Source: Streptomyces sp. I6
Lineage (GTDB): Bacteria > Actinomycetota > Actinomycetes > Streptomycetales > Streptomycetaceae
NCBI GenBank assembly: GCA_003725745.1
Contig: RHDP01000001.1
Span: 5,745,501 to 5,809,500, forward strand
DNA: 64,000 nucleotides
Reading direction: 5' to 3'
Made by a program: the position numbers and the translations under genes. The notes beneath the pieces were generated by a model. That model did not search any database. It was not told the DNA's origin and saw nothing but the letters and a program-made list of their open reading frames with translations. Position 1 is the stretch's first letter, and each line of letters starts with the position of its first letter. Below are positions 1-64,000 of this stretch, piece by piece.

Positions 1-774
1 GGACTCGCCGATCGGCGTCGGGGACATGGACACCTCGCTGTACCTGCTGTTCGGGAGGATCCGCGAGCACTCGACCGTCGCACTGTCCGGCGAGGCGGCG
101 GACGAGGTGTTCGGCGGATACCCCTGGTTCCACAACCCCAAGGCCCTGGCCGCCTCGACCTTCCCCTGGCTGCTGGTCACCGGCGACGAGGCCGCGATGC
201 CCCTCAACCCCGAACTCGACCTGCGCGTCGGCGAGTTCCGTGACGACACCTACGCCGACGCGATGGCGGCGGTGCCGCACGCCGACGGCGAGACCGCGGC
301 CGAACACCGTCAGCGCGAGATGCAGCACATGTCCCTGACCCGCTGGCTGCGCCAGCTCCTGCACCGCAAGGACCGCCTCAGCATGGCGCGGGGCTGGAGG
401 TCCGCGTCCCGTACTGCGACCACCGTCTGGTCGACTACGCCTTCAACACGACATGGGAGCTGAAGAGCTTCGACGGCCGGGAGAAGAGCCTGCTGCGCGC
501 CACGGGAACCGGCCTCGCCCCTGACTCGGTGCTGCACCGGCCCAAGAACCACTACCCGGCCACCCACCACCCCGACTACAACCGCGGGCTCCAGGACCTG
601 GCCCGGGACGCGCTGTCCGACCCGCGGGTCCGCACCCTGGCGGACGAATCCATGATCAAGCCCTACCTGGACACCCCGCCCGACCGGCTTCAGTGGGGCC
701 ACCGGCTCCGCCTCGAACGCGTCGTGGACCTCGCCTTGTGGCTGGACCACCACCGTCCCGAACTCGCCCTCTGA
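1..774 (+). CDS. Asparagine-synthetase-type amidotransferase, C-terminal part (frameshifted, 5' end outside window)
   Basis: The visible part is the ATP-dependent synthetase domain of the AsnB family, which adenylates a carboxylate and transfers an amine to it. The motif SGEAADEVFGGYPWF near base 80 is the family signature, and RKDRLSMA follows near base 370. The reading frame then breaks at the gggg run near 393-396. Restoring one G gives GLEVRVPYCDHRLVDYAF and continues to the stop at 774. The N-terminal glutaminase domain lies before the window. The stop is 10 bases before the P450 start, so the two are probably co-transcribed. Next to a P450 and an isocyanide synthase, a role in a secondary-metabolite pathway is more likely than housekeeping asparagine supply, but that is inference. 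A lasso-peptide cyclase is an alternative that the sequence does not support. Confidence 0.85.
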
Positions 775-784
775 GGAGCGCATC

Positions 785-2050
785 ATGACCCTTCACGAGA
801 CGCCCCCCGCCGTGGACGACGCCGACGCACTTCCCGAGCCGGTCCCGCTGACGGGCTGCCCGTACAAGAGCAACCCCTACCCGCTCTACGAGCGGATGCG
901 CGAGGCCGGCCCGGTCCACCGGGTGGTCTTCCCCAGCGGGGTGCACGCCTGGCTCGTCACCGGCTACGAGGCCGCACACCAGGCGCTCAACGACGAACGT
1001 CTCGGCAAGAACCACGACCGCGGAAACGACCGCTGGCGGGCCCGAGCGTCGATCATGCCCGAGCCCCAGCACTCGCAGCTCCAGGTGCACCTGCTGCACC
1101 AGGACCCGCCCAAGCACACCCGCATGCGGCGCTACGTCACCGACGCCTTCACCCCGCGCCGCGTCGAGAGCCTGCTGCCGCGCTTCCGGGAACTCGCCGA
1201 CGCCCTCGTCGACGCCCTGCCCGAGACCGGTCCGGCCGACCTCGTCGCCGGTTTCGCCGCGCACTTCCCCTTCCAGGTCCTCGCCGAAGTCATCGGGCTG
1301 CCAGCCGAACTGGCCGCCCGCTTCGACCGCGACTGGGGCAAGGTCGTCCAGCCGGTCGGCCCCACCGACCCGGCCCGGCCGGTGTACGAGGCCCGGCTCC
1401 ACGGTCTGCAGAGCTATATCGCCGAGGTCGTCGCCCACAAGCGCGAGCATCGCGACGACGACCTGCTCAGCCGCCTCGTCGCCGCCCGCGACGGCGACGA
1501 GCTGTCCCAGGAGGAACTGGACTCCATGATCTTCCAGCTCCTCGTCGCCGGACAGGAGCCGGTCACCAACCAGATCACCACCGCGCTCATCGCCCTCTTC
1601 CGCAACCCCGGCACACTCGACCGGCTACGCGACGATCCCGGTCTGCTGCCCCAGGCCGTGGAGGAACTCCTGCGCTACGACAGTGCCTTCGAACTCACCA
1701 CCTGGCGCTTCTTCGCCGAGGACAGTGACCTGCACGGCACCGCCGTCCCGGCCGGGGACTCCGTGATCGTCTCCCTGTGCGCCGCCAACCGCGACCCCCG
1801 GCGCTTCGACAGGCCCGACGAACTCGACCTGGAACGCAGCCCCAACCCGCACCTGGCCTTCGGTCACGGCATCCACTTCTGCCCCGGTGCCGCACTCGCC
1901 CGCGCCGAACTCCGCATCGCCCTGGACACCCTCCTCACCCGGCTGCCGGGCCTGCACCTCGCCGTACCGGACGAGGACATCCAGTGGATCCCGGCCGTCC
2001 TGGGTCGCGGCACCAACCACCTGCCCGTCGGCTACGGCCGCCGCGTCTGA
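785..2050 (+). CDS. Cytochrome P450 monooxygenase
   Basis: This is a 421-residue soluble bacterial class I P450. The heme-binding loop FGHGIHFCPG supplies the cysteine ligand near residue 366, and the K-helix ExxR motif is EELLR near residue 293. In the I helix near residues 254-260 the sequence is AGQEPVTN, where most family members have AG-x-(D/E)-T. The oxygen-activating threonine position is a proline here, with a threonine two residues later. The start ATG follows TGAGGAGCGCATC, a good ribosome-binding site that overlaps the upstream stop. The substrate is unknown. The gene sits between an amidotransferase and an isocyanide synthase and probably tailors their product. Confidence 0.95.
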   Translation: MTLHETPPAVDDADALPEPVPLTGCPYKSNPYPLYERMREAGPVHRVVFPSGVHAWLVTGYEAAHQALNDERLGKNHDRGNDRWRARASIMPEPQHSQLQVHLLHQDPPKHTRMRRYVTDAFTPRRVESLLPRFRELADALVDALPETGPADLVAGFAAHFPFQVLAEVIGLPAELAARFDRDWGKVVQPVGPTDPARPVYEARLHGLQSYIAEVVAHKREHRDDDLLSRLVAARDGDELSQEELDSMIFQLLVAGQEPVTNQITTALIALFRNPGTLDRLRDDPGLLPQAVEELLRYDSAFELTTWRFFAEDSDLHGTAVPAGDSVIVSLCAANRDPRRFDRPDELDLERSPNPHLAFGHGIHFCPGAALARAELRIALDTLLTRLPGLHLAVPDEDIQWIPAVLGRGTNHLPVGYGRRV

Positions 2051-2277
2051 CCCCTGACACCACCGACCGGGCCCGGCCGAGCGGGCGGGGCCCGGTCCGC
2101 GGCGGAAGCGCCACGCCGCCGATCGAACGTCCGCGCCCGGTCCACGGCGGAAGCGATCCGTCCCGGCCGAACGGCGGGGCCCGGTCCGCCGCGGAGTACA
2201 TCCGCCCCCGCCGAACGTCCGCGCCCGGCCGCCCGCCGAGGCGCCATGCCGCCATGCCCGACCCCACGGAGGCCCCT
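2051..2277. repeat. Imperfect direct repeats between P450 and isocyanide synthase
   Basis: The 227-base spacer contains three imperfect copies of a unit close to gcccggtccgcggcggaagc, starting near 2090, 2136 and 2178, about 42-46 bases apart. No gene was recognised. The copies could be slippage products or binding sites for a regulator of the isocyanide synthase. Confidence 0.5.
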
Positions 2278-3305
2278 ATGCCGCTGACGACAGCAGCCGA
2301 CGCCGATACCGCCGAGACCATTGAGACCGCCGCGACCGCCGCGACTGCCGGAACCATGGAGACCGCTGCGACTGCCGAGATCGCCAAGACCGCTGACACC
2401 ACTGAGACCACTGAGACCGTTGGCACCGCGGTCCTGAGGCTGCTTTTGCCCCACCACCGCACGGCCGACCACCGGGCTGCGCCCGCCGAGGCCTTTCCCC
2501 ACCAGCTCCACCAGATCGGCGCGTTCGTGCGCCGGAACGACCCCATCGTCCTCACCCTGCCCGGCTTCCCCTGCAAGTCGCCGAACCCGGCCAAGGTCCT
2601 CGGCCACCTTCCGGACCAGGGGAACGGCTCTCACTGGCCTTCCTGAACTCCCTGTGCGCCCGCATCGGGGAGATCCACGCCCCCGGGGCCCGCGTCGTCA
2701 TCTGCTCAGACGGCCATGTCTTCGGCGACCTCATCCGCGTGCCGGACGAGCACATAGACGCCTACTCGGACGAACTCAGCCGGCTGATCGACGAACTCGG
2801 TCTGGACCACCTGTCCGTCTTCGACCTCAGGGACGTCCTCGGTGACCTGCCCCATCCGGCGAAACGCGCCTATGTGCACGACCGCTACGCCCCCGGCCTC
2901 GAGGAACTGCGGGCCGAGGTCCGCGCCGACGAGCACACCCTCGCGCTCTACCGCGGCATCACCCGCTTCCTCGTCGACGACACCGCCGACTTCACCGGGA
3001 CCCGCTCCGCCCTCCAGCGCGAATGCCGCCGCCGGGCGTACGGCGTCATCCAGCGCAGCCGCGCCTGGGGCGAGCTGGTCGCCGAGCACCATCCGGGTTC
3101 GGTACGGCTGTCCATCCACCCCCAGGCCGTCGGGGCGCCCAAGTTCGGCATCCGCCTCCTGGACGCCCCCGACGTATGGACCACTCCCTGGCACTCCGCG
3201 GCTCTGCACCGGCCCGACGGCACATGGAGTCTGATGCCCCGGGCCAGGGCCGAGCGGCTCGGGCGGCTGGTGCACCACGAGGGCAGACCGAGCCACTTCG
3301 AGTGA
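2278..3305 (+). CDS. Isocyanide (isonitrile) synthase, DIT1/PvcA family (frameshifted)
   Basis: Family members convert the amino group of L-tyrosine or L-tryptophan into an isonitrile, using ribulose 5-phosphate as the carbon source. Family signatures are clear in both halves: FPCKSPNPAKVLGHLPD and ICSDGHVFGDLIRVPD, then VRLSIHPQ, KFGIRLL and TTPWHS, ending in GRPSHFE. The frame breaks at the gggg run 2619-2622. One added G joins GHLPDQGERLSLAFLNSLCARI into a protein of about 342 residues. ATG 2278 was chosen, and another in-frame ATG lies at 2254. The first 50 residues are a low-complexity Thr/Ala/Glu stretch that is not part of the catalytic fold. The usual partner, an Fe/2-oxoglutarate oxygenase, is not visible. 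A P450 and an amidotransferase lie just upstream on the same strand. Confidence 0.9.
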
Positions 3306-3656
3306 CGGACCGACCGGTCACCGCGCCCCGGCACCCCCTCGGCCCCCGTCCGCGGCTGCGGGCCGAGGCTCGTGTGCCTACTGCCGCCGCGCCGTTCCCT
3401 GCGGTTGAATGCGGCTGCGGCCACCCACCGCCGAGTCCGATGTGCCGCGGCGAGCCGGGCCCGGCCGTCACCGCACCATCCGGCGGGAGGACCGACCGGC
3501 CGGAGCACCACCCCGCGGCAGCACGGTGCAGGAGCACCGTCCCGCGGGACCACCACCCGGCCAGAGCACGACCCTGTGAAAGCACCACCCGGCATGAGCA
3601 CCACCAGGCATGAGCACTACCAGACATGAGCACCACCGGCCCAAGGGAGTCACCGA
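3306..3656. repeat. Gene-free spacer with short degenerate tandem repeats
   Basis: No coding region was recognised. From about 3496 to 3640 there are degenerate copies of a unit near ggcatgagcaccacca (for example at 3592, 3607 and 3623), rich in gagcaccac. They end just before the YcnI-like gene and could be its leader. Confidence 0.45.
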
Positions 3657-4427
3657 TGCCCCGTTCGACCCCGGCGCGCACACTGCGCCGTACCGGCGCC
3701 CTCGCCACCGCAGCGTTCGCGGCGTTCGCGGCGGTCGTCGCCGGCGCGGGGCCCGCCACGGCCCATACGGAGGTCGAGGCGCCCGGCGCCCGGGCCCTCG
3801 GCCAGAACGTCGCGCTCGCCTTCACCGCCGCCTCGGAGTCCGACTCCGCCGGGATCAGCAAGCTGGAGGTGATCCTCCCCGAGGGCATGGCGCCGCGGGA
3901 CATCACCTACCAGGAAGGTCCCGAGGGCTGGAAGTTCGCCGCCACCAGCCGTGGGTACACGGTGTCCGGGCCGAAGCTCGCGGTGGGGAGGACGCCGAGT
4001 ACGTCGTGACGGCACGGCAGTTGCCCGACGTCCCGGCCCTGCACTTCAAGACCCTCCAGACCTACAGCGACGGGCAGGTCGACCGCTGGATCGAGCTCGA
4101 GGAGGAGAAGGGCGGAGAGGCGCACGGCCACAGCCACCCCGCACCCCGGCTGGAACTGGAACCGGCCGCACCCGGCGCGAAGCCGGTGGACCCCGTACCC
4201 GTACAGCCGTCGACGCCGGCACCGGCACCGGCCTCCTCCGGCCCGCCACGGCCGGGGCCGCGGGCGGCCCGCCGGCCGAAGCCGCGGAAGCGGCGGACGC
4301 GGCGGAAGCCCCCACGGAGGACGGCGGGGGCATGCCGGTCGCTGCGGCGGCCGGCATCGCCGCGGCCGTGCTGGCGCTCGGCGGCGGGGCGTGGTGGTTC
4401 CGGACCCGCCGGGGCGGAGCCGCGTGA
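3657..4427 (+). CDS. YcnI-like secreted DUF1775 protein (two frameshifts)
   Basis: DUF1775 proteins are extracytoplasmic, often encoded with copper-handling genes, and bind copper through the histidine left at the N-terminus after signal cleavage. A signal peptide (about residues 1-32, ending ATAHTEVEAPGA) exposes such a histidine. The domain continues through LEVILPEGMAPRDITYQEG and VVTARQLPDVPALHFKTLQ to DRWIELEEEKGGEAHGHSHP. After a Pro/Ala/Glu-rich linker there is a C-terminal membrane anchor (GIAAAVLALGGGAWWF) with positive RTRR behind it. The frame breaks at the gggg runs near 3984-3987 and 4255-4258, and one added G at each gives a single 257-residue protein. Start ATG 3657 is preceded by AAGGGAG. 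Confidence 0.85.
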
Positions 4428-4649
4428 GGACCGTCCGGTCGTGCCCCGGCCGGAATCCCCGTCGCGGGTGAGACGGCGGCCGGCACCTCCCGGCGCGGAC
4501 GGGCGCCGGTGGGGACGATCCCGCGTCACCGCGGCCGCGGGCCGGCCGGTCCGGACACCACGGGGGACCGTCGTGCCCGAACGGCCGACCGTGCCGGCTA
4601 ATACGAACGCGGGCGCCAGGTGGCGGCGCCCGGACGAGGCCGCCGCGTG

Positions 4650-5282
4650 ATCGCCGGGAACGGACTGCGCTGGATCCTGACCGCGGTGTTCGCCGTGCCG
4701 GTGATGTACGGGACATGGCGGGCCTGCGCCCCGGGAAGCGCGGTCGGTGACCGGGTCGACCAGGTGTTCCACGTCGTGGCGGGAGCACTGATGATCGCGA
4801 TGGTCTGGCCGTGGGGCACGGAACTGCCGGCCGGCCCCCAGGTGGCCGTGCTGGTGGCGGGCGCGGTGTGGTTCCTGGGCTCCGCGCCCCTCCGTGCCGC
4901 CACGGGTGCCCGGGCCACGGCGTCGGCCGCGGCCCTGCCGCACGTGGTGATGATGGCGGCCATGACATGGATGGTCGCCGTGATGGGCACCGCGGCGTCC
5001 GGGCACGGCGGAGGCGTCCACGCTCCCGCCGGGGCGCACGTCCCGGGTGCCTCCGGTGCCACTCTCATGCGGCTGGCGGGCGCGGGGCCGAGACTGGCGG
5101 CGGTTCTGCTGGCCGTCCTGCTCGTGGCGCTCGGGTTGCGCTGGCTCGCCCGTGCCTTCGACCGGATGGCGTTCGTCCCACGCGGCGCCCCCACCCCGGT
5201 GGGCGGCGAGGGCGCGCCGGCCCATGCCTGTCACGCGGCCATGGCGCTGGGCATGGCGGAGATGTTCGTCCTGCTCGTCTGA
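4650..5282 (+). CDS. DUF5134-type integral membrane protein
   Basis: The protein has about 210 residues and roughly six hydrophobic helices, with conserved-looking histidine and methionine residues inside membrane segments (VFHVVAGALMIAMVWPW, LPHVVMMAAMTWMVAVMG, ACHAAMALGMAEMFVLLV). This matches the DUF5134 family of actinobacterial membrane proteins of unknown function. The His/Met-rich helices and the position after a YcnI-like gene fit a metal, probably copper, role, but that is inference. GTG 4650 was chosen because it starts just before the first helix; GTG 4620 is an alternative. Confidence 0.7.
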   Translation: MAGNGLRWILTAVFAVPVMYGTWRACAPGSAVGDRVDQVFHVVAGALMIAMVWPWGTELPAGPQVAVLVAGAVWFLGSAPLRAATGARATASAAALPHVVMMAAMTWMVAVMGTAASGHGGGVHAPAGAHVPGASGATLMRLAGAGPRLAAVLLAVLLVALGLRWLARAFDRMAFVPRGAPTPVGGEGAPAHACHAAMALGMAEMFVLLV

Positions 5283-5799
5283 GACAGCGGCGAAGGCCGG
5301 TGAAGGTGGGTGAAGGTCTGGGAAGGCCGGCGGACGTCGGCCGATGCCGGGTGCACACCGCGGTGGCGGAGCGGGGTACGGTCGCCGAGGTCTGCCGCTC
5401 GTGGCGCGTCGGTGCCGCGTACGTTGGGCGGGGCGACGCCGGATCGCAGCCGCGTCCCTCGGTGCGAAGGCTGCGCCGAACCGCCTTCGGGACCGCCCTC
5501 ACCCAGGGCGTACGCTTCGAGCGCCGACTCTTCCGCGCCGTGTTCGCCACCGCCGACCAGAACGAAGACGACCAGAACGAAGACCACCTGAACGAAGTCG
5601 ACCAGAGGGAAGTCGACCAGCAGGAAGGCCAGCGAAGGAAGGCCAGCGAAGGAAGGCACGACCACGTGCACGGAGAAACGGCCACCGAAGTTCACCCACC
5701 GCTGACCGAGTGCGTCGCGGCCGGGGCCCGCCGGCGCGGACGGCGCGGGCGGGCCCCGGCGGTCCGCATCCGGTCTCCCCGTCCAGAAGGCCACCCCGA
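5283..5799. repeat. 517-base gene-free spacer with slippage repeats
   Basis: No convincing gene was found. At 5288-5335 there are variants of gaaggccggtgaaggt. At 5568-5655 there is a series of variants of gaacgaagacgaccag followed by two exact copies of gaaggaaggccagc-like units. Long ORFs across this stretch owe their length to the repeats and lack family motifs. Confidence 0.5.
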
Positions 5800-6636
5800 A
5801 TGAACACGGACCCCCGCCGCCTCCTCGTCATCGGCATCGGCGCCGGAGACCCGGACCATCTGACGCTCGCCGCGGTGAAGGCCATCAGCCGCGCCGACGT
5901 CTTCTTCGTCCTCGGCAAGGGCCCGGAGAAGTCCTCGCTCACGGACCTGCGGCGCCGCATGCTCGACGAGCACGCCCGCCCGCCCTTCCGCGTGGTCGAG
6001 GCGGAGGACCCCTGGCGCGACCGGGTGCAGGAAGGCCGCAGCGGATACACGGCCGCGGTCCACGACTGGCGCAGCCGGCGGGCCGACCTCTACGAGCGCC
6101 TGATCCGGGACGAGTTGGAGCCGGGGCGTACCGGCGCGTTCCTCGTCTGGGGTGACCCGGCACTGTACGACAGCACGTTGGGCATCCTGGCCGAGATCGA
6201 GGCGCGGGGCACCGTCGCGTTCGACACCGAGGTCGTCCCGGGCGTCAGCAGCGTGTCAGCGCTGGCCGCACGGCACCGCATCACCCTGAACCAGGTCGGG
6301 CGTCCCGTCCGCATCACCCCGGCGCGCAGGCTCCGCGAGGAGGGCCTCGACGACGCCGACGTGGTCGTGATGCTGGACGCCGGGGAATCCTTCACCGAGG
6401 TCGCCGGCGACGGCGTGTGGATCTACTGGGGCGCCTATGTCGGCACGCCGGACGAGATCCTGGTCTCCGGCCGGCTGCCGGACGTCGCCGAGCGCATCAG
6501 CCGGCTGCGCGCCGAAGCCCGTTCCCGCCATGGGTGGATCATGGACACCTACCTGCTGCGCACCGTCGACGGGCCGGTGGGCGGCGCCGCTGACGGCGCC
6601 GTCGGCGGTGCCTCCGGGCGGGCCCCGTCGGCCTAG
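5800..6636 (+). CDS. cobF: Precorrin-6A synthase (deacetylating), CobF
   Basis: CobF is a SAM-dependent tetrapyrrole methylase of aerobic cobalamin synthesis. It methylates C-1 of precorrin-5 and removes the two-carbon fragment. The 278-residue protein starts LLVIGIGAGDPDHLTL, the family's first glycine-rich SAM loop. It then shows AISRADVFFVLGKG, FLVWGDPALYDST and VVPGVSSVSALAARH, as expected for CobF. No other cobalamin gene and no riboswitch-like leader were recognised nearby, so it stands alone here. The C-terminus (about 20 residues, GGAADGAVGGASG) is low-complexity. Start ATG 5800 follows the weak site AGAAGG. Confidence 0.92.
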   Translation: MNTDPRRLLVIGIGAGDPDHLTLAAVKAISRADVFFVLGKGPEKSSLTDLRRRMLDEHARPPFRVVEAEDPWRDRVQEGRSGYTAAVHDWRSRRADLYERLIRDELEPGRTGAFLVWGDPALYDSTLGILAEIEARGTVAFDTEVVPGVSSVSALAARHRITLNQVGRPVRITPARRLREEGLDDADVVVMLDAGESFTEVAGDGVWIYWGAYVGTPDEILVSGRLPDVAERISRLRAEARSRHGWIMDTYLLRTVDGPVGGAADGAVGGASGRAPSA

Positions 6637-6641
6637 CCCCC

Positions 6642-6667
6642 GGCCGGGACGCCTCCACGTCCCGGCC
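6642..6667 (+). terminator. Hairpin terminator after cobF
   Basis: A perfect 10-bp inverted repeat, ggccgggacg with a 6-base loop and cgtcccggcc, starts 6 bases after the cobF stop. There is no U-tract, as is usual for Streptomyces. Confidence 0.75.
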
Positions 6668-6696
6668 CGGGCGGGGAGGCGGGGGAGAGGGACCCG

Positions 6697-7015
6697 GAGG
6701 CGGTTCCCGTCCTCCGGGTCGCCGATGCCGCGCGGCGATCTCCCGGTACGGGCGTCTCGGGCTGGCCAAGCGGTGGGAGCACCGGTTCGAGCCGGGACTC
6801 CCGGCCTTCACGGAGATCGCGAGGGCCCGTGAATGTTCCTCCCCGAGCACACGGACGACGCCCGCCCCGGCGGGCTGGTGCATCCGCGGGTGGATGACGT
6901 CGACGCCGCCGCACGCGAGTACGGGGTACCGGTGGCCACCGCCCCGTGGGCGCGCGAGATGGAGCTTCGCGACCCCGACGGCACCCGGCTGCGGGTGGGC
7001 ACACCGCTCTCCCGA
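6697..7015 (+). pseudogene. Glyoxalase/bleomycin-resistance (VOC) fold gene, broken
   Basis: Pieces of one VOC protein appear in successive frames: PVLRVADAAR near 6704, RYGRLGLAKRWEHRFEPG and LPAFTEIARA near 6745-6830, then PGGLVHPRVDDVDAAAREYG and APWAREMELRDPDGTRLRVG to about 7010. Together they cover the two beta-alpha-beta-beta-beta halves of a bleomycin-resistance-type dioxygenase-fold protein. At least two frame changes are needed, no start with a ribosome-binding site joins them, and the natural stop is unclear. Some of the breaks may be the same artefact seen elsewhere in the window, so a live gene is possible. Confidence 0.65.
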
Positions 7016-7031
7016 CGGACCACCCGACGCA

Positions 7032-7829
7032 TCACCTGCGCACGGGCGTGCGCCGGCCCCGGGCCCGAACCGCCGTCGCGGCCACAACGGCGAGGCCCGC
7101 GGCGGCGATGCCGGCCAGCACGGGCTGCTCGGCACCGAGCGCCCCCAGCGCGGCGGTCAGCAGACCCCATCCGGCGGCGAGGGCGTAGGGGAGCAGCCCA
7201 CGTGTCCAGCGCAGGACGGCGACCGCCGTGGCCGTGGCGCCGGCGAGCACCGCGCACTGACCCGCGACCCCCACCGCTCCGTCGACGGGGGCGCCCGATC
7301 CGGCCAGGGCGGTGGTGAGGTTCACCCAGACCGCGATGCTCGACCAGCCCCCGTACACGCCCAGCATCCACCACAGAAGGCCCCGCGGTACGGGCCCCCA
7401 GCCCGCGATCTCGCTCCGGTGGTCCAGAGCGACGGACATGGCCCGGAGCAGGCCGGCGATCATGACGGCGAACACCGCCACCGTCCCCCACACCGGGGCG
7501 ACCTCCGCCGCGACGAGCCAGCAGCTGAACCCGGCGAAGACCACCGACAGCGGCACAGCCAGCCGATTCCGCACGACCGGGTCCGGGCGGCGATCGGGCA
7601 GGGCCCAGACGGCGTAGGCGAGACACAGCAACTCCACCAGGGTCCAGATCGAGAACGCCCAGCCGACGGGGACGATGGGCGGCTCACCGGCACGGTCGGC
7701 AGTCGTGAACTCACCGCCGTAGAGCCGGCTGAGGAGGGAACTCACCACCTGCCCGATCGCCAGCACCAGCATCACCGCCCGCCACGGGACCGCTCGGCGG
7801 GCGGAACGGGTCGGGGGCGCTGCTTGCAC
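7032..7829 (-). CDS. TspO/MBR-like multi-pass membrane protein
   Basis: The 265-residue protein has six or seven predicted helices. The segment PPIVPVGWAFSIWTLVELL matches the Pro/Trp-rich hallmark of long TspO/MBR-family (tryptophan-rich sensory) proteins, and WWMLGVYGGWSS adds further tryptophans. TspO proteins bind porphyrins or related ligands, and cobF lies upstream, but a link is only speculative. GTG 7829 is used as the start; ATG 7772, just before the first helix, is an alternative. The 3' end converges on the VOC remnant. Confidence 0.6.
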   Translation of the reverse strand: MQAAPPTRSARRAVPWRAVMLVLAIGQVVSSLLSRLYGGEFTTADRAGEPPIVPVGWAFSIWTLVELLCLAYAVWALPDRRPDPVVRNRLAVPLSVVFAGFSCWLVAAEVAPVWGTVAVFAVMIAGLLRAMSVALDHRSEIAGWGPVPRGLLWWMLGVYGGWSSIAVWVNLTTALAGSGAPVDGAVGVAGQCAVLAGATATAVAVLRWTRGLLPYALAAGWGLLTAALGALGAEQPVLAGIAAAGLAVVAATAVRARGRRTPVRR

Positions 7830-8291
7830 TGGCGATCATCCTCCCGCCGGCCACATGGCGTCTTCCTCGGGCTCTGTGGGCTTCCGGGTCTCCCTCGGTC
7901 TCCCGGGACTCCCTCGGTCTCCCGGGACTCCCTGGGTCTTCCCCGTTCTTCCCCGGCCTTCCCGGGCTCCCTCCGATGTTCCCGCGAAACGCGGACCACG
8001 GATGCGGCGGCGCGTGCCCGGAGGCGTCACCGGGCCGGCCGGGAGGGCGCCCGCAACTGCCCCCGACCCGGATGGACCGGCCGCACGGCCGGCGGCCGGA
8101 TCGCACCGTCCCACGCCCTCGGCACTTGCCCTCCTGCCCGGTGAGCTCCTACTCTCGCCAGAGTCCTACCGACCGGTTGGTATGACCTGGGCCGCCGACG
8201 GACACCGCCGACGGACACCGCCGACGGACACCGGCGACGGGCACCATCCGACAACCACCATCCGGCGACCACCATCCGAGGAGCCGCGGAA
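7830..8291. repeat. Divergent intergenic region with tandem repeats
   Basis: The 462-base spacer lies between the TspO-like gene and the oxidoreductase. Near 7885-7935 there are two copies of ctccctcggtctcccggga. At about 8193-8243 there are four copies of a 13-base unit near cgccgacggacac, followed by three 14-base units near atccggcgaccacc running up to the oxidoreductase ribosome-binding site. No gene was recognised. Confidence 0.6.
8167..8182. promoter_or_regulatory. TetR-type palindromic operator candidate
   Basis: The sequence taccgaccggttggta is a 16-base inverted repeat with one mismatched pair, the form typical of TetR-family operators in actinobacteria. It lies 110 bases upstream of the oxidoreductase start. 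No TetR-family gene is present in the window. Confidence 0.5.
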
Positions 8292-9305
8292 ATGAGCCGC
8301 ATCAACCGTCAAGTGCGCCTTGCCGCGCGTCCCGTCGGACAGCCCCGCCCCGGCGACTGGGAGCACACCCGGGAACCGGTCGGTGAGCCCGGCGAGGGCG
8401 AGTTCCTGGTCCGGGTGGCCTACCTGTCGATCGACCCGGCGATGCGCGGCTGGATGAACGACGCCAAGTCGTACATCGAGCCGGTCGCCATCGGCGAGGT
8501 CATGCGCGCGGGCGCGGTCGGGCAGGTCATCGCCTCCCGGCACCCCCGGTTCGCGGTCGGCGCCCACGTCTCCGGCGCTTTCGGAGTCCAGGAGTACTGC
8601 CTGTCCGACGGGCGCGGCGTCGCCCCCGTCGACCCGGAGCTCGCTCCCCTGCCGGTACACCTCGGAACCCTCGGCATGTCCGGGATGACGGCGTACTTCG
8701 GCCTGCTCGACATCGGCCGTCCCGAGGCCGGGCAAACCGTCGTGGTCTCCGGTGCGGCGGGCGCGGTCGGCAGCGTGGTCGGCCAGATCGCCAGAATCAG
8801 GGGCTGCCGGGTCGTCGGCATCGCGGGCGGCGAGCGCAAGTGCCGTGCGCTGGTCGACGACCTCGGCTTCGACGCGGCGATCGACTACCGGTCGGAGGAT
8901 GTCCGCAAGGCCCTGCGCCAGCACGCCCCCGACGGGGTGGACGTCTACTTCGACAACGTCGGCGGCGACATCCTGGACGCGGTGCTGACCCGTCTCGCCC
9001 GCGGCGCCCGGGTCGTCGTCTGCGGCGCGATCTCGCAGTACAACAGCACCGAACCGGTCAAGGGCCCGAGCAACTACCTGTCGCTGCTCGTGAACCGCGC
9101 GACCATGACCGGCATGGTCGTCTTCGACTACGCCGACCGCTACGCCGAGGCCGTCGCGCAGCTGGCCGGGTGGCGCACCGAGGGCAGGCTCATCTCCGTG
9201 GAGGACGTGGTCGACGGCGGGGTCGGCGCCTTCCCGGACACGCTGCTCAGGCTCTTCCGCGGCGAGAACCACGGCAAGCTCGTGCTCACCGTCGCAGGCG
9301 GGTGA
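8292..9305 (+). CDS. NADP-dependent MDR-family oxidoreductase (CurA/leukotriene-B4-reductase type)
   Basis: The 337-residue protein is a zinc-independent medium-chain reductase that reduces activated C=C bonds with NADPH. Landmarks are LSIDPAMRGWMND near residue 50, the Rossmann loop VVSGAAGAVGSVVGQIA near 152-168, and VYFDNVGGDILDAVL near 217, all typical of curcumin/alkenal reductases. The GTGA overlap with the next SDR gene shows translational coupling. The pair probably acts on one substrate, perhaps a lipid or xenobiotic. The ATG follows GAGGAGCCGCGGAA, a good ribosome-binding site. Confidence 0.9.
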   Translation: MSRINRQVRLAARPVGQPRPGDWEHTREPVGEPGEGEFLVRVAYLSIDPAMRGWMNDAKSYIEPVAIGEVMRAGAVGQVIASRHPRFAVGAHVSGAFGVQEYCLSDGRGVAPVDPELAPLPVHLGTLGMSGMTAYFGLLDIGRPEAGQTVVVSGAAGAVGSVVGQIARIRGCRVVGIAGGERKCRALVDDLGFDAAIDYRSEDVRKALRQHAPDGVDVYFDNVGGDILDAVLTRLARGARVVVCGAISQYNSTEPVKGPSNYLSLLVNRATMTGMVVFDYADRYAEAVAQLAGWRTEGRLISVEDVVDGGVGAFPDTLLRLFRGENHGKLVLTVAGG

Positions 9306-10156
9306 GCACGTTGGCGGCCATGGAGCTCAAGGACGCGGGTGTCGTGGTCACCGGGGCGGGGTCGGGTATCGGAGCGGCCCTCACCCGCCGCTTCGCCGCC
9401 GAGGGCGCCCGGCTCGTGGTCAACGACCTGGACGCCGGTGCGGCGGCCCGGATCGCCGACGAGGTCGGCGGGCTCGCCGTACCGGGGGACGCGGGTGCCG
9501 GGGAGAGCGTGGCCGCGCTCATCACCGCGGCGCGCGAACACCTGGGCGAGATCGACCTGTACTGCGCGAACGCCGGGATCGAACCCGGCGGCTCGGAGCA
9601 CGCACCGGAGGAGGTGTGGGACAGCGTATGGCAGGTCAACGTCATGGGGCACGTCCGTGCCTCGCGTCATCTGATCGGACCGTGGCTGGAGCGCGGCCGC
9701 GGTCGGCTGATCGCCACCGTCTCCGCGGCCGGCCTGCTCACCCACCTCGAGTCGGCGCCCTACTCCGTGTCCAAGCACGGCGCGCTGGCCTTCGCCGAGT
9801 GGCTGTCGGCCAACTACGGCGACAGGGGTGTCACAGTCCAGGTCGTCTGCCCGCTGGGTGTGCGCACCGAGATGTACGAGCGGTCGGACGCCGCCGCGAA
9901 GGAGGTGCTCGGCGCCTCGGTGCTCGACCCGGAGGACGTGGCCGACGAGGTGATGAAGGGGCTTGCGGACGGGCGCTTCCTGATCCTTCCCCACGCCGAG
10001 GTGCGCGGCCACTACGCCGCCCGCGCGACCGACACCGACCGCTGGCTGCGCGGGATGCGGCGGGTGCGCCGCCGCATCGACGATGTCGCCGGGGGCCGCC
10101 ACCGGTCCGGTGCGCCGGACACGATCAGTGCCACGCTCCCGACACGCGCCGGGTGA
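9302..10156 (+). CDS. Short-chain dehydrogenase/reductase
   Basis: This is a classical SDR of 284 residues. It has the cofactor loop TGAGSGIGAAL, the CANAGIEPGG element (NAG), a catalytic serine in TVSAAGLLTH and the active-site YSVSK. The acidic end of beta-2 (VVNDLD) favours NAD(H). GTG 9302 overlaps the previous stop; ATG 9320 (MELKDAG) is an alternative start that keeps the whole fold. Its last 32 bases overlap the 3' end of the convergent regulator. A hydroxyl or ketone step paired with the preceding enoyl-type reductase is a reasonable inference. Confidence 0.9.
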   Translation: MSTLAAMELKDAGVVVTGAGSGIGAALTRRFAAEGARLVVNDLDAGAAARIADEVGGLAVPGDAGAGESVAALITAAREHLGEIDLYCANAGIEPGGSEHAPEEVWDSVWQVNVMGHVRASRHLIGPWLERGRGRLIATVSAAGLLTHLESAPYSVSKHGALAFAEWLSANYGDRGVTVQVVCPLGVRTEMYERSDAAAKEVLGASVLDPEDVADEVMKGLADGRFLILPHAEVRGHYAARATDTDRWLRGMRRVRRRIDDVAGGRHRSGAPDTISATLPTRAG

Positions 10157-11381
10157 CGACGGCGCTGAGCGTGCGCACGCCACGCGTTGAGCCGGGGTCG
10201 ATCCCGGTGAGTTCGCGGACCCGGCGCAGGCGGTAGTCCAGGGTCCGGGTGTGGACGTTGAGCGCGCTCGCGGTGGCACCGCGGTGCATGTCGTGGCGGT
10301 AGTACGCGTCGAGGGTGCCGAGGAGGTCGGGACCGGTCTCCAGGCGGCGGGCGACCGTGCGGATCCAGTCGTCGACGAAGGGCACGTCCGCGACGGCGAG
10401 TTCGACGAACACATCTGCCAGGGTGTGCGGGCGCAACCGGGAGGGTGCCCGGTGCAGCGGGGCCGCCCGGCTGATCCGCCGGGCGCGGTCCAGAGCGCCG
10501 GACAGTTCCGGCAGTGGTGCGGTGGCCGTGCCGACGGCGCAGGGGCGGCCGAGGGCGCGGGCGAAGTGCTGTACGAGATCCGGCAGGTGGTCGGCGGTGG
10601 GGTCGGACGGGAGGCCGGGGGCCGGATGCGGTGGTGTGTTCTCCGCCGCCGCGGCGCCGGAGAACACGGGAAACAGGGCGATCAGCTCCCCGCCCCCGTC
10701 GCCGTCCTCCGGTCCCCACATGACGGGCACCCGGTGGCTCCTCACCAGCGACCCGATCTCGTTGTCCAGGAAATGACCTGCGGTGGGCCGGTCCGGAAGC
10801 CGGAACACCGTCACCGCGCAGCGCTCCGGTAGTTCCACGCCGACGGCCGCGGCGAGTTCCGTCGAAATCGGTTCTCCGTTCAGCAGTGACCGGGTCAGCA
10901 GAGCGACCTGTTCGGTGTACGGAAGCCGGCGGCGCAGTGCGCGCAGGAATCCCTGGCGGTAGGCGCCGATACCGCGTTCGCTCTGCGGGGCGAACCAGGC
11001 CATCATGCGAACGAGTTCGTCGACACCTCCGCCGCGCTCGGCCTCGGTCGCCTCGGTGATCTCACGCAGCATGAGCGCGGTGTGCAGGTGCAGCACCTTC
11101 TGCCGTGCGTCGAGCGACATCCCGGCACCTGCCCGCAGCTCCCCCATCGATGCGATGCGGCCGAGATCATCTTCGCTCAACTCGCGGTTGTGCGGCGACA
11201 GTTCGACGGTGCGGCGGCGGAGCCACACCGCGTGCTCCAGCGTCCTGGCCCGCGCCCGGGGGTCGTTGTCCAGGAACCGGAACTCCGGAATCTCCCGTGT
11301 GTATGTCTCGACCTCACGGCGGGCGTTGGCCGGCACCTGCCGGGCCAGATGGGCGAAGAGGCTCCCCATGGGCGCAAGCAT
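10125..11381 (-). CDS. PucR/CdaR-type transcriptional regulator
   Basis: About 418 residues. The C-terminus (LLGTLDAYYRHDMHRGATA, then LNVHTRTLDYRLRRVRELTG) is the PucR-type helix-turn-helix found in regulators of nucleotide, sugar-acid and catabolic genes. The N-terminal half (residues 1-150, RREVETYTREIPEFRF) matches the RsbRD-like sensor that often precedes it in actinobacteria. The start is uncertain: ATG 11381 (MLAPMGSLFAHLA) fits family length, and the frame stays open to 11645 without family-like sequence. It faces the reductase/SDR pair tail to tail and may control it. Confidence 0.85.
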   Translation of the reverse strand: MLAPMGSLFAHLARQVPANARREVETYTREIPEFRFLDNDPRARARTLEHAVWLRRRTVELSPHNRELSEDDLGRIASMGELRAGAGMSLDARQKVLHLHTALMLREITEATEAERGGGVDELVRMMAWFAPQSERGIGAYRQGFLRALRRRLPYTEQVALLTRSLLNGEPISTELAAAVGVELPERCAVTVFRLPDRPTAGHFLDNEIGSLVRSHRVPVMWGPEDGDGGGELIALFPVFSGAAAAENTPPHPAPGLPSDPTADHLPDLVQHFARALGRPCAVGTATAPLPELSGALDRARRISRAAPLHRAPSRLRPHTLADVFVELAVADVPFVDDWIRTVARRLETGPDLLGTLDAYYRHDMHRGATASALNVHTRTLDYRLRRVRELTGIDPGSTRGVRTLSAVVTRRVSGAWH

Positions 11382-11701
11382 GTCATGCGGCACCAGAACC
11401 CGACAGGTGGGATCCGGACGGCGTTCATCACTCCGCGCAAAGCGGCGGCGAGTGTTCGGCGGGGCTTTTGTGACAGTGCGCAGAGTTTCCTGGTCCAGGT
11501 GTTCCCGCCAGTGGTTCTGCTTGTGGATGAGTCGTGTAGCAGCCTTAATGGGAACCGCGTGAGTGGCTACGGCAAGGAACACCTTTCGAGGCATTCCGGG
11601 CGACTCCCGGAATGGCCGACGGTGATCAGTACGTGCAGTGGACACGGGATTGTCAGTGAGGCGCCTCGAAGGGCGCTCTCCTCGACGGGAGGGAAACTCC
11701 G
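11382..11701. other. Divergent spacer between regulator and DUF4394 gene
   Basis: No gene was recognised in these 320 bases. They hold the promoters of the divergent regulator and DUF4394 gene. The regulator's frame stays open across much of the stretch, so a longer N-terminus cannot be excluded. Confidence 0.4.
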
Positions 11702-12589
11702 ATGAAAACAGGCGCGGGAAAGCGCGTCATGGTGTCGGTCGCGGTCGTGGTCACGTCGGCGGCGCTCGTCCTCGGCACGGCGGGCGCCGGCTCGGCCGCC
11801 CCCGCCCCCGCCTCCACCGCCGGGCCCGGCCTGCGCGCGTTCGGGATCAGCGGCGACGGCACGCTGATGGCCACGTTCACGACCGACCGGCCGCAGGTGC
11901 TCGACTGGGTCCGGGTCGTCACCGGCCTCAGCGGTGACACCAGCCTGATCGGGATCGACTTCCGGGTGCAGAACGGCCTGATGTACGGCGTCGGCAACAA
12001 GGGCGGCATCTACACGATCAAGACCCCGCCGGCCACCCCGGACGTCGTGGTCACCAAGGTGTCCCAGCTCCAGTACGCGCTGCACGGCGCCAACTTCGGC
12101 GTCGACTTCAACCCGGCGGCCGACCGCCTGCGTGTGATCAGCGACAACGGCCAGAACCTGCGGCACAACCTCAACGACCACAGCACCATCCAGGACGTGA
12201 ACCTCACCACCCCGCCCGTCGAGGGCACCACCAAGGGCGTCTCGGCCGCCGCCTACACCAACAACGACCTCAACGCGGCCACCGGGACCACACTGGTCGA
12301 CATCAACACGAGCAGCGACCAGGTCGTCCTCCAGTCCCCGGCGAACAACGGCACGCTCGCCCCCACCGGCAGCCTCGGCATCGACGCCGGGATCAACGCC
12401 GGCATGGACATCTACAGCACCCTGTCCGGCGGGAAGACGGTCGACAACGCCGCCTTCGCCACCCTCACCCCGTACGGCGCCGGCACCCCCTCGCTGTACA
12501 GCATCAACGTCCTCACCGGCCAGGCCACATCCATCGGCCAGTTCCCGCTGAACATCACGGACCTGGCGATCTCCCTCACCGGGTCCTGA
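11702..12589 (+). CDS. Secreted DUF4394 protein, copy 1
   Basis: This 295-residue exported protein has a signal peptide (MKTGAGKRVMVSV to SAAPAPA, about 1-35). A DUF4394 domain then covers the rest, a predicted beta-propeller-like domain of unknown function. Typical repeats are VTGLSGDTSLIGIDFRVQNG, LYGVG-type strands, FGVDFNPAADRLRVISDNGQ and AYTNNDLNAATGTTLVDI. A clear ribosome-binding site (GGGAGGGAAACTCCG) precedes ATG 11702. A paralogue with the same order of motifs lies 2.4 kb downstream on the same strand. Confidence 0.9.
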   Translation: MKTGAGKRVMVSVAVVVTSAALVLGTAGAGSAAPAPASTAGPGLRAFGISGDGTLMATFTTDRPQVLDWVRVVTGLSGDTSLIGIDFRVQNGLMYGVGNKGGIYTIKTPPATPDVVVTKVSQLQYALHGANFGVDFNPAADRLRVISDNGQNLRHNLNDHSTIQDVNLTTPPVEGTTKGVSAAAYTNNDLNAATGTTLVDINTSSDQVVLQSPANNGTLAPTGSLGIDAGINAGMDIYSTLSGGKTVDNAAFATLTPYGAGTPSLYSINVLTGQATSIGQFPLNITDLAISLTGS

Positions 12590-12876
12590 GCCCGGGCGCC
12601 CTCGCTGCCCGGCGAACTCGGCGAAGAACTCCGGCCCCCGCCTGCCCTGCCGCCAACAGGCCCCGGCGAAGCGGTGCCATGCAGACCGGCGCCGGGCGGG
12701 GGCTCCTGGGGCGGTGGCTTCCCGGACGGGGGCTGGAGGGGCTCCGCACCCGGGAGGAACCCACGGGAGAAGGGCCCACCCCGGTGGCGGGCCTCCCCGG
12801 GTCCGGAGCCCAGAAGGCGGGCTCCCGGTGATCTCCTGCGGGCGCGACGTCGAACGGGTCGCAGCTGCCGCGGCTT
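12590..12876. other. Gene-free spacer after DUF4394 copy 1
   Basis: These 287 bases are G+C-rich and no gene, clear hairpin or repeat was recognised. The minus-strand frame that crosses the region is a shadow of the DUF4394 gene. Confidence 0.4.
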
Positions 12877-12996
12877 CTACAGCCGGCCCCGCTGCTTGAC
12901 GACGCAGCAGAGTGCCGGGCACACCGCCGCCATCAGCAGGATCGCGAAGGGAAAGCGGAACCCCCGGTGCAGCTCCGGCATGCTCCGGAAGTCCAC
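12877..12996 (-). pseudogene. Detached CorA C-terminal tail
   Basis: The minus strand encodes VDFRSMPELHRGFRFPFAIL and continues to KQRGRL and a stop. This is the end of a CorA Mg2+/Co2+ channel, where the family has GMNFxxMPELxxxxGYP, a last helix and a short basic tail. The GMN of the signature is gone and nothing upstream belongs to CorA. An A+T-rich junction (tataatcgataata, 13005-13018) starts immediately. The nucleotide sequence is close to the tail of the complete corA at 21.1 kb, so this is a partial duplication or deletion remnant. Confidence 0.8.
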
Positions 12997-13150
12997 CCAA
13001 GAGCCGTATAATCGATAATAAGGATCACGTGCTCTCTGCGGCTCAGGATATTCTGAGGCCAAGAGATTCCCGCAATCTTGGGCGATTCAATCCCGTGACC
13101 CGATGCGCGGTCGACTGCATGCATCGTGCGGACCAGGAGGGATTCTTTCC

Positions 13151-13531
13151 ATGAACGGGTCGCATTCACAAGCTTCGGAGATATCCGTCATTTGGGTGGA
13201 GCAGAGCCTTCCCGGTTTCCATAACTGGCCCGATGCGCCGCCCGAGCGCGACTTTCTTGCGCATCGTCACCGTCATGTCTTTCGAGTACGAGCGGAGATA
13301 CTCGTCAAGCATGATGAGCGAGACTTCGAGTTCTTCGATGTCGCGGACCGAATCCTGGCCTGGTGGGGGCCGGGTGAGCATGAATTTGGTTCTGCGTCAT
13401 GCGAGGCGATGGCCCGCGAACTGGGACTGCACCTGATCCGAAGTGGTCTGCCGGTGACGGAGACGTCTGTCGCGATAAGTGAGGAAGGGGGCTCGAGAGT
13501 GATCTGGCGTGACATCAGCACCTCGCCCTGA
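13151..13531 (+). CDS. Hypothetical protein, possible T-fold (PTPS/QueD-like) relative
   Basis: This is a 126-residue protein in an A+T-richer patch. It is not a clear family match. Its layout follows a 6-pyruvoyl-tetrahydropterin-synthase-like fold: a histidine in PGFHNWPDAPPERDFL, the cluster HRHRHVFRVRAEILV where QueD has HGHN, ERDFEFF, then SCEAMARELGLHLIRSG and VTETSVAISEEGG, which resemble the SAEN helix and ET segment. ATG 13151 follows AGGAGGGATTCTTTCC, a strong ribosome-binding site. It overlaps by 17 bases a convergent QueD-family gene, which strengthens the idea of a related pterin or 7-deazapurine role. The function is unproven. Confidence 0.6.
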   Translation: MNGSHSQASEISVIWVEQSLPGFHNWPDAPPERDFLAHRHRHVFRVRAEILVKHDERDFEFFDVADRILAWWGPGEHEFGSASCEAMARELGLHLIRSGLPVTETSVAISEEGGSRVIWRDISTSP

Positions 13532-13892
13532 CAGGACGGTACTCGGCCCACGTCTTCGGAGTCTCCGAGACGCGGATGGCGACGAGCTCGGGAATCCGTG
13601 GAGACCACACTTCATAAACTCACATAGCAATATTCTCTGCACTTGGGTTACGTTCAGGGATGCAGTCGTTCAGATGGCGATGGTCCAATGTGGTACCGAT
13701 CCGGTTTTTGAACTCTGCCAGGTCCCTGTAGTCGCGAACGGAGCCAGCTTCCGTGAGCTCATCGGGAGCCGCCGCGAGCTCGATGACGAATATGCAGTTG
13801 TGTCCGTGCATTCGCCCACATGGATGGTCCGGAGGGAGGTTGTCGAGCGCGTGACTCGCCGAGAAATAGAATTATTTGGAAATGGACAGCAT
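13515..13892 (-). pseudogene. QueD-family 6-carboxytetrahydropterin synthase with two in-frame stops
   Basis: QueD makes 6-carboxy-5,6,7,8-tetrahydropterin, the second step to preQ0 and 7-deazapurines. The minus strand from ATG 13892 (after TAAGGAGATATCGAGCC) reads MLSISK-stop-FYFSASHALDNLPPDHPCGRMHGHN. It continues through DYRDLAEFKNRI, TLDHRHLN and NPSAENIAM-stop-VYEVWSPR to VSETPKTWAEY. All zinc histidines, the catalytic cysteine before MHGHN, the DH pair and the final glutamate motif remain. TAA (codon 7) and TGA (about codon 89) interrupt it without any frame change, unlike the frameshifts elsewhere. It is therefore probably a recently dead gene; stop-codon readthrough is less likely. 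Confidence 0.8.
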
Positions 13893-13946
13893 GGCTCGAT
13901 ATCTCCTTACGGTAGTCAGTGAGCCTCTTTCATCCTGCGCTGACGG

Positions 13947-14066
13947 TACGAGCACCGCCGGGCCCGCAACACCCGCTGGCGCAAGCTCGGCTGCTTCAAG
14001 CAGGCACTGCTCACTCTCGTCCATCTGCGCAAGAACGAGACGTTCTCGCAGCTCGGAGCCGGGATC
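13947..14066 (+). mobile_element. Transposase N-terminal fragment (IS remnant)
   Basis: The reading YEHRRARNTRWRKLGCFKQA then LLTLVHLRKNETFSQLGAG matches the N-terminal helix-turn-helix of DDE-superfamily transposases common in Streptomyces, where the family has GSRWRKL..KQALL.LVHLR...TFAQLAAGF. No catalytic DDE domain, start codon or terminal inverted repeats are present. It lies directly upstream of the QueD pseudogene and marks this patch as a recombination site. Confidence 0.65.
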
Positions 14067-14255
14067 AGGAGGCGTGCTGACGGCTGCTCCAGAAAGGTGA
14101 AAGTGGTTTTCGACTCTCCCCTTCCGGTCTGGGTGTTTGTTTCGAACAGTCGCAGAGGTCCGCAAAGTCGCCAATCTGGGATCTCATGGGCGTCGAATCA
14201 CGACTGCGGGCCCGGTCGGGCTCGTGCAGGCAGAACGAGGATGGGAGAACGTCCT

Positions 14256-14561
14256 ATGCGTAGGTTTCTGCGCGGTGCGGCCGTTGCCGTGGCAGTCGCT
14301 CCGGTGGTCCTGCTCACGGCCGGTGCGGCCGGTGCCGACTCGTACGATCAGCGCATGACGAGTGTGGGTCCGGGTGGCGCCTCCACCGGCTACGTCTCCA
14401 CCGGAACGACGGTCGGCGGTGGGAGCTACTATTCCGCCGGCGAGTCCATGGCCGGCCCTGACGGTGCCATGACCTCCCGGACTCAGAGCAACGCGGGTGG
14501 CGTCTGGGGGGCTTCCGGCCATCGCGGCGGGCTGCTCGGGCTGGGCTGGCTCCTGGGCTGA
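14256..14561 (+). CDS. Small secreted Ser/Gly-rich protein
   Basis: The 101-residue product begins [20 protein letters not shown] and has a signal peptide ending near GAAGADSYD. The mature 70 residues are rich in Gly, Ser and Thr (TSVGPGGASTGYVSTGTTVG) and end in GLLGLGWLLG. No family is recognised. ATG 14256 is preferred because GGGAGA lies 7 bases upstream; an in-frame ATG at 14241 has no such site. It may be a cell-surface or extracellular structural peptide, but this is a guess from composition. Confidence 0.65.
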   Translation: MRRFLRGAAVAVAVAPVVLLTAGAAGADSYDQRMTSVGPGGASTGYVSTGTTVGGGSYYSAGESMAGPDGAMTSRTQSNAGGVWGASGHRGGLLGLGWLLG

Positions 14562-14984
14562 CGGCCCTCGGAGCACTCGGTGCGGGTCCCGCACTTGGAA
14601 CCCGGCCGGATCACATGAGTGTGAGTTCCGGGGGCTCGTCTGCCTCCGCTGCAGATGTCATGACGACACGACACGCCACTGGAGTTCGAGCAATGGTCGT
14701 TGTGTCAGGGACAGGTGACGTTCTGATCCTGGATGCCCATGGGGTGCCTTACCGCAGTCCCATGCCTATGGGCGGCAGACGGTTCGTTGGCCCGTTCTGT
14801 TTCATCTCGCTGCACCGTCGATCCTGACCGGCGGTGCAGCGAGGTTCAAGCGCGCATGGAGCGGCGCAGGTTCCGGGTCCCCTGGGCCGAGCCAGCCCGC
14901 CAGTCCTGGTCATTTCGCGGTGTGCTCCCCGTTTCTCTCGTCCTCCGTGCGGGGAGTCGCCTCAACTCCTCTGAAAGGTGCGGT
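14562..14984. other. Gene-free spacer
   Basis: No gene was recognised in these 423 bases between the small secreted protein and DUF4394 copy 2. The last 12 bases carry the GAAAGG ribosome-binding site of DUF4394 copy 2. Confidence 0.4.
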
Positions 14985-15851
14985 ATGCGTACGCGTACGT
15001 CGCTCGTCCTCACCATGGTCCTCGCTGCTTCATGCGCCACTTCGGCGGCCGTCGCAGACCCCGTGGTCCCCCATGTCATCGGCAACTACGGCCGGCTCGG
15101 CCTGACCGCGGTCGGCCTGACGACCGATCAGCGTCTGGTGCGGTTCGACGTCGACCGGCCCTCCATGGTCCGGTCGCTGGGGTGGGTCTCCGGCCTGTCC
15201 GGGGACACCGAGCTCGTCGGCATCGACTACCGGGTCCAGGACGGCCGGCTCTACGGCGTCGGGGACCAGGGCGGCATCTACATCCTGGACACCCGAACCA
15301 CCGTGGCCACCAAGGTCTCGCAGCTCACCGTCGCCCTGTCCGGCACCTCGTTCGGAGTCGACTTCAATCCGGCGGCCAACCGGCTGCGGGTGATCTCCAA
15401 CACCGGGCAGAACCTCCGGCACAACGTCGGCGACCCCGCCGCGCCGTTCACCACGACGGTGGACGGCACCCTGACCAACCCGACGGCGCCGCCCTCGACG
15501 GCCATGGGCCTGGCCGGAGCCGCGTACACCAACAATGACCTGGACGCGGCAACCGCCACCACGCTGTTCGACGTCGACACGCTGGCCGACCGAGTCTCTC
15601 TGCAGTCACCCGCCAATGCCGGCACCCTGGCGCCCACGGGTACCCTCGGCACCGACGCCGGCCCTGAGGCGGGCTTCGACATCTACTACGACGCCAAGCG
15701 CGGCAGCAACCACGGCTTCGCCGTGCTCGCGCACAACGGCCTGTTCCGCCTGTACGGTGTGGACCCGCTGACCGGCAAGGCAACCCACAAGGGGGCATTC
15801 CCCATGAGCCACCAGGTCGAGGATCTGGCCCTGCCGGTCAACCAGCGATAG
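14985..15851 (+). CDS. Secreted DUF4394 protein, copy 2
   Basis: This is a 288-residue paralogue of the protein at 11.7 kb. A signal peptide (MRTRTSLVLTMVLAASCATS, cleaved near AVAD) is followed by the DUF4394 domain, with VSGLSGDTELVGIDYRVQDG, LYGVGDQGGIYIL, FGVDFNPAANRLRVISNTGQ and AYTNNDLDAATATTLFDV. Most motifs align one-to-one with copy 1, so the two arose by duplication, but they have diverged outside the motifs. ATG 14985 follows CTGAAAGGTGCGGT. A strong terminator lies 29 bases after the stop. Confidence 0.9.
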   Translation: MRTRTSLVLTMVLAASCATSAAVADPVVPHVIGNYGRLGLTAVGLTTDQRLVRFDVDRPSMVRSLGWVSGLSGDTELVGIDYRVQDGRLYGVGDQGGIYILDTRTTVATKVSQLTVALSGTSFGVDFNPAANRLRVISNTGQNLRHNVGDPAAPFTTTVDGTLTNPTAPPSTAMGLAGAAYTNNDLDAATATTLFDVDTLADRVSLQSPANAGTLAPTGTLGTDAGPEAGFDIYYDAKRGSNHGFAVLAHNGLFRLYGVDPLTGKATHKGAFPMSHQVEDLALPVNQR

Positions 15852-15879
15852 GCGGGCCGAAGAGGGCGTACCGCACGAC

Positions 15880-15929
15880 CAACGGCTTTCGGGGACAGGA
15901 CCTCTCCTGCTTGTCCCCGAAAGCCGTTG
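15880..15929. terminator. Strong bidirectional terminator
   Basis: A perfect 18-bp inverted repeat (caacggctttcggggaca, 14-base loop, tgtccccgaaagccgttg) lies between convergent transcription units, DUF4394 on plus and fasciclin on minus. Three tandem copies of gttgaaccc follow at about 15925-15952. Confidence 0.9.
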
Positions 15930-16198
15930 AACCCGTTGAACCCGTTGAACCCGTCATGGCGTCCGGCGTGCGGGATGGCCGGTCGTGCGTGCCATCCTCA
16001 ACGCGAGTTCGGTCACCGCGAGTTCGGGATGGGGATCTGGTTCCTCCAGCCGGGGTGGTGTTCACCCGCGCCGCCGGGATGGCGCCCTGCGCCGTGTGCT
16101 CGTGGCCCACGGCAGCGGGGCGTCCTCCTTCGTGCAGGGCGCCCCGCTGTTGTGCCGGTCCGCCGCCCGGTACTGGGCGGTCCGGTCGGCGTGGCCGT
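15930..16198. other. Spacer 3' of the fasciclin gene
   Basis: Nothing gene-like was recognised here. A weak hairpin (ccgccc, 6-base loop, gggcgg, 16163-16180) could help end fasciclin transcription. Confidence 0.3.
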
Positions 16199-16852
16199 TC
16201 AGGACGTGGGCATCAGGACGGTGTCGACGATGTAGACGGTGGCGTTGGCGGTGGGGACGTTGCCGCAGACGACCTTCGAGCCGTCGTTGACGGTGTAGTC
16301 CTCGCCGGAGCCCTTGGTGGTGAGCTTCGACTTCTGCAGCGTCTCGTAGCTGCCGCTCTCGAGCTGCTGCGGGGCGAGTTTCCGGCCGACCACGTGGTAG
16401 GTGAGGATGTCGGTCAGCATGTCCTTGTCGGCGAGAACCCTGTCCAGGTCCGCCTTCGGGAGCTTGGCGAAGGCGTCGTTGGTGGGCGCGAACACGGTGA
16501 TGTTCTGCGCGTTGTTGAGGGTGTCGACCAGGCCGGCCTTCTTCACCGCGGTGACCAGCGTGGACAGGGCGGGATTGTTGGATGCGGCGGTGGCTACCGG
16601 GTCCTTGGCCATGCCGTCGAAGGAGCCGGCGCCTTCCGTCGGGACCGATGCACAGGCGGGCCCGAACGGCCCGCCCGCGCCCGGGGCGGCATCGTCCGCG
16701 GCGGGATTCGACTGCTCCTCGGCCGGCTCCGTCGTGCTCTTGCCCGCCGCTGTTGTCGAGGAGTCGCTCTCCCCGCACGCGGTCAGCAGCAGCGGCAGCG
16801 CGGCCGCCGCAGCGACTGCGACGGCAGTACGGCGGAAGCGGAAGGCGTTCAT
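16199..16852 (-). CDS. Fasciclin-domain (FAS1) lipoprotein
   Basis: About 217 residues. The lipobox LLLTAC near residue 20 follows a hydrophobic signal, predicting a lipid-anchored surface protein. A disordered Ser/Thr/Glu linker leads to one FAS1 domain: LSTLVTAVKKAGLVDTLN, ITVFAPTNDAFAKLP, LTDILTYHVVGRKL and ATVYIVDTVLMP. It resembles MPT83-type mycobacterial antigens. ATG 16852 is preferred over ATG 16855 from the spacing to AGGGAG. It is transcribed in the same direction as the molybdoenzyme further upstream, and the SigK/anti-SigK pair lies nearby, as in the mycobacterial SigK regulon. Confidence 0.92.
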   Translation of the reverse strand: MNAFRFRRTAVAVAAAAALPLLLTACGESDSSTTAAGKSTTEPAEEQSNPAADDAAPGAGGPFGPACASVPTEGAGSFDGMAKDPVATAASNNPALSTLVTAVKKAGLVDTLNNAQNITVFAPTNDAFAKLPKADLDRVLADKDMLTDILTYHVVGRKLAPQQLESGSYETLQKSKLTTKGSGEDYTVNDGSKVVCGNVPTANATVYIVDTVLMPTS

Positions 16853-17488
16853 CATGTTCTCCCTGGTGCTCAAATGGCTACGCTGGGTAGTGGTCTGGGG
16901 TTGTTGGGCGTCTTGGCGAGAGGGCGAGGTCGGGCTCACCTGTCGGTGGTGATCTCGTCAGGGGTTCCGGAGGGTCTGCGCACGGGGTTCATCCGCGGCG
17001 GGCGGTGTCTCACCGGCCAGGGCCTCCTGAGGCCGCCCGTTTGATCGTCACACTCGGGATTCGGGGAGCGGCCCTGAGCGGATTGGTGGATTACCGTGAC
17101 CGATGAGACGTCACCCTTCGGTGCACGGTCCGACGGGAGTTCGAAGGCATGTCCTGCGGATGGCATGGCACCAGCCGCCCGTGACGCGGGAGGCCGCCGG
17201 GGACCAGGGGCCGGGGCAGCCTGCGGAACGCCCGTCTCATGACGATGGCTCACCTCAGGGCCGTCCGGCCAGGACGTCAGCGCCCGAACACGGGCTGTGC
17301 TCCCGGGCATCATGGCCACGGGCTCGGGTGCTCATGTCCGCCTGGGTGAAGGCGTTGCTGACCGTCCTCCAACGTGCTTCGTACCGGGTGATGCGGATCA
17401 GGCGGGGGCGGGGCAGTCGCGGCTGTGAGGATGCGGACGGCTCGCCGTCACCTTGTTCGGACGGCTCGCTGTCACCTTGTTCGGACCG
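16853..17488. repeat. Gene-free spacer with a 24-base tandem repeat
   Basis: No gene was recognised in 636 bases between the fasciclin start and the molybdoenzyme stop. Two near-identical 24-base units (ggacggctcgccgtcacc, then ttgttc) lie at 17436-17459 and 17460-17483, just beyond the molybdoenzyme stop. Confidence 0.5.
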
Positions 17489-19062
17489 TCAGGTCACGGT
17501 CACGACGACGCTGTGCCAGCCGGTGGCACCGTCGGGGATGGTACGGGCGCGCTGTTCTGTCTGGATCTCGCCCGTGCGGTCGGTGGCGCGCACGGTGAGG
17601 GTGTGGGTGCCGGGGGTGGCTTTCCAGGCGAGGGACCACTGGCGCCAGGTGTCGGTGGTGTGTTCGGCCGCCAGGTCCGCCGGCCGCCATGGGCCGTCGT
17701 CGACTCGTACGTCGACGCGGTCGATACCCCGGTGCTGGGCCCAGGCGACTCCGGCGATCATGACGGTGCCGGGTGCCGGGCGTGCGAAGGGCCGGGGGTG
17801 TCGATGCGGGACTGCGTCTTGACGGGAGCCTTACGGGCCCACTTCCGCTTCACCCAGTAGGGGTCGTCGGCGTCGAAGGTGGTGAGTTCGATGTCCTCGA
17901 TCCACTTGCAGGCGGAGACGTACCCGTAGAGGCCGGGGACGACCATCCGGACCGGGAAGCCGTGGTCGAAGGGCAGTGGTTCGCCGTTCATCCCGATGGC
18001 GAGCATGGCGTCCCGGCCGTCCATGACGTCCTCTACGGGGGTGCCGAGGGTCATGCCGTCGACGGACCGGGCCACCAACTGGTCGGCGGGGCCCCCGCGC
18101 GATGGCGGCCGGATTCCTGCCTGCCGGAGCAGGTCTGCCAGGCGTACGCCGATCCAGCGTGCGGTGCCGGCATAGGGGCCGCCGACCTCGTTGGACACGC
18201 ATGTCAAGGTGATGTCGCGCTCGATCAGTTCGCCTTCCAGCAGGTCCTGGAAGGTGAGGGTGAGCGGGCGGGTGACGCCCGTGCCGTGGATCTCGAGGCG
18301 CCATGCCGTGGCGTCGATCTCGGGTACGACGAGTGCGGTGTCGACGCGGTAGAAGTCCTTGTTCGGGGTGGTGAACGGCAGCATTCCGGGAAGGCGCAGT
18401 GCGGTACGGGAAGTGATTGCGGGGGCTGGTGACCCGGGGGCAGGCAGGGTGACAGCCGCGCGTGCCCCGGCAGCGTCACCGGTCCGGGCTGCGGTCAGCC
18501 CCCGTCCCAGGGCCCCCGCTCCGGCGGAGGCGGCGGCTGCCGCAGACGCGGCGATCAGGAAGCCTCGGCGGTCCCAGTCGTCCGGTCCGTGCGGCGCCAC
18601 CCCGTTGCCGGGGCCGGTGAGACGCCCGGACAGGACGTACAGCACCGCGGCACCGGCAAGCGCCCCCACGGCCGACGGTAGGACGTCGGTCCACGACGCC
18701 GAGTCCGGGCGCCTGAGCGCGGCAAGCGCTCCGATCACACCGAAGGCCAGGACTCCGAGTGCACCAGCCCGCCGGTGGCGCAGGGCCAGCAAACCAAGGG
18801 CCACGGCGCACAGTGCCAGCACCGTGAGGATGCCCGCCTGCAGCACGAGTTTGTCGTTGGTGCCGAAGTTGCGGACCGCCCAGTCCTTCAGCGGTGCCGG
18901 GGTGAGGTCGATCGACGCGCCCCCGACCACGACCACGGGACTGGCCCCCGGTCGTGTGAGCGCTGCCCCGAGTTCGGCCACTGCGAGCGAGGAGAACGCC
19001 GCCAGCAGGGCGCCGGCGCCCGCAAGCGCCCCACGGATGAGAAATGCCCGGTTGGTGGTCAC
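17489..19062 (-). CDS. Membrane-anchored sulfite-oxidase-family molybdopterin oxidoreductase (frameshifted)
   Basis: The protein has about 524 residues. Four N-terminal helices (residues 1-165) are followed by WDRRGFLIAASAAAAAS, a Tat-like segment, then the oxidoreductase domain outside the membrane. DITLTCVSNEVGGPYAGTAR holds the conserved cysteine that ligates molybdenum, and GLYGYVSACKWIEDIEL is typical of the family. After IDTPGP the frame breaks at the ccc run (ggg on the plus strand) near 17783-17790. One added base continues into the Mo-cofactor dimerisation domain (VAWAQHRGIDRVDVRVDDG) to the stop at 17489. GTG 19062 (MTTNRAFLIRG) was chosen because the frame upstream has no family sequence. 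The substrate is unknown. Confidence 0.9.
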
Positions 19063-19431
19063 ACCGGTTCTTCGCGGCGATGCGTCCACCGGCTTGGAAC
19101 CGGCGTCGTCGGCAGGCGCAGCTACCCGGTAGGGGTAGCGGTCAGGTCCCCTCCACAGGGGGGCCGGCAGGCGCGAGCAGCCGGGCCCGCCGGCCCGCCG
19201 CGGCCCGGACCACGCCGGGCACGGTCGTGCCTCCGGGACGCGGGTGACCCATCCGCTGAACCGGCCGTGGCGAAGTAGGGACGGGGAGGCACGGCGCCGC
19301 CTAGCACATGACTCAGAGAACAACCTATTTCTCAGCATTGGTCACCAAAGGGCCGGCATGCAATGGAAGCATCCCGTCGGACACGAGAGCTGCCCGTATG
19401 CGGCAGTCCAGCAGCGATGAGAGGGAACCCG

Positions 19432-20016
19432 TTGAGTGAACCCGCTTCTTCCGGCCCGTCGCACCCGGCTGAACCGAGACTGGACGAGACCATGCGGCGA
19501 GTCGCGTGCGGCGACAAGGAAGCCTTCACGGCCCTCTACGACGCCGTCGTCGACACCGTGTTCGGGATCGTTCTCAAGGTCGTGCGCGATCGAGCCCAGT
19601 CCGAAGAGGTCGCGCAGGAGGTCATGATCGACCTCTGGCGGCGTGCTCCTCGCTACGACCCGGGTAAGGGCAGTGTCCACGCCTGGGCCGCGATGCTCGC
19701 TCACCGCCGTGCCGTGGACCGGGTCCGCTCGGCCGAAGCCGCCGCCCATCGCGACCACGATCACGCCGTGCGCGACCACCAACGTCCCTACGACGATGTC
19801 GCCGAGCGAGTCGAGAGCCGGCTGCAGAGCCAGCAGGTGCGCCGCTGCATGAAGCAGCTCACCGACATCCAGCGGCAGGCTGTCACGCTCGCCTACTACC
19901 AGGGGCTGACCTACCGGGAAGTCGCCCAGACCCTCGGCACACCACTTCCGACGGTCAAGACACGCATGCGCGACGGGCTCATCCGGCTTCGCGACTGCAT
20001 GGGGGTGACCGCATGA
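19432..20016 (+). CDS. sigK: ECF RNA polymerase sigma factor, SigK type
   Basis: The protein has about 194 residues with both ECF regions. Sigma-2 is ALYDAVVDTVFGIVLKVV then AQSEEVAQEVMIDLWRRAP, and sigma-4 is LTYREVAQTLGTPLPTVKTR then MRDGLIRLRD. Sequence and gene order match SigK, released when its membrane anti-sigma factor is inactivated. The next gene overlaps by 4 bases and encodes that partner. TTG 19432 is preferred because GAGGGA sits 5 bases upstream; ATG 19417 and ATG 19363 are in-frame alternatives. Likely targets include the divergent molybdoenzyme and fasciclin genes, by analogy with mycobacteria. Confidence 0.88.
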   Translation: MSEPASSGPSHPAEPRLDETMRRVACGDKEAFTALYDAVVDTVFGIVLKVVRDRAQSEEVAQEVMIDLWRRAPRYDPGKGSVHAWAAMLAHRRAVDRVRSAEAAAHRDHDHAVRDHQRPYDDVAERVESRLQSQQVRRCMKQLTDIQRQAVTLAYYQGLTYREVAQTLGTPLPTVKTRMRDGLIRLRDCMGVTA

Positions 20017-20776
20017 GAGTCCACGAGGAACTCCACAGCCTCACCGGCGCCTACGCCCTCGACGCGCTTCCACGCGCCGAACACGGTGCGGTCGAGGCCC
20101 ACCTCGCGCATTGCGCGCCGTGCCGGGACGAGGTGGCGGGGTTCTCCGCCACCGCCGGCCGCCTCGCCGCAGCGGTGAGTACCCCTGCCCCGCGTGGCAT
20201 GAGGGAATCGGTCCTGCACGGCATCGACTCCGTGCGCCAGATGCCCCCACGCATGTCCGCGACGGACCAGCCCGTCACATCGATCCTTTCCGCGATGCGC
20301 AGGAGCGGCACCCTCCTCGTCGCCGCGAGCCTCGTCGCCGCAAGCCTGGTTGCCACCGTGACCCTCGCCGGTGTCGCGGCCTGGCAGCACCGGCAGAGCA
20401 CCGAGTCACAACGACAGGCGCAGCAGGCCGCCCGGCAACTCGAAGACCTGACCTCGGTCATGTCCGCCCCGACGCTCGCACCGTCCAGGGCCGCACGACG
20501 ATCGGCGCGACCACCGCGGTCGTCACGTCCAGGCAGCTGGGCAAGGCGGTGTTCGTCGGCACCGACCTCCCCAGGCCCGCGCCGGGCAAGACCTACCAGC
20601 TCTGGTACGAGGACCAGGGCACCATGCACCCGGCCGGACTGCTCGAACGCGACGGCGCCGTGGCCATCGAGGGCAACCTCGGTACGGCGACCGCCATCGG
20701 ACTCACCATCGAACCCGACGGCGGATCACCCCGGCCCACCAGCACACCACTGATGCTGCTCACGCTTCCCGCATGA
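20013..20776 (+). CDS. rskA: Membrane anti-sigma-K factor, RskA type (frameshifted)
   Basis: About 254 residues. The cytoplasmic N-terminus (LHSLTGAYALDALPRAE) is followed by HLAHCAPCRDEV, an HxxxCxxC zinc-anti-sigma motif near residues 30-37. One transmembrane helix (TLLVAASLVAASLVATVTLA, about 99-118) leads to an extracytoplasmic domain. The frame breaks at the cccc run near 20468-20471. One added C gives MSAPDARTVQGRTTIGATTA, and the RskA domain then continues as GKAVFVGTDLPRPAPGKTYQ and LWYEDQGTMHPAG to LTLPA and the stop. It binds SigK until regulated proteolysis removes it. Confidence 0.88.
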
Positions 20777-21101
20777 CCGGACGCACTGCGCGGCAACCCG
20801 CGGTACCCGATCGCCGTCGCGGTCGCCCCGGGTGCGGTCTCCGCCAGGGCGAGGCAGTCGGCCTCTCCCCGGAAGACGTCCGCGCCACCCGTTCCTGCTA
20901 CGTCGCGCAGCCGATACGCCGATTGAGGGTGGCTGCGCGGGGAGACGTGGAACAGGGGCGGCGCGGGAGAAGCGCAGTGGGCAGCCGCTCGGCGCATCCT
21001 CCCCGGATTCCCCCAGAGGGCCGGAACGGCCGTGCCGCGGCGTTCGCCGAGACGCATGTGGCCGATGTGGCCGATGTGGCGGACGGCGTCCGGCCCGGTC
21101 C
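20777..21101. other. Gene-free spacer between rskA and corA
   Basis: No gene was recognised in these 325 bases between convergent genes. A short duplicated stretch of gccgatgtg units lies at 21059-21080. Confidence 0.35.
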
Positions 21102-22260
21102 CTACAACCAGTCCCGCCGCTTGAAGACGAAGTAGAGGGTGAGGCACACCCCGGCCATCAGCAGGATCGCGAAGGGTAGCCGAACCCCCAGTGCAGCTCC
21201 GGCATGTTCTGGAAGTTCATGCCGTAGATGGTTCCCACCAGTGTGGGTGCGAAGAGGATGGCCGCCCACGCCGAGATCTTCTTGATCTCCTCGTTCTGCT
21301 CGAAGCCCGCCTCCGCCAGCGCCCGCATCTCCGCGTTCTGCTGCTGGGTGACCAGGGTCGCGTTCACCGTCAGGATGTCCGCCAGGGCCTGCCGGAAGCC
21401 GTCGACGCGCTCGCTGATGTGGGTGACATGGTCGGCGACGTCGCGGAGGTACCGCTGGAGCTCCTCGTCCGTGCCGTACTTGGCGAAGCCCGCCATCAGG
21501 CCGTGCAGCATGCCGACCAGCGGCCGGGTCGCGCGCTGGAACTCGACCATCTCGCGGGAGAGTTCGTAGATACGGCGGGACACCGCGGGATCGCCGCCGA
21601 AGACCTCCGTCTCGATCTCGTCGATGTCGTTCTGCACACCGGCGACGACGGGCGCGTACCCGTCCACGACCGCGTCGAGGATGGCGTAGAGCACCGCCTC
21701 GGGCCCAGGGCGAGCAGCCCGGGATCGGTCTCCATACGGCGGCGTACGGCCGAGAGGTCCGGGGCCGCTCCGTGGCGGACCGTGATCACGAAGTCGCGGC
21801 CGACGAAGACGTGCAGCTCGCCGAAGTCGACCTCCTCCAGGGCGTCGAGGTAGCGGGCGGCGCGGAGCACGACGAAGAGGGTCTCCCCGTACCGCTCCAG
21901 CTTGGACCGCTGATGCGCCTCCATGGCGTCCTCGACGGCCAGTTCATGCAGGTCGAACTCCTCCGCCAGGGCACGCAGCTCCGCCTCGGTCGGCCGGTGG
22001 AGACCGATCCACGCCATGCCGGCCGGGTCCTCCCGGAGCAGGCGGAAGGTCTCCGCGAGCGACGAAGGAGACGAGACCCGGCGGCCGTCGCGGTAGAGCG
22101 CCGCTTGGACGATACTGCGCTGGTCCTGCCCCGTACGGGTCTGCTCGGGCGGGGCGGGCGCAGCGGGCTCCGGAGACCTGGGCGGGGAGGCGGCGGGGGA
22201 GACGCGGCGGCGCCAGGAGTTCCTTTTCGAGGCCGGGGTGGAACGGCTTCGTCGGGGCAT
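21102..22260 (-). CDS. corA: CorA-family Mg2+/Co2+ channel (two frameshifts)
   Basis: CorA forms a pentameric divalent-cation channel in the membrane. The N-terminal cytoplasmic domain includes [40 protein letters not shown] and [20 protein letters not shown]. After ALGP the frame breaks at a ccc run near 21708-21711 (plus-strand numbering). It resumes as [17 protein letters not shown] through the long stalk helix to the signature [19 protein letters not shown] second missing base near 21174 restores [20 protein letters not shown] and the stop at 21102. The joined length is about 386 residues. The first 45 residues are Arg/Pro-rich and variable. Confidence 0.92.
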
Positions 22261-23082
22261 CCCGGGTCACCTCCCGTGCGAGCGAGGCGCACGCTGCGCT
22301 TCCGCGTGCACATCCCTGTACCCGCGTTCACGCCGTGTACATGCGTTCCTGATCGGCACGGGCAGGATATCGGGGCTCACCGTCGGCGGCATGGTGGGCG
22401 GCGAGGCTGCCGGTGCGCCGGGGGCGTGTGCGCGCCCTCTCGGCTCGGGGAGGGGCGCCGCGGCACCGTCCGGGGTCCCGCACGGCCGCCGCACGGTCAC
22501 GATCCGTTCCGCGATCCACACCCGCAGTGGTCGGCCGCGGTGCGCACGGCGGACCCACCCCGCGGCCTGCGCACGGCCGGGCCGCCCCGGGGGAACCGCG
22601 GCTGCTCGCGACGCGGCCCGGCGGGTTCGCGCCGCGTCCGCGGCAGCCGGACGCGGTGTCGCCGGGCGTGCGGGAGCCGTGGTTCCGGACCCTCCCGATC
22701 ACACGCCCCCGGAGGGGGGAGGAGCACCCCATGCGGGGGTACCAAGAGGTGAGCCGCTGATTGCACGATGCTCGTGAGCGGTCCCGCGGCGAGGGAGGAC
22801 GGATGGCGTGTGGTGACGAGACGGCGCGCTTCCGGGCGCCCCCGGACTGCCTGCCCCGGCACCGGGAGGACCGCGAGGCGGCGTACGGGGGCTTCGCCCG
22901 GCCCCGCCCCGAGCGGTCCGACCCGGCGCTGGGCCGGGCCGATCCGATCGCCGGTGGCGACCGCCCGGTGCCGAACATCGCCGGGGACCGCGGGCTGACA
23001 GGGGGCGGGCCCTGAACGGCCCGTCGGCTCGGGCAGCCGCGGGCAGCCACCACGATGTCCTACAGAGGAGCAGGGGAGAGCG
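22261..23082. other. 822-base gene-free region
   Basis: No coding region with recognisable motifs was found on either strand. Open frames here are shadows without ribosome-binding sites. The final 20 bases (AGAGGAGCAGGGGAGAG) carry the ribosome-binding site of the acyl-CoA ligase. Confidence 0.4.
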
Positions 23083-24623
23083 ATGCGCGTTCCGATGACG
23101 ATTGCCGACTTCCTGGACCGGGCGACGCTGGGTTTCGCCGCCAGTCCCGCGGTGATCGACGAGCCGAGCCAGCCGGCGCCGCCGGTACCGGTGTCGACGT
23201 ACGGGCGACTGGGTGAGCGGGTGCGGGCCTGGCAGGCGGGCCTGGACGCGCTGGGGGTGGGGGAGGGCGAGCGGGTGGCGGTGGTCAGCCACAACTCGGC
23301 CCGTCTTCTGGAGCTGCTGTTCGCGGTGCCGATGAGCGGCCGGATCTGCGTGCCCGTCAACTTCCGTCTGAAGGCCGAGGAGATCGCGTACGTGGTGCGG
23401 CAGAGCGGTGCCTCGGTGCTGCTGGTCGATCCCGAGGTCCAGGAGGCGGTGGAGGGCATCAAGACGGACCACGGCTTCGTGCTGGGGAGGAGACGGAGAG
23501 CGAACTGATGAGGTTCGGCGTGGAACCGCGCCCGTGGGCGCATCCGGACGAGGACGCCACCGCGACGATCAACTACACCTCCGGAACGACGGCCCGTCCC
23601 AAGGGGGTCCAGCTCACACACCGCAACATCTGGGTGAACGGTCTGACCTTCGGCCTGCACACGCGGGCGTGGGAGCGGGACGTGTACATGCACACGCTGC
23701 CGATGTTCCACTGCAACGGCTGGGGCATGCCCTTCGTGATGGCCGGGCTCGGCGTGAAGCAGGTGGTGCTGCGCAAGGTCGACGGGGCGGAGATCCTGCG
23801 CCGGGTGGACGAGCACGGGGTGACGCTGATGTGCGGTGCCCCGGCGGTGTGGAACGCGGTGCTGGACGCGGCGAAGGACCGGCGGGGCGGAGTCCCGGGG
23901 CGCGATCGCGTACGGATCGTGTGTGCGGGTGCGCCTCCGCCCAGCCGGATGATCCAGCGGGTCGAGGAGGAGCTGGGCTGGGAGTTTACGCAGATCTACG
24001 GTTTGACGGAGACGTCACCGGTGCTGACCTTCAACCGCGCGCGGCCGGAGGACGCGGAGCTGCCGGCCGAGGAGCGGGCACGCAGACTGTCGCGGGCGGG
24101 GGTGCCCGCGCTCGGTGTGAGGCTTCGAGTCGCGGATTCGGGCGAGGTGCTGGCCCGCTCGAACGTGGTCCTGGACGGCTACTGGGAGAAGCCGGAGGAG
24201 ACGGCGGCGGCGCTGGAGGACGGCTGGTTCCGCACCGGGGACGGTGGCTCGATCGATGAGGAGGACGGGCATCTGACGATCTCCGACAGAAAGAAGGACG
24301 TGATCATCACCGGTGGTGAGAACGTGTCGTCGATCGAGGTGGAGGACACCATCTTCGGCCATCCGGCGGTGGCGGAGGTCGCGGTCATCGGGGTGCCGGA
24401 TGCGAAATGGGGCGAGACGATCAAGGCACTGGTGGTGCCGGCCGAGGGCGCGGCGGTGAGCGAGGCGGAGATCATCGCGTACTGCAAGGAGCGGATGGCA
24501 GGGTACAAGGCGCCGACGAGTGTGGAGTTCCGGGACGCGATCCCGCGGACGGCGACGGGCAAGATCCAGAAGTTCAGGCTGAGGGAGCCGTACTGGGCCG
24601 GCAGCGACCGGGGGGTCAACTGA
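23083..24623 (+). CDS. Fatty acyl-CoA synthetase-like AMP-dependent ligase (frameshifted)
   Basis: The protein has about 513 residues and belongs to the ANL superfamily, which activates carboxylates as adenylates and then as CoA thioesters. Motifs in order are the P-loop INYTSGTTARPKGVQLTH, MFHCNGWGMPF, QIYGLTETSPV, DGWFRTGDGGSIDEEDG, the hinge SDRKKDVIITGGENVSSIEV and the catalytic lysine in TATGKIQKFRLRE. The frame breaks at the gggg run near 23485-23488; one added G gives GEETESELMRFGVEPRPW. ATG 23083 follows CAGGGGAGAGCG. A medium- or long-chain fatty-acid substrate is inferred from family resemblance only. Confidence 0.92.
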
Positions 24624-24943
24624 AAAAGGGGCGGACCTTGACCGGTGGTGGCTCATGCCGCCCCGGACGCCTCCGCCGCCGGAGGCGATCCCCCGGCCCT
24701 CGCCCGGTCGGGCCCCCCGCCCGGCCGTCCCTGACCTGACCTGACCCGACCTGACCCGACCGGTCGGCGCCCCGACCCGCCGGGGTTGGCCGTACCGCAG
24801 CCCGGCGTTGTGCTCGCGGGGGGCTCGGACCGGTCGCAGGCACCGCACCCCCGCTTCCCGTCCGAAGACAGGCCGTCCGGCCACCCGCGGTCCGCAGTGA
24901 CCGGGTCAGATCGGACGGGTCAGATCGGAGTCAGAGCGTCGGG
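24624..24943. repeat. Spacer with ctgac/cccgac pentamer repeats
   Basis: No gene was seen. Near 24730-24761 there is a run of cctgacctgacctgaccc-like 5-base repeats, and near 24900-24930 a gggtcagatcgg repeat. They lie between the acyl-CoA ligase and the convergent GNAT gene. Confidence 0.5.
24668..24687 (+). terminator. Short hairpin after acyl-CoA ligase
   Basis: A 7-bp stem (cgcctcc, gccgcc loop, ggaggcg) begins 45 bases after the ligase stop. It is a modest candidate terminator. Confidence 0.4.
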
Positions 24944-25450
24944 TCAGAGCGGGCGGCGCATGCAGGTACGGGGCCAGCGGTCGAGCCCGTGCGCGGCCTC
25001 CGCCTTCAGGATGTTCCGCAGACTCTCGGTGAGTTCGTCCTCGCCGAGGGCGCGGAAGCCGATTCGGGTGTAGTACGGAGCGTTCCAGGGCACGTCGGTG
25101 AACGTGGTCAGGGTCAGCGCGCTCAGGCCCCCGGCCCTGGCCGCCGCCGCCAGATGGCCGATCAGTTCCCGGCCGAGTCCGCGCCGTGCGAAGTCCGGAT
25201 GGACGGACAACTGCTCGATGTGGGCGGCACCGTCCACGGGCTCGGTGAGCAGATACGCCACGAGCCGGCCGTCACCCGCATCCGTCACCCACAGTCCGCC
25301 GGACCTCCGGTACCGCTCCAGTTCGTCGAGCGGCGGGGGATCGTCGTCCGCGACCGCGGCCATGCCGAGGGAGCGGAAGGGCTCACCGGCGGCTCGCTCG
25401 ATGTCCTGGACGAGCGGTAGCTCGCATGCTTCGGCCGACCGTATGCGCAT
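24944..25450 (-). CDS. GNAT-family N-acetyltransferase
   Basis: This 168-residue acetyltransferase has the acetyl-CoA-binding signature HIEQLSVHPDFARRGLGREL (motif A, RRGLGRE) near residues 80-100 and the C-terminal VPWNAPYYTRIGFRALGEDE (motif B, with tyrosine). Such single-domain GNATs transfer acetyl groups to small amines or protein N-termini; the substrate cannot be read from sequence. ATG 25450 (MRIRSAEA) was chosen because the frame beyond it is not conserved-like. It is transcribed convergently with the acyl-CoA ligase. Confidence 0.88.
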   Translation of the reverse strand: MRIRSAEACELPLVQDIERAAGEPFRSLGMAAVADDDPPPLDELERYRRSGGLWVTDAGDGRLVAYLLTEPVDGAAHIEQLSVHPDFARRGLGRELIGHLAAAARAGGLSALTLTTFTDVPWNAPYYTRIGFRALGEDELTESLRNILKAEAAHGLDRWPRTCMRRPL

Positions 25451-25857
25451 ACGGGGGAGTATGGCGCACGGCCCGGCCGGACGGCCGCCTTCCCGTACTT
25501 CCCGCACCTCCGGTGCTTCCCGTGCTAGGGCTTCCCGCGCCTCCGGTGCTTCCCGCGCTATCCGCGCTATCCGCGCTATCCGCGCTATCCGCGCTATCCG
25601 CGCTATCCGCGCTATCCGCGCTATCCGCGCTATCCGCGCTATCCGCGCTATCCGCGCTACTCCGTCCTATCCGTGCCTCCCACGAGGCCCGGGGCCACTC
25701 TCCGTGCGGTACCACGGCCTCACCAGGCCCTTACGGCCGCAGGACGGCCCTCGGGGTCCGCGGCCGGGAGTGGGCCCCTCGGGGTGCCCGGCCGGAGACC
25801 CCCCGGGCCTCTCCGCCGGGTCCGGTCCTCGGCGCCGCCGGACGAGGTCCGGCCCGG
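25451..25857. other. Spacer around the 9-base repeat array
   Basis: No gene was recognised in these 407 bases between the GNAT start and the stop of the zinc-ribbon protein. A 9-base tandem repeat occupies the middle and is listed separately. Confidence 0.4.
25555..25653. repeat. 9-base tandem repeat, 11 copies
   Basis: Eleven exact head-to-tail copies of gcgctatcc run from 25555 to 25653 and are followed by degenerate copies to about 25675. The period is a multiple of three, so every frame is open through it. Related units (cctccggtgctt) occur just before. It is not a CRISPR: there are no spacers. Confidence 0.95.
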
Positions 25858-26757
25858 TCAGGCGCCGCTGGAGGCCAGGTCCTTCGCCGGGCCGTTCACC
25901 GGCTCGGCGGCGCCCGTGAGGTCCATGACGAACAGCGGGACCCCGAGGCCGTCCGCCCGAGCGCGGGCGTCGGCCGAGTAGCCGGCGAGGGAGAAGAGGA
26001 CGCTCCTGGCGGAGGAGCTCAGTCCGCTCAGCCAGAGGCACTCCACGGCGCGCAGGGTCACGGGCCGGGTGGTGGGGTCCACCTGGGCGACCAGGCCCAG
26101 GGCGCGCAGATCGATGCCGGACGCGGTCCGTTCCTCGGGCTGGACGACCTCCTGGAAGCCCAGCCAGCGCAGATACCGTGCCGCGGCGGTCACCGCGTCG
26201 CGTGCCGCGCGGATCGGGACGGGGCGGAAGGCGGGACGGGAGACCGCGGGCGGTGGCGCGGAGAAGGGGTAGTCCTCCTCAGGCCCGTCGGAGCCGTACG
26301 GCAGCAGGGCCTCCTCCGGTGCGGCGACCGGATCGGCCGGGCCGGCGTCCTGTTGACCGAACGAGGCCGAGCCGGTGGTGCCCGGCCCGCCTGCCGCGCC
26401 GGTCCCGGAGGCTGCGAAGGAGCCGTCGGCGCCCGCGGCGGTGGTGGTGGTCCGGTGGTGCGCCGCCGCCCCGGCCGACGTCTCCGGCATCGCGGTCACC
26501 GGCCGCACCGGGATCCGCAGCACCGTCCCGCAGGGGCAGCCGAGCTCCGGCTGCGGCCACTGGTCCTGCCGTCCGCACGCCGTACAGCGCACGGTGACCC
26601 AGTCGTCGGTCCAGGTGCGGTGGCGGATCGGTTCGGCGGGAGCCCCCTGCAGCAGGGGCGGGGCGAGCGGTGCGCCGCAGGCACAGGGATAGACGGGCGA
26701 CGCGAAGGTGTGCGCGCGGCGGCACACCGGACAGCGCACCGGTACGTGATCTGCCAT
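25858..26757 (-). CDS. Zinc-ribbon protein with a C-terminal Mrr/restriction-endonuclease-like domain
   Basis: About 299 residues. The N-terminus carries four cysteine knuckles (CPVC, CACG, CTACG, CPCG) in the first 85 residues, which form two zinc ribbons. A Gly/Ala/Thr-rich linker follows. The C-terminal third (AARYLRWLGFQEVV, then GIDLRALGLVAQVD, then ARSVLFSLAGYSADARARAD) resembles Mrr-type PD-(D/E)xK nucleases. The expected catalytic lysine after VAQV is aspartate, so nuclease activity is doubtful. ATG 26757 (MADHVPVRC) was chosen because AGGGGGACGGAC lies upstream. The gene is divergent from gcl. Its cellular role is unknown. Confidence 0.7.
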   Translation of the reverse strand: MADHVPVRCPVCRRAHTFASPVYPCACGAPLAPPLLQGAPAEPIRHRTWTDDWVTVRCTACGRQDQWPQPELGCPCGTVLRIPVRPVTAMPETSAGAAAHHRTTTTAAGADGSFAASGTGAAGGPGTTGSASFGQQDAGPADPVAAPEEALLPYGSDGPEEDYPFSAPPPAVSRPAFRPVPIRAARDAVTAAARYLRWLGFQEVVQPEERTASGIDLRALGLVAQVDPTTRPVTLRAVECLWLSGLSSSARSVLFSLAGYSADARARADGLGVPLFVMDLTGAAEPVNGPAKDLASSGA

Positions 26758-26889
26758 GTCCGTCCCCCTCCGGCGCTTCCGGGCACGCCTGACCTCCATC
26801 GTCCACCAACCGCGACACCAGGGGGAGGGACTTCGGCCATCGGCGGCCCGTCCTTCCCTTGACGCCTTCCGGCACGCCGCCTACATTAC

Positions 26890-26925
26890 TTCCGAATAGT
26901 AGAAAATAACTTCCGCGATACGGAA
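26890..26925 (+). promoter_or_regulatory. Tandem operator upstream of gcl
   Basis: Two 15-base sites, ttccgaatagtagaa (26890-26904) and ttccgcgatacggaa (26911-26925), follow the pattern TTCCG-N5-CGGAA. Their centres are 21 bp apart. The same pair with the same spacing precedes hyi at 52.1 kb. An IclR-type (AllR-like) glyoxylate-pathway regulator is the likely binder by inference. The sites lie 103-138 bases before the gcl start. Confidence 0.75.
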
Positions 26926-27027
26926 AGCAAAGGGGATCGCGGAAGACGATCAGGGAACCAGCACGGAATCGACGCTCTCAGGTGGCGCGACAGAGCCCGA
27001 TCCGCCAGGCCGAAGCAGGAGCACCCC

Positions 27028-28815
<1,788 letters not shown>

Positions 28816-28845
28816 CGCGGCTCTCCGGCACGCCGTGTCGCGAGG

Positions 28846-28872
28846 GGTGGTCCGCCGCGGCGGTGGACCACC
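28846..28872 (+). terminator. Hairpin after gcl
   Basis: An 8-bp inverted repeat (ggtggtcc, 11-base loop, ggaccacc) lies 31 bases after the gcl stop. Confidence 0.5.
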
Positions 28873-29087
28873 ACCCGCCGGCAACAGCCTCCGCCGGGCC
28901 GCACCTTGGGGCCGCCGAGCGCCCGCCCCGGAGGGTTCCGCCGGGCGGCCGCCAGACGCACCGGGGCTCCGCCGGAAGCCGACAGGCCTTTCCCGGGGCC
29001 GGGTTGAGGTGTGTCGCGTGCGCGGCACACGGCAATGTATGGCATGTGCATCCCATTCCTCGGCAAGTGCGGTCCTCCACGGGCCAC

Positions 29088-30997
29088 ATGCTCGTCAGCG
29101 GCGACGACGCCCTCGCCCATCGGCTCGCCGCCGAACTCCGCGACGTCTACCGGCAGCAGGTCACGCTCCTCGTACCGCCGAGCCGCCCGTCCCCGGGCCT
29201 CCCCCGAACGCGGGCGCACCCTCGGGCGGCCGGGCCCTCGCCCTCCTCGGCAGGGTGTCGGCCGGCATCGTCCGTACGGGAGGTGGCCGCGCGGCCGCGG
29301 ACGGCGAGGGCGGACGGCCGAACGAGATGCCCGTCCTGGAGACCCGCGACCCCGACGACGACGCGCTCCGGGAGGCGGGGGTGGAGACCGCCCAGGCACT
29401 TGCGCTGGTGCACGAGGACGACGAGACCAACATCCGCGCCGCACTCACCGCCCGCCGGCTGAACCCCCGCCTGCGCCTGGTCATCCGCCTCTACAACCGC
29501 AAGCTCGGCCAGCACCTCGAGGAACTGCTCGACCAGGCTGCCGTCCTCGCCGTACCCGGGATGGCTGCGGACGACATCGACTCGTCCACGACCGTGCTGT
29601 CGGACGCCGACACCGCCGCTCCCGCGCTCGCCGCCACCGCCGTCACCGGCACCAGCAAGATCGTCCAGGCCGACGGGCTGCTTCTGCGCGCTGCCGAGCG
29701 GCCCCCGCCGGGGCCCGGCAGCGCCGCGGAACCGGGCCTGTGCACCCTGGCGTTGCTGTCCTCCACCAGCAGCGACCCCGGCGGCGTGGAGGGATCCGAG
29801 GACAGCGGCTCCGCGGGACCGCTCCTGCTGCCGGACGACCGGGCCGTCGCCGCCGCATCCCGCCGGGGACGGATCGTGCTCGAAGCCGTCACCAGACCGG
29901 AAGCGGGGCCCGCCAGCCGGCTGAGCGGTCCCGCGCTGCCCTTCCGGGAGCTCTTCTCCCGCCGTGTGCGCTGGTCGTTCGCGGGCGTGCTCACGGCCGT
30001 GGCAGCCCTGGCCGTCGCGAGCTGGCTCACCAGTGGCGGGCACCCGCTCCACGCCGCCTACATCACGCTGCTCGACCTGTTCGCCATCAACGACCCCGCG
30101 GTCGACGGCGAGACCGACCGCCAGATCCTGCAACTGCTCACGGGACTCGTGGGACTCCTTCTGCTGCCGCTGCTCGTCGCCGCCGTACTGGAGGCGCTCA
30201 GCTCCTTCCGCTCCGCGACCGCCCTGCGCCGGCCACCGCGGGGTCTGGCGGGTCATGTCGTCCTGCTGGGCCTGGGCAAGATCGGAACCCGCGTCCTCGG
30301 CCGGCTGTGCGAAATCGGCATCCCCGTCGTCTGCGTGGAGAACGACCCCGAGGCACGGGGAGTGGCACTCGCCCGCCGGCTGCGCGTGCCCGTGATCATC
30401 GGGGACGTGACACAGGAGGGGGTGCTCGACGCGGCCAGAATCCACCGGGCCCACGCCCTGCTCGCCCTCACCAGCTCCGACACCACCAATCTGGAAGCCG
30501 CCCTGTACGCCCGCTCGATCGCCTCCGACCTCCGGGTGGCGCTCCGGCTCTACGACGACGACTTCGCCACCGCCGTCTACCGGACACTGCGCGCCGCGCA
30601 CCCCGGGGCGCTCACCCGCAGCAGGAGCGTGACCTCACTCTCCGCACCCGCCTTCGCCGGTGCCATGATGGGCCGCCAGGTGCTCGGAGCCATCTCCGTC
30701 GAGCGGAGGGTGCTGCTCTTCGCCGCGCTCGAAGTGGCCGAACTGCCGCGGCTGGAGGGCCACACCATCGCCGAGGCCCTCCGCCCGGGCATGTGGCGGG
30801 TGCTCGCCCTCGACATGACGGCACCGGGCGACCGGCGCCCGGACCTGTCCGCCGCCCCGCCCGACGACGGCGCGGAGCACACCAGCGGTCTGCTCTTCGA
30901 CCTCCACCCCGGGCACCTGCTGCGCCCCGGAGACCGGGTGGTCGTCGCCGCCACCCGCCGCGGCCTGGCCGAACTGCTGGAGCACCGAATGCGGTAG
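29088..30997 (+). CDS. RCK/TrkA-N ion-channel-like protein with two NAD-binding domains (frameshifted)
   Basis: About 636 residues. An N-terminal TrkA-N-like domain (MLVSGDDALAHRLAAELRDV, later VETAQALALVHEDDETNIRA) is followed by two or three helices (SFAGVLTAVAALAVASWLTS and LLTGLVGLLLLPLLVAAVLE). A second TrkA-N domain follows (HVVLLGLGKIGTRVLGRLCE, with GLGKIG as nucleotide loop), then a TrkA-C-like end (LLRPGDRVVVAATRRGLAEL). The loop between the helices (LDLFAINDPAVDGE) lacks a TVGYG potassium filter. One missing base near 29190-29210 splits the frame. It may gate ions or act as a regulatory subunit. The start ATG 29088 has no strong ribosome-binding site. Confidence 0.82.
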
Positions 30998-31189
30998 TGC
31001 GCGTCCGGCAGGTGCCCGCCGGGCTGCCGTGGGTCGCGGCCGGTGTGCCGCACCTCCCGTACCCGGTACGTCGCCGAACTCCCCAAACCGCCGGCAGCGG
31101 GTTGCGGACACGGATGCGGGAACCGGCGGCGCCGGGTGACACGTTGCCCTTCCACCAGGCCGAGGGACGTACTGCGAGGGAGGTACCGC

Positions 31190-31459
31190 GTGGACGGCAC
31201 CGCCTCGCTGCTGACCGTCGCCATCGTGGCCGCCGTACTCGTGATCAGGGCCGCGGTGGCGGAGCTGCGGAACCCGGGAAGCACCCGTGCCCGGTGGGCG
31301 TTCGTCTCCAGCACCCGGGCCGTCACCGCGGGCGTGGTGACGGCGGTCGTGCTCGGTTTCGTCGGCTGGCAGTACGCCGGCCCGGGTGCGGTGGCCTGGG
31401 CGGTCCTCGCGGGCGCCCTCGTCTCGGTGGTCGCGGACCGCCACCCGCCGGAGGGGTGA
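31190..31459 (+). CDS. Small two-helix membrane protein
   Basis: The product has 89 residues: a helix (SLLTVAIVAAVLVIRAAVAE), a short basic loop (RNPGSTRARWAF) and a second hydrophobic stretch (GVVTAVVLGFVGWQYAGPGA through VAWAVLAGALVSVV). GTG 31190 follows GGGAGGTACCGC, a good ribosome-binding site. No family is recognised. It could be an accessory to the preceding channel-like gene, which ends 192 bases upstream on the same strand, but that is only positional. Confidence 0.65.
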   Translation: MDGTASLLTVAIVAAVLVIRAAVAELRNPGSTRARWAFVSSTRAVTAGVVTAVVLGFVGWQYAGPGAVAWAVLAGALVSVVADRHPPEG

Positions 31460-32102
31460 ACGCGGCGCTCGCGGGAGGGATGAACGCCCGGATCGCGGGA
31501 GGGGTGAACGCCGCGCTCGCGGGCGGGCAACGCGCCCCGCTCCAGCCGTGGACGCGGACCCCGTGGACGTGATGGACCCCGTGGGACGCGGTGCATGCGG
31601 TGGATGCGGTGGACCCCGTGGACCCCGTGGGACGCGGTGCATGCGGTGGATGCGGTGGACCCCGTGGACGTGATGGACCCGTGCAGCCGAACGCCGTACC
31701 GCCGTAGGCGCCGTGCCGGGACGCCACTGCGCGGGGGGCCCGGTCGGCGGCGCCGGCCGTCCGGGGAGGGCCCCGGACGCCGGTGCGGCCGGGGCCTTCC
31801 GTGTTCCCGGCGTCCACGATCCCGGTGGACCGCGTTTCCCCGGACCCGCTGCGGGCGGGTCGCGTGCGCCGGACCAGGGCAGGACCTGGACCCTGACCGA
31901 CCGGGACCGGGACCGGGACCCTGACCAAGACCAGGACCAGGACCAGGACCAGGGTCAGCATCGCCGACAGGCAGGGCCGGGAAGCACGATGCCCCGGCCC
32001 TGCCTGGTCCTGCCCTGCCCTGGTCTCGCCTGGTCCTGCCCTGGTCCGACCGGTCCTTCCCGGACCTGCCCTCCCAGGCCCAACCCTGTTGAGTGCGCCC
32101 CG
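31460..32102. repeat. Repeat-rich gene-free region including a 46-base tandem duplication
   Basis: Near 31468-31530 there are repeats of gcgggaggggtgaacgcc. A 46-base unit (starting ggaccccgtgggacgcggtg) is present twice at 31574-31619 and 31620-31665, flanked on both sides by cgtggacgtgatgga. At 31895-31955 there are 6-base runs of gggacc and ccagga. No gene was recognised. Confidence 0.85.
31968..32006 (-). terminator. Terminator of the nfeD-flotillin operon
   Basis: A perfect 14-bp inverted repeat (caggcagggccggg, 11-base loop, cccggccctgcctg) lies about 100 bases past the flotillin stop in its direction of transcription. Confidence 0.8.
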
Positions 32103-33527
32103 CTAGCCGGTGATCTCGACCGCCCCGTTCTCCGCGGTGCTGCCGGTCTCCCGCTTGGCGCCCTTCTGCGTGATGCCCCGCAGAACCTCGGCGAGGTCGA
32201 CACCCGTCGTGGAACCCAGCAGTTCCAGCCCCTGGGCGACGTTGTCCGCGACGGCCCGCGGCAGCTTTCCGGCACCGTCGGTGGAGATGACCGTCATCTT
32301 GTCGATCGCGCCGAGCGGTTCGGCGGCCTTGCCGACCACCTGCGGCAGTACCTCGACGAGCATCTGCAGGACCGCCGCGTCGCCGTACCGCTCGAAGGCG
32401 TCCGCCTTCTTGTGCATGGCGTCGGCCTCGGCCGCACCCTTGGCTGCGATGGCGGCGGCGTCGGCCTCGCCCTCGATACGGACCGCGTCGGCGAGCGCCG
32501 CACGGTGCGCCTTCTCGCCCTCGCCGGTCAGGCGGGCCCGCTGGGCGTCGGCCTCGGCCTGCTTCACCAGGGCGACTCGACGTGCCTCGGCCTCCTGCTC
32601 GGCCTGGTAGCGGGCCGCGTCGGCGGGCTTGCGGACCTGCGTGTCGAGTTCCCTGTCCGTCAGGGCCGCCCGGCGCTCCGCGACCTTCTCCTGCTGGCTG
32701 AGGATCTCCTGCTGCCGGTCGGCCTCGGCGAGCGGCCCCGCGGCGGCGGCCTTGGCGGCGGCCTCGTCCGTCTCCGCCTTGATCTCGGCCTGCTTGAGGG
32801 CGAACGTCCGCTGTGCGACGGCGATTTCCTCCTCGGCCTTCAGCCGTGCCTGCTCCGACGCCCGCCGGGCCACGGCCTCCGCGATGTCCGCCTCCTGCTT
32901 CGCCCGCGCCGCCTCCGGGCGCCCCAGGTCCTCGAGGTAGGAACCCTCGGTGGCGATGTCCTGGATCTGGAAGGCGTCCAGCACGAGGCCCTGTCCGGAG
33001 AGGCTGGCCTCGGCCTCCTCGGCGACCTGGCCGGCGAAGGCGGCCCGGTCCCGGATGATGTCCTCGACGGACATCCTGCCGACGATGGAGCGCAGCGCGC
33101 CGGAGAGCACTTCCTGGGTGAAGCCGACGATCCCGTCCTGCTGGACCAGGAAGCGCTGGGCGGCGGCCCGGATCGAGTCCTCGGTCCCGCCCACCTTGAC
33201 GATGGCCACGCCCTCGAGGTGGGCCTTGACGCCGCGCAGCGTGACCGCTCCCCGCACGGCCACGGGGATGTGCCGGCTGGAGAGGTCCAGCGTGAACCTC
33301 TGCTGTACGAACGGCACGACGAACACGCCGCCGCCGACGACGACCTTCTGGCCGCTGTTGTCGGTGAAGATCCGCCCGGTCTCGGGGTCGGTCGCCTTCT
33401 TCCCGCGCCGGCCGGTGATGATGAACGCCTCACTGGGGCCTGCGACCTTGTATCGAGTGACGACGACGAGGGCCAGCAGCACGAGGAGTACGACGACTCC
33501 CACCACGGCGATGACAACTGGATTCAT
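32103..33527 (-). CDS. Flotillin-family SPFH protein
   Basis: Flotillins scaffold membrane microdomains. The 474-residue protein has an N-terminal membrane helix (VVIAVVGVVVLLVLLALVVV), an SPFH domain (GPSEAFIITGRRGKK, FTLDLSSRHIPVAVRGAVTL, LVLDAFQIQDIATEG) and a long Ala/Glu/Arg-rich coiled coil (about residues 215-390, with KAEEEIAVAQRTFALKQAEI). The C-terminus is LPQVVGKAAEPLGAIDKMTV, typical of flotillin. ATG 33527 follows a GGGGGGAGCACC site. Upstream on the same strand is an NfeD-like gene, the standard partner. Confidence 0.92.
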   Translation of the reverse strand: MNPVVIAVVGVVVLLVLLALVVVTRYKVAGPSEAFIITGRRGKKATDPETGRIFTDNSGQKVVVGGGVFVVPFVQQRFTLDLSSRHIPVAVRGAVTLRGVKAHLEGVAIVKVGGTEDSIRAAAQRFLVQQDGIVGFTQEVLSGALRSIVGRMSVEDIIRDRAAFAGQVAEEAEASLSGQGLVLDAFQIQDIATEGSYLEDLGRPEAARAKQEADIAEAVARRASEQARLKAEEEIAVAQRTFALKQAEIKAETDEAAAKAAAAGPLAEADRQQEILSQQEKVAERRAALTDRELDTQVRKPADAARYQAEQEAEARRVALVKQAEADAQRARLTGEGEKAHRAALADAVRIEGEADAAAIAAKGAAEADAMHKKADAFERYGDAAVLQMLVEVLPQVVGKAAEPLGAIDKMTVISTDGAGKLPRAVADNVAQGLELLGSTTGVDLAEVLRGITQKGAKRETGSTAENGAVEITG

Positions 33528-33598
33528 GGTGCTCCCCCCTGCCTCCCTGGGGCGGCAGATCAAGTGGATCGAATGGAACGGCGCCGAGGTGAATCGTT

Positions 33599-34108
33599 TC
33601 AGCGCTCGACGGGGCGGACGAGGACGGAGGTGGCCGACAGGGCGGCCTCCACCCAGATCTCCGCGCCCCGCTCGACGGGCGTGGCGGACTTGGCGGCGAA
33701 CTTCACGGGCTGGCCGCCCACCCGCAGCAGCACTTCGCCGTAGCCGTCGGCCGGGATGGCCGTCACCACGGACCCTCCGGTACCGAGGAGGTCTTCCTCC
33801 CGCGGAGCGGCCGCGGTCCGGTCCCGCATCAGGCTGCGGCTCAGCGACCAGGTCAGCCGGGCGGCGAGCAGGCCGGCGAGTACGCCCGCCACCGTCGCGG
33901 CGGTCGTGCCCAGGCCCGTTGTCCCCAGCACGATCGCGCCGGTGAAGCCCAGCATCGAGACGAACCCCGCGATCACCGGAAGCGACAGCCAGCCGTCGAA
34001 CAGGCCGTCCAGCACGCCGTCGAGGACACCTTCCAGTACCCCGTCGAAGACCAGCGCCAGCGCCAGCAGGACGATGCCCACGATGCCGAGACCGAGAAAC
34101 AGACCCAT
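33599..34108 (-). CDS. NfeD-like membrane protein
   Basis: The 169-residue protein has several helices in the first 100 residues (LFLGLGIVGIVLLALALVFD, PVIAGFVSMLGFTGAIVLGT) and a C-terminal beta-rich, OB-fold-like domain (LLGTGGSVVTAIPADGYGEV, ALSATSVLVRPVE). This is the short NfeD1b arrangement that partners flotillin. It is 72 bases upstream of the flotillin gene and likely co-transcribed. The segment EGVLDGVLDGLFDG is a small internal repeat. ATG 34108 was chosen because the helices start at once. Confidence 0.85.
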   Translation of the reverse strand: MGLFLGLGIVGIVLLALALVFDGVLEGVLDGVLDGLFDGWLSLPVIAGFVSMLGFTGAIVLGTTGLGTTAATVAGVLAGLLAARLTWSLSRSLMRDRTAAAPREEDLLGTGGSVVTAIPADGYGEVLLRVGGQPVKFAAKSATPVERGAEIWVEAALSATSVLVRPVER

Positions 34109-34531
34109 ACAGCACGCCCCCTGATCTCTGATCACCCCGAGGGCCCTATGGTCCCCTTCACGTGGTGCGTCTGTCATTGCCGTATTGCGGCAATCTTGAC
34201 GACTCCTTGATGCCAGCACCGACCCGCTGCCGGGCCCGGCCGGCCGGGCCGCCCTCCGACGGGGTGCGGCGGGAGTTCCGGCCCGTACCGCCGTCGGGGC
34301 CTGCGCAGGTCGCGGACGTGCGGGGGAGGCCGTGGGCGCACTGCGCGGCGGGAGGCGGAGGGGGCGGCAGGCGCCGGGATCCGGGCTCCACGCCGGTACG
34401 CGAGGCCCGGGTGTCGCCGCGGCTCGATGGCTCCTACCCGGAAGTAGAGTGCTGGGACCTCGCCGTCCCGCCGAGAGCGATCGCCGACGGCGGGCGGGCG
34501 CCGACCTACCCGGGCAGTGGAGGACTTCGAC
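34109..34531. other. Divergent spacer between nfeD and the LCP gene
   Basis: No gene was recognised in these 423 bases. They hold the promoters of the divergent NfeD-like and LCP genes. A TGCCGTATTGCGGCAA inverted repeat (34179-34194) could be an operator. Confidence 0.4.
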
Positions 34532-35985
34532 GTGAGTGATGCGCCCGGGCGGCACCCGGCGAAGACGTGGCGGCACCCGGCGAGGACCCGGCCGGGCCCG
34601 GTGGCGGACCGGCGGACCCCGGAGGCGGGCCCGGCCCGAGGCGGTACCGGGGGCCCGGCGCGGCCGCCCCGGTGCGGCCGGAAGGCGCCGGGGGCGGTGT
34701 CAGCGCTCGCGGCGCTCCTCGCCGTGATCACCGCCGCGGGGTCTGGGCCTACCAGGACCTGCAGGGGAACCTCCGGTCCGCGGACGTGGACGCGAAGATC
34801 GGCGACGAGCGGCCTCCCAGGATGAGTCCCGGCTCGAAGAACATCCTCGTGGTGGGTTCCGACTCCCGGGCCGGGGCCAACGCCGGGTACGGCAGGGGCC
34901 ACACCACCATGCACTCCGACACGCTGATGGTCCTTCACCTCGCCGCGAACCGCCAGTGGGCGACCGTGGTCTCCTTCCCCGGGACTCGTGGGTCGAGGTG
35001 CCCGCGTGCGACCGCGGCGACGGCACCACCTCGGGCCCCCACCACGCCAAGATCAACGAAGCGTTCGCGATCGGCGGCGCCGGCGGTGGGGTGGCGAGGG
35101 CCGCCGCCTGCGCGGTCAAGACGGTCGAGCGGAACACCGGGCTGCGCATGGACCACTTCATGTCCGTCGACTTCCAGGGCTTCAAGCGCATGGTCGACGC
35201 ACTCGACGGGATCCGGGTGTGCCCCACGGCCGCCGTCCGCGACGAGAGGGCGCGCCTCGACATCCCCGCCGGGTGCCAGACCGTGCGGGGTGAGGACGCC
35301 CTGGGCTACGTGCGCGCCCGCTACGGTGTCGGCGACGGCTCCGACCTCGGCCGCGTCGGCCGGCAGCAGGAGTTCCTGCGTGCCCTCGCCGCCCGGGCCA
35401 AGGAGAAGCTGACCAGCCCCGGCGCGCTGTACGGACTGCTGGAGTCCGCCACCGAGTCCCTCACCACGGACGAGGCGCTCGCCGGGATCCAGCCCCTGTA
35501 CGGTCTCGTGTCCCGGCTCAAGGCGATCCCGCCGGGCCGGCTGACGTTCGTGACCGTGCCCAACTACCCCGCGGCATGGATGTGCCGTCCGACACGGCGA
35601 ACGTCGTCTGGCAGTACCCGGAGGCCGCCGAGCTGTTCCTGTCGCTCGCCCGGGACAGGGAGGTCCGCGAGGAGACCGTCACCGCCGCCGGCCGGAACCC
35701 CCTGTACGCCGGCACCGTCCGGGTACGGGTGCTCGACGGCACCGGCACGCCGGGCCTCGCCGAAGAGGTCGCCGGGTCGCTGCGCGGATACGGGTTCACC
35801 GTCGCCGGAACCGGCAGCGCCGACGCGGCGGGGGCGGGGACGTCGGTCGTCCATCCGGCCGGGCTCGCCCGGCAGGCCCGGGCCCTCGCCTCCCGGTTGC
35901 CCGGGAGCACCGTCACCGAGAGCGCCGACGCGCCGGAGGGCCTGGTCACCCTGACCGTGGGGAGGGCTTCGCCGGCACCCGGTGA
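34532..35985 (+). CDS. LytR-CpsA-Psr (LCP) family protein with LytR_C domain (four frameshifts)
   Basis: LCP enzymes transfer glycopolymers from lipid carriers to peptidoglycan. After a Pro/Arg-rich cytoplasmic segment and a helix (VSALAALLAVITAAG), the LCP domain reads NILVVGSDSRAGANAGYGRG, HSDTLMVLHLAANRQWATVV, then DSWVEVPACDRGDG, AFAIGGAGGGVARAA and YVRARYGVGDGSDLGRVGRQ. The C-terminal LytR_C domain is VRVRVLDGTGTPGLAEEVAG to TVGEGFAGTR and the stop at 35985. Frames break at short G or C runs near 34737, 34979, 35570 and 35960, and each needs exactly one added base. GTG 34532 follows GTGGAGGACTTCGAC. The joined length is about 485 residues. Confidence 0.88.
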
Positions 35986-36175
35986 GCCGTGGCGCGCCCG
36001 GCCGAGGCTGCGCGGAACCCGCCGGTCCGGGACGCCCGGTGCCGCCTCGGCGACGGTGGGTACCGCCGTCGGCACCGGCCGCGCTGCGCCCTCCCGCGGT
36101 GCGATGCCCGCCGCGGCAGCCGGCCCGGCCGCTCCGCGTGGCGGCCGCGCCCCCGCGGAACACGCACCGCTCCAT

Positions 36176-36190
36176 TACCCCCAGGGGGTA
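36176..36190 (+). promoter_or_regulatory. CsoR-type copper operator upstream of copA
   Basis: The perfect palindrome taccccc-a-gggggta is the hallmark of CsoR sites, where the Cu(I)-sensing repressor releases DNA when copper rises. It lies about 90 bases before the copA start. A related half-site (cgggggta) follows at 36197-36205. CsoR itself is not in the window. Confidence 0.85.
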
Positions 36191-36276
36191 TACACTCGGG
36201 GGTAGGCCCGGGTGCCGGACCAGGGGGAGCCCGCCGGCATCCGGCACCGCACGTCGACGAGAGCTCAGGAGCAGGG

Positions 36277-38556
36277 ATGACTGCCACGGTCAACGGCACC
36301 GCCGAGGTCGAACTCGCGATCGGCGGGATGACCTGCGCCTCGTGCGCCGCCCGTGTCGAGAGGAAACTCAACCGCATGGACGGTGTGGTGGCCACGGTGA
36401 ACTACGCCACCGAGAAGGCGAAGATCTCCTACCACGGCGACGACGTCTCCGTCCGCGACCTCATCGCCACCGTCGAGGCGACCGGCTACACCGCGGCCGA
36501 ACCCGCGCCGGCCCGCACCCGGACCCAACCCGGCGACGGCGACGGCGACGGCGGCGGCGGCGGCGCGAGCGAGCCCGAGGGAGGGCTGCGGGCGCTGCGC
36601 CGGCGGCTGATCACCGCCCTGGTGCTGTCGGTCCCCGTCGTCGCCATGGCGATGGTCCCGGCCCTGCAGTTCGAGTACTGGCAGTGGCTGTCGCTGACGC
36701 TGGCCGCGCCGGTGGTGACGTACGCGGCCTGGCCGTTCCACCGGGCGGCTCTCGCCAACGCCCGGCACGGCGCCGCCACCATGGACACCCTGGTGTCGGC
36801 CGGCGTCTCGGCGGCGTTCCTCTGGTCGCTCTGGGCCCTGTTCCTGGGCTCCGCCGGAGAGCCGGGCATGACCCACGGCTTCGAGCTGACCATCGCCCGC
36901 ACCGACGGCGCGGGGAACATCTACCTCGAGGTCGCGGCAGGGGTGACGGCGTTCATCCTGGCCGGCCGCTACTTCGAGGCCCGCTCCAAGCGCAGGGCCG
37001 GTGCCGCGCTCAAGGCCCTCATGGAACTCGGCGCCAAGGACGTGACCGTGCTGCGTGCCGGAGGGGAACACCTGCTGCCCGTCGCGGAACTGGCCGTGGG
37101 CGACCGCTTCCTGGTGCGCCCCGGCGAGAAGATCGCCACCGACGGCATCGTCGTCGAAGGCTCCTCGGCCGTGGATGTGTCCATGCTCACCGGCGAATCC
37201 GTGCCCGTGGAGGTGTCGACCGGGGACGCCGTCACCGGAGCCACGCTCAACGCCGGCGGACGGCTCGTCGTCGAGGCCCGCCGGGTCGGCGGGGACACCC
37301 AGCTGGCGCGCATGGCGAAGCTGGTCGAGGACGCACAGAACGGCAAGGCCGCGGTGCAGCGGCTGGCGGACCGGATCGCCGCCGTGTTCGTGCCCGCCGT
37401 CATCGTCCTGGCACTCGGCACGCTCGGGTTCTGGCTCGGCAGCGGTGCGGGCTGGACCGCCGCCTTCACGGCCGCGGTCGCCGTCCTGATCATCGCTTGC
37501 CCCTGCGCGCTCGGGCTGGCCACCCCCACCGCGCTCATGGTGGGTACGGGGCGGGGCGCCCAGCTCGGCATCCTGATCAAGGGGCCCGAGGTCCTGGAGA
37601 ACACCCGCAGGGCCGACACGATCGTCCTCGACAAGACCGGCACGGTGACCACCGGGAGGATGACCCTCCTGGGGATCCACACCGCCGAGGGGACCGGCGA
37701 GACCGAGGCGCTGCGGCTGGCGGGGGCCCTGGAGAGCGCCTCCGAACACCCCCTCGCCCGCGCCGTGGCGAGCGGTGCGGCCGAGCGGACCGGGAAGCTC
37801 CCCGCGCCCGAGGACTTCGTGAACGTCCCCGGCCTGGGGGTGCGGGGCGTCGTCGCCGGCCGTACCGTCCTCGTCGGCCGCGAGCGGCTGCTCGCCGACG
37901 CGGGCGTCGCGCTCCCGGCCGAACTCGAACAGGCCAGGGCGCGGGCGGAGGCGGCGGGCCGGACCGCGATCACGGTGGCGTGGGACGGCCGGGCACGGGC
38001 TGTCCTGGAGGTCGCCGACGCGGTCAAGCCCACGAGCCCCGAGGCGGTACGGCGACTGCGCGCCCTCGGGCTGACACCGATCCTGCTCACCGGCGACAAC
38101 AAGGCCGTCGCCGAGGCGGTCGCGGCGGAGGTCGGCATAGACCGCGTCATCGCCGAGGTCATGCCCGAGGACAAGGTCGACGTGGTGCGGCGGCTGCAGG
38201 AGGAGGGCCGGACGGTGGCGATGGTCGGCGACGGCGTCAACGACGCGGCCGCGCTCGCCCAGGCCGATCTGGGCCTGGCCATGGGCACCGGAACCGACGC
38301 CGCGATCGAGGCCGGGGACCTGACCCTGGTGCGCGGAGACCTGACGGTGGCGGCGGACGCGATCCGGCTGTCGCGCAGGACGCTCGGCACGATCAAGGGC
38401 AACCTCTTCTGGGCGTTCGCCTACAACGTCGCCGCTCTTCCGCTCGCCGCGGCGGGACTGCTGAACCCGATGATCGCGGGCGCGGCCATGGCGTTCTCCT
38501 CGGTCTTCGTCGTCGGCAACAGCCTGCGCCTGAGGCGCTTCCGCCCGGCGGACTGA
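36277..38556 (+). CDS. copA: Copper-translocating P1B-type ATPase
   Basis: CopA exports Cu(I) at the expense of ATP. The 759-residue protein has one N-terminal heavy-metal domain ([19 protein letters not shown], with the CxxC pair), a Gly/Asp linker, and eight predicted helices. The intramembrane metal site is CPCALG, and the phosphorylation site is [11 protein letters not shown]. The HP motif is [12 protein letters not shown], and the hinge is [20 protein letters not shown]. The TGES loop is [13 protein letters not shown] 36277 follows CTCAGGAGCAGGG. A CsoR-type palindrome lies upstream, and two genes often found with copper systems follow on the opposite strand. Confidence 0.96.
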
Positions 38557-38630
38557 GACCACGCGGGGGGCATGCCTCCGGGCGCCGGGAGAGCGGGGAC
38601 TCCCCTCCGGGCGCCCCGCCCCGAGCGGGC

Positions 38631-38667
38631 GGCGAGGGGCCGCCGGACACGTCCGGCGGCCCTCGCC
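38631..38667 (+). terminator. Terminator of copA
   Basis: A 17-bp inverted repeat with one bulged G (ggcgaggggccgccggac / gtccggcggccctcgcc) lies 75 bases after the copA stop. It can also serve the convergent DUF305 gene. Confidence 0.75.
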
Positions 38668-38824
38668 CCCAACCTCCCCCGCGGGAGGGAAGGCGTGCGC
38701 GTGATCCGCCGTGGATCAGCGAGGAGGCAGCGCCGGGGCCGGTCGTGCGCGTGGGTGTTCCCGGAGGAGGGGGCGGGATCGACGGGGAGGGCGCCCCTCG
38801 TGCCCCCTCCCCGTCGCCGCCCGG

Positions 38825-39451
38825 TCAGTCCCTGCCGAGCAGCTTCTCCATCAGCGCGATCTCATCGGTCTGGGCGGTGATGATCTCGCCCGCCATCTTC
38901 TTCGCGGGCGCATGGGCGCCCTCGGCCCGCTCGGCCTCGGCCATGGACACCGCGCCCGCGTGGTGCCGGATCATCAGCTCCAGGAAGGCGGTGTCGAACG
39001 CCTTGCCGGAGGACTTCTCCAGCCGGGCCATCTCCCCGGCGCCCATCATCCCTTCCGCACCGTGCGCGGAATGGCCCGTGCCGTCCCCGGCGGGAACCTC
39101 CTCGCCCCAGGAGGCCAGCCACCCGGACAGCGTCCTGATCTCCGGGGCCTGGGCCTTCCTGACGTCCTCGGCGAGTTTCCTCACCTCGGCCGAGCCGGCG
39201 CGGGACGCGGCCAGGTCCGCCATCTCCACGGCCTGCCGGTGGTGGGGGACCATGCCCTGCGCGAAGGCGACATCGGCGGCGTTGTGCGTCTGCCGGGCGG
39301 AGGAGGCCGCCGCGGACGGAGACGGCGCCGCGTGACCGCCGGGGCGGTCCGCGGTGCCGTCGTTTCCGCCGCATCCGGCCAGGGCGAGGAGGGCCGCTCC
39401 GGCCGCCGCGGCCGCGGCGGCACGGCGGATGGGGGAACGCTTGCTGTTCAT
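38825..39451 (-). CDS. DUF305 lipoprotein
   Basis: This 208-residue exported lipoprotein has a lipobox LALAGC near residue 27. DUF305 is a ferritin-like four-helix family often found with copper efflux genes. The duplicated histidine motifs DVAFAQGMVPHHRQAVEMAD and LELMIRHHAGAVSMAEAERA are intact, so metal binding is expected. A His/Met-rich loop (GHSAHGAEGMMGAGEMARLE) separates the halves. ATG 39451 follows AAGGAGTTGCACAT. Convergent with copA, and probably part of the same copper response. Confidence 0.9.
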   Translation of the reverse strand: MNSKRSPIRRAAAAAAAGAALLALAGCGGNDGTADRPGGHAAPSPSAAASSARQTHNAADVAFAQGMVPHHRQAVEMADLAASRAGSAEVRKLAEDVRKAQAPEIRTLSGWLASWGEEVPAGDGTGHSAHGAEGMMGAGEMARLEKSSGKAFDTAFLELMIRHHAGAVSMAEAERAEGAHAPAKKMAGEIITAQTDEIALMEKLLGRD

Positions 39452-39575
39452 ATGTGCAACTCCTTGTCGCGCGGCCGGATTCCGGCCGCGCGGGGTCGTG
39501 GAACGAGGGCGCGCGAAGGCGCGGCACCGCTCCCCGGCCAGGCCGGGGTGCCAGCGGAAGGCCGCGTGGGTCGCC

Positions 39576-40034
39576 CTATATGCGCAGGAGTTGCAGCTCG
39601 GCCAGGTCGGGCGGGGCGCGCCCGGCCGGGGCGGGAGCGCCGGTCCCGTTCGGCGTCGTGACGGCGGGTGGCGCGCCGAGCCCGGCGGCCAGTGCGGGCG
39701 GAGCGTAGGAGGAGCCTGCCCCCGGCGCCGCGCACGCCCCGTCGGCGTGGTCGAGGTGGTGCGGACCGCCGTCCGTGTGCGAGCAGCCCGGACCGGCCTC
39801 GGGTACGGACGGTGCGTGGGAGGCCTGCCGGTGCCCGGACGGTGCGTGGGGCGGCTGCCGGTGCCCGGACGGCCCGTGGGCGGTGGCCGCCGCGTCGTGC
39901 GGCCGGGCGGGTGTCCCGGCGCTTCCGGCCGGCGCCAGGGCGTGCATGCCCAGCACTCCCGCCAGGACCGTCAGCACCAGCAGCGCGAGCACGCGCCCCG
40001 CGGGGCGTGCGGGGCTCCTGGTGTGACGGGTCAT
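39576..40034 (-). CDS. DUF6153-type His-rich membrane-associated protein
   Basis: The 152-residue protein starts with one hydrophobic segment (LALLVLTVLAGVLGMHALAP) followed by a His/Pro-rich repeat (GHRQPPHAPSGHRQASHAPS). A motif with cysteines and histidines (GCSHTDGGPHHLDHADGACA) matches DUF6153, an actinobacterial family seen beside DUF305 and copper genes. The composition predicts metal binding outside the membrane. ATG 40034 was chosen as it begins the hydrophobic segment's basic leader (MTRHTRSPARPAGR). The gene lies upstream of DUF305 on the same strand. Confidence 0.75.
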   Translation of the reverse strand: MTRHTRSPARPAGRVLALLVLTVLAGVLGMHALAPAGSAGTPARPHDAAATAHGPSGHRQPPHAPSGHRQASHAPSVPEAGPGCSHTDGGPHHLDHADGACAAPGAGSSYAPPALAAGLGAPPAVTTPNGTGAPAPAGRAPPDLAELQLLRI

Positions 40035-40694
40035 GGGCTCATCGTAGGGCTTCGCCGGCGGACGGCTGTTCGGCCCCTTCCGTGGCGGGGCGGGCCAGGC
40101 CGCGCGCCCCGGTACGCACGCGCCGTGCGTGCGCGGTGCCCGCCGGGCAGTGGGCAACGGATGACTTCCTGGTGATACGGGGGCGCCGATCTTCACCCCC
40201 AAGAGGTGATGAGTCCCGCGTTCTCCCATGGGCTAATGGTCCACGACCGGCCCCGAGGCGAGCGAACGCGCACGAGAGGAGTGAAGGGCCTCACCGGCTT
40301 CCGCATCCGCGGATGCTTCGCGTGCCAGGCACCCCATGACTCTCTTTGACTCTCTTTTCGAACGAGTGCGACGACGGCTCCGCCGCATGAGCGGGGGAGA
40401 TCACGGCCGGCCCGCCGTCCGCCCGGGCAGGTGCTGACGCGGCCCCCGGTCCGCCCCAGGGCCCGCCGTCCTCGCGCATCCCCACCCCTCAGGACTCCCG
40501 TGCCCCGGCTGTTCCCCACCGGGTACCGGGTGCGTGCGCGGACATCGCCCTCACCACGGGCAACCGAATCCACCGGGTCCAGCGGCATGGGGTCCTCCGG
40601 TGAAGTGGCAGTGCCCGGAGGCAGGACCGGGAACCACCATCCGAACATCCAGTCAGGCATCCAGTCAGGTCGTGTCGCGTCAACGGGCGACGCA
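40035..40694. promoter_or_regulatory. 660-base leader region of the methyltransferase-to-exporter operon
   Basis: No long gene is seen. It contains a perfect 14-base palindrome gcatccgcggatgc at 40303-40316, a candidate operator, and a 33-codon ORF at 40336-40437 that is listed separately. Transcription of the six-gene operon probably starts here. Confidence 0.45.
40336..40437 (+). CDS. Possible 33-residue leader peptide (low confidence)
   Basis: ATG 40336 opens MTLFDSLFERVRRRLRRMSG, ending in PGRC and a stop at 40437. The N-terminal half is an amphipathic, strongly basic helix. No clear ribosome-binding site precedes it. It lies 20 bases after a 14-base palindrome and 258 bases before the biosynthetic operon. 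It may be a leader peptide, a precursor, or chance. Confidence 0.25.
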   Translation: MTLFDSLFERVRRRLRRMSGGDHGRPAVRPGRC

Positions 40695-41387
40695 ATGATG
40701 CGGGAGTTGGTAGCGCAAGTGACTACAGAGCTGTGGAACCCGGAGACATTCGACGCGGTGCGGCGGCAGCTGATTCCGTCCTTCGACCTGCTCTACGAAA
40801 GTGCCGCGAGCGTGGTCGCCGTCTCCGCGCCGGACGACGCCGGAATCCTCGACCTCGGCGCGGGCACGGGCCTGCTCAGCGCGGCGCTGCGGCGCAGGCT
40901 TCCCGCCGCCGAACTCCTCCTGATGGACCGTTCGGAGGGGATGCTGGACATGGCCCGGCAGCGCTTCGCCGGAGACCGGCGGGTGACCGTGCGGGTGGGC
41001 GATCTGCTGGACCCCCTGCCGGAGGGGCCGTTCGACGCGGTCGTGTCGGGCCTCGCGATCCACCATCTGCCCCACCCCGACAAGCGGCGGCTCTTCGCGC
41101 GGATCCACGGGGCGCTGCGCCCCGGCGGCGTGTTCGTCAACGTGGAGCAGATCCTTGCCCCGACGGCCACGTTGGAGGCGGCGTACGACCGGCAGCACGA
41201 GGAGCACGTCCACCGCTCCGGCACACCGGCCGAGGAGTGGGCGGCGGGACGGGAGCGGATGAAGCACGACATCTGCGCGGGTCTCGGAGACCAACTCGGC
41301 TGGCTGCGCGAGGCAGGCTTCGCGTCCGTCGACTGCCTGGCCAAGGACTGGCGGTTCGCCACCTACGCCGGCTGGACCGCGGCATGA
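40695..41387 (+). CDS. SAM-dependent methyltransferase (trans-aconitate/CmoA-like class I)
   Basis: This 230-residue class I methyltransferase has the SAM motif ILDLGAGTGLLSAALRRRLP near residues 52-71, the acidic ribose-binding strand AELLLMDRSEGMLDMARQRF and PFDAVVSGLAIHHLPHPDKR. The C-terminus (RMKHDICAGLGDQLGWLREA, then CLAKDWRFATYAGW) resembles small-acid carboxyl methyltransferases. It starts the operon: its stop overlaps the next ATG (ATGA). Tandem ATGs at 40695 and 40698 are both possible starts, without a strong ribosome-binding site. A role in protecting a carboxylate as its methyl ester is inferred from the hydrolase two genes downstream. Confidence 0.85.
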   Translation: MMRELVAQVTTELWNPETFDAVRRQLIPSFDLLYESAASVVAVSAPDDAGILDLGAGTGLLSAALRRRLPAAELLLMDRSEGMLDMARQRFAGDRRVTVRVGDLLDPLPEGPFDAVVSGLAIHHLPHPDKRRLFARIHGALRPGGVFVNVEQILAPTATLEAAYDRQHEEHVHRSGTPAEEWAAGRERMKHDICAGLGDQLGWLREAGFASVDCLAKDWRFATYAGWTAA

Positions 41388-42937
41388 GCGTCCCGCCGGG
41401 CACGGCAAGGGGGAGACGGCCCGAGGAAGCGGGAGGAGCGGCGGACCGGCCGCCGGGCGCCCCGGCGTCCGCCCTCTACGAAGCCCTCCGCACGGTCGCC
41501 TCCCGCCGGGCCGAAGCCACCGCCGTACGCACCACCGAGGGCGAGCACCTCGACTACACGGGATTGCTCCGGCTCGTCGACAGGATCTCCGGCGGGCTGT
41601 GGGCCCGCGGGGTGCGACCGGACACCGCCGTGGCGTTCCGGCTGCGCAACGGCATCGGCTACGTCGCACTGGTACTCGCCGTGGCCAGGGTCGGCGCCCG
41701 GTACGTGCCGCTGCTCGGCAACTTCGACGACTCCGCCGTCCGAGCCGCTCTGGCACGCACCCGGCCGGTGCTCCTGGTCACCGACGGACACCGGGTGACT
41801 CCGGCGGCCGGGCTGCCGACCGTGTCCCCTGACGCGCTGGCCGCGTCGGCTCCTCTGCGCGTCACCGAGGGCGGTCCCCGCCACACCGGCGTGTTCCGGA
41901 CCCTGTGGACCTCCGGCTCCACCGAGTTCCCGAAACTCATCGCCTGGCGGCAGGACAAGTTCCTGGCCGAACGGCTCCGCTGGATCGCGGACACCGGGAT
42001 CGCCGAGACCGACGTGTTCGCCTGCCGCCACCCCCTGGACGTCGCCCATGCCACCGACCTCCACATGTTCGCGGCCCTGCTGTCCGGTGCGGAACTCGTC
42101 CTCATCGATCCGCACGCCCCCGCCGCGGACCTGCTGCAACGGCTGCGGCACCACCGCGTCACCGTGATGAGCGCCCTCCCCCGGCACTACGAGCACCTCG
42201 TCGGCGCCGGCGAACGCGCCCGCCGCACCGGTGCCGACGCGAGCCTGCCGCACCTGCGTCTCCCGCTGTGCGGCGGAGCGTACCTGGGACCCGCGGTGGT
42301 ACGCCGCGCCGGCGAGGTGCTCGGCATCCGCATCCGGCAGGTGTACGGATCCACCGAGTTCGGCCTGGCGCTGGGAGACACGGACGGCGCTCGGCGGACC
42401 GCGCCGGGCATGGTGCCCGTGAGCGGAGTGAGCGCACGACTCGCGCCGCTGGCCGGCCACGGCCGCGCCGACGTCGGGGAGCTGGTGCTGCGCTCGGACT
42501 GCACCAGCGAGGGCTACCTCCACCACGACGAGGCGAACAACCGCACCTTCCGCGGCGGGGAGTTCTGGACCGGCGACCTCGCCCACCGCGCAGCCGACGG
42601 CGGATACCGGATCCTCGGCCGTGTCACGGACGCCCTGACGGGGCTGGACGGCCCCGTCACCGCTCCGATGCTCGACGAGGAGATGACCGCCTCCGGCACC
42701 GTCGACCAGGCGGTCGTGCTTCCCGTCCGGCCCGGCGGCTTCGGCCGCGAGGTGTACGTCGCCGTCCGTGCCGGCCGCCTGCGGGACGAGGCCGCGCGGG
42801 CGGTGGCCGAGGTCCTCGCCCACCACGGCCTGAAGGGGACCGTCCGTTTCACCGGCAGTATCCCGATGACCCCCGTCGGAAAGATCGACAAGCCCTTGCT
42901 GCGCCGCATGTTCGAGAAGGAGGCGACCCCGGGATGA
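41384..42937 (+). CDS. AMP-dependent ligase (ANL superfamily), operon gene 2
   Basis: The protein has 517 residues. P-loop LWTSGSTEFPKLIAWRQDK, A5-like QVYGSTEFGLALGD, A7 GEFWTGDLAHRAADGG and the catalytic lysine in PMTPVGKIDKPLLRRM show a working adenylate-forming enzyme. The hinge (LGRVTDALTGLDGP) departs from the usual GRxKDxI, and no carrier-protein domain is attached. The family adenylates a carboxylate for thioester, amide or lactone formation. ATG 41384 overlaps the previous stop and its own stop overlaps the next ATG, so expression is coupled. Its substrate is unknown. Confidence 0.88.
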   Translation: MSVPPGTARGRRPEEAGGAADRPPGAPASALYEALRTVASRRAEATAVRTTEGEHLDYTGLLRLVDRISGGLWARGVRPDTAVAFRLRNGIGYVALVLAVARVGARYVPLLGNFDDSAVRAALARTRPVLLVTDGHRVTPAAGLPTVSPDALAASAPLRVTEGGPRHTGVFRTLWTSGSTEFPKLIAWRQDKFLAERLRWIADTGIAETDVFACRHPLDVAHATDLHMFAALLSGAELVLIDPHAPAADLLQRLRHHRVTVMSALPRHYEHLVGAGERARRTGADASLPHLRLPLCGGAYLGPAVVRRAGEVLGIRIRQVYGSTEFGLALGDTDGARRTAPGMVPVSGVSARLAPLAGHGRADVGELVLRSDCTSEGYLHHDEANNRTFRGGEFWTGDLAHRAADGGYRILGRVTDALTGLDGPVTAPMLDEEMTASGTVDQAVVLPVRPGGFGREVYVAVRAGRLRDEAARAVAEVLAHHGLKGTVRFTGSIPMTPVGKIDKPLLRRMFEKEATPG

Positions 42938-43748
42938 TCCGGTTCGACGACCAGGGCAGTGGCCCCCGATAGTCCTGCTGCCGGGCCTCGCCGCAACCTC
43001 CCGCGTCTTCGACGGCACGGTACGCGACCTCTCCCGCGACCACCGCGTCATCACCCTGGAACTGCCGGGGCACGGTGACCGGACCGACCCCGCCGACGAC
43101 ACGCCCGCGACCGTCTCCGGTGCCGCCGGCGCCCTCCACACCCTGCTCGACCGGCTCGGCGTGACCGAGGCGACACTGCTCGGCTGGTCACTCGGCGCCA
43201 CAGTGGCCTACGCGTATCTGGAGCGCTTCGGCAGGAAGCACGTCCGCGCCCTGGTCTCCGTCGACCAGAGCCCTCGCCTGGTCCTCGACCGCGACTGGCC
43301 GCACGCCGCCTTCGGCGCGCTCGACGAAGACGGCGCCCGGGACCTGGCCCGGGGAGTCACAGCGGACTTCGCCGCGTTCACCGCCAACCTCGTCGGCGGC
43401 TCCTTCGCCGCCGGCACGGAGCCGGCGGCCGAGCCACACGGCCTGCTCGTGTCCGAGGCACTCCGATGCGACCCCGTCGCCGTCCGCTCCCTGCTGGCGG
43501 ACGTGACCGGCCAGGACTGGCGCGAACGGCTGCCCCTCGTGACCTCGTCGCTGCCGACGCTCTTCCTGCACGGTGCCCGCAGCCGGGTCTACCCCACGGC
43601 GCTGGGGCGCTGGCTGGGCGACACGCTGCCGTCCGCCCGGCTGGAGGTCTTCGACTCCAGCGGACACCTGCCCTTCCTCGAAGAGCCCGAGCGGTTCCTC
43701 CGTACCGTCCGCGCCTTCACCGCCCATGACAAGGAGCCGACACCGTGA
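42934..43748 (+). CDS. Alpha/beta hydrolase, operon gene 3 (frameshifted)
   Basis: About 271 residues. Start MIRFDDQGSG is followed by a break at the ccccc run near 42964-42968. One added C gives PPIVLLPGLAATSRVFDGTV. The oxyanion loop is LLPGLA, the nucleophile elbow GWSLGATVAYAYLERFG (GxSxG), and the catalytic histidine lies in SSGHLPFLEEPERF. The candidate acid is in FLHGARSRVYP. It could be an esterase that removes a protecting ester, or a cyclase or thioesterase-like release enzyme. ATGA and GTGA overlaps bind it to its neighbours. Confidence 0.85.
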
Positions 43749-44764
43749 CCCGTGACAGCGCGACGGCCGTGCGCAACGTGAGCTGGATCTACCCGGACCG
43801 CGGAACCGCCTGGCAGCGGCAGTACGAGGACGAAGGCGTCTGGTCGGCCTACCGGAGGATCGCCGGGGACCTCGGGCTGCGCATGACGCTCAACAAGCCG
43901 GAAGAGGTCGCGATCGACGTGACCGACGCCGAACGGCCGAAGGTCTACCTCAAGGGCGAACGCGTCACCCCCGAGGACACCCTGTTCGTGACGTCCCTGT
44001 GGTCCCTGCCCCATCAGACCCAGGACGTGTGCAACCAGCTGTTCCTCTACACCAACCTGGAACGGCTCGGCTTCTACCTGCCCATCCCGCCACGCCTGTC
44101 GTACATCGGCGTCGACAAGGCGGCCACCCTGCTGCACCTGGCGGGCAGCCCGGTGCCCCTGCTGCCGACCGTGCGGATCGGCAGCGGACGGGAGGCCATG
44201 ACGGGGCACTACGACCCCGCGCTGGCCGCGCTCGGCTACCCGATGATCGTGAAGCCCGCCTACTGGGGCATGGGCCTGGGGGTCACGGTCGTGCACAACG
44301 TCCACGACCTGCGCGGCACGATCGGTCTCGCCGGCGGGGCCGACACCGCGGTGGTCGCCCAGCCGTATCTCGCGGGGGCACGGGAACTGCGCGCCTACAT
44401 CGTGGACGGCAGGGCGCACACCGTGCTCCAGGGACGGAAGGAGGGCTACTGCCTGATGGTGACCAAGACCGTGGGCGGGCACCACGAGCGGGAGTACACC
44501 CGACTGCCCGGCGAACTGGCGGGCGCCGTCGAACACGCCGCCGCCCGCTTCCGCGGAGCCCCCTACTTCACGCTCGACTTCATCCACGACGGCGAGCGCT
44601 ACTGGATATCCGAGGTCGAACTCGACGGAGCGGTCGGCTTCAACGCGGACCGGGAGCAGAACCGCGCCGCGAGTGAGGTGACCAGGGCGCGCTTCCGCGC
44701 CTACGTCGAAGGGCACGCGCAGTGGCTCGCCCGGCCGGGCGGTGCCCACCGGAACGCCGCGTGA
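43745..44764 (+). CDS. ATP-grasp ligase, operon gene 4
   Basis: This 339-residue enzyme of the RimK/D-Ala-D-Ala-ligase-like ATP-grasp class forms amide or ester bonds through acyl phosphates. The ATP-binding core is YPMIVKPAYWGMGLGVTVVH, the second lobe AVVAQPYLAGARELRAYIVD, and the metal-binding end FTLDFIHDGERYWISEVELD with VGFNADRE. The N-terminal region (residues 1-130, VSWIYPDRGTAWQRQYEDEG) is the pre-ATP-grasp domain. GTG 43745 overlaps the hydrolase stop and the product's stop overlaps the next GTG. It is the likely amide-forming step, joining an amino acid to the product of the AMP ligases. Confidence 0.88.
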   Translation: MTRDSATAVRNVSWIYPDRGTAWQRQYEDEGVWSAYRRIAGDLGLRMTLNKPEEVAIDVTDAERPKVYLKGERVTPEDTLFVTSLWSLPHQTQDVCNQLFLYTNLERLGFYLPIPPRLSYIGVDKAATLLHLAGSPVPLLPTVRIGSGREAMTGHYDPALAALGYPMIVKPAYWGMGLGVTVVHNVHDLRGTIGLAGGADTAVVAQPYLAGARELRAYIVDGRAHTVLQGRKEGYCLMVTKTVGGHHEREYTRLPGELAGAVEHAAARFRGAPYFTLDFIHDGERYWISEVELDGAVGFNADREQNRAASEVTRARFRAYVEGHAQWLARPGGAHRNAA

Positions 44765-46098
44765 GCGACGTCAGCGCCGCCCCCGCCGGCGACGGGGCGA
44801 CCACTGCCGGCGGGGCGACCACTGCCGGAGACGGCCGGGCGGCGATACCCCGCCAGGCCGCACACGCGGGCCGCGGCGCGGGCGGGGAAGGGCGCCTCGT
44901 GACGGGCACCGTCGGCCGGCTGCCGTGGGACGCGGTCCTCGCCGCGGCGAGGCGGATCGCGGGCCCCGGCGGCGGCCCCGCCGTACCGCATGCCCCGACC
45001 GGTCTGCACGACCTCGCGGTGACCGCGGCCACGGACGTCCTCGCCGTGTCGCGTGCGACCACCCGCGGTGGCGGCGCCGCCGTCATGTCGAGCGGCGGAA
45101 CCACCGGCCGGCCGAAACTGACGTACGTGGCCCACCACCAGGCCCTCGATCGGCTGCTGCGCGAATGGCGGCCCCTCTCCCCCTCGGACACGCTGCTCAA
45201 CCTGTTCACGCCCGGCAGGATGTGGGCCTCGCACTACTACATGCACGCGCTGGCCGAACGCGTCGGATGCGACGTCGTCCCGGCCGGCCCCTTCGACCCG
45301 GGCGAGGTCGCGGACTGGCTGGGGATCCTCGCGGACGTCGGCGTCAACGCCCTGGCCGGCACCCCCACGTCACTCGCCGACTTCGCCCAGGGCCTGCTGG
45401 ACTCCGGGCTGACGCTACCCGTCGACAAGCTGATCTGGATGGCGGAACCCTGGACCCCGGCCAAGGAGCGCACGGTCCGCTCCGCCTTTCCCGGCGTCGG
45501 CTTCTGGGGGAACTACGGCTCGGTCGAGACGTACGTCATCGCCACCAACACCCCGGCGTGCGACGCGCGGACGCTGCATCTGATGCCCGACCAGCTTCTT
45601 GAGAGCGACGACGCCGGCGCGCTGCTGACAAGGACGGGCGACGGGTGGACGGTTCCCACCGTCCGCTATCGGCTGGGTGACCGGATCGCGCCGGTCTCGT
45701 GCCGCTGCGGCCGCCCCGACGGTCTGCGGGTGCTGGGCCGCGCCGACGACGCGATCAGCGTCCACTGCGTGGTGGTACGGGTCGCCGAGATCCTGGACGT
45801 GGTACGTGCGCACCCCGGGGTACGGGAGGCTCAGCTCGTCCTCGACCGGGCGGGCGGCACCGCGCACACGACGGACCGGCTCTGCGTCCGGTACGCGGGC
45901 GACGCGCCCGCCGGCGACGTCCGCGCACTCGTGCTGCGGGACTTCTACCACCTGGGGGTTCTCGCCCGGAGCCACCCCGAGGCGGTCACCGCCCGCGCCG
46001 TGCCGCGGGTGAGCCGGGTCGAGCGCACCGGCAAGATCCCGCCCGTCGTATGGCGCGAACCCGCCCGAGGCCCCGCCCCGTCGCCACGGGATGCCTGA
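44761..46098 (+). CDS. PaaK/F390-synthetase-like AMP ligase, operon gene 5
   Basis: The protein has 445 residues. The P-loop is AAVMSSGGTTGRPKLTYVAH, the A5 region GFWGNYGSVETYVIATN and the PaaK-type cysteine pair VSCRCGRPDGLRVLGRADD, ending with RVSRVERTGKIPPVVWRE, whose lysine is probably catalytic. This fold activates aryl or small acids without a fused carrier. The first 35 residues include a repeated TTAGGATTAG element encoded by a tandem duplication, which is probably disordered. GTG 44761 overlaps the ATP-grasp stop, and its stop (TGATG) touches the exporter start. A substrate cannot be assigned. Confidence 0.85.
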   Translation: MSDVSAAPAGDGATTAGGATTAGDGRAAIPRQAAHAGRGAGGEGRLVTGTVGRLPWDAVLAAARRIAGPGGGPAVPHAPTGLHDLAVTAATDVLAVSRATTRGGGAAVMSSGGTTGRPKLTYVAHHQALDRLLREWRPLSPSDTLLNLFTPGRMWASHYYMHALAERVGCDVVPAGPFDPGEVADWLGILADVGVNALAGTPTSLADFAQGLLDSGLTLPVDKLIWMAEPWTPAKERTVRSAFPGVGFWGNYGSVETYVIATNTPACDARTLHLMPDQLLESDDAGALLTRTGDGWTVPTVRYRLGDRIAPVSCRCGRPDGLRVLGRADDAISVHCVVVRVAEILDVVRAHPGVREAQLVLDRAGGTAHTTDRLCVRYAGDAPAGDVRALVLRDFYHLGVLARSHPEAVTARAVPRVSRVERTGKIPPVVWREPARGPAPSPRDA

Positions 46099-47585
46099 TG
46101 GGCAGGCTGCGGGGCAACCCCTGGGCGATCCTGTGCGTGCTGTCCCTGGCCTACTTCATGGCCCAGCTGGACATCTCGGTGCTGACCGTCGCGGTGCCCG
46201 ACATCACGAGGGACCTGCACACCTCCTTCGACCGTGTCGCGTGGGCGCTCGGTTCCTACGTGCTGGCGCTCGCCGTCACGCTGATCACCGCAGGCCGGCT
46301 CGGCGACCTCTACGGGCGGCGCCGTGTCTTCCGGGCCGGGGTGGTGCTCTTCACCCTGTCCAGTCTCGTGGCCGGGCTGACCACGACGGTGGACCAGTTG
46401 ATCGCCGCGCGGGCCCTGCAGGGACTGGGAGCGGCACTGCTCATTCCCCAGACCATGGCGCTGCTGGTGGAGGCGTTCCCGGTCGCGCGGCGCGGCACGG
46501 CGCTCGGTGTCCGAGGGACGGTCGGTGCGGCTGCCGCCGTGGTGGGGCCGCTGGTGAGCGGCCTGCTGGTGACGGTGCTCGACTGGCGCTGGGTGTTCTT
46601 CGTCAACGTGCCCGTGGGCACGGCCCTTCTCCTCGCCACGGTGCTCGTTCCGGACGACGACCGGGCACCCGGGCCGGCGCGGCTGGACGTCGTCGGAACC
46701 CTGCTGGTCTCCGTGTCGCTGTTCTGCTTCGCCTTCGCGGTCAGCCAGGGTGAGCGGTACGGGTGGCGGGGCTGGTTCTGGGGCCTCGTCGCCCTCTCGG
46801 CAGTGGCGTTCGCGGTGTTCCTCCGACAGCAGCGGCGGCGTCAGAGCGGCGACCCCCTGGTGCCGTTCGAGCTCTTCCGCGACCGCGACTACGCCCTGAT
46901 GAACGTCGTCTCGGTGTGCGTGTCACTGGCCTTCATGGGGCTGGTGCTCGTGTTGTCGGTGTTCTTCCAGTCGGTCCTCGCGTTCAGCGCGCTGAAGGCC
47001 GGGCTGGCCATCGTGCCCGCCGCGCTGTGCTCCATGGTGTTCGGCACGGTCGCAGGCCGGCTCTCCGATCGCCTGCCGGCCAAGTACCTGCTGCTGGCCG
47101 GAACGGGGCTGACCGTGGCCGGAATGCTGTGGACGGCGGCCGGGATGCACGAGGGAGCGGACTGGCCGCGGTTCGTCGCTCCGCTGTCCGTCATCGGTGT
47201 CGGCAACGCCTTCCTGTTCACTCCGCTCGCCGCGGTCGGGTTGCGCGGGTTGCGCCCGGAGCTGGCGGGCGCGGCCTCGGGAGTGCTGGTCACCACCCTG
47301 CAGATCGGCTCGATGATCGGAACCGCGCTCTCGGGTGCCCTCCTGGGAGGTGGCGCCGGGTCAGGGCCCACGGCGGCGTCGAGCCGGTCCGCCATGGTGC
47401 TGTTCGCCGTGGTCGCGGCACTGGCCGCACCTGCCTGCGCGGCCTCCTCCAGGACACCGAGGGCCGGCGGGACCGGGGACCGGGCCCCGGACGAGGACGC
47501 CGGCCGGGCGGCGGCCGGCCGATCTCCCTGCCGAGAGCCTCGGCCTTCCGGCCCAGGTCGCGGACAGGGAGGGGTGCCGCGGTGA
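46098..47585 (+). CDS. MFS drug/proton antiporter (DHA2/EmrB-like), operon gene 6
   Basis: This 495-residue transporter has about 14 predicted helices. The N-terminal signature LDISVLTVAVPDITRDLH, the cytoplasmic loop GRLGDLYGRRRVF and the motif C-like LVSGLLVTVLDWRWVFFVNV are typical of DHA2 (EmrB/QacA) proteins. The last 45 residues are Gly/Arg/Pro-rich and not conserved-like. It is last in the coupled operon (ATG 46098 overlaps the previous TGA by one base), so it is likely the exporter and self-resistance gene for the product. A hairpin terminator follows at 47767. Confidence 0.92.
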   Translation: MGRLRGNPWAILCVLSLAYFMAQLDISVLTVAVPDITRDLHTSFDRVAWALGSYVLALAVTLITAGRLGDLYGRRRVFRAGVVLFTLSSLVAGLTTTVDQLIAARALQGLGAALLIPQTMALLVEAFPVARRGTALGVRGTVGAAAAVVGPLVSGLLVTVLDWRWVFFVNVPVGTALLLATVLVPDDDRAPGPARLDVVGTLLVSVSLFCFAFAVSQGERYGWRGWFWGLVALSAVAFAVFLRQQRRRQSGDPLVPFELFRDRDYALMNVVSVCVSLAFMGLVLVLSVFFQSVLAFSALKAGLAIVPAALCSMVFGTVAGRLSDRLPAKYLLLAGTGLTVAGMLWTAAGMHEGADWPRFVAPLSVIGVGNAFLFTPLAAVGLRGLRPELAGAASGVLVTTLQIGSMIGTALSGALLGGGAGSGPTAASSRSAMVLFAVVAALAAPACAASSRTPRAGGTGDRAPDEDAGRAAAGRSPCREPRPSGPGRGQGGVPR

Positions 47586-47766
47586 GGCCGGACTCGGCGA
47601 TCGCGGACTCCCGGTCGCGCCTCATGCGCACGCTCCTCGTCAGCGGTCCGCCGAGGCGTCCGGACCCGTTGACACCCCCGGGTCACGAACGGCAAAGGCG
47701 AAGGCGTACCCGGCCCGAAGGGCGGACGCCCCGTCGCGGAGCGGCGAAAGGGTGACGGGGTGGTTG

Positions 47767-47817
47767 CCGCCCGACGGCGCGAGGCTGGCGCGACAGGACG
47801 TTCGCGCCGTCGGGCGG
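47767..47817 (+). terminator. Terminator of the six-gene operon
   Basis: A perfect 16-bp inverted repeat (ccgcccgacggcgcga, 19-base loop, tcgcgccgtcgggcgg) lies 181 bases past the exporter stop. Confidence 0.8.
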
Positions 47818-48324
47818 TGCTCGTGGGATCGGGGCGGGGCCGGTCGGGTACCCCGGGGCCGGCAGGCTCCGGAGGGGCCCGGGCCGCCGGAGGCGCGGGG
47901 CCGGGAAGGGGTGCGTCCGCCCCGCCGCTGACGGGCTCGCGCGGGGGACCCCCGAAAGGCGGGCCACCGGGGTCCGGACGTCCTCGGCCGTGTCCGGTCG
48001 GCGTCCGCCGTCTCCGGCCAGGTCCGGCCGTACTCGGCCGTCTCTGGTCGTCTCCGGCCGTGTCCGGTCAGGTCCGGCCGGCTTCCTCCGGGACCGCGGC
48101 GGGGCGATGGGCTCTCCGGCCGCCCCTCCCTCAGGTCTGGAAGGGGGCCCGGTCGGCCCGTACCACCGCACCGGCTCGCACACCGCCGCGGTCCTCGGGC
48201 GGGCGCCGGCCGTGCGGCCGGCGCCGTGTCCTCCCCGCCGGCCACCCCTCATCCGGGCCGGCGGTTCGGACGGCGTACGCGGGCGAAACCTCCCAGTCTG
48301 CGCGCGCACGCGGTCTCCGTCCCC

Positions 48325-48427
48325 CCCTCCGTGCTCCCCGGGCCGGGGCCCGCGAACGCCACGGACCGCGTGTTCGGCGCGGTCCGGCGCGGTCCGGGGT
48401 GGCCGAGCCGGACCGCGGGGAGCACGG
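48325..48427 (-). terminator. Branched inverted-repeat structure 3' of catalase
   Basis: Outer arms ctccgtgctccccg (48325-48338) and cggggagcacggag (48414-48427) are a perfect 14-bp match. The 75 bases between them contain an inner hairpin ggaccgcg / cgcggtcc (48361-48383) and extra cgcggtcc copies. It lies just past the catalase stop and probably ends its transcript. Confidence 0.6.
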
Positions 48428-48448
48428 AGCGAACGGGGGAGCGGGGGC

Positions 48449-49911
48449 TCAGTCCTCGCGCAGGGCGCGGACCGCCTCCTCCACCCGCTTGCCGTAGTCC
48501 GGGTCGGCGGCGCGGAAATGGGCGAGGTTCCTGTCGATCACGTCGTCGCGGGAGACCTGGGACAGTCCGCCGGCGATGTTCGCCACCAGGCGCGTCTTCT
48601 CCTCCTCGGACATCAGGCGGTAGAGCTCACCGGCCTGGTGGAAGTCGTCGTCCTTGGCGTGCGGCGGTGCGGGGTGCGTGCCGGTGTGGCCGTGCAGGGC
48701 CAGCGGTGCCGACAGGGCGGCGTCCGTCTGCACGGGGCCCGCGTACGAGTTCGGCTCGTAGTTCTTGTCGTGGCGGGAGCCGTTGCGGGTGGCCATGAAG
48801 CCGTCGCGGCCGTAGTTGTCGGCGCCGCCGGGGACGGCCTTCGGCGCGTTCACCGCGAGCTGGGTGTGGTTGACGCCGAGACGGTAGCGGTGGGCGTCCG
48901 CGTAGGCGAACAGACGGCCCTGGAGCATCTTGTCCGGCGAGGGCCCGATGCCCGGCACGAAGTTGTTCGGCGAGAACGCCGCCTGCTCGACCTCGGCGAA
49001 GACGTTGTCGGGGTTGCGGTCGAGGACCAGCCGTCCGACGCGCTGAAGCGGGTAGTCGCCGTGCGGCCACACCTTGGTGAGGTCGAACGGGTTGAAGCGG
49101 TAGTCCGCCGCCTCGGCCGCGGGCATGATCTGCACGTACAGCGTCCAGGACGGGTTCACGCCCCGCTCGACGGCCTGCAGCAGGTCCGTCTGGTGCGAGT
49201 TGGGGTCGCTGCCCGCGACCTCCGCGGCCTGCTCGCTGCTCATGCAGCGGATGCCCTGGTTGGTCTTGAAGTGGTACTTGACGAAGAAGGCCTCGCCCTC
49301 GGCGTTCGTCCACTGGTAGGTGTGGGACCCGTAGCCGTTCATGTGGCGGTACGAGGCCGGGATGCCCGGTCGCCCATCAGCCAGGTGATCTGGTGCGTGG
49401 CCTCCGGCGCGTGGGCCCAGAAGTCCCAGACGTTGTCCGGCTCCTGCTTGCCGGTGAACGGGTCGCGCTTCTGGGAGTGGATGAAGTCGGGGAACTTGAC
49501 CGGGTCCTTGACGAAGAACACCGGGGTGTTGTTGCCGACGAGGTCGTAGTTGCCCTCCTCGGTGTAGAACTTCACCGCGAAGCCCCGCGGGTCGCGGACG
49601 GCGTCCGCGCCGCCGAGCGAGTCCGCCACGGTGGAGAAGCGCAGGAACAGCTCGGTGCGCTTGCCGACCGTGTCCAGGAAGGCGGCCCGGGTGAAGCCGG
49701 TGACGTCGTCGGTCACCTCGAAGTAGCCGTACGCGCCGGAGCCGCGCGCATGGACGACCCGCTCCGGGATGCGCTCGCGGTTGAAGCGGGCGAGCTTCTC
49801 CAGCAGGTGCTGGTCCTGGAGCAGGAGCGGGCCACCGACGCCGGCGGTGGCGGAGTTCTGGTTGTCGGCGACCGGGGCGCCGGACTCGGTCGTAAGCACG
49901 CGCTGCGTCAT
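48449..49911 (-). CDS. Heme catalase (frameshifted)
   Basis: This is a monofunctional clade-3-like small-subunit catalase of about 487 residues. Distal histidine region [20 protein letters not shown], the asparagine stretch [20 protein letters not shown], and the proximal tyrosine region [20 protein letters not shown] are present. After [10 protein letters not shown] the frame breaks at a ggg run (ccc on plus) near 49366-49368. One added base gives [19 protein letters not shown] and continues to the stop at 48449. ATG 49911 ([13 protein letters not shown]) was chosen as the family start. It detoxifies hydrogen peroxide in the cytoplasm and lies 3' of glxR on the same strand. Confidence 0.95.
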
Positions 49912-49956
49912 GGGTGGGAGGGCGGCCTTCCGTGCGGGAGCTGCTGAGGTGTCAGG

Positions 49957-49997
49957 AGCGTAAGTACGTGCCCGAGAAAACGTCAACAGTTTGTTGA
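49957..49997 (-). promoter_or_regulatory. Catalase promoter with overlapping operator
   Basis: Read on the minus strand, TTGACG (49981-49986 on plus) is followed by an 18-base spacer and TACGCT (49957-49962), a good vegetative promoter about 46 bases before the start codon. The -35 overlaps a perfect inverted repeat tcaaca-gtt-tgttga at 49983-49997, consistent with a Fur/PerR/CatR-type peroxide sensor site by inference. Confidence 0.6.
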
Positions 49998-50012
49998 AGT
50001 CTGGGGTGTGGA

Positions 50013-50072
50013 TCCGGGCCGTGGCTGCGCCTGGGCGCGACAGGACAGGTGTCGGCGCAGCCACGGCCCGGA
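50013..50072 (-). terminator. Terminator of hyi-glxR operon
   Basis: A 19-bp perfect inverted repeat (tccgggccgtggctgcgcc, 22-base loop, ggcgcagccacggcccgga) lies 220 bases past the glxR stop and just before the catalase promoter, isolating the two units. Confidence 0.8.
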
Positions 50073-50290
50073 CGTGTGAGGGGGCCGATGACGACCCGTG
50101 GTGGGAACTGCGGGCCCGGGCGTGGCGGACATCCGCTGTGGTCGTCCGCCGTGGACGCCTGCCGCGGTTGCCCGCTGGGGTTGCCCGCTGGGGTACGGGT
50201 GGGGCGGGCGCGCGGGGCCCGCGGTCCCGGGTGGCCCCGGGCGGCCCCGGTGGGACTGGCCCGGTCCGCCGGACGGGCGGAGGGACCGGG
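50073..50290. other. Spacer after glxR
   Basis: The 218 bases contain no recognisable gene. The region is G-rich with short gggcggccccgg-like repeats. Confidence 0.3.
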
Positions 50291-51208
50291 TCAGGCCACC
50301 GGCGAGCCGGACAGGCGCTCCACCGCACGGAGCAGCGCCGAGTGGTCCAGGCCCCCGTCGCCCTGCGCGCGCAGGGAGGCGACCAGCTGGGCGACGACGG
50401 CCCCGACCGGCAGGGCGGCACCGACGTTGCGGGCGGCGTCGGTGACGATGCCCATGTCCTTGTGGTGGAGGTCTATCCGGAAGCCCGGCTTGAAGTCCCG
50501 GTCGAGGAAGTTGTCCTTCTTCCGGGTCAGGACGGTGGAGCCGGCCAGTCCGCCGTTGAGGACGTCCAGGGCCGCCCGCAGGTCCACACCCGACTTCTCG
50601 AGGAAGACGACGGCCTCGGCGCAGGCCTGGATGTTGACGGCGACGATCAGCTGGTTCGCGGCCTTCACCGTCTGGCCGGAGCCGTGCGGGCCGCACAGGA
50701 CGATCGTCTTGCCCAGGGCCTCGAGGATGGGGCGGGCCTCGTCGAAGGCGTCCTGCTCGCCGCCGACCATGATCGACAGTACCGCCTCGACGGCGCCGGC
50801 CTCGCCGCCGGACACGGGGGCGTCCAGCACGCGGATCCCCTTGCCGGCGGCGGTCTTCGCCAGCTCGACGGAGGTCTGCGGGGTGATCGAGGACATGTCG
50901 ATCAGCAGGGCGCCCCGCTTGGCGTTCTCCAGGATGCCGTCCGGGCCGTATGCGACGGCCTCCACCTGGGGCGAGGCGGGGACCATGGTGATCACGACAT
51001 CGGCGCCCGCGACGGCCTCGGCGATCGACGCGGCGGCGGTGCCGCCGGCGGCCGTGAGGCGGTCCAGCTTCTCCTGCTCCAGGGTGTAGCCGGTCACCTG
51101 GTAGCCCGCCTTGATCAGGTTCTCGGACATGGGCGAGCCCATGATGCCGAGGCCGATCCACGCGATCGTGGGCAGGTCGGTGCGGGAGGAGTCTGCGAGG
51201 GTGCTCAT
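50291..51208 (-). CDS. glxR: Tartronate semialdehyde (2-hydroxy-3-oxopropionate) reductase
   Basis: This 305-residue beta-hydroxyacid dehydrogenase reduces tartronate semialdehyde to D-glycerate with NAD(P)H. The N-terminal nucleotide loop is [20 protein letters not shown]. The substrate loop is [20 protein letters not shown] (family S/T...GG). The catalytic lysine lies in [20 protein letters not shown], and [11 protein letters not shown] closes the pocket. ATG 51208 follows AGAGGCATCCCG. The gene is 61 bases after hyi on the same strand and completes the pathway begun by gcl. Confidence 0.95.
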
Positions 51209-51269
51209 CGGGATGCCTCTCTTGAAGCGGTGGTACGGAAGAGGGTGTCGGCGGACGGCGGGCCCGGCC

Positions 51270-52109
51270 TCAGTGCGCGGGACGGGCGCCCTCGGGAAGC
51301 CAGTCGAAGGACCGGGCGCTCGGACGGTCGCCGGGCTTGTACTCCAGGCCGACCCAGCCGTCGTAACCGGCCTTCCGCAGCCGGTCGAGCAGCTCCTCGA
51401 GCGGCAGGGAACCGGTGCCCGGCGCGCCGCGCCCGGGGTTGTCCGCGATCTGCACATGGCCGGTCTTCGCCGCGTAGGCGTCGATCACGGCGGCGACGTC
51501 CTCGCCGTTCATCGACAGGTGGTAGACGTCAAGCAGGAACTTGGCGTTGCCGAGGCCCGTGGCGGCGTTGACCCTGTCCACGACCTCGATCGCGGCGGGT
51601 GCGCTCACCAGCGGGTACAGCGGTGACTCCGGCTTGTTCAGGGCCTCGACCAGCAGGATCGCGCCCACCCGGTCGGCCGCGCGGGCCGCCGCCACCAGGT
51701 TCTCCAGGGCGAGTTCGTCCTGGACCGCCGGGTCCACGCCCTCGGCGCGGTTGCCGTAGAGGGCGTTGAGGGCCTTGCAGCCGACCGAGGCGGCGAAGTC
51801 CGCGGCCACGTCGATGTTGGCGCGGAAGCGGTCCGACTCCTCGCCGGGTACGGAGAGCGCGCCGCGGTCCGGGCCCGGCAGCTGCCCGGCGTAGAAGTTC
51901 AGGCCCACCAGCCGGGTGCCGGAGTCCTGGAGCGCCTTCCTCAGGTCGTCCAGCTCGCTCTGCCCGGGCGTGGGGGTGTCGGTCCAGGGCCACCACAGCT
52001 CGACCGCGGTGAAGCCCGCCGCGGCGGCGGCCGCCGGGCGCTCCAGTAGCGGGAGCTCCGTGAAGAGGATCGAGAGGTTCACATCGAAGCGCTGGTCCGT
52101 GTATCCCAT
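51270..52109 (-). CDS. hyi: Hydroxypyruvate isomerase
   Basis: This 279-residue TIM-barrel isomerase of the xylose-isomerase-like superfamily interconverts hydroxypyruvate and tartronate semialdehyde. Motifs are FDVNLSILFTELPLLERPAA, TAVELWWPW, LVGLNFYAGQLPGPDRG, LLVEALNKPESPLYPLV, AKFLLDVYHLSMNGEDVAAV and GHVQIADNPGRGAPGTGSLP, the metal-ligand set (Glu, Asp, His) of Hyi. ATG 52109 lies 16-51 bases downstream of a tandem operator. First gene of the hyi-glxR pair. Confidence 0.95.
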   Translation of the reverse strand: MGYTDQRFDVNLSILFTELPLLERPAAAAAAGFTAVELWWPWTDTPTPGQSELDDLRKALQDSGTRLVGLNFYAGQLPGPDRGALSVPGEESDRFRANIDVAADFAASVGCKALNALYGNRAEGVDPAVQDELALENLVAAARAADRVGAILLVEALNKPESPLYPLVSAPAAIEVVDRVNAATGLGNAKFLLDVYHLSMNGEDVAAVIDAYAAKTGHVQIADNPGRGAPGTGSLPLEELLDRLRKAGYDGWVGLEYKPGDRPSARSFDWLPEGARPAH

Positions 52110-52124
52110 GAGGGGCTGCGCTCC

Positions 52125-52160
52125 TTCCGTATTGCGGAAACTACTTTCTGCGTAACGGAA
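52125..52160 (-). promoter_or_regulatory. Tandem operator upstream of hyi, matching the gcl operator
   Basis: Two 15-base sites, ttccgtattgcggaa (52125-52139, perfect TTCCG-N5-CGGAA) and ttctgcgtaacggaa (52146-52160), have centres 21 bp apart. Spacing and pattern are the same as the pair upstream of gcl. The sites sit where the promoter should be, so repression is likely. Confidence 0.75.
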
Positions 52161-52623
52161 GATTGCCTGTCGTGGGGGAGGGCTGTCAAGACCGGGCCGC
52201 CATCCGGCCCCCGTCCGGCGCCCGTCCGGACGGAATGCGGACGGGATACGGACGGGATCCGGCCGCCGTCCGGACGGGATCCGGCCTGGATGTGACCGCG
52301 GCCGCAACGCGATCTGGTCGCCGTCCGGTCGCCGTCCGGACGGGATCGGGTCGCCATTCGGCCGGGACATGGACCGCGGTATGCACCGCTCCCCGGCAGT
52401 GCGGGCCCGGCGGGCGACCGCGCCCTCCCCACCCTCCCCACCCGGCCCGGACGAGTGCGGGCTCGGGAGGGCTCGGGAGGGCTCGGGGACGGCGGCCGGC
52501 GCATGCGGGCGTGCGGAGAAGGACGGCCCGGGCGGATGGCGCGGGGTAGCCTCCGGCCCCGGAGCGGCCGGGTGGCGTCCGCGCCCGGAGCAGCCCGCGA
52601 CGGGTACGTACGGGCGACGCGAA
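52161..52623. repeat. Degenerate repeat region upstream of hyi
   Basis: From about 52200 to 52365 a unit near gtccggacgggatccggc recurs in degenerate form, with runs of ggacggga and cgtccgg. Around 52446-52490 gctcgggaggg is repeated. No gene was recognised. The region separates the hyi promoter from the MCE operon end. Confidence 0.6.
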
Positions 52624-52687
52624 AGCGCCCTCAGGGTGGGATGGCGGACGGCCGCGCGGCCGTCCGCCACCCCACCCTGAGGGCGCT
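52624..52687 (-). terminator. 64-base near-perfect palindrome, MCE operon terminator
   Basis: The two 32-base arms match at 31 of 32 positions, from agcgccctcagggtggg to its complement at cccaccctgagggcgct, with the centre ccgcgcgg at 52655/52656 and no loop. It begins 18 bases past the last MCE-operon stop (52705), in its direction of transcription. Confidence 0.9.
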
Positions 52688-52704
52688 GCGGTCCCTCCGG
52701 TGGG

Positions 52705-53541
52705 CTACAGCGCGTCGACCGCGCCGACCTTCCACCCACCGGGGGTCGGGGTGAGCTCCATCCGGACCCGGTTGAGATCCACCCGGGGCCCGTCGACGCG
52801 GGTACTCCGCGTCACCTGGTTGACGAAGAGCAGGACCACGACCCGGTCCGGTGACGCCGACACCACCGAGGCCGCGGGACTGCCTCCGCCGGGCGGTGCC
52901 ACCACCGAGGCCGTGACCACCCCCTGGTACTTCTTCGCCGTCGGTGCCACGACCTTCGTGGTCGTCCTGCGGTACTCCTCGAGGAACGGCCCGGTGAGAT
53001 GGCTGCGGGCCGCGGAGAAGTCCCGCTCCAGATGCCGGTGGTCGTACGAGAGCACGGCCGGCGCCGCCTTCCGCGCCGCCGCCAGCGCCCCGGCCCGCCC
53101 CTCTTCGGCCTGCCGGCCGTTCGCGTACGCGGTGCCCAGTACGGCCGCCGCGACCAGCCCGGCGACGGTCAGCACGGCCAGCACCGCGCAGAGCAGCAAA
53201 CGGCGCCGCGCCGACCGGCGGCCCCCCGGGGCGCCGTCGTCCGCCGCCGGGGCCCCGGCCGAGGGTTCCCCGGCCAACTCCGCCTCCTCCCGGCCGGGGG
53301 CCTCCCAGTCGGGTTCGGTGCCCACCGGCGGAGGGTCCGCGGCGCGCAGGGTCCGCCCGGACACGGCACCTTCGGTGCCTGCGGCCGGCTGTCCTGAACC
53401 GTCCGTCCCGGGTGCGGCCCGCCGGCTGCCTCCGGATAGCCGGGCCTGCCCGGCACGCTTGGCCGCCGCCCGGGCCGCGGCGGTCATGGAGCGCCGTGCA
53501 GGGGAACCGGAGCCGCGGCCGCGGGTCGTCGTGTTCGCCAC
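52705..53541 (-). CDS. MCE-associated membrane protein (distal)
   Basis: This 278-residue MCE-associated (Mas-type) protein has a disordered Arg/Pro/Ala cytoplasmic N-terminus (about 1-105), one helix (RRLLLCAVLAVLTVAGLVAA) and an extracellular alpha/beta domain: LSYDHRHLERDFSAARSHLT, FLEEYRRTTTKVVAP, VVLLFVNQVTRSTRVDGPRV, LTPTPGGWKVGAVDAL. Such proteins stabilise MCE complexes in mycobacteria. GTG 53541 follows AGGAGAGTTCCC. Last gene of the operon, just before the palindrome terminator. Confidence 0.85.
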   Translation of the reverse strand: MANTTTRGRGSGSPARRSMTAAARAAAKRAGQARLSGGSRRAAPGTDGSGQPAAGTEGAVSGRTLRAADPPPVGTEPDWEAPGREEAELAGEPSAGAPAADDGAPGGRRSARRRLLLCAVLAVLTVAGLVAAAVLGTAYANGRQAEEGRAGALAAARKAAPAVLSYDHRHLERDFSAARSHLTGPFLEEYRRTTTKVVAPTAKKYQGVVTASVVAPPGGGSPAASVVSASPDRVVVLLFVNQVTRSTRVDGPRVDLNRVRMELTPTPGGWKVGAVDAL

Positions 53542-53590
53542 GGGAACTCTCCTCACTGATGGTCGTACTGGTGCCGGCCGCGGACGCGGG

Positions 53591-54447
53591 TCAGCCGACG
53601 AACTCGACGTTCGACGTCAGCCAGCGGCCGCCCTCGAGTACGAGGTCGAGCCGGAGCCGGTAGGTACGGGACTGGCCCTCCGGGGCGGCCGAGTTGGTCA
53701 CCTTGCTGTCGGCGACGACCAGAACGCTGGCCGAGCGCTCGTCGGAACGGGCGATGCCGGCCTCCAGCACCTGCCCCTCGGACACCGACTTGTTGGCGGC
53801 GACGAGCTTGGTCAACTCCGCGGTCTGCGCCGCGAACTGCTTCTTGAAGTCACCGGTCGCGCCCTTCAGGACGTTCGCGCTATCCGCCCGTAGTGCCGGT
53901 AGTCCAGCGAGGTGAAGTTGAGCGCCGACCGCCGGGCCGCGGCCAGGATGTCCTGGCGGCGCTGCTCGTCGGCGCGCTGCTCGTGCACCTTCAGGCCGAG
54001 CCACAGGGACAGGGCCGTCGTCGCGACGGTCGCCACCGCGAGGACGGCGGCCATCGCCCTGCCGCGCCGGGCGGCCGAGCCCGCCCGGGCTCCCAGCCGG
54101 GCCCCGAGCCGGGCCAGCGCCCCCGCGGCCCCCGCCCCGGGCACCGTGCGCCTGCCGCCCGCCCCGCCGCCGGCGGTCGCTTTCCCGGCGGACGGGCCGG
54201 TCGTGCGGTTGTCCGTCTCCGGGCTTGTCCCGTCGCCGTCGGCCGCCGGATCGGCCCTCCCGCCGTCCGCCGCCATGACCGCCGACGCGCTCGTGCTGTC
54301 CGCGCTGTCCGCGCTGTCCGCGCTGTCCGGGTTCTCCGGCCTGTCCGGGTTCTTCGGGCTCTCCGGGCCCTCCGGGCTCTGCACGCTTGCCGCACTCTCC
54401 ACCGTCAGGCCCGTCATGCCATCGGTCCCACGAGCAGCCATTGCCAT
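53591..54447 (-). CDS. MCE-associated membrane protein (proximal, frameshifted)
   Basis: This 285-residue paralogue of the next gene has a disordered N-terminus containing DSADSADSADS, coded by 9-base repeats near 54295-54325. A helix (MAAVLAVATVATTALSLWLG) is followed by the Mas domain NFTSLDYRHY. The frame breaks at a ggg run (ccc on plus) near 53888. One added G gives GADSANVLKGATGDFKKQFA, ending in LVLEGGRWLTSNVEFVG. ATG 54447 follows GGAAAGGAGTC, a strong ribosome-binding site inside the end of mceF (34-base overlap). Confidence 0.85.
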
Positions 54448-55691
54448 GACTCCTTTCCGAACACGCTCTGTTCGCCGCCCGTCGAGCCGATCTCGACGGG
54501 CGTTCCGTCCGGTCCGGCGGCCGCGCCGGTCTCCGGGTCGTAGGGGGTGACATGCGCGGCCGGGCCCGCCCCGCCTCCGGAGCGCGCCGAGGCGCCGGGG
54601 GCGTTCTGCGCGCCGCGGACCGAGACGGGGCCGCCCCGCGGGGCCGAGCAGCGCGCCGCCGTGTTCGCGGGCCGGTCCGAGGTGTCCGAGGGATCGCGGC
54701 GCTGGGTGCCGTAGCCCTGCCGGCACGCCGGCGGGTCGTCGGCGTTCGCCACCATGCCGAAGTGGGTGGTGCCGTCCCCGGGGATCACCGTCCAGCTGCC
54801 CGCCACCACGACCGGAAAGGTGACCAGGGCCTGTTCCACTCCGGGCAGCCGGGCCAGCGTGATCTGGCCGCCGCTGATCAGGTTGCCCAGCAGGACCGGC
54901 AGATGGGGCCGGGTCCCCGACAGCAGCGAGTCGACCTCCTGTGCGGCGGGCGCCCCGGCGCCGACGAGCCGCCGGATGTCACCGTCGGAGGACTTCAGCT
55001 CCGCGGTGAGCGATGCCAGGTCCCGTGAGAAGGACCGGATGGCCGAACCCTGTTCCGCCTGGGTGCCGAGCACCTTCCGCGAGTCCTCGATCAGGGCGAT
55101 CGTCTCCGGCAGCGATCCGGACGCCGCATCCACCAGATCGTTGCCGGAGTCCACCAGCCTGCTCAGCTGCGGACCGGTGCCCGCGAACGCCTTGCCGAGT
55201 TGGTCGACCGTGATCCGCAGGTCCTCCTTGCCGACCGAGTTCACCAGCCGGTCCAGGCTCAGGACGACGTCGGTGGAGGGCAGCGGCACCCGGGTGTCAC
55301 CACGGGCGATGACGCTCCCCTCGCGCAGGTACGGGCCGCCCGTTCCGCGGGGTTGCAGGTCGACGTACTGCTCCCCGACCGCGGAGCGGTTCGCCACCAC
55401 CGCCACCGTGTCCGCGGGAATCCGGGCCCCGTCCTCGATGTCCAGGTCCACGGACACCCCGTCCCGCCCGGTCAGCCGCAGCTCGCCGACCCGGCCCACG
55501 GGCACTCCCCGGTAGGTGACCTCGGCACCCTGGAACACCCCGCCCGAGTCGGCGAGGTCGGCGCGTGCGGTGTAGCCGCGGTCGAGGACGGCGTCCACCA
55601 GACCGGTGTAGCGGGCCCCGACGTAGGACACGCCGATCGCGGTGACCGCGGCGAAGGCCGCGAGCTGGATCCTGACCATGCGTGTGATCAC
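54414..55691 (-). CDS. mceF: MCE-family protein F
   Basis: Sixth MCE subunit, 425 residues. An N-terminal helix (VRIQLAAFAAVTAIGVSYVG) anchors an MCE domain (FQGAEVTYRGVPVGRVGELR, then VGEQYVDLQPRGTGGPYLRE). A long helical stretch follows (about 130-280, LRITVDQLGKAFAGTGPQLS), then a Cys/Pro-containing C-terminal region (PPACRQGYGTQRRDPSD) rich in disordered residues. MCE proteins form the extracytoplasmic tunnel that carries lipids or sterols to the YrbE permease. GTG 55691 overlaps the mceE stop (GTGA). Confidence 0.9.
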   Translation of the reverse strand: MITRMVRIQLAAFAAVTAIGVSYVGARYTGLVDAVLDRGYTARADLADSGGVFQGAEVTYRGVPVGRVGELRLTGRDGVSVDLDIEDGARIPADTVAVVANRSAVGEQYVDLQPRGTGGPYLREGSVIARGDTRVPLPSTDVVLSLDRLVNSVGKEDLRITVDQLGKAFAGTGPQLSRLVDSGNDLVDAASGSLPETIALIEDSRKVLGTQAEQGSAIRSFSRDLASLTAELKSSDGDIRRLVGAGAPAAQEVDSLLSGTRPHLPVLLGNLISGGQITLARLPGVEQALVTFPVVVAGSWTVIPGDGTTHFGMVANADDPPACRQGYGTQRRDPSDTSDRPANTAARCSAPRGGPVSVRGAQNAPGASARSGGGAGPAAHVTPYDPETGAAAGPDGTPVEIGSTGGEQSVFGKESWQWLLVGPMA

Positions 55692-57015
55692 GGCTGCATC
55701 CCCTTCAGCATCAGCTCCGCCAGGGCGGGATCGACCCCCGGCGGCCGTCCGTCGCCGCCACCGCTCCCGTACGACGCGTGTCCGGTGGTGCACACCGGCG
55801 GGCAGAGGCCGCCTCCACCGCCCGGCGGGGTCGGGGCGGGAGGAGGCCCGCCCGGCCCGCCCGGCCTTCCCGGCAGCGCCGTGGGCTCCGGGACCCCTGG
55901 CGCGTCGGGAACATCGGGCACATCGGGGACGCCGGGGACGCCGGGGACGCCGGGGAGCCCGGGCGGACCGGGGACGACGGGCGGCGACGGTACGTCCGGT
56001 ACGCCCGGTCTGGTCGGCTCGTCGGCGAGATTGCCGTAGACCGACTCGAGATCGAGATCGGCGGTGATCTTCAGATTGACGTAGTCGCCGTGGATCGCGT
56101 CCACCGCGTTGCGCGGGAACGGATACGTCGTCAGCAGCTCCAGGGCGCGGGGCAGATCGTCACCGGCCTTGTTGAGTTGCTCCAGGATCGGCCGCAGGCT
56201 CTTCAGGTTCGCGACGGTGTCGTCCCGCGACGCGTTGATCACCCGGCTGCCGGTCTCCCCCAGCTCCGACAGCGATGTGAGCATGGCCGTCAGGCTGCGC
56301 CGCTGGTCGGCCAGGACCTTCAGCGCCGGCGGCACCGTGTCGAGCGCCCCGGCGATGGTCTTCTTCTCCTGCGCCAGTCGCTTGGCGAGCCGGTCGACGC
56401 CGGCCAGCGCGCGCACGATCTCCTCGCGCCGGCCGTCGAGGCCGCCGAGGAACGTGTCCAGCTCGGTCAGCAGGGACTTCACCCGGTTCTCCCGGCCCTC
56501 CAGTGCCTTGTTGAGTTCGGTCGTGATGGTCTTGAGCTGGGCCACCCACCGCCGTTGAGCAGTGCGGACAGCGCGGAGAGCACCTCCTCGATCTCCGGGT
56601 TGCGGCCGCTGCGGGAGAGCGGGATCCGGTCGCCGTCCTTCAGCCGTCCGGCCGGGTCGGTGTCCGGGGGCGACAGCGCCACGTACTTCTCGCCGAGCAT
56701 GCTCGTCTGCCGCAGCTCGGCCACCGCGTTGGCGGGCAGCGCCACCGAGTCCGCGACGCGCAGCCGCACCCGGGCGTGCCAGCCGTCCAGCTCGACCTTC
56801 TCGACCGCGCCGACCGTGACGTCGTTCACCTTCACCGCCGACTGGGGCACCAGGTCGAGCACGTCCCGGAACTCGACGGTCACCCGGTAGGCGTTGCCGT
56901 CGGCCGCGGCTCCGCCGGGCAGGCCGACGTCGTACAGACCGCTGAACTCACAGCCCGTCAGCAGCAGCGTGCCGGCCGCCGCCCATGCCGCCGTACCGGT
57001 GCGCAGTGCCCTCAT
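55688..57015 (-). CDS. mceE: MCE-family lipoprotein E with collagen-like tail (frameshifted)
   Basis: This is the lipoprotein subunit, with lipobox LLLTGCEFSG near residue 22, equivalent to LprK. The MCE domain is YRVTVEFRDVLDLVPQSAVK, LGEKYVALSPP. The frame breaks at a ggg run (ccc on plus) near 56545; one added G joins SALLNGGG to VAQLKTITTELNKALEGREN. The helical domain continues to YGNLADEPTRPG. The last 100 residues are an unusual Pro/Gly-rich repeat (GPPGLPGVPGVPGVPDVPDV, GRPGGPGGPPPAPTPPGG). The mature protein is about 442 residues. ATG 57015 overlaps the mceD stop. Confidence 0.88.
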
Positions 57016-58292
57016 GCGCGGGCCTCCAGGATTCCGCCGAGCGTACGGTCGACCGGTCCGGTGCCGGAGACCGCCCGGGTGCCGGCCGGTTCCAGCTCCG
57101 GCAGGGAGTCGAACAGTTTGTGCAGGTCGGCGCAGTCCTTGGGCTTCCCGTCCCCGGTCGTCCGCAGCAGCGAGCAGAGCAGCGATGCCGGATCCTGCGG
57201 ACGCTCGACGTTGTTGCGGGTGTCGAGCGTCCCCGCGGACGGGTTGTAGGCGTTCTGCAGGTTGGACAGTCCGACCGGGGCGACCTCCAGCAGCTCGGCG
57301 AGTGCGGCGCGCTGGGTGACCAGCACCTTGGTGACCTTGCTCAGCCCCTCCACGTTCGACGTCAGCGACTGCTTGTTCGCCCGTACGAAGTCGGAGACGT
57401 CGGCGAGCGCCACGCCCAGGTGCCGCAGCGCCGCCGCGAGGTCCTTGCGCTCCGCGGCGAGCTGCCCGGCCACCTCCGCGAGGCTGTCGTTGAAGGACCG
57501 GACGTTCTTGTCGTCCGCGGCCAGCGCGGCCGTGAACACCTGGAGGTTGCGGACGGTGGAGAACAGGTCCTTCCGCCCGTCCGACAGGGTGGTCACCGCC
57601 AGGGAGAGGTCCTCCACCGACTGGTGGATCGCCTCGCCCTGCCCCTCGAGGTTGTCCGCGCTCACGCCCAGCAGCCGCGACAGCGCGCCGTCGTCGTTCG
57701 CGCCGCGCGGGCCCAGTGCCTCCGAGGTGGTGTGCAGGCTGGCGAAGACCCGGTCCAGCTCCACCGGTACGGCCGTGCGCTCCTCGGGGACGACGTCGCC
57801 GCCGCGCATCACCGGGCCGCCCCGGTACACGGGCAGCAGCTGCACATAGCGGTCACTGACCACGGAAGAGTTGATGATCGCGGCCTTCGCCCCGGCGGGC
57901 ACCTTCCGTCCGTGGCCGTACTCCAGTACCACCCGCACCCGGCGGCCCTCCGGCCGGATCTCCTTGACCTCGCCGATGCGGACGCCGAGCACCCGGACGT
58001 CCGAGCCCGGGTAGATGCCGACCGTCCGCGGGAAGTACGCGGTGATCCGAACCGGTTCCTCCCGTGGCCACAGCAGCAGGCCCGCTGCGACCAGCGCGAG
58101 GACGGTGACCAGGGCCACCCCGCGCAGCATGTGCGTGCGCGGAAAACGTGTGCGTGACGGGGACGTGCGCGGAAACCGTGTGCGTGACGGGGACGTGCGC
58201 GGCACACGTATGCGCGGAAGACGTATCCGCGGCAGAGGTCTGCGGGGCAGAGGTGTGCGGGGCAGACGTATGCGCGGCAGGGGCGCTTTCAC
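57012..58292 (-). CDS. mceD: MCE-family protein D with Arg/Pro repeat N-terminus
   Basis: Up to 426 residues. MCE domain: ITAYFPRTVGIYPGSDVRVL, VSDRYVQLLPVYRGGPVMRG, then a helical region (LGVSADNLEGQGEAIHQSVE) and C-terminal NLQNAYNPSAGTLDTRNNVE with conserved cysteines. Before the helix (MLRGVALVTVLALVAAGLLL) lies a 54-residue repeat of the pattern PRxRx (LPRIRLPRIRVPRTSPSRTR). GTG 58292 overlaps the mceC stop and would include it; ATG 58130, which starts at the helix, is a plausible alternative. The repeat DNA (58135-58280) is made of variants of one short unit. Confidence 0.88.
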   Translation of the reverse strand: MKAPLPRIRLPRTPLPRRPLPRIRLPRIRVPRTSPSRTRFPRTSPSRTRFPRTHMLRGVALVTVLALVAAGLLLWPREEPVRITAYFPRTVGIYPGSDVRVLGVRIGEVKEIRPEGRRVRVVLEYGHGRKVPAGAKAAIINSSVVSDRYVQLLPVYRGGPVMRGGDVVPEERTAVPVELDRVFASLHTTSEALGPRGANDDGALSRLLGVSADNLEGQGEAIHQSVEDLSLAVTTLSDGRKDLFSTVRNLQVFTAALAADDKNVRSFNDSLAEVAGQLAAERKDLAAALRHLGVALADVSDFVRANKQSLTSNVEGLSKVTKVLVTQRAALAELLEVAPVGLSNLQNAYNPSAGTLDTRNNVERPQDPASLLCSLLRTTGDGKPKDCADLHKLFDSLPELEPAGTRAVSGTGPVDRTLGGILEARA

Positions 58293-59293
58293 GAGGGACC
58301 TCCCGTCCGCGGGACCACCGGAGCGGCGACCAGATTCTGGATGTAGCTGTCGAACCAGCGCCCGTTGCCCAGGGTGTTGGCGAAGACCCGCACATACGGC
58401 GCGAGCAGCCGGACACTGCGGTCGAGTGCGGCCTGGTTGCGTTCGAGCATGTCGACGACCTGGTTCAGGCCCTTCAGCGCGGGCCCGATCTCCTTGGTGT
58501 TGTCCTTCACCAGGCCCGACAGCTGGACCCCGAGCGAGGCGGAGCTCTTGAGGAGGGCGTGGATCACCGCCCGCCGCCGCGAGATCTCCTGGAACAGCGC
58601 GTCCCCGTCCTTCGCCAGGAGGGAGAACTCCCGGGAGCGCTCGGCGAGCACCGCGCTGACCCCGTCGGCGTGGTCGAGGAGTTCCCGCAGCGCCTGGTCG
58701 CGGGAGGCGACCGTACGGGAGATCCGCGACAGGCCCCTGACCGACTCCCGCACCTCGGCCGGGGAGTCCTCGAAGGTGGTGGAGATCGTGTCCAGGGCTG
58801 TGGCCAGCCGCTCGGTGTCGATCTGCTCCGTCGTGGTGGTCAGGTCGCTGAACGCCGTCACGACGTCGTACGCGGGCGTGGTGCGGTTCAGCGGGATCTC
58901 GCTGCCCGGCGTCAGCTGCCCTTGGCCCTTCGGTTCCAGGGCGAGGTACTTCGCGCCCAGGATCGTCTTGACGCGGATGGCGGCACCGGTCCGGGTGCCG
59001 AAAGCCGGCTCCCCCTTGACCCGGAAGACCACCCTGACGTGGTCCCCGTCCAGGTCCACCTCGTCGACCCTGCCGACCTTCACCCCGGCGACCCGCACCT
59101 CGTCGCCGGGCTTCAGCCCGCCCGCCTCGGAGAACGCGGCGCTGTAGCTCTCGCCGTCGCCGATCAGCGGCAGGTCGTCGGCGTTGAACGCGGCGACGGC
59201 CAGCAGCGCGAGCACGGTCAGGCCGACCGCGCCGATGGTCACGGGGTTGCGCTCGCGGAACGGGACCATGCGGGTCCTCCGACGCCCCTTCAT
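58289..59293 (-). CDS. mceC: MCE-family protein C
   Basis: 334 residues: basic N-terminus (MKGRRRTRMVPFRERN), helix (GAVGLTVLALLAVAAFNADD), MCE domain (YSAAFSEAGGLKPGDEVRVA, then LGAKYLALEPKGQGQLTPGS), a long helical needle region (TTFEDSPAEVRESVRGLSRI) and a C-terminus typical of the family (YVRVFANTLGNGRWFDSYIQ). ATG 59293 overlaps the mceB stop (ATGA), and its stop overlaps the mceD GTG. No frameshift. It is one of six stacked subunits. Confidence 0.93.
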   Translation of the reverse strand: MKGRRRTRMVPFRERNPVTIGAVGLTVLALLAVAAFNADDLPLIGDGESYSAAFSEAGGLKPGDEVRVAGVKVGRVDEVDLDGDHVRVVFRVKGEPAFGTRTGAAIRVKTILGAKYLALEPKGQGQLTPGSEIPLNRTTPAYDVVTAFSDLTTTTEQIDTERLATALDTISTTFEDSPAEVRESVRGLSRISRTVASRDQALRELLDHADGVSAVLAERSREFSLLAKDGDALFQEISRRRAVIHALLKSSASLGVQLSGLVKDNTKEIGPALKGLNQVVDMLERNQAALDRSVRLLAPYVRVFANTLGNGRWFDSYIQNLVAAPVVPRTGGPS

Positions 59294-60332
59294 GCGCACC
59301 TCGCCCGGGCGACGTGCAGTTCGGGGTGATGACCTCACCGGTCCCCGGGAGGACCACCCGGCCGTCGAAGTCGCAGAGGTAGAAGTTGAACCAGGAACCG
59401 TACGAGGCGGTCCTGGTCAGCTTGTCGAGCTTGTTCGGCAGCCGCTTCAGCACGCCCTCCACGGTCTTCTCGTTCTCGTTCAGCGTCCCGGCCAGATCGC
59501 GCAGCTCCGCGATGTCGTCGCGCAGCGGCGGGCGGGCGTCCTCCAGCAGGCCGGAGGTGGCCTCCGCCAGGCTGTTGATGTCCGCCAGCGACTCGCCGAT
59601 CGGCTTCCGGTCGGCGGAGAGACCGGACACCACCCGCTGGAGCTGCTTGATCAGCGCGGAGAACCGGGCGCCGCGCTTGTCCAGGGTCGCCAGCACGGTG
59701 TTGAGGTTGTCGATCACCGAGCCGATCAGCTCGTCGCGGTCGGCGAGGGTGGTGGTGAGTGAGGCGGTGTGGGCGAGCAGGCTGTTCACCGTGCCGCCCT
59801 CGCCCTGCAGCGTCCTGACGATCTCGGTGGCGAGCTGGTTGACGTCCTTGGGGCTGAGCGCCGCGAACAGCGGCTTGAACCCGCCCAGCAGGGCGTTCAG
59901 ATCGAGCGCGGGCTGGGTGCGCGACAGTGGGATCCGGCTTCCGGGCGGCAGCGCCGAGCCGTCGCCGGGGCCCTCCGTCAGCGCGACGTACCGCGAGCCG
60001 ACCAGGTTGCGGTAGCGGATGACCGCGCCGGTGCCGGTGTGCAGCGGGCGGTTCTCGGTCACGGTGAAGGTGACCTCCGCCAGTGTCCGGTCCCTGATGC
60101 CGATCTCCCGCACCTCGCCGACCCGCACACCGGCGACGCGGATGTCGTCGCCCTCCTCCAGGCCGGTGACATCGCTGAACACCGCCCGGTAGGTGTGCTC
60201 GGGAGTGAAGGAGACGGTGGCGATGGTGGCGGCCAGCAGCGCCGTCGCGAGCACGGTCACCACCGCGAACAGACCGAACTTGATCAGCGGCGACGCGGTC
60301 TGGCCGGCCCGCCGCAGGGTGGGGGACCTCAT
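59290..60332 (-). CDS. mceB: MCE-family protein B (frameshifted at 3' end)
   Basis: 347 residues: N-terminal helix (KFGLFAVVTVLATALLAATI), MCE domain (YRAVFSDVTGLEEGDDIRVA, LVGSRYVALTEGPGDGSALP), helical region (GFKPLFAALSPKDVNQLATE, SGLSADRKPIGESLADINSL) and the C-terminal YGSWFNFYLCDFDGRVVLPG. After ITPNCTSPG one base is missing near 59306-59311. Restoring it gives ARCA and a TGA that overlaps the mceC ATG. Start ATG 60332 overlaps the mceA stop. Confidence 0.92.
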
Positions 60333-61566
60333 GCGACGCTCACCGCCGTCCCCCGGGCCATCGGGCCGAACAGCAGCGTGGCCACCGCGGGCACCTCGTC
60401 CGCCGGCACGCCCATGACCGGGGCCACCAGCGATCCGACGGCCCGCTGCTCGGCCTGTGTCGCCGACACCGGCCGTCCGGTGGCGGTGCCCGGTGCGACC
60501 CGGGCGGTTCCGTCGTCCAGCTTCACGTCCGGTGCCGGGACCCGCGGCCGGGGCATGCCGTGGCAGTCGGGGCCCGAACGCTCCCCCAGCGGGGCTCCTC
60601 CCCGGGGCGGTACCCGGGCCGCGGGCGGACGAACTCGAGGGTGATACGCATCTTTCCGCCTCTGAAGGTCTGTGCCGACGCGGCCTCCTGCCGGACGAGA
60701 CCGTCCAGCAGGCAGGGGTACTCGGGCGAGTAGCGGGCGAACAGCGCCAGCGTGGGCCGCGAGACCCGGCCCAGGGTGATCAGCCGCTCGCCGCTGTCGT
60801 CGAGAAAGGCGTCCGCGGTGTCCGCGGCACCCGTGGTGGAGGTGAACAGGGCGGCCAGCTGCTCCCGCTTCTCCACGACGGTGCGGCTCGTGGTGAGGGT
60901 GTTGCGCAGAATCCTCATCAGGTCCGGCGCGGCGTCCCCGTACACCTCGGCCACGTCCGCGAACCGCGAGATGTCCTCCTGCAGCGACGGCATATGGGGG
61001 TTGAGCCGGCGCAGATAGTCCTCCACCCGGGCCAGGTTGGCGCCGATCCGGTCGCCCCGGCCCTCCAGCGCGGTGGAGAACGCCGTGAGCGTGGCGTTGA
61101 GTTCGGCCGGGCGGACCGTGCGCAGCAGCGGCAGCAGGTCGTTCATCAGCTGCTGCACCTCGATGCCGACGGCGGTGCGGTCCTGGGTGATGACGTCCCC
61201 GGCGCGGATCGCCCGGGCCGGGGTGCCGCCGGGGGCGACCAGGTCGACGTACTTCTCCCCGAACAGCGTCTTGGGCAGCAGCCGGGCCCGGACGTCGGAC
61301 GGGATCCGCGGCACGTGCTCCGGGGCGAGGGCGAGGTCCAGCGTCGCCTTCTCCCCGTCGGCCCGCACCCCGCGGACCTCGCCGACCAGCAGCCCGCGCA
61401 GTTTGACGTCGGCCTGGGGCTCCAGCTGGTTGCCGAGGGCGCCGGTCTCCAGCGTGACCCGGACGACGGGGGTGAACGCCTTCCGGTACACGGCCACGGA
61501 CAGCGACAGCAGCAGCCCCAGCACCGCGATGAAGACGATTCCGTTGATCCGCAGTCGGACTGACAT
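60329..61566 (-). CDS. mceA: MCE-family protein A (frameshifted)
   Basis: About 412 residues: helix (RINGIVFIAVLGLLLSLSVA), MCE domain (VTLETGALGNQLEPQADVKL, LFGEKYVDLVAPGGTPARAI) and helical region (VEDYLRRLNPHMPSLQEDIS). It ends YPCLLDGLVRQEAASAQTFR, an MceA hallmark in actinobacteria. The frame breaks at the ggggg run (ccccc on plus) near 60590. One added G gives PRWGERSGPDCHGMPRPRVP and continues to the stop at 60329. ATG 61566 is 6 bases inside GTG 61572, which is an alternative start. The YrbE stop is at 61572-61574. Confidence 0.9.
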
Positions 61567-61571
61567 CGGCA

Positions 61572-62399
61572 CTACCCCGCAATCCGTACGGTCGTGCTGG
61601 CTCCCCAGATCGCCAGGCTGAGGAAGAAGTCCAGGATGTTGATGGCGACGATGGAGGTGCGCACCGCGCGGCCGACCGCGACGCCGACACCGGCCGGGCC
61701 GCCGCCGGCGTAGTAGCCGTAGTAGCAGTGCACCAGGATGATCACGACGGCGAAGACGATCACCTTGCCGAACGACCAGAGCACGTCGACGGGCGGCAGG
61801 TACTGCTGGAAGTAGTGGTCGTAGGTGCCGGCGGACTGCCCGTAGTAGCCCGTCGTGATCGTCCGGGCCGCGAAGTAGGAGGACAGCAGCCCGACGACGT
61901 ACAGCGGGATGACGGCCACGAACCCCGCGATCATCCGGGTGGTCACCAGGAACGGCAGCGACGGGACGCCCATCACCTCCAGGGCGTCGGTCTCCTCGCT
62001 GATCCGCATCGCGCCGAGCTGGGCGGTGAACCCGGCGCCGACGGTCGCCGACAGGGCCAGCCCCGCCACCAGCGGCGCGATCTCCCGGGTGTTGAAGTAC
62101 GCGGACAGGAAGGCGACGAAGTTGGAGGTGCCGAGCTGGTTGAGCGCCGCGTACCCCTGGAGGCCCACCTCGGTGCCGGTGAAGAAGGACAGGAACGCGA
62201 TCACGCCCACGGTCCCGCCGACGACGGCGAGCGCACCGCGGCCGAAGCTGACCTCGGCCAGCAGCCGCAGCACCTCCTTCTTGTAGCGGCGCAGGGTGCG
62301 CCCGGTCCAGGCCAGTGAGCGCCCGTAGAAGACCAGTTGGGCGCCCAGCTCCTCCAGGGAGCGCAGCGGGCGCCCCACGAGACGGTCGATCAGCGCCAC
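61572..62399 (-). CDS. yrbEB: YrbE/MlaE-family permease B
   Basis: This 275-residue permease of the MCE importer has about six helices. The family signature EETDALEVMGVPSLPFLVTT lies near residues 135-155, preceded by GLALSATVGAGFTAQLGAMR and followed by YVVGLLSSYFAARTITTGYY. GTG 62399 sits 2 bases after the yrbEA stop, so the two permeases are coupled. Together they form the membrane channel driven by the Mkl-type ATPase. Confidence 0.95.
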   Translation of the reverse strand: MALIDRLVGRPLRSLEELGAQLVFYGRSLAWTGRTLRRYKKEVLRLLAEVSFGRGALAVVGGTVGVIAFLSFFTGTEVGLQGYAALNQLGTSNFVAFLSAYFNTREIAPLVAGLALSATVGAGFTAQLGAMRISEETDALEVMGVPSLPFLVTTRMIAGFVAVIPLYVVGLLSSYFAARTITTGYYGQSAGTYDHYFQQYLPPVDVLWSFGKVIVFAVVIILVHCYYGYYAGGGPAGVGVAVGRAVRTSIVAINILDFFLSLAIWGASTTVRIAG

Positions 62400-62401
62400 G
62401 G

Positions 62402-63172
62402 TCAGCCCTTCTGCGGAACGACTTGGAAGTACACGGCGGTCATCACGAAGTTCGTGACGAAGAGCAACATGAACGTGATGACCACGGACTGGTTCACCGC
62501 GTCGCCCACGCCCTTCGGGCCGCCCTTGGCCGTCAGCCCCTTGTAGGAGGCGACGATCGCCGCGATCGCCCCGAACACCAGGGCCTTCAGCTCGGCCGCC
62601 CACAGGTCCGACAGCTGGGCGAGGGTGGTGAAGGAGGCCAGGTAGGCGCCGGGAGTGCCGTTCTGCAGGACGACGTTGAAGAAGTAGCCGCCCGCGACCC
62701 CGACCACCGACACCAGGCCGTTGAGCAGCACCGCGACCACCATCGACGCCAGCACCCGTGGGACGACCAGGCGGTGGATCGGGTCGATGCCCAGGACCTG
62801 CATCGCGTCGATCTCCTCGCGGATCTTGCGGGCGCCGAGGTCCGCGCAGATCGCCGTGCCGCCGGCTCCCGCGATCAGCAGGGCCGTCACGATCGGCGAC
62901 GCCTCCCGCAGGACGGCGAGCACCGAGGCCGCACCCGAGAAGGACTGGGCGCCGAGCTGCCGGGTCAGACTGCCGATCTGCAGCGCGATGACCGCGCCGA
63001 ACGGGATCGAGACCAGCGCCGTCGGCAGGATCGTCACACTGGCGATGAACCAGGCCTGCTGGATGAACTCCCTTATCTGGAAAGGCCGCCTCGGCAGCGT
63101 CCGCAGGACGTCCAGGGCCATCGCGAACAGGCTGCCGGAGTGCCGGAGCGCCCCGGTGGGGGAGAGGCTCAT
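62402..63172 (-). CDS. yrbEA: YrbE/MlaE-family permease A
   Basis: This 256-residue permease includes IREFIQQAWFIASVTILPTA, LLIAGAGGTAICADLGARKI and the signature REEIDAMQVLGIDPIHRLVV. Five or six helices are predicted. ATG 63172 overlaps the stop of the ATPase gene (ATGA). It has the same fold as its neighbour but only partial similarity, as usual for the YrbEA/YrbEB pair. Confidence 0.95.
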   Translation of the reverse strand: MSLSPTGALRHSGSLFAMALDVLRTLPRRPFQIREFIQQAWFIASVTILPTALVSIPFGAVIALQIGSLTRQLGAQSFSGAASVLAVLREASPIVTALLIAGAGGTAICADLGARKIREEIDAMQVLGIDPIHRLVVPRVLASMVVAVLLNGLVSVVGVAGGYFFNVVLQNGTPGAYLASFTTLAQLSDLWAAELKALVFGAIAAIVASYKGLTAKGGPKGVGDAVNQSVVITFMLLFVTNFVMTAVYFQVVPQKG

Positions 63173-64000
63173 GTCCCCGCCACCTCCCTGCGGCCGTGCA
63201 GCTCCGCCTCGCGCCGGGCGATGGCCTCCCAGCGGGGCGGGCGGGTGATGCCGGGACTCGGCAGCAGCCGCGGGGCATCGCGCCGGCGCCGTCGTCGGCC
63301 GCCCCGCCCCGGTCCAGCTGTGCGAGCTCCAGCTCGACCTGGGCGGCGTCCTTCTCCTCCGCCATGCCGATCGGGCCCTGCATCCGGCCGTGGAGGAACT
63401 GCCGTACGACGGGCTCGTCGCTGGTCAGCAGCCGCTCGCGGGGCCCGAACATCACCAGCTCGCGGCGGAAGAGGAGCCCGATGTTGTCCGGGACCTGACG
63501 GGCGGAGGCGATGTCGTGGGTGACGATGAGGAAGGTGGCGTCGATCTGCGCGTTGAGGTCGACGATCAGCTGGTTGAGGTAGGCCACCCGCACCGGGTCG
63601 AGCCCCGAGTCCGGCTCGTCGAACAGGATGATCTCCGGGTCGAGCACCAGGGCGCGCGCCAGCCCGGCCCGCTTGCGCATCCCGCCCGAGATCTCGCCGG
63701 GCAGCTTCTCCTCGGCGCCTATCAGGCCGACCATGTCCATCTTCTCGAGGACGATCCGCCGGATCTCCGCCTCCGGCTTGCGGGTGTGCTCGCGCAGCGG
63801 GAAGGCGATGTTGTCGTACAGGTTCATCGACCCGAACAGCGCGCCGTCCTGGAAGAGGACGCCGAACAGCTTCCGCACCTCGTACAGGTCGTGCTCGCGC
63901 AGCCGGGTGATGTCCCGGTCCGCGATCCGCACCGACCCGCGGTCGGGTCTGAGCAGCCCGACGAGCGTCTTGAGGAACACCGACTTGCCGGTGCCCGAGG
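63169..64000 (-). CDS. mkl: Mkl/MlaF-type ABC transporter ATPase, 5' end cut by window (frameshifted)
   Basis: This ATPase powers the MCE importer. The right edge cuts the gene in the Walker A motif (SGTGKSVFLKTLVGLL is visible). The Q-loop region is LFQDGALFGSMNLYDN, the signature loop EISGGMRKRAGLARALVLDP, Walker B IILFDEPDSGLDPV and the H-loop LIVTHDIASARQVPDNIG. After DDGAGAMP one base is missing in the cccc run (gggg on plus, 63272-63275). Restoring it gives PRLLPSPGITRPPRWEAIAR and a stop at 63169 that overlaps the YrbEA start. First gene of the visible operon. Confidence 0.93.
   Translation of the reverse strand, partial: LGHRQVGVPQDARRAAQTRPRVGADRGPGHHPAARARPVRGAEAVRRPLPGRRAVRVDEPVRQHRLPAARAHPQAGGGDPADRPREDGHGRPDRRRGEAARRDLGRDAQAGRAGARPGARPGDHPVRRAGLGARPGAGGLPQPADRRPQRADRRHLPHRHPRHRLRPSGPGQHRAPLPPRAGDVRAPRAAADQRRARRTAVPPRPDAGPDRHGGGEGRRPGRAGARTAGPGRGGRRRRRRDAPRLLPSPGITRPPRWEAIARREAELHGRREVAGT

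Follow-up and report, generated by a model that had tools for sequence, protein, structure and literature searches.

A Streptomyces operon homologous to the cystargolide and belactosin clusters is predicted to encode a pathway to a beta-lactone-capped dipeptide

Dipeptides capped by a beta-lactone are inhibitors of the proteasome and of ClpP, and analogues of cystargolide have attracted medicinal chemists (PMC11427300, PMC11408123). The closest described systems are the cystargolide (cys) cluster of Kitasatospora cystarginea, with CysG, CysF, CysE, CysC and CysD (PDB 9FCD, 8RA0), and that of belactosin (bel), with BelI, BelH, BelR, BelV and BelU. As reported in PMC11427300, the cys pathway enzymes have been reconstituted in vitro and BhCysFE converts the methyl ester to the lactone acid. 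Enzymatic cascades built from the cys enzymes have also served to make analogues. Here we describe an operon within a 64,000-nucleotide stretch of the Streptomyces sp. I6 genome (hereafter the window) whose methyltransferase and beta-lactone synthetase are homologous to those of both systems.

All six genes of the operon lie on the forward strand. They encode a cysG/belI-type SAM- and metal-dependent O-methyltransferase (40698..41387, with ATG 40695 as an alternative start), a cysF/belH-type, AMP-forming beta-lactone synthetase (41384..42937), a putative cysE/belR-type methyl esterase of the alpha/beta hydrolase family (42934..43748, its frame interrupted between 42934 and about 42972), a putative cysD/belU-type ATP-grasp ligase for the second amino acid (43745..44764), a putative cysC/belV-type, PaaK-like amide bond synthetase for the first amino acid (44761..46098) and a DHA2-family MFS exporter (46098..47585; TIGR00711 above its cut-off). 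The six families and stop/start overlaps of 1-4 bases named in the original prediction are borne out by the sequence and by Pfam and NCBIfam profile searches, which return mostly general family names: successive overlaps are 4, 4, 4, 4 and 1 bases, and the junctions from methyltransferase to exporter read ATGA, ATGA, GTGA, GTGA and TGATG. The operon is genuine, and chance is ruled out as its cause because the gene order is kept in relatives. As also predicted, Pfam detects no carrier protein, NRPS or PKS in the six genes and ten flanking reading frames. The strong terminator proposed after the last gene, however, is an inverted repeat, perfect over its two 16-nt arms (47767..47817; arms 47767-47782 and 47802-47817), that begins 182 bases past the exporter stop; it is a possible terminator, but it lacks a T-run and is not called by a terminator scan of 40000-48500, which finds nothing downstream of the operon and places both of its hits within the MFS gene (1.3 expected by chance). 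A P-type ATPase gene and a catalase gene flank the operon.

The methyltransferase matches CysG (PDB 9FCD) and BelI (PDB 9FCE) with phmmer E-values of 6e-98 and 8e-94, respectively. Numbered from 40698, which agrees with CysG numbering, it carries the His122-His123-Asp191 metal site together with Arg22, His167 and Arg187, and the side-chain pocket residues named in PMC11408123, Ile26, Leu119 and Phe220, are identical in 17/17 aligned rows. The metal site is necessary but not sufficient: the same His-His-Asp residues occur in all eight stand-alone methyltransferases checked from another actinobacterial family, and by itself the site is thus no proof of the pathway. Among 394 genomes of the class, matches at 49-55% identity were found in 11 genomes besides the window's own; wider flanks, examined in eight of these 11 (two of the eight stretches ended early at contig ends), contain no other operon genes beside the stand-alone methyltransferase, bar two weak matches to the AMP ligase (26% and 28% identity). 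On this evidence, the methyltransferase alone was rejected as a marker of the pathway.

The second gene product matches CysF (PDB 8RA0) with an E-value of 1e-152 and 55% identity over 487 aligned positions, and the equivalent of the CysF general base, His192, is present in 18/18 aligned rows. A near-identical CysF, sought in 70 genomes of the genus of genome G503 to recover the K. cystarginea cluster, was absent from them, the only two matches being 52% and 61% identical. A fused CysF-CysE protein in the window was considered and rejected, as a stop and a start codon separate the two genes, which are in different frames.

Gene order provides the second line of evidence. A scan of genome contigs with the methyltransferase alignment yielded 13 loci; the AMP ligase, scanned against genome contigs as a single sequence, retrieved no relatives. 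The full order of methyltransferase, AMP ligase, hydrolase, ATP-grasp ligase, PaaK-like ligase and MFS exporter recurs in nine of the ten other cys-type loci, and the tenth (Streptomyces toxytricini, L043/L058) keeps the first five genes with no adjacent MFS gene. The window's methyl esterase, ATP-grasp ligase, PaaK-like ligase and exporter follow the order of L042 and L055; the CysF of L042 is 79% identical to 8RA0 and an isopropylmalate synthase (IPMS) is its seventh gene, an arrangement that we read as cysG to cysA. A characterised enzyme anchors a further locus, L065 of Bradyrhizobium huanghuaihaiense, in which the gene order is alike but CysF and CysE are fused through the linker ATPVNMR, the linker quoted for BhCysFE in PMC11427300, whereas they are separate in the window; the AMP ligases of the two loci are 38% identical. 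The suggestion that this kind of operon is undescribed is therefore not sustained: the order surrounds the published BhCysFE enzyme and, on our reading of L042, would also occur in the cys cluster. PMC11427300 cites supplementary genome-neighbourhood diagrams of CysF relatives, in which loci of this kind may already appear. That the six enzymes form an unrelated, undescribed pathway would fit the mostly general Pfam and NCBIfam names, but the matches to CysG, BelI and CysF are specific and cover nearly the full length, and with the shared order they make this exceedingly improbable.

The two amide-forming ligases are placed by position, family and elimination. The ATP-grasp protein shows a weak match to D-Ala-D-Ala ligase and is 47-63% identical to the equivalently placed ATP-grasp proteins of the ten other cys-type loci. 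The PaaK-like ligase has an AMP-binding domain and a PaaK-like match, and is 54-58% identical to its counterparts in the eight other actinobacterial cys-type loci where the gene is unbroken and 46% identical to that of L065 (the L066 gene is in pieces and was left out of this range). On these grounds, and by comparison with same-position genes of cys-type loci rather than with the K. cystarginea sequences, we infer that the PaaK-like protein, the ATP-grasp protein and the hydrolase correspond to CysC, CysD and CysE, respectively. The roles first given to the two adenylating enzymes thus need revising, one being the lactone-forming synthetase and just the other an amide ligase. The gene after the PaaK-like one encodes an MFS protein in nine of the ten other cys-type loci.

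The hydrolase agrees with the original prediction in family and position, but its frame is broken near the start. From ATG 42934 the frame reaches a TAG at 42970-42972 after 12 codons, and the homology to the hydrolases in this position lies in another frame from about 42972, such that the gene is interrupted as assembled; five of five relatives are open across this stretch. The downstream frame retains Ser73, Asp98 and His232, which match the published Ser/Glu/His triad with Asp in place of Glu. One explanation is a decaying cluster, with a true frameshift mutation that leaves the strain without de-esterified lactone. The break, downstream of the start codon but ahead of the conserved domain, is compatible with such decay, but the other five operon genes are open and keep their codon-position GC bias. 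Moreover, the genome is rated 87.42% complete, whereas of 392 genomes drawn from the genus 379 reach 90% completeness or more with no more than 5% contamination, and a catalase gene in the same window (48449-49911) is split into two frames that form a single frame in six of six relatives examined. Low completeness and the split catalase both suggest that indels in the assembly are the likely cause of the hydrolase break; decay is unlikely.

The cystargolide cluster differs from the window in having a linked, cysA-like IPMS gene. As the original prediction had noted, no IPMS homologue lies beside the operon, and no match to IPMS, LeuC or LeuD was found anywhere in the window. A linked IPMS is the seventh gene in two of 11 cys-type loci and was not detected in the other nine, the window included, within the stretches examined; at the BhCysFE locus there is no IPMS match within 20 kb. 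We therefore regard a linked IPMS as characteristic of the cys and bel clusters but not as required of every member, since eight of the ten other cys-type loci, that of BhCysFE included, have no match. 3-Isopropylmalate is an intermediate of leucine biosynthesis, and elsewhere the window's genome encodes one strong IPMS-like protein (E 9e-203; 65% identity with the IPMS of L042) and one LeuC-like protein (E 2e-196). Because a dedicated IPMS is absent and one strong match lies elsewhere in the genome, the precursor probably comes from leucine biosynthesis. The nine loci without a linked IPMS could instead signal enzymes acting on a malate-type substrate other than 3-isopropylmalate, as could a window ligase subclade that holds none of the characterised enzymes that could be placed, but the three invariant side-chain pocket residues of the methyltransferase and the place of 3-isopropylmalate in leucine biosynthesis render this a rather improbable account.

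A belactosin-type pathway, in which 3-sec-butylmalate would come from dedicated IPMS and LeuCD homologues, was also weighed. Residue 18 of the methyltransferase is Phe, as in BelI, and not Tyr, as in CysG; however, Phe18 is also the commoner residue among cys-type methyltransferases (6/10, window counted and L066 left out). Five loci (L056, L060, L061, L062 and L064), which we infer to be belactosin-type, carry homologues of the methyltransferase and the lactone synthetase along with IPMS and LeuC in a different gene arrangement, with LeuD in four of the five (L056 is cut off); L062 and L064 have both a PaaK-like ligase and a hydrolase, and L056 has a PaaK-like ligase. The window lies apart from the LeuC/LeuD-bearing loci in both the AMP ligase and PaaK trees and, with no IPMS, LeuC or LeuD match of its own, is very unlikely to specify this route.

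On the basis of homology, gene order and conserved catalytic residues, the operon very probably specifies a cystargolide-type route to a dipeptide with a beta-lactone cap, and the resemblance to belactosin and cystargolide logic first noted proves stronger than supposed, as the genes are homologues. Extending steps that PMC11427300 describes as established for the cys and bel enzymes, rather than for these proteins, the methyltransferase would form the C1 ester of a 3-alkylmalate, in all likelihood the (2R,3S)-3-isopropylmalate that leucine biosynthesis provides; the CysF-like enzyme would adenylate C4, allowing the 2-hydroxyl to close the beta-lactone; and the CysE-like hydrolase would take off the methyl ester. 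The putative PaaK-like CysC homologue would then attach a first amino acid to the lactone acid and the putative ATP-grasp CysD homologue add the second, with the MFS protein predicted to export the product. Substrates, amino acids, product and export are all predicted.

By sequence, then, the operon is a homologue of the cystargolide and belactosin clusters, a further member of the known cystargolide family within a kind of pathway already described. It differs from cystargolide in its separate ligase subclade, shared with L043, L045, L047 and L059, of which we know no characterised member; the dipeptide could for this reason be a new congener. More tentatively, with chances slightly short of even, this subclade as a whole may lack a dedicated IPMS, draw its precursor from leucine biosynthesis and use diverged ligases to install amino acids that differ from those in cystargolide and belactosin, yielding proteasome or ClpP inhibitors not yet isolated. 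The nine of 11 cys-type loci without a dedicated IPMS in the stretches examined suggest that this enzyme is optional, in which case genome-mining rules that demand it could overlook many cys-type loci. The window's two ligases, 46-63% identical to those of other cys-type loci (the broken L066 PaaK-like gene left out), could broaden the choice of amino acids for coupling to the lactone.

The six-gene operon of Streptomyces sp. I6, which runs on the forward strand from 40695 or 40698 to 47585 with successive overlaps of 4, 4, 4, 4 and 1 bases, is a cystargolide-type cluster without its own isopropylmalate synthase (IPMS), and belongs to an already known kind. The strong terminator originally predicted after the last gene proved to be just an inverted repeat in a terminator scan and repeat search. 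Pfam and NCBIfam names for the six genes are mostly general: in order, a class I methyltransferase, an AMP-binding enzyme, an alpha/beta hydrolase, a D-Ala-D-Ala-ligase-like ATP-grasp protein (weak match), a PaaK-like AMP-binding protein (weak match) and a DHA2 efflux MFS protein. Among solved structures, the AMP ligase best matched 8RA0 (E 1e-152; runner-up 8e-23), described in PMC11427300 as the cystargolide beta-lactone synthetase CysF, with 55% identity over 487 aligned positions. His192, the proposed general base of CysF, is kept in all 18 aligned rows.

The methyltransferase likewise matched CysG (9FCD, E 6e-98) and its belactosin counterpart BelI (9FCE, E 8e-94), and numbering from its second ATG, at 40698, agrees with published residue numbers. 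Nine residues named in PMC11408123 (His122, His123, Asp191, Arg22, His167, Arg187, Ile26, Leu119 and Phe220) show no variation across the 17 rows aligned. At the gatekeeper position, 18, the window shares Phe with BelI, where CysG has Tyr, a difference that counts against the cystargolide-type reading. Since the His122-His123-Asp191 metal site also occurs in all eight stand-alone methyltransferases fetched, out of 11 found, from another actinobacterial family (48-55% identity), these residues alone are no pathway marker. In these CysG homologs (L089-L096, family f20), which carry the full metal site, pocket position 26 is Val in place of Ile.

The AMP ligase, at E values up to 1e-60, was found in 6 of 392 genus genomes including the window's own, and searching 200 family genomes with the ATP-grasp contributed one more genome, G503. 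A methyltransferase-alignment scan of 84,980 species genomes, which relies on two short peptide patterns, yielded 13 loci: six resembling the cystargolide (cys) cluster of Kitasatospora cystarginea (L054, L055, L058, L059, L065 and L066), five with IPMS and LeuC (L056, L060, L061, L062 and L064), and two with IPMS, LeuC, LeuD and DUF6282 (L057 and L063). L058, from S. toxytricini, is the same contig region, with the same matches, as L043 from G250, a genome of the window's genus, and L057 is the same region as L044. Distinct cys-type loci thereby number 11, window counted, and the order methyltransferase, AMP ligase, hydrolase, ATP-grasp, PaaK-like ligase and MFS is held by the window and nine of the ten others; at L043/L058 the first five genes stand in order and are followed by a radical SAM gene. 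All genes but the ATP-grasp were matched in pieces or in part at the Terrilactibacillus locus L066, where nearly every gene appears fragmented. IPMS is the seventh gene at L042 and L055, and the L042 CysF is 79% identical to 8RA0, placing this locus close to the cys cluster itself. At L065, from Bradyrhizobium huanghuaihaiense, CysF and CysE form one fused frame whose linker, ATPVNMR, is the one reported for BhCysFE, an enzyme that has been tested.

A B12-type radical SAM gene with DUF5825 adjoins two cys-type clusters (L043:3564-6180 and L047:3859-6406), matching TIGR03975 (RiPP C-methyltransferase) above cut-off at L043, and may either methylate the product or be part of an adjacent RiPP system.

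Trees of the ATP-grasp and PaaK-like proteins place the window in one set with L043, L045, L047 and L059 (support 99/99 and 99/97). The AMP-ligase tree pairs the window with L059 (96/91), puts L045 elsewhere and groups CysF, L042, L054 and L055 as a separate set (99/100); L065 and L045 are long branches of unsure placement there. No IPMS match was found within the stretches examined for the window's set, nor within the 64-kb window. In the source genome one gene strongly resembles the L042 IPMS (E 9e-203, 65% identical) and two further matches are faint; a broader HMGL-like family search hit five places. For LeuC the genome has one strong match and a weaker one split in two. Most simply, leucine biosynthesis would supply the 3-isopropylmalate. 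The titles and abstract openings met in literature searches gave no description of an IPMS-less cys-type group; cystargolide-like clusters at 90% are reported in two other Streptomyces strains (PMC12689991).

The hydrolase frame opening at ATG 42934 is closed by a TAG at 42970, and the conserved part begins in a different frame at about 42972. The broken stretch is open in all five aligned relatives, four of which begin at a start codon as taken, L045 being taken from a site without one. A catalase on the minus strand (48449-49911) also occupies two reading frames, its halves lying in one frame in six of six relatives examined, which points to indels in this assembly; moreover, the completeness rating of 87.42% is low for a genome of 2 contigs (7,054,598 bases). 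Given the open relatives, split catalase and low completeness, assembly indels are more likely than decay to account for the hydrolase break. At hydrolase position 98, in register with the published triad Glu, 10 of the 12 rows have Glu, and the window and L046 have Asp. The window hydrolase shares 36% identity with the esterase portion of the BhCysFE frame at L065.

Related enzymes also occur in other settings. A third kind of CysF-bearing locus (L044:4354-11473 and L063:8220-15175) carries IPMS, a CysG-like methyltransferase, LeuC, LeuD, DUF6282 and a CysF-like enzyme, with no hydrolase, ATP-grasp or PaaK-like match within a 20 kb stretch; the literature searched made no mention of DUF6282. 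In genome G572, locus L070 is arranged differently again: a methyltransferase and a CysF-like enzyme are accompanied by a distantly related HMGL-like gene (25% to IPMS) and the beginning of LeuC. A cluster shared by six fetched loci (L048-L053) has an ATP-grasp 42-47% identical to the window's; at L049:2707-15152 it includes two AMP ligases, a carrier protein, an amine oxidase, a KamA-like radical SAM protein (below cut-off), the ATP-grasp, a PaaK-like ligase, an MFS protein, an SDR and one more AMP-binding match, a weak one. Apart from the window's genome and G503, 33 of the 200 family genomes yielded an ATP-grasp of this type, and 31 of the 33 belong to a single genus.

In vitro reconstitution (PMC11427300) has CysG methylating C1 of 3-alkylmalate, CysF adenylating C4 and closing the lactone, CysE removing the methyl ester, and CysC and CysD adding the first and second amino acids. 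The six genes most likely correspond in order to CysG, CysF, CysE, CysD, CysC and an exporter. Gene 1 would thus make the C1 methyl ester of 3-alkylmalate, gene 2 adenylate C4 and close the beta-lactone, and gene 3 cleave the ester, after which the PaaK-like gene 5 would couple the first amino acid and the ATP-grasp gene 4 the second, with gene 6 a putative exporter. The CysG and CysF assignments are direct sequence matches; those of CysE, CysD, CysC and the exporter derive from family, position and elimination. The main interest of the cluster lies in which amino acids its ligases choose.
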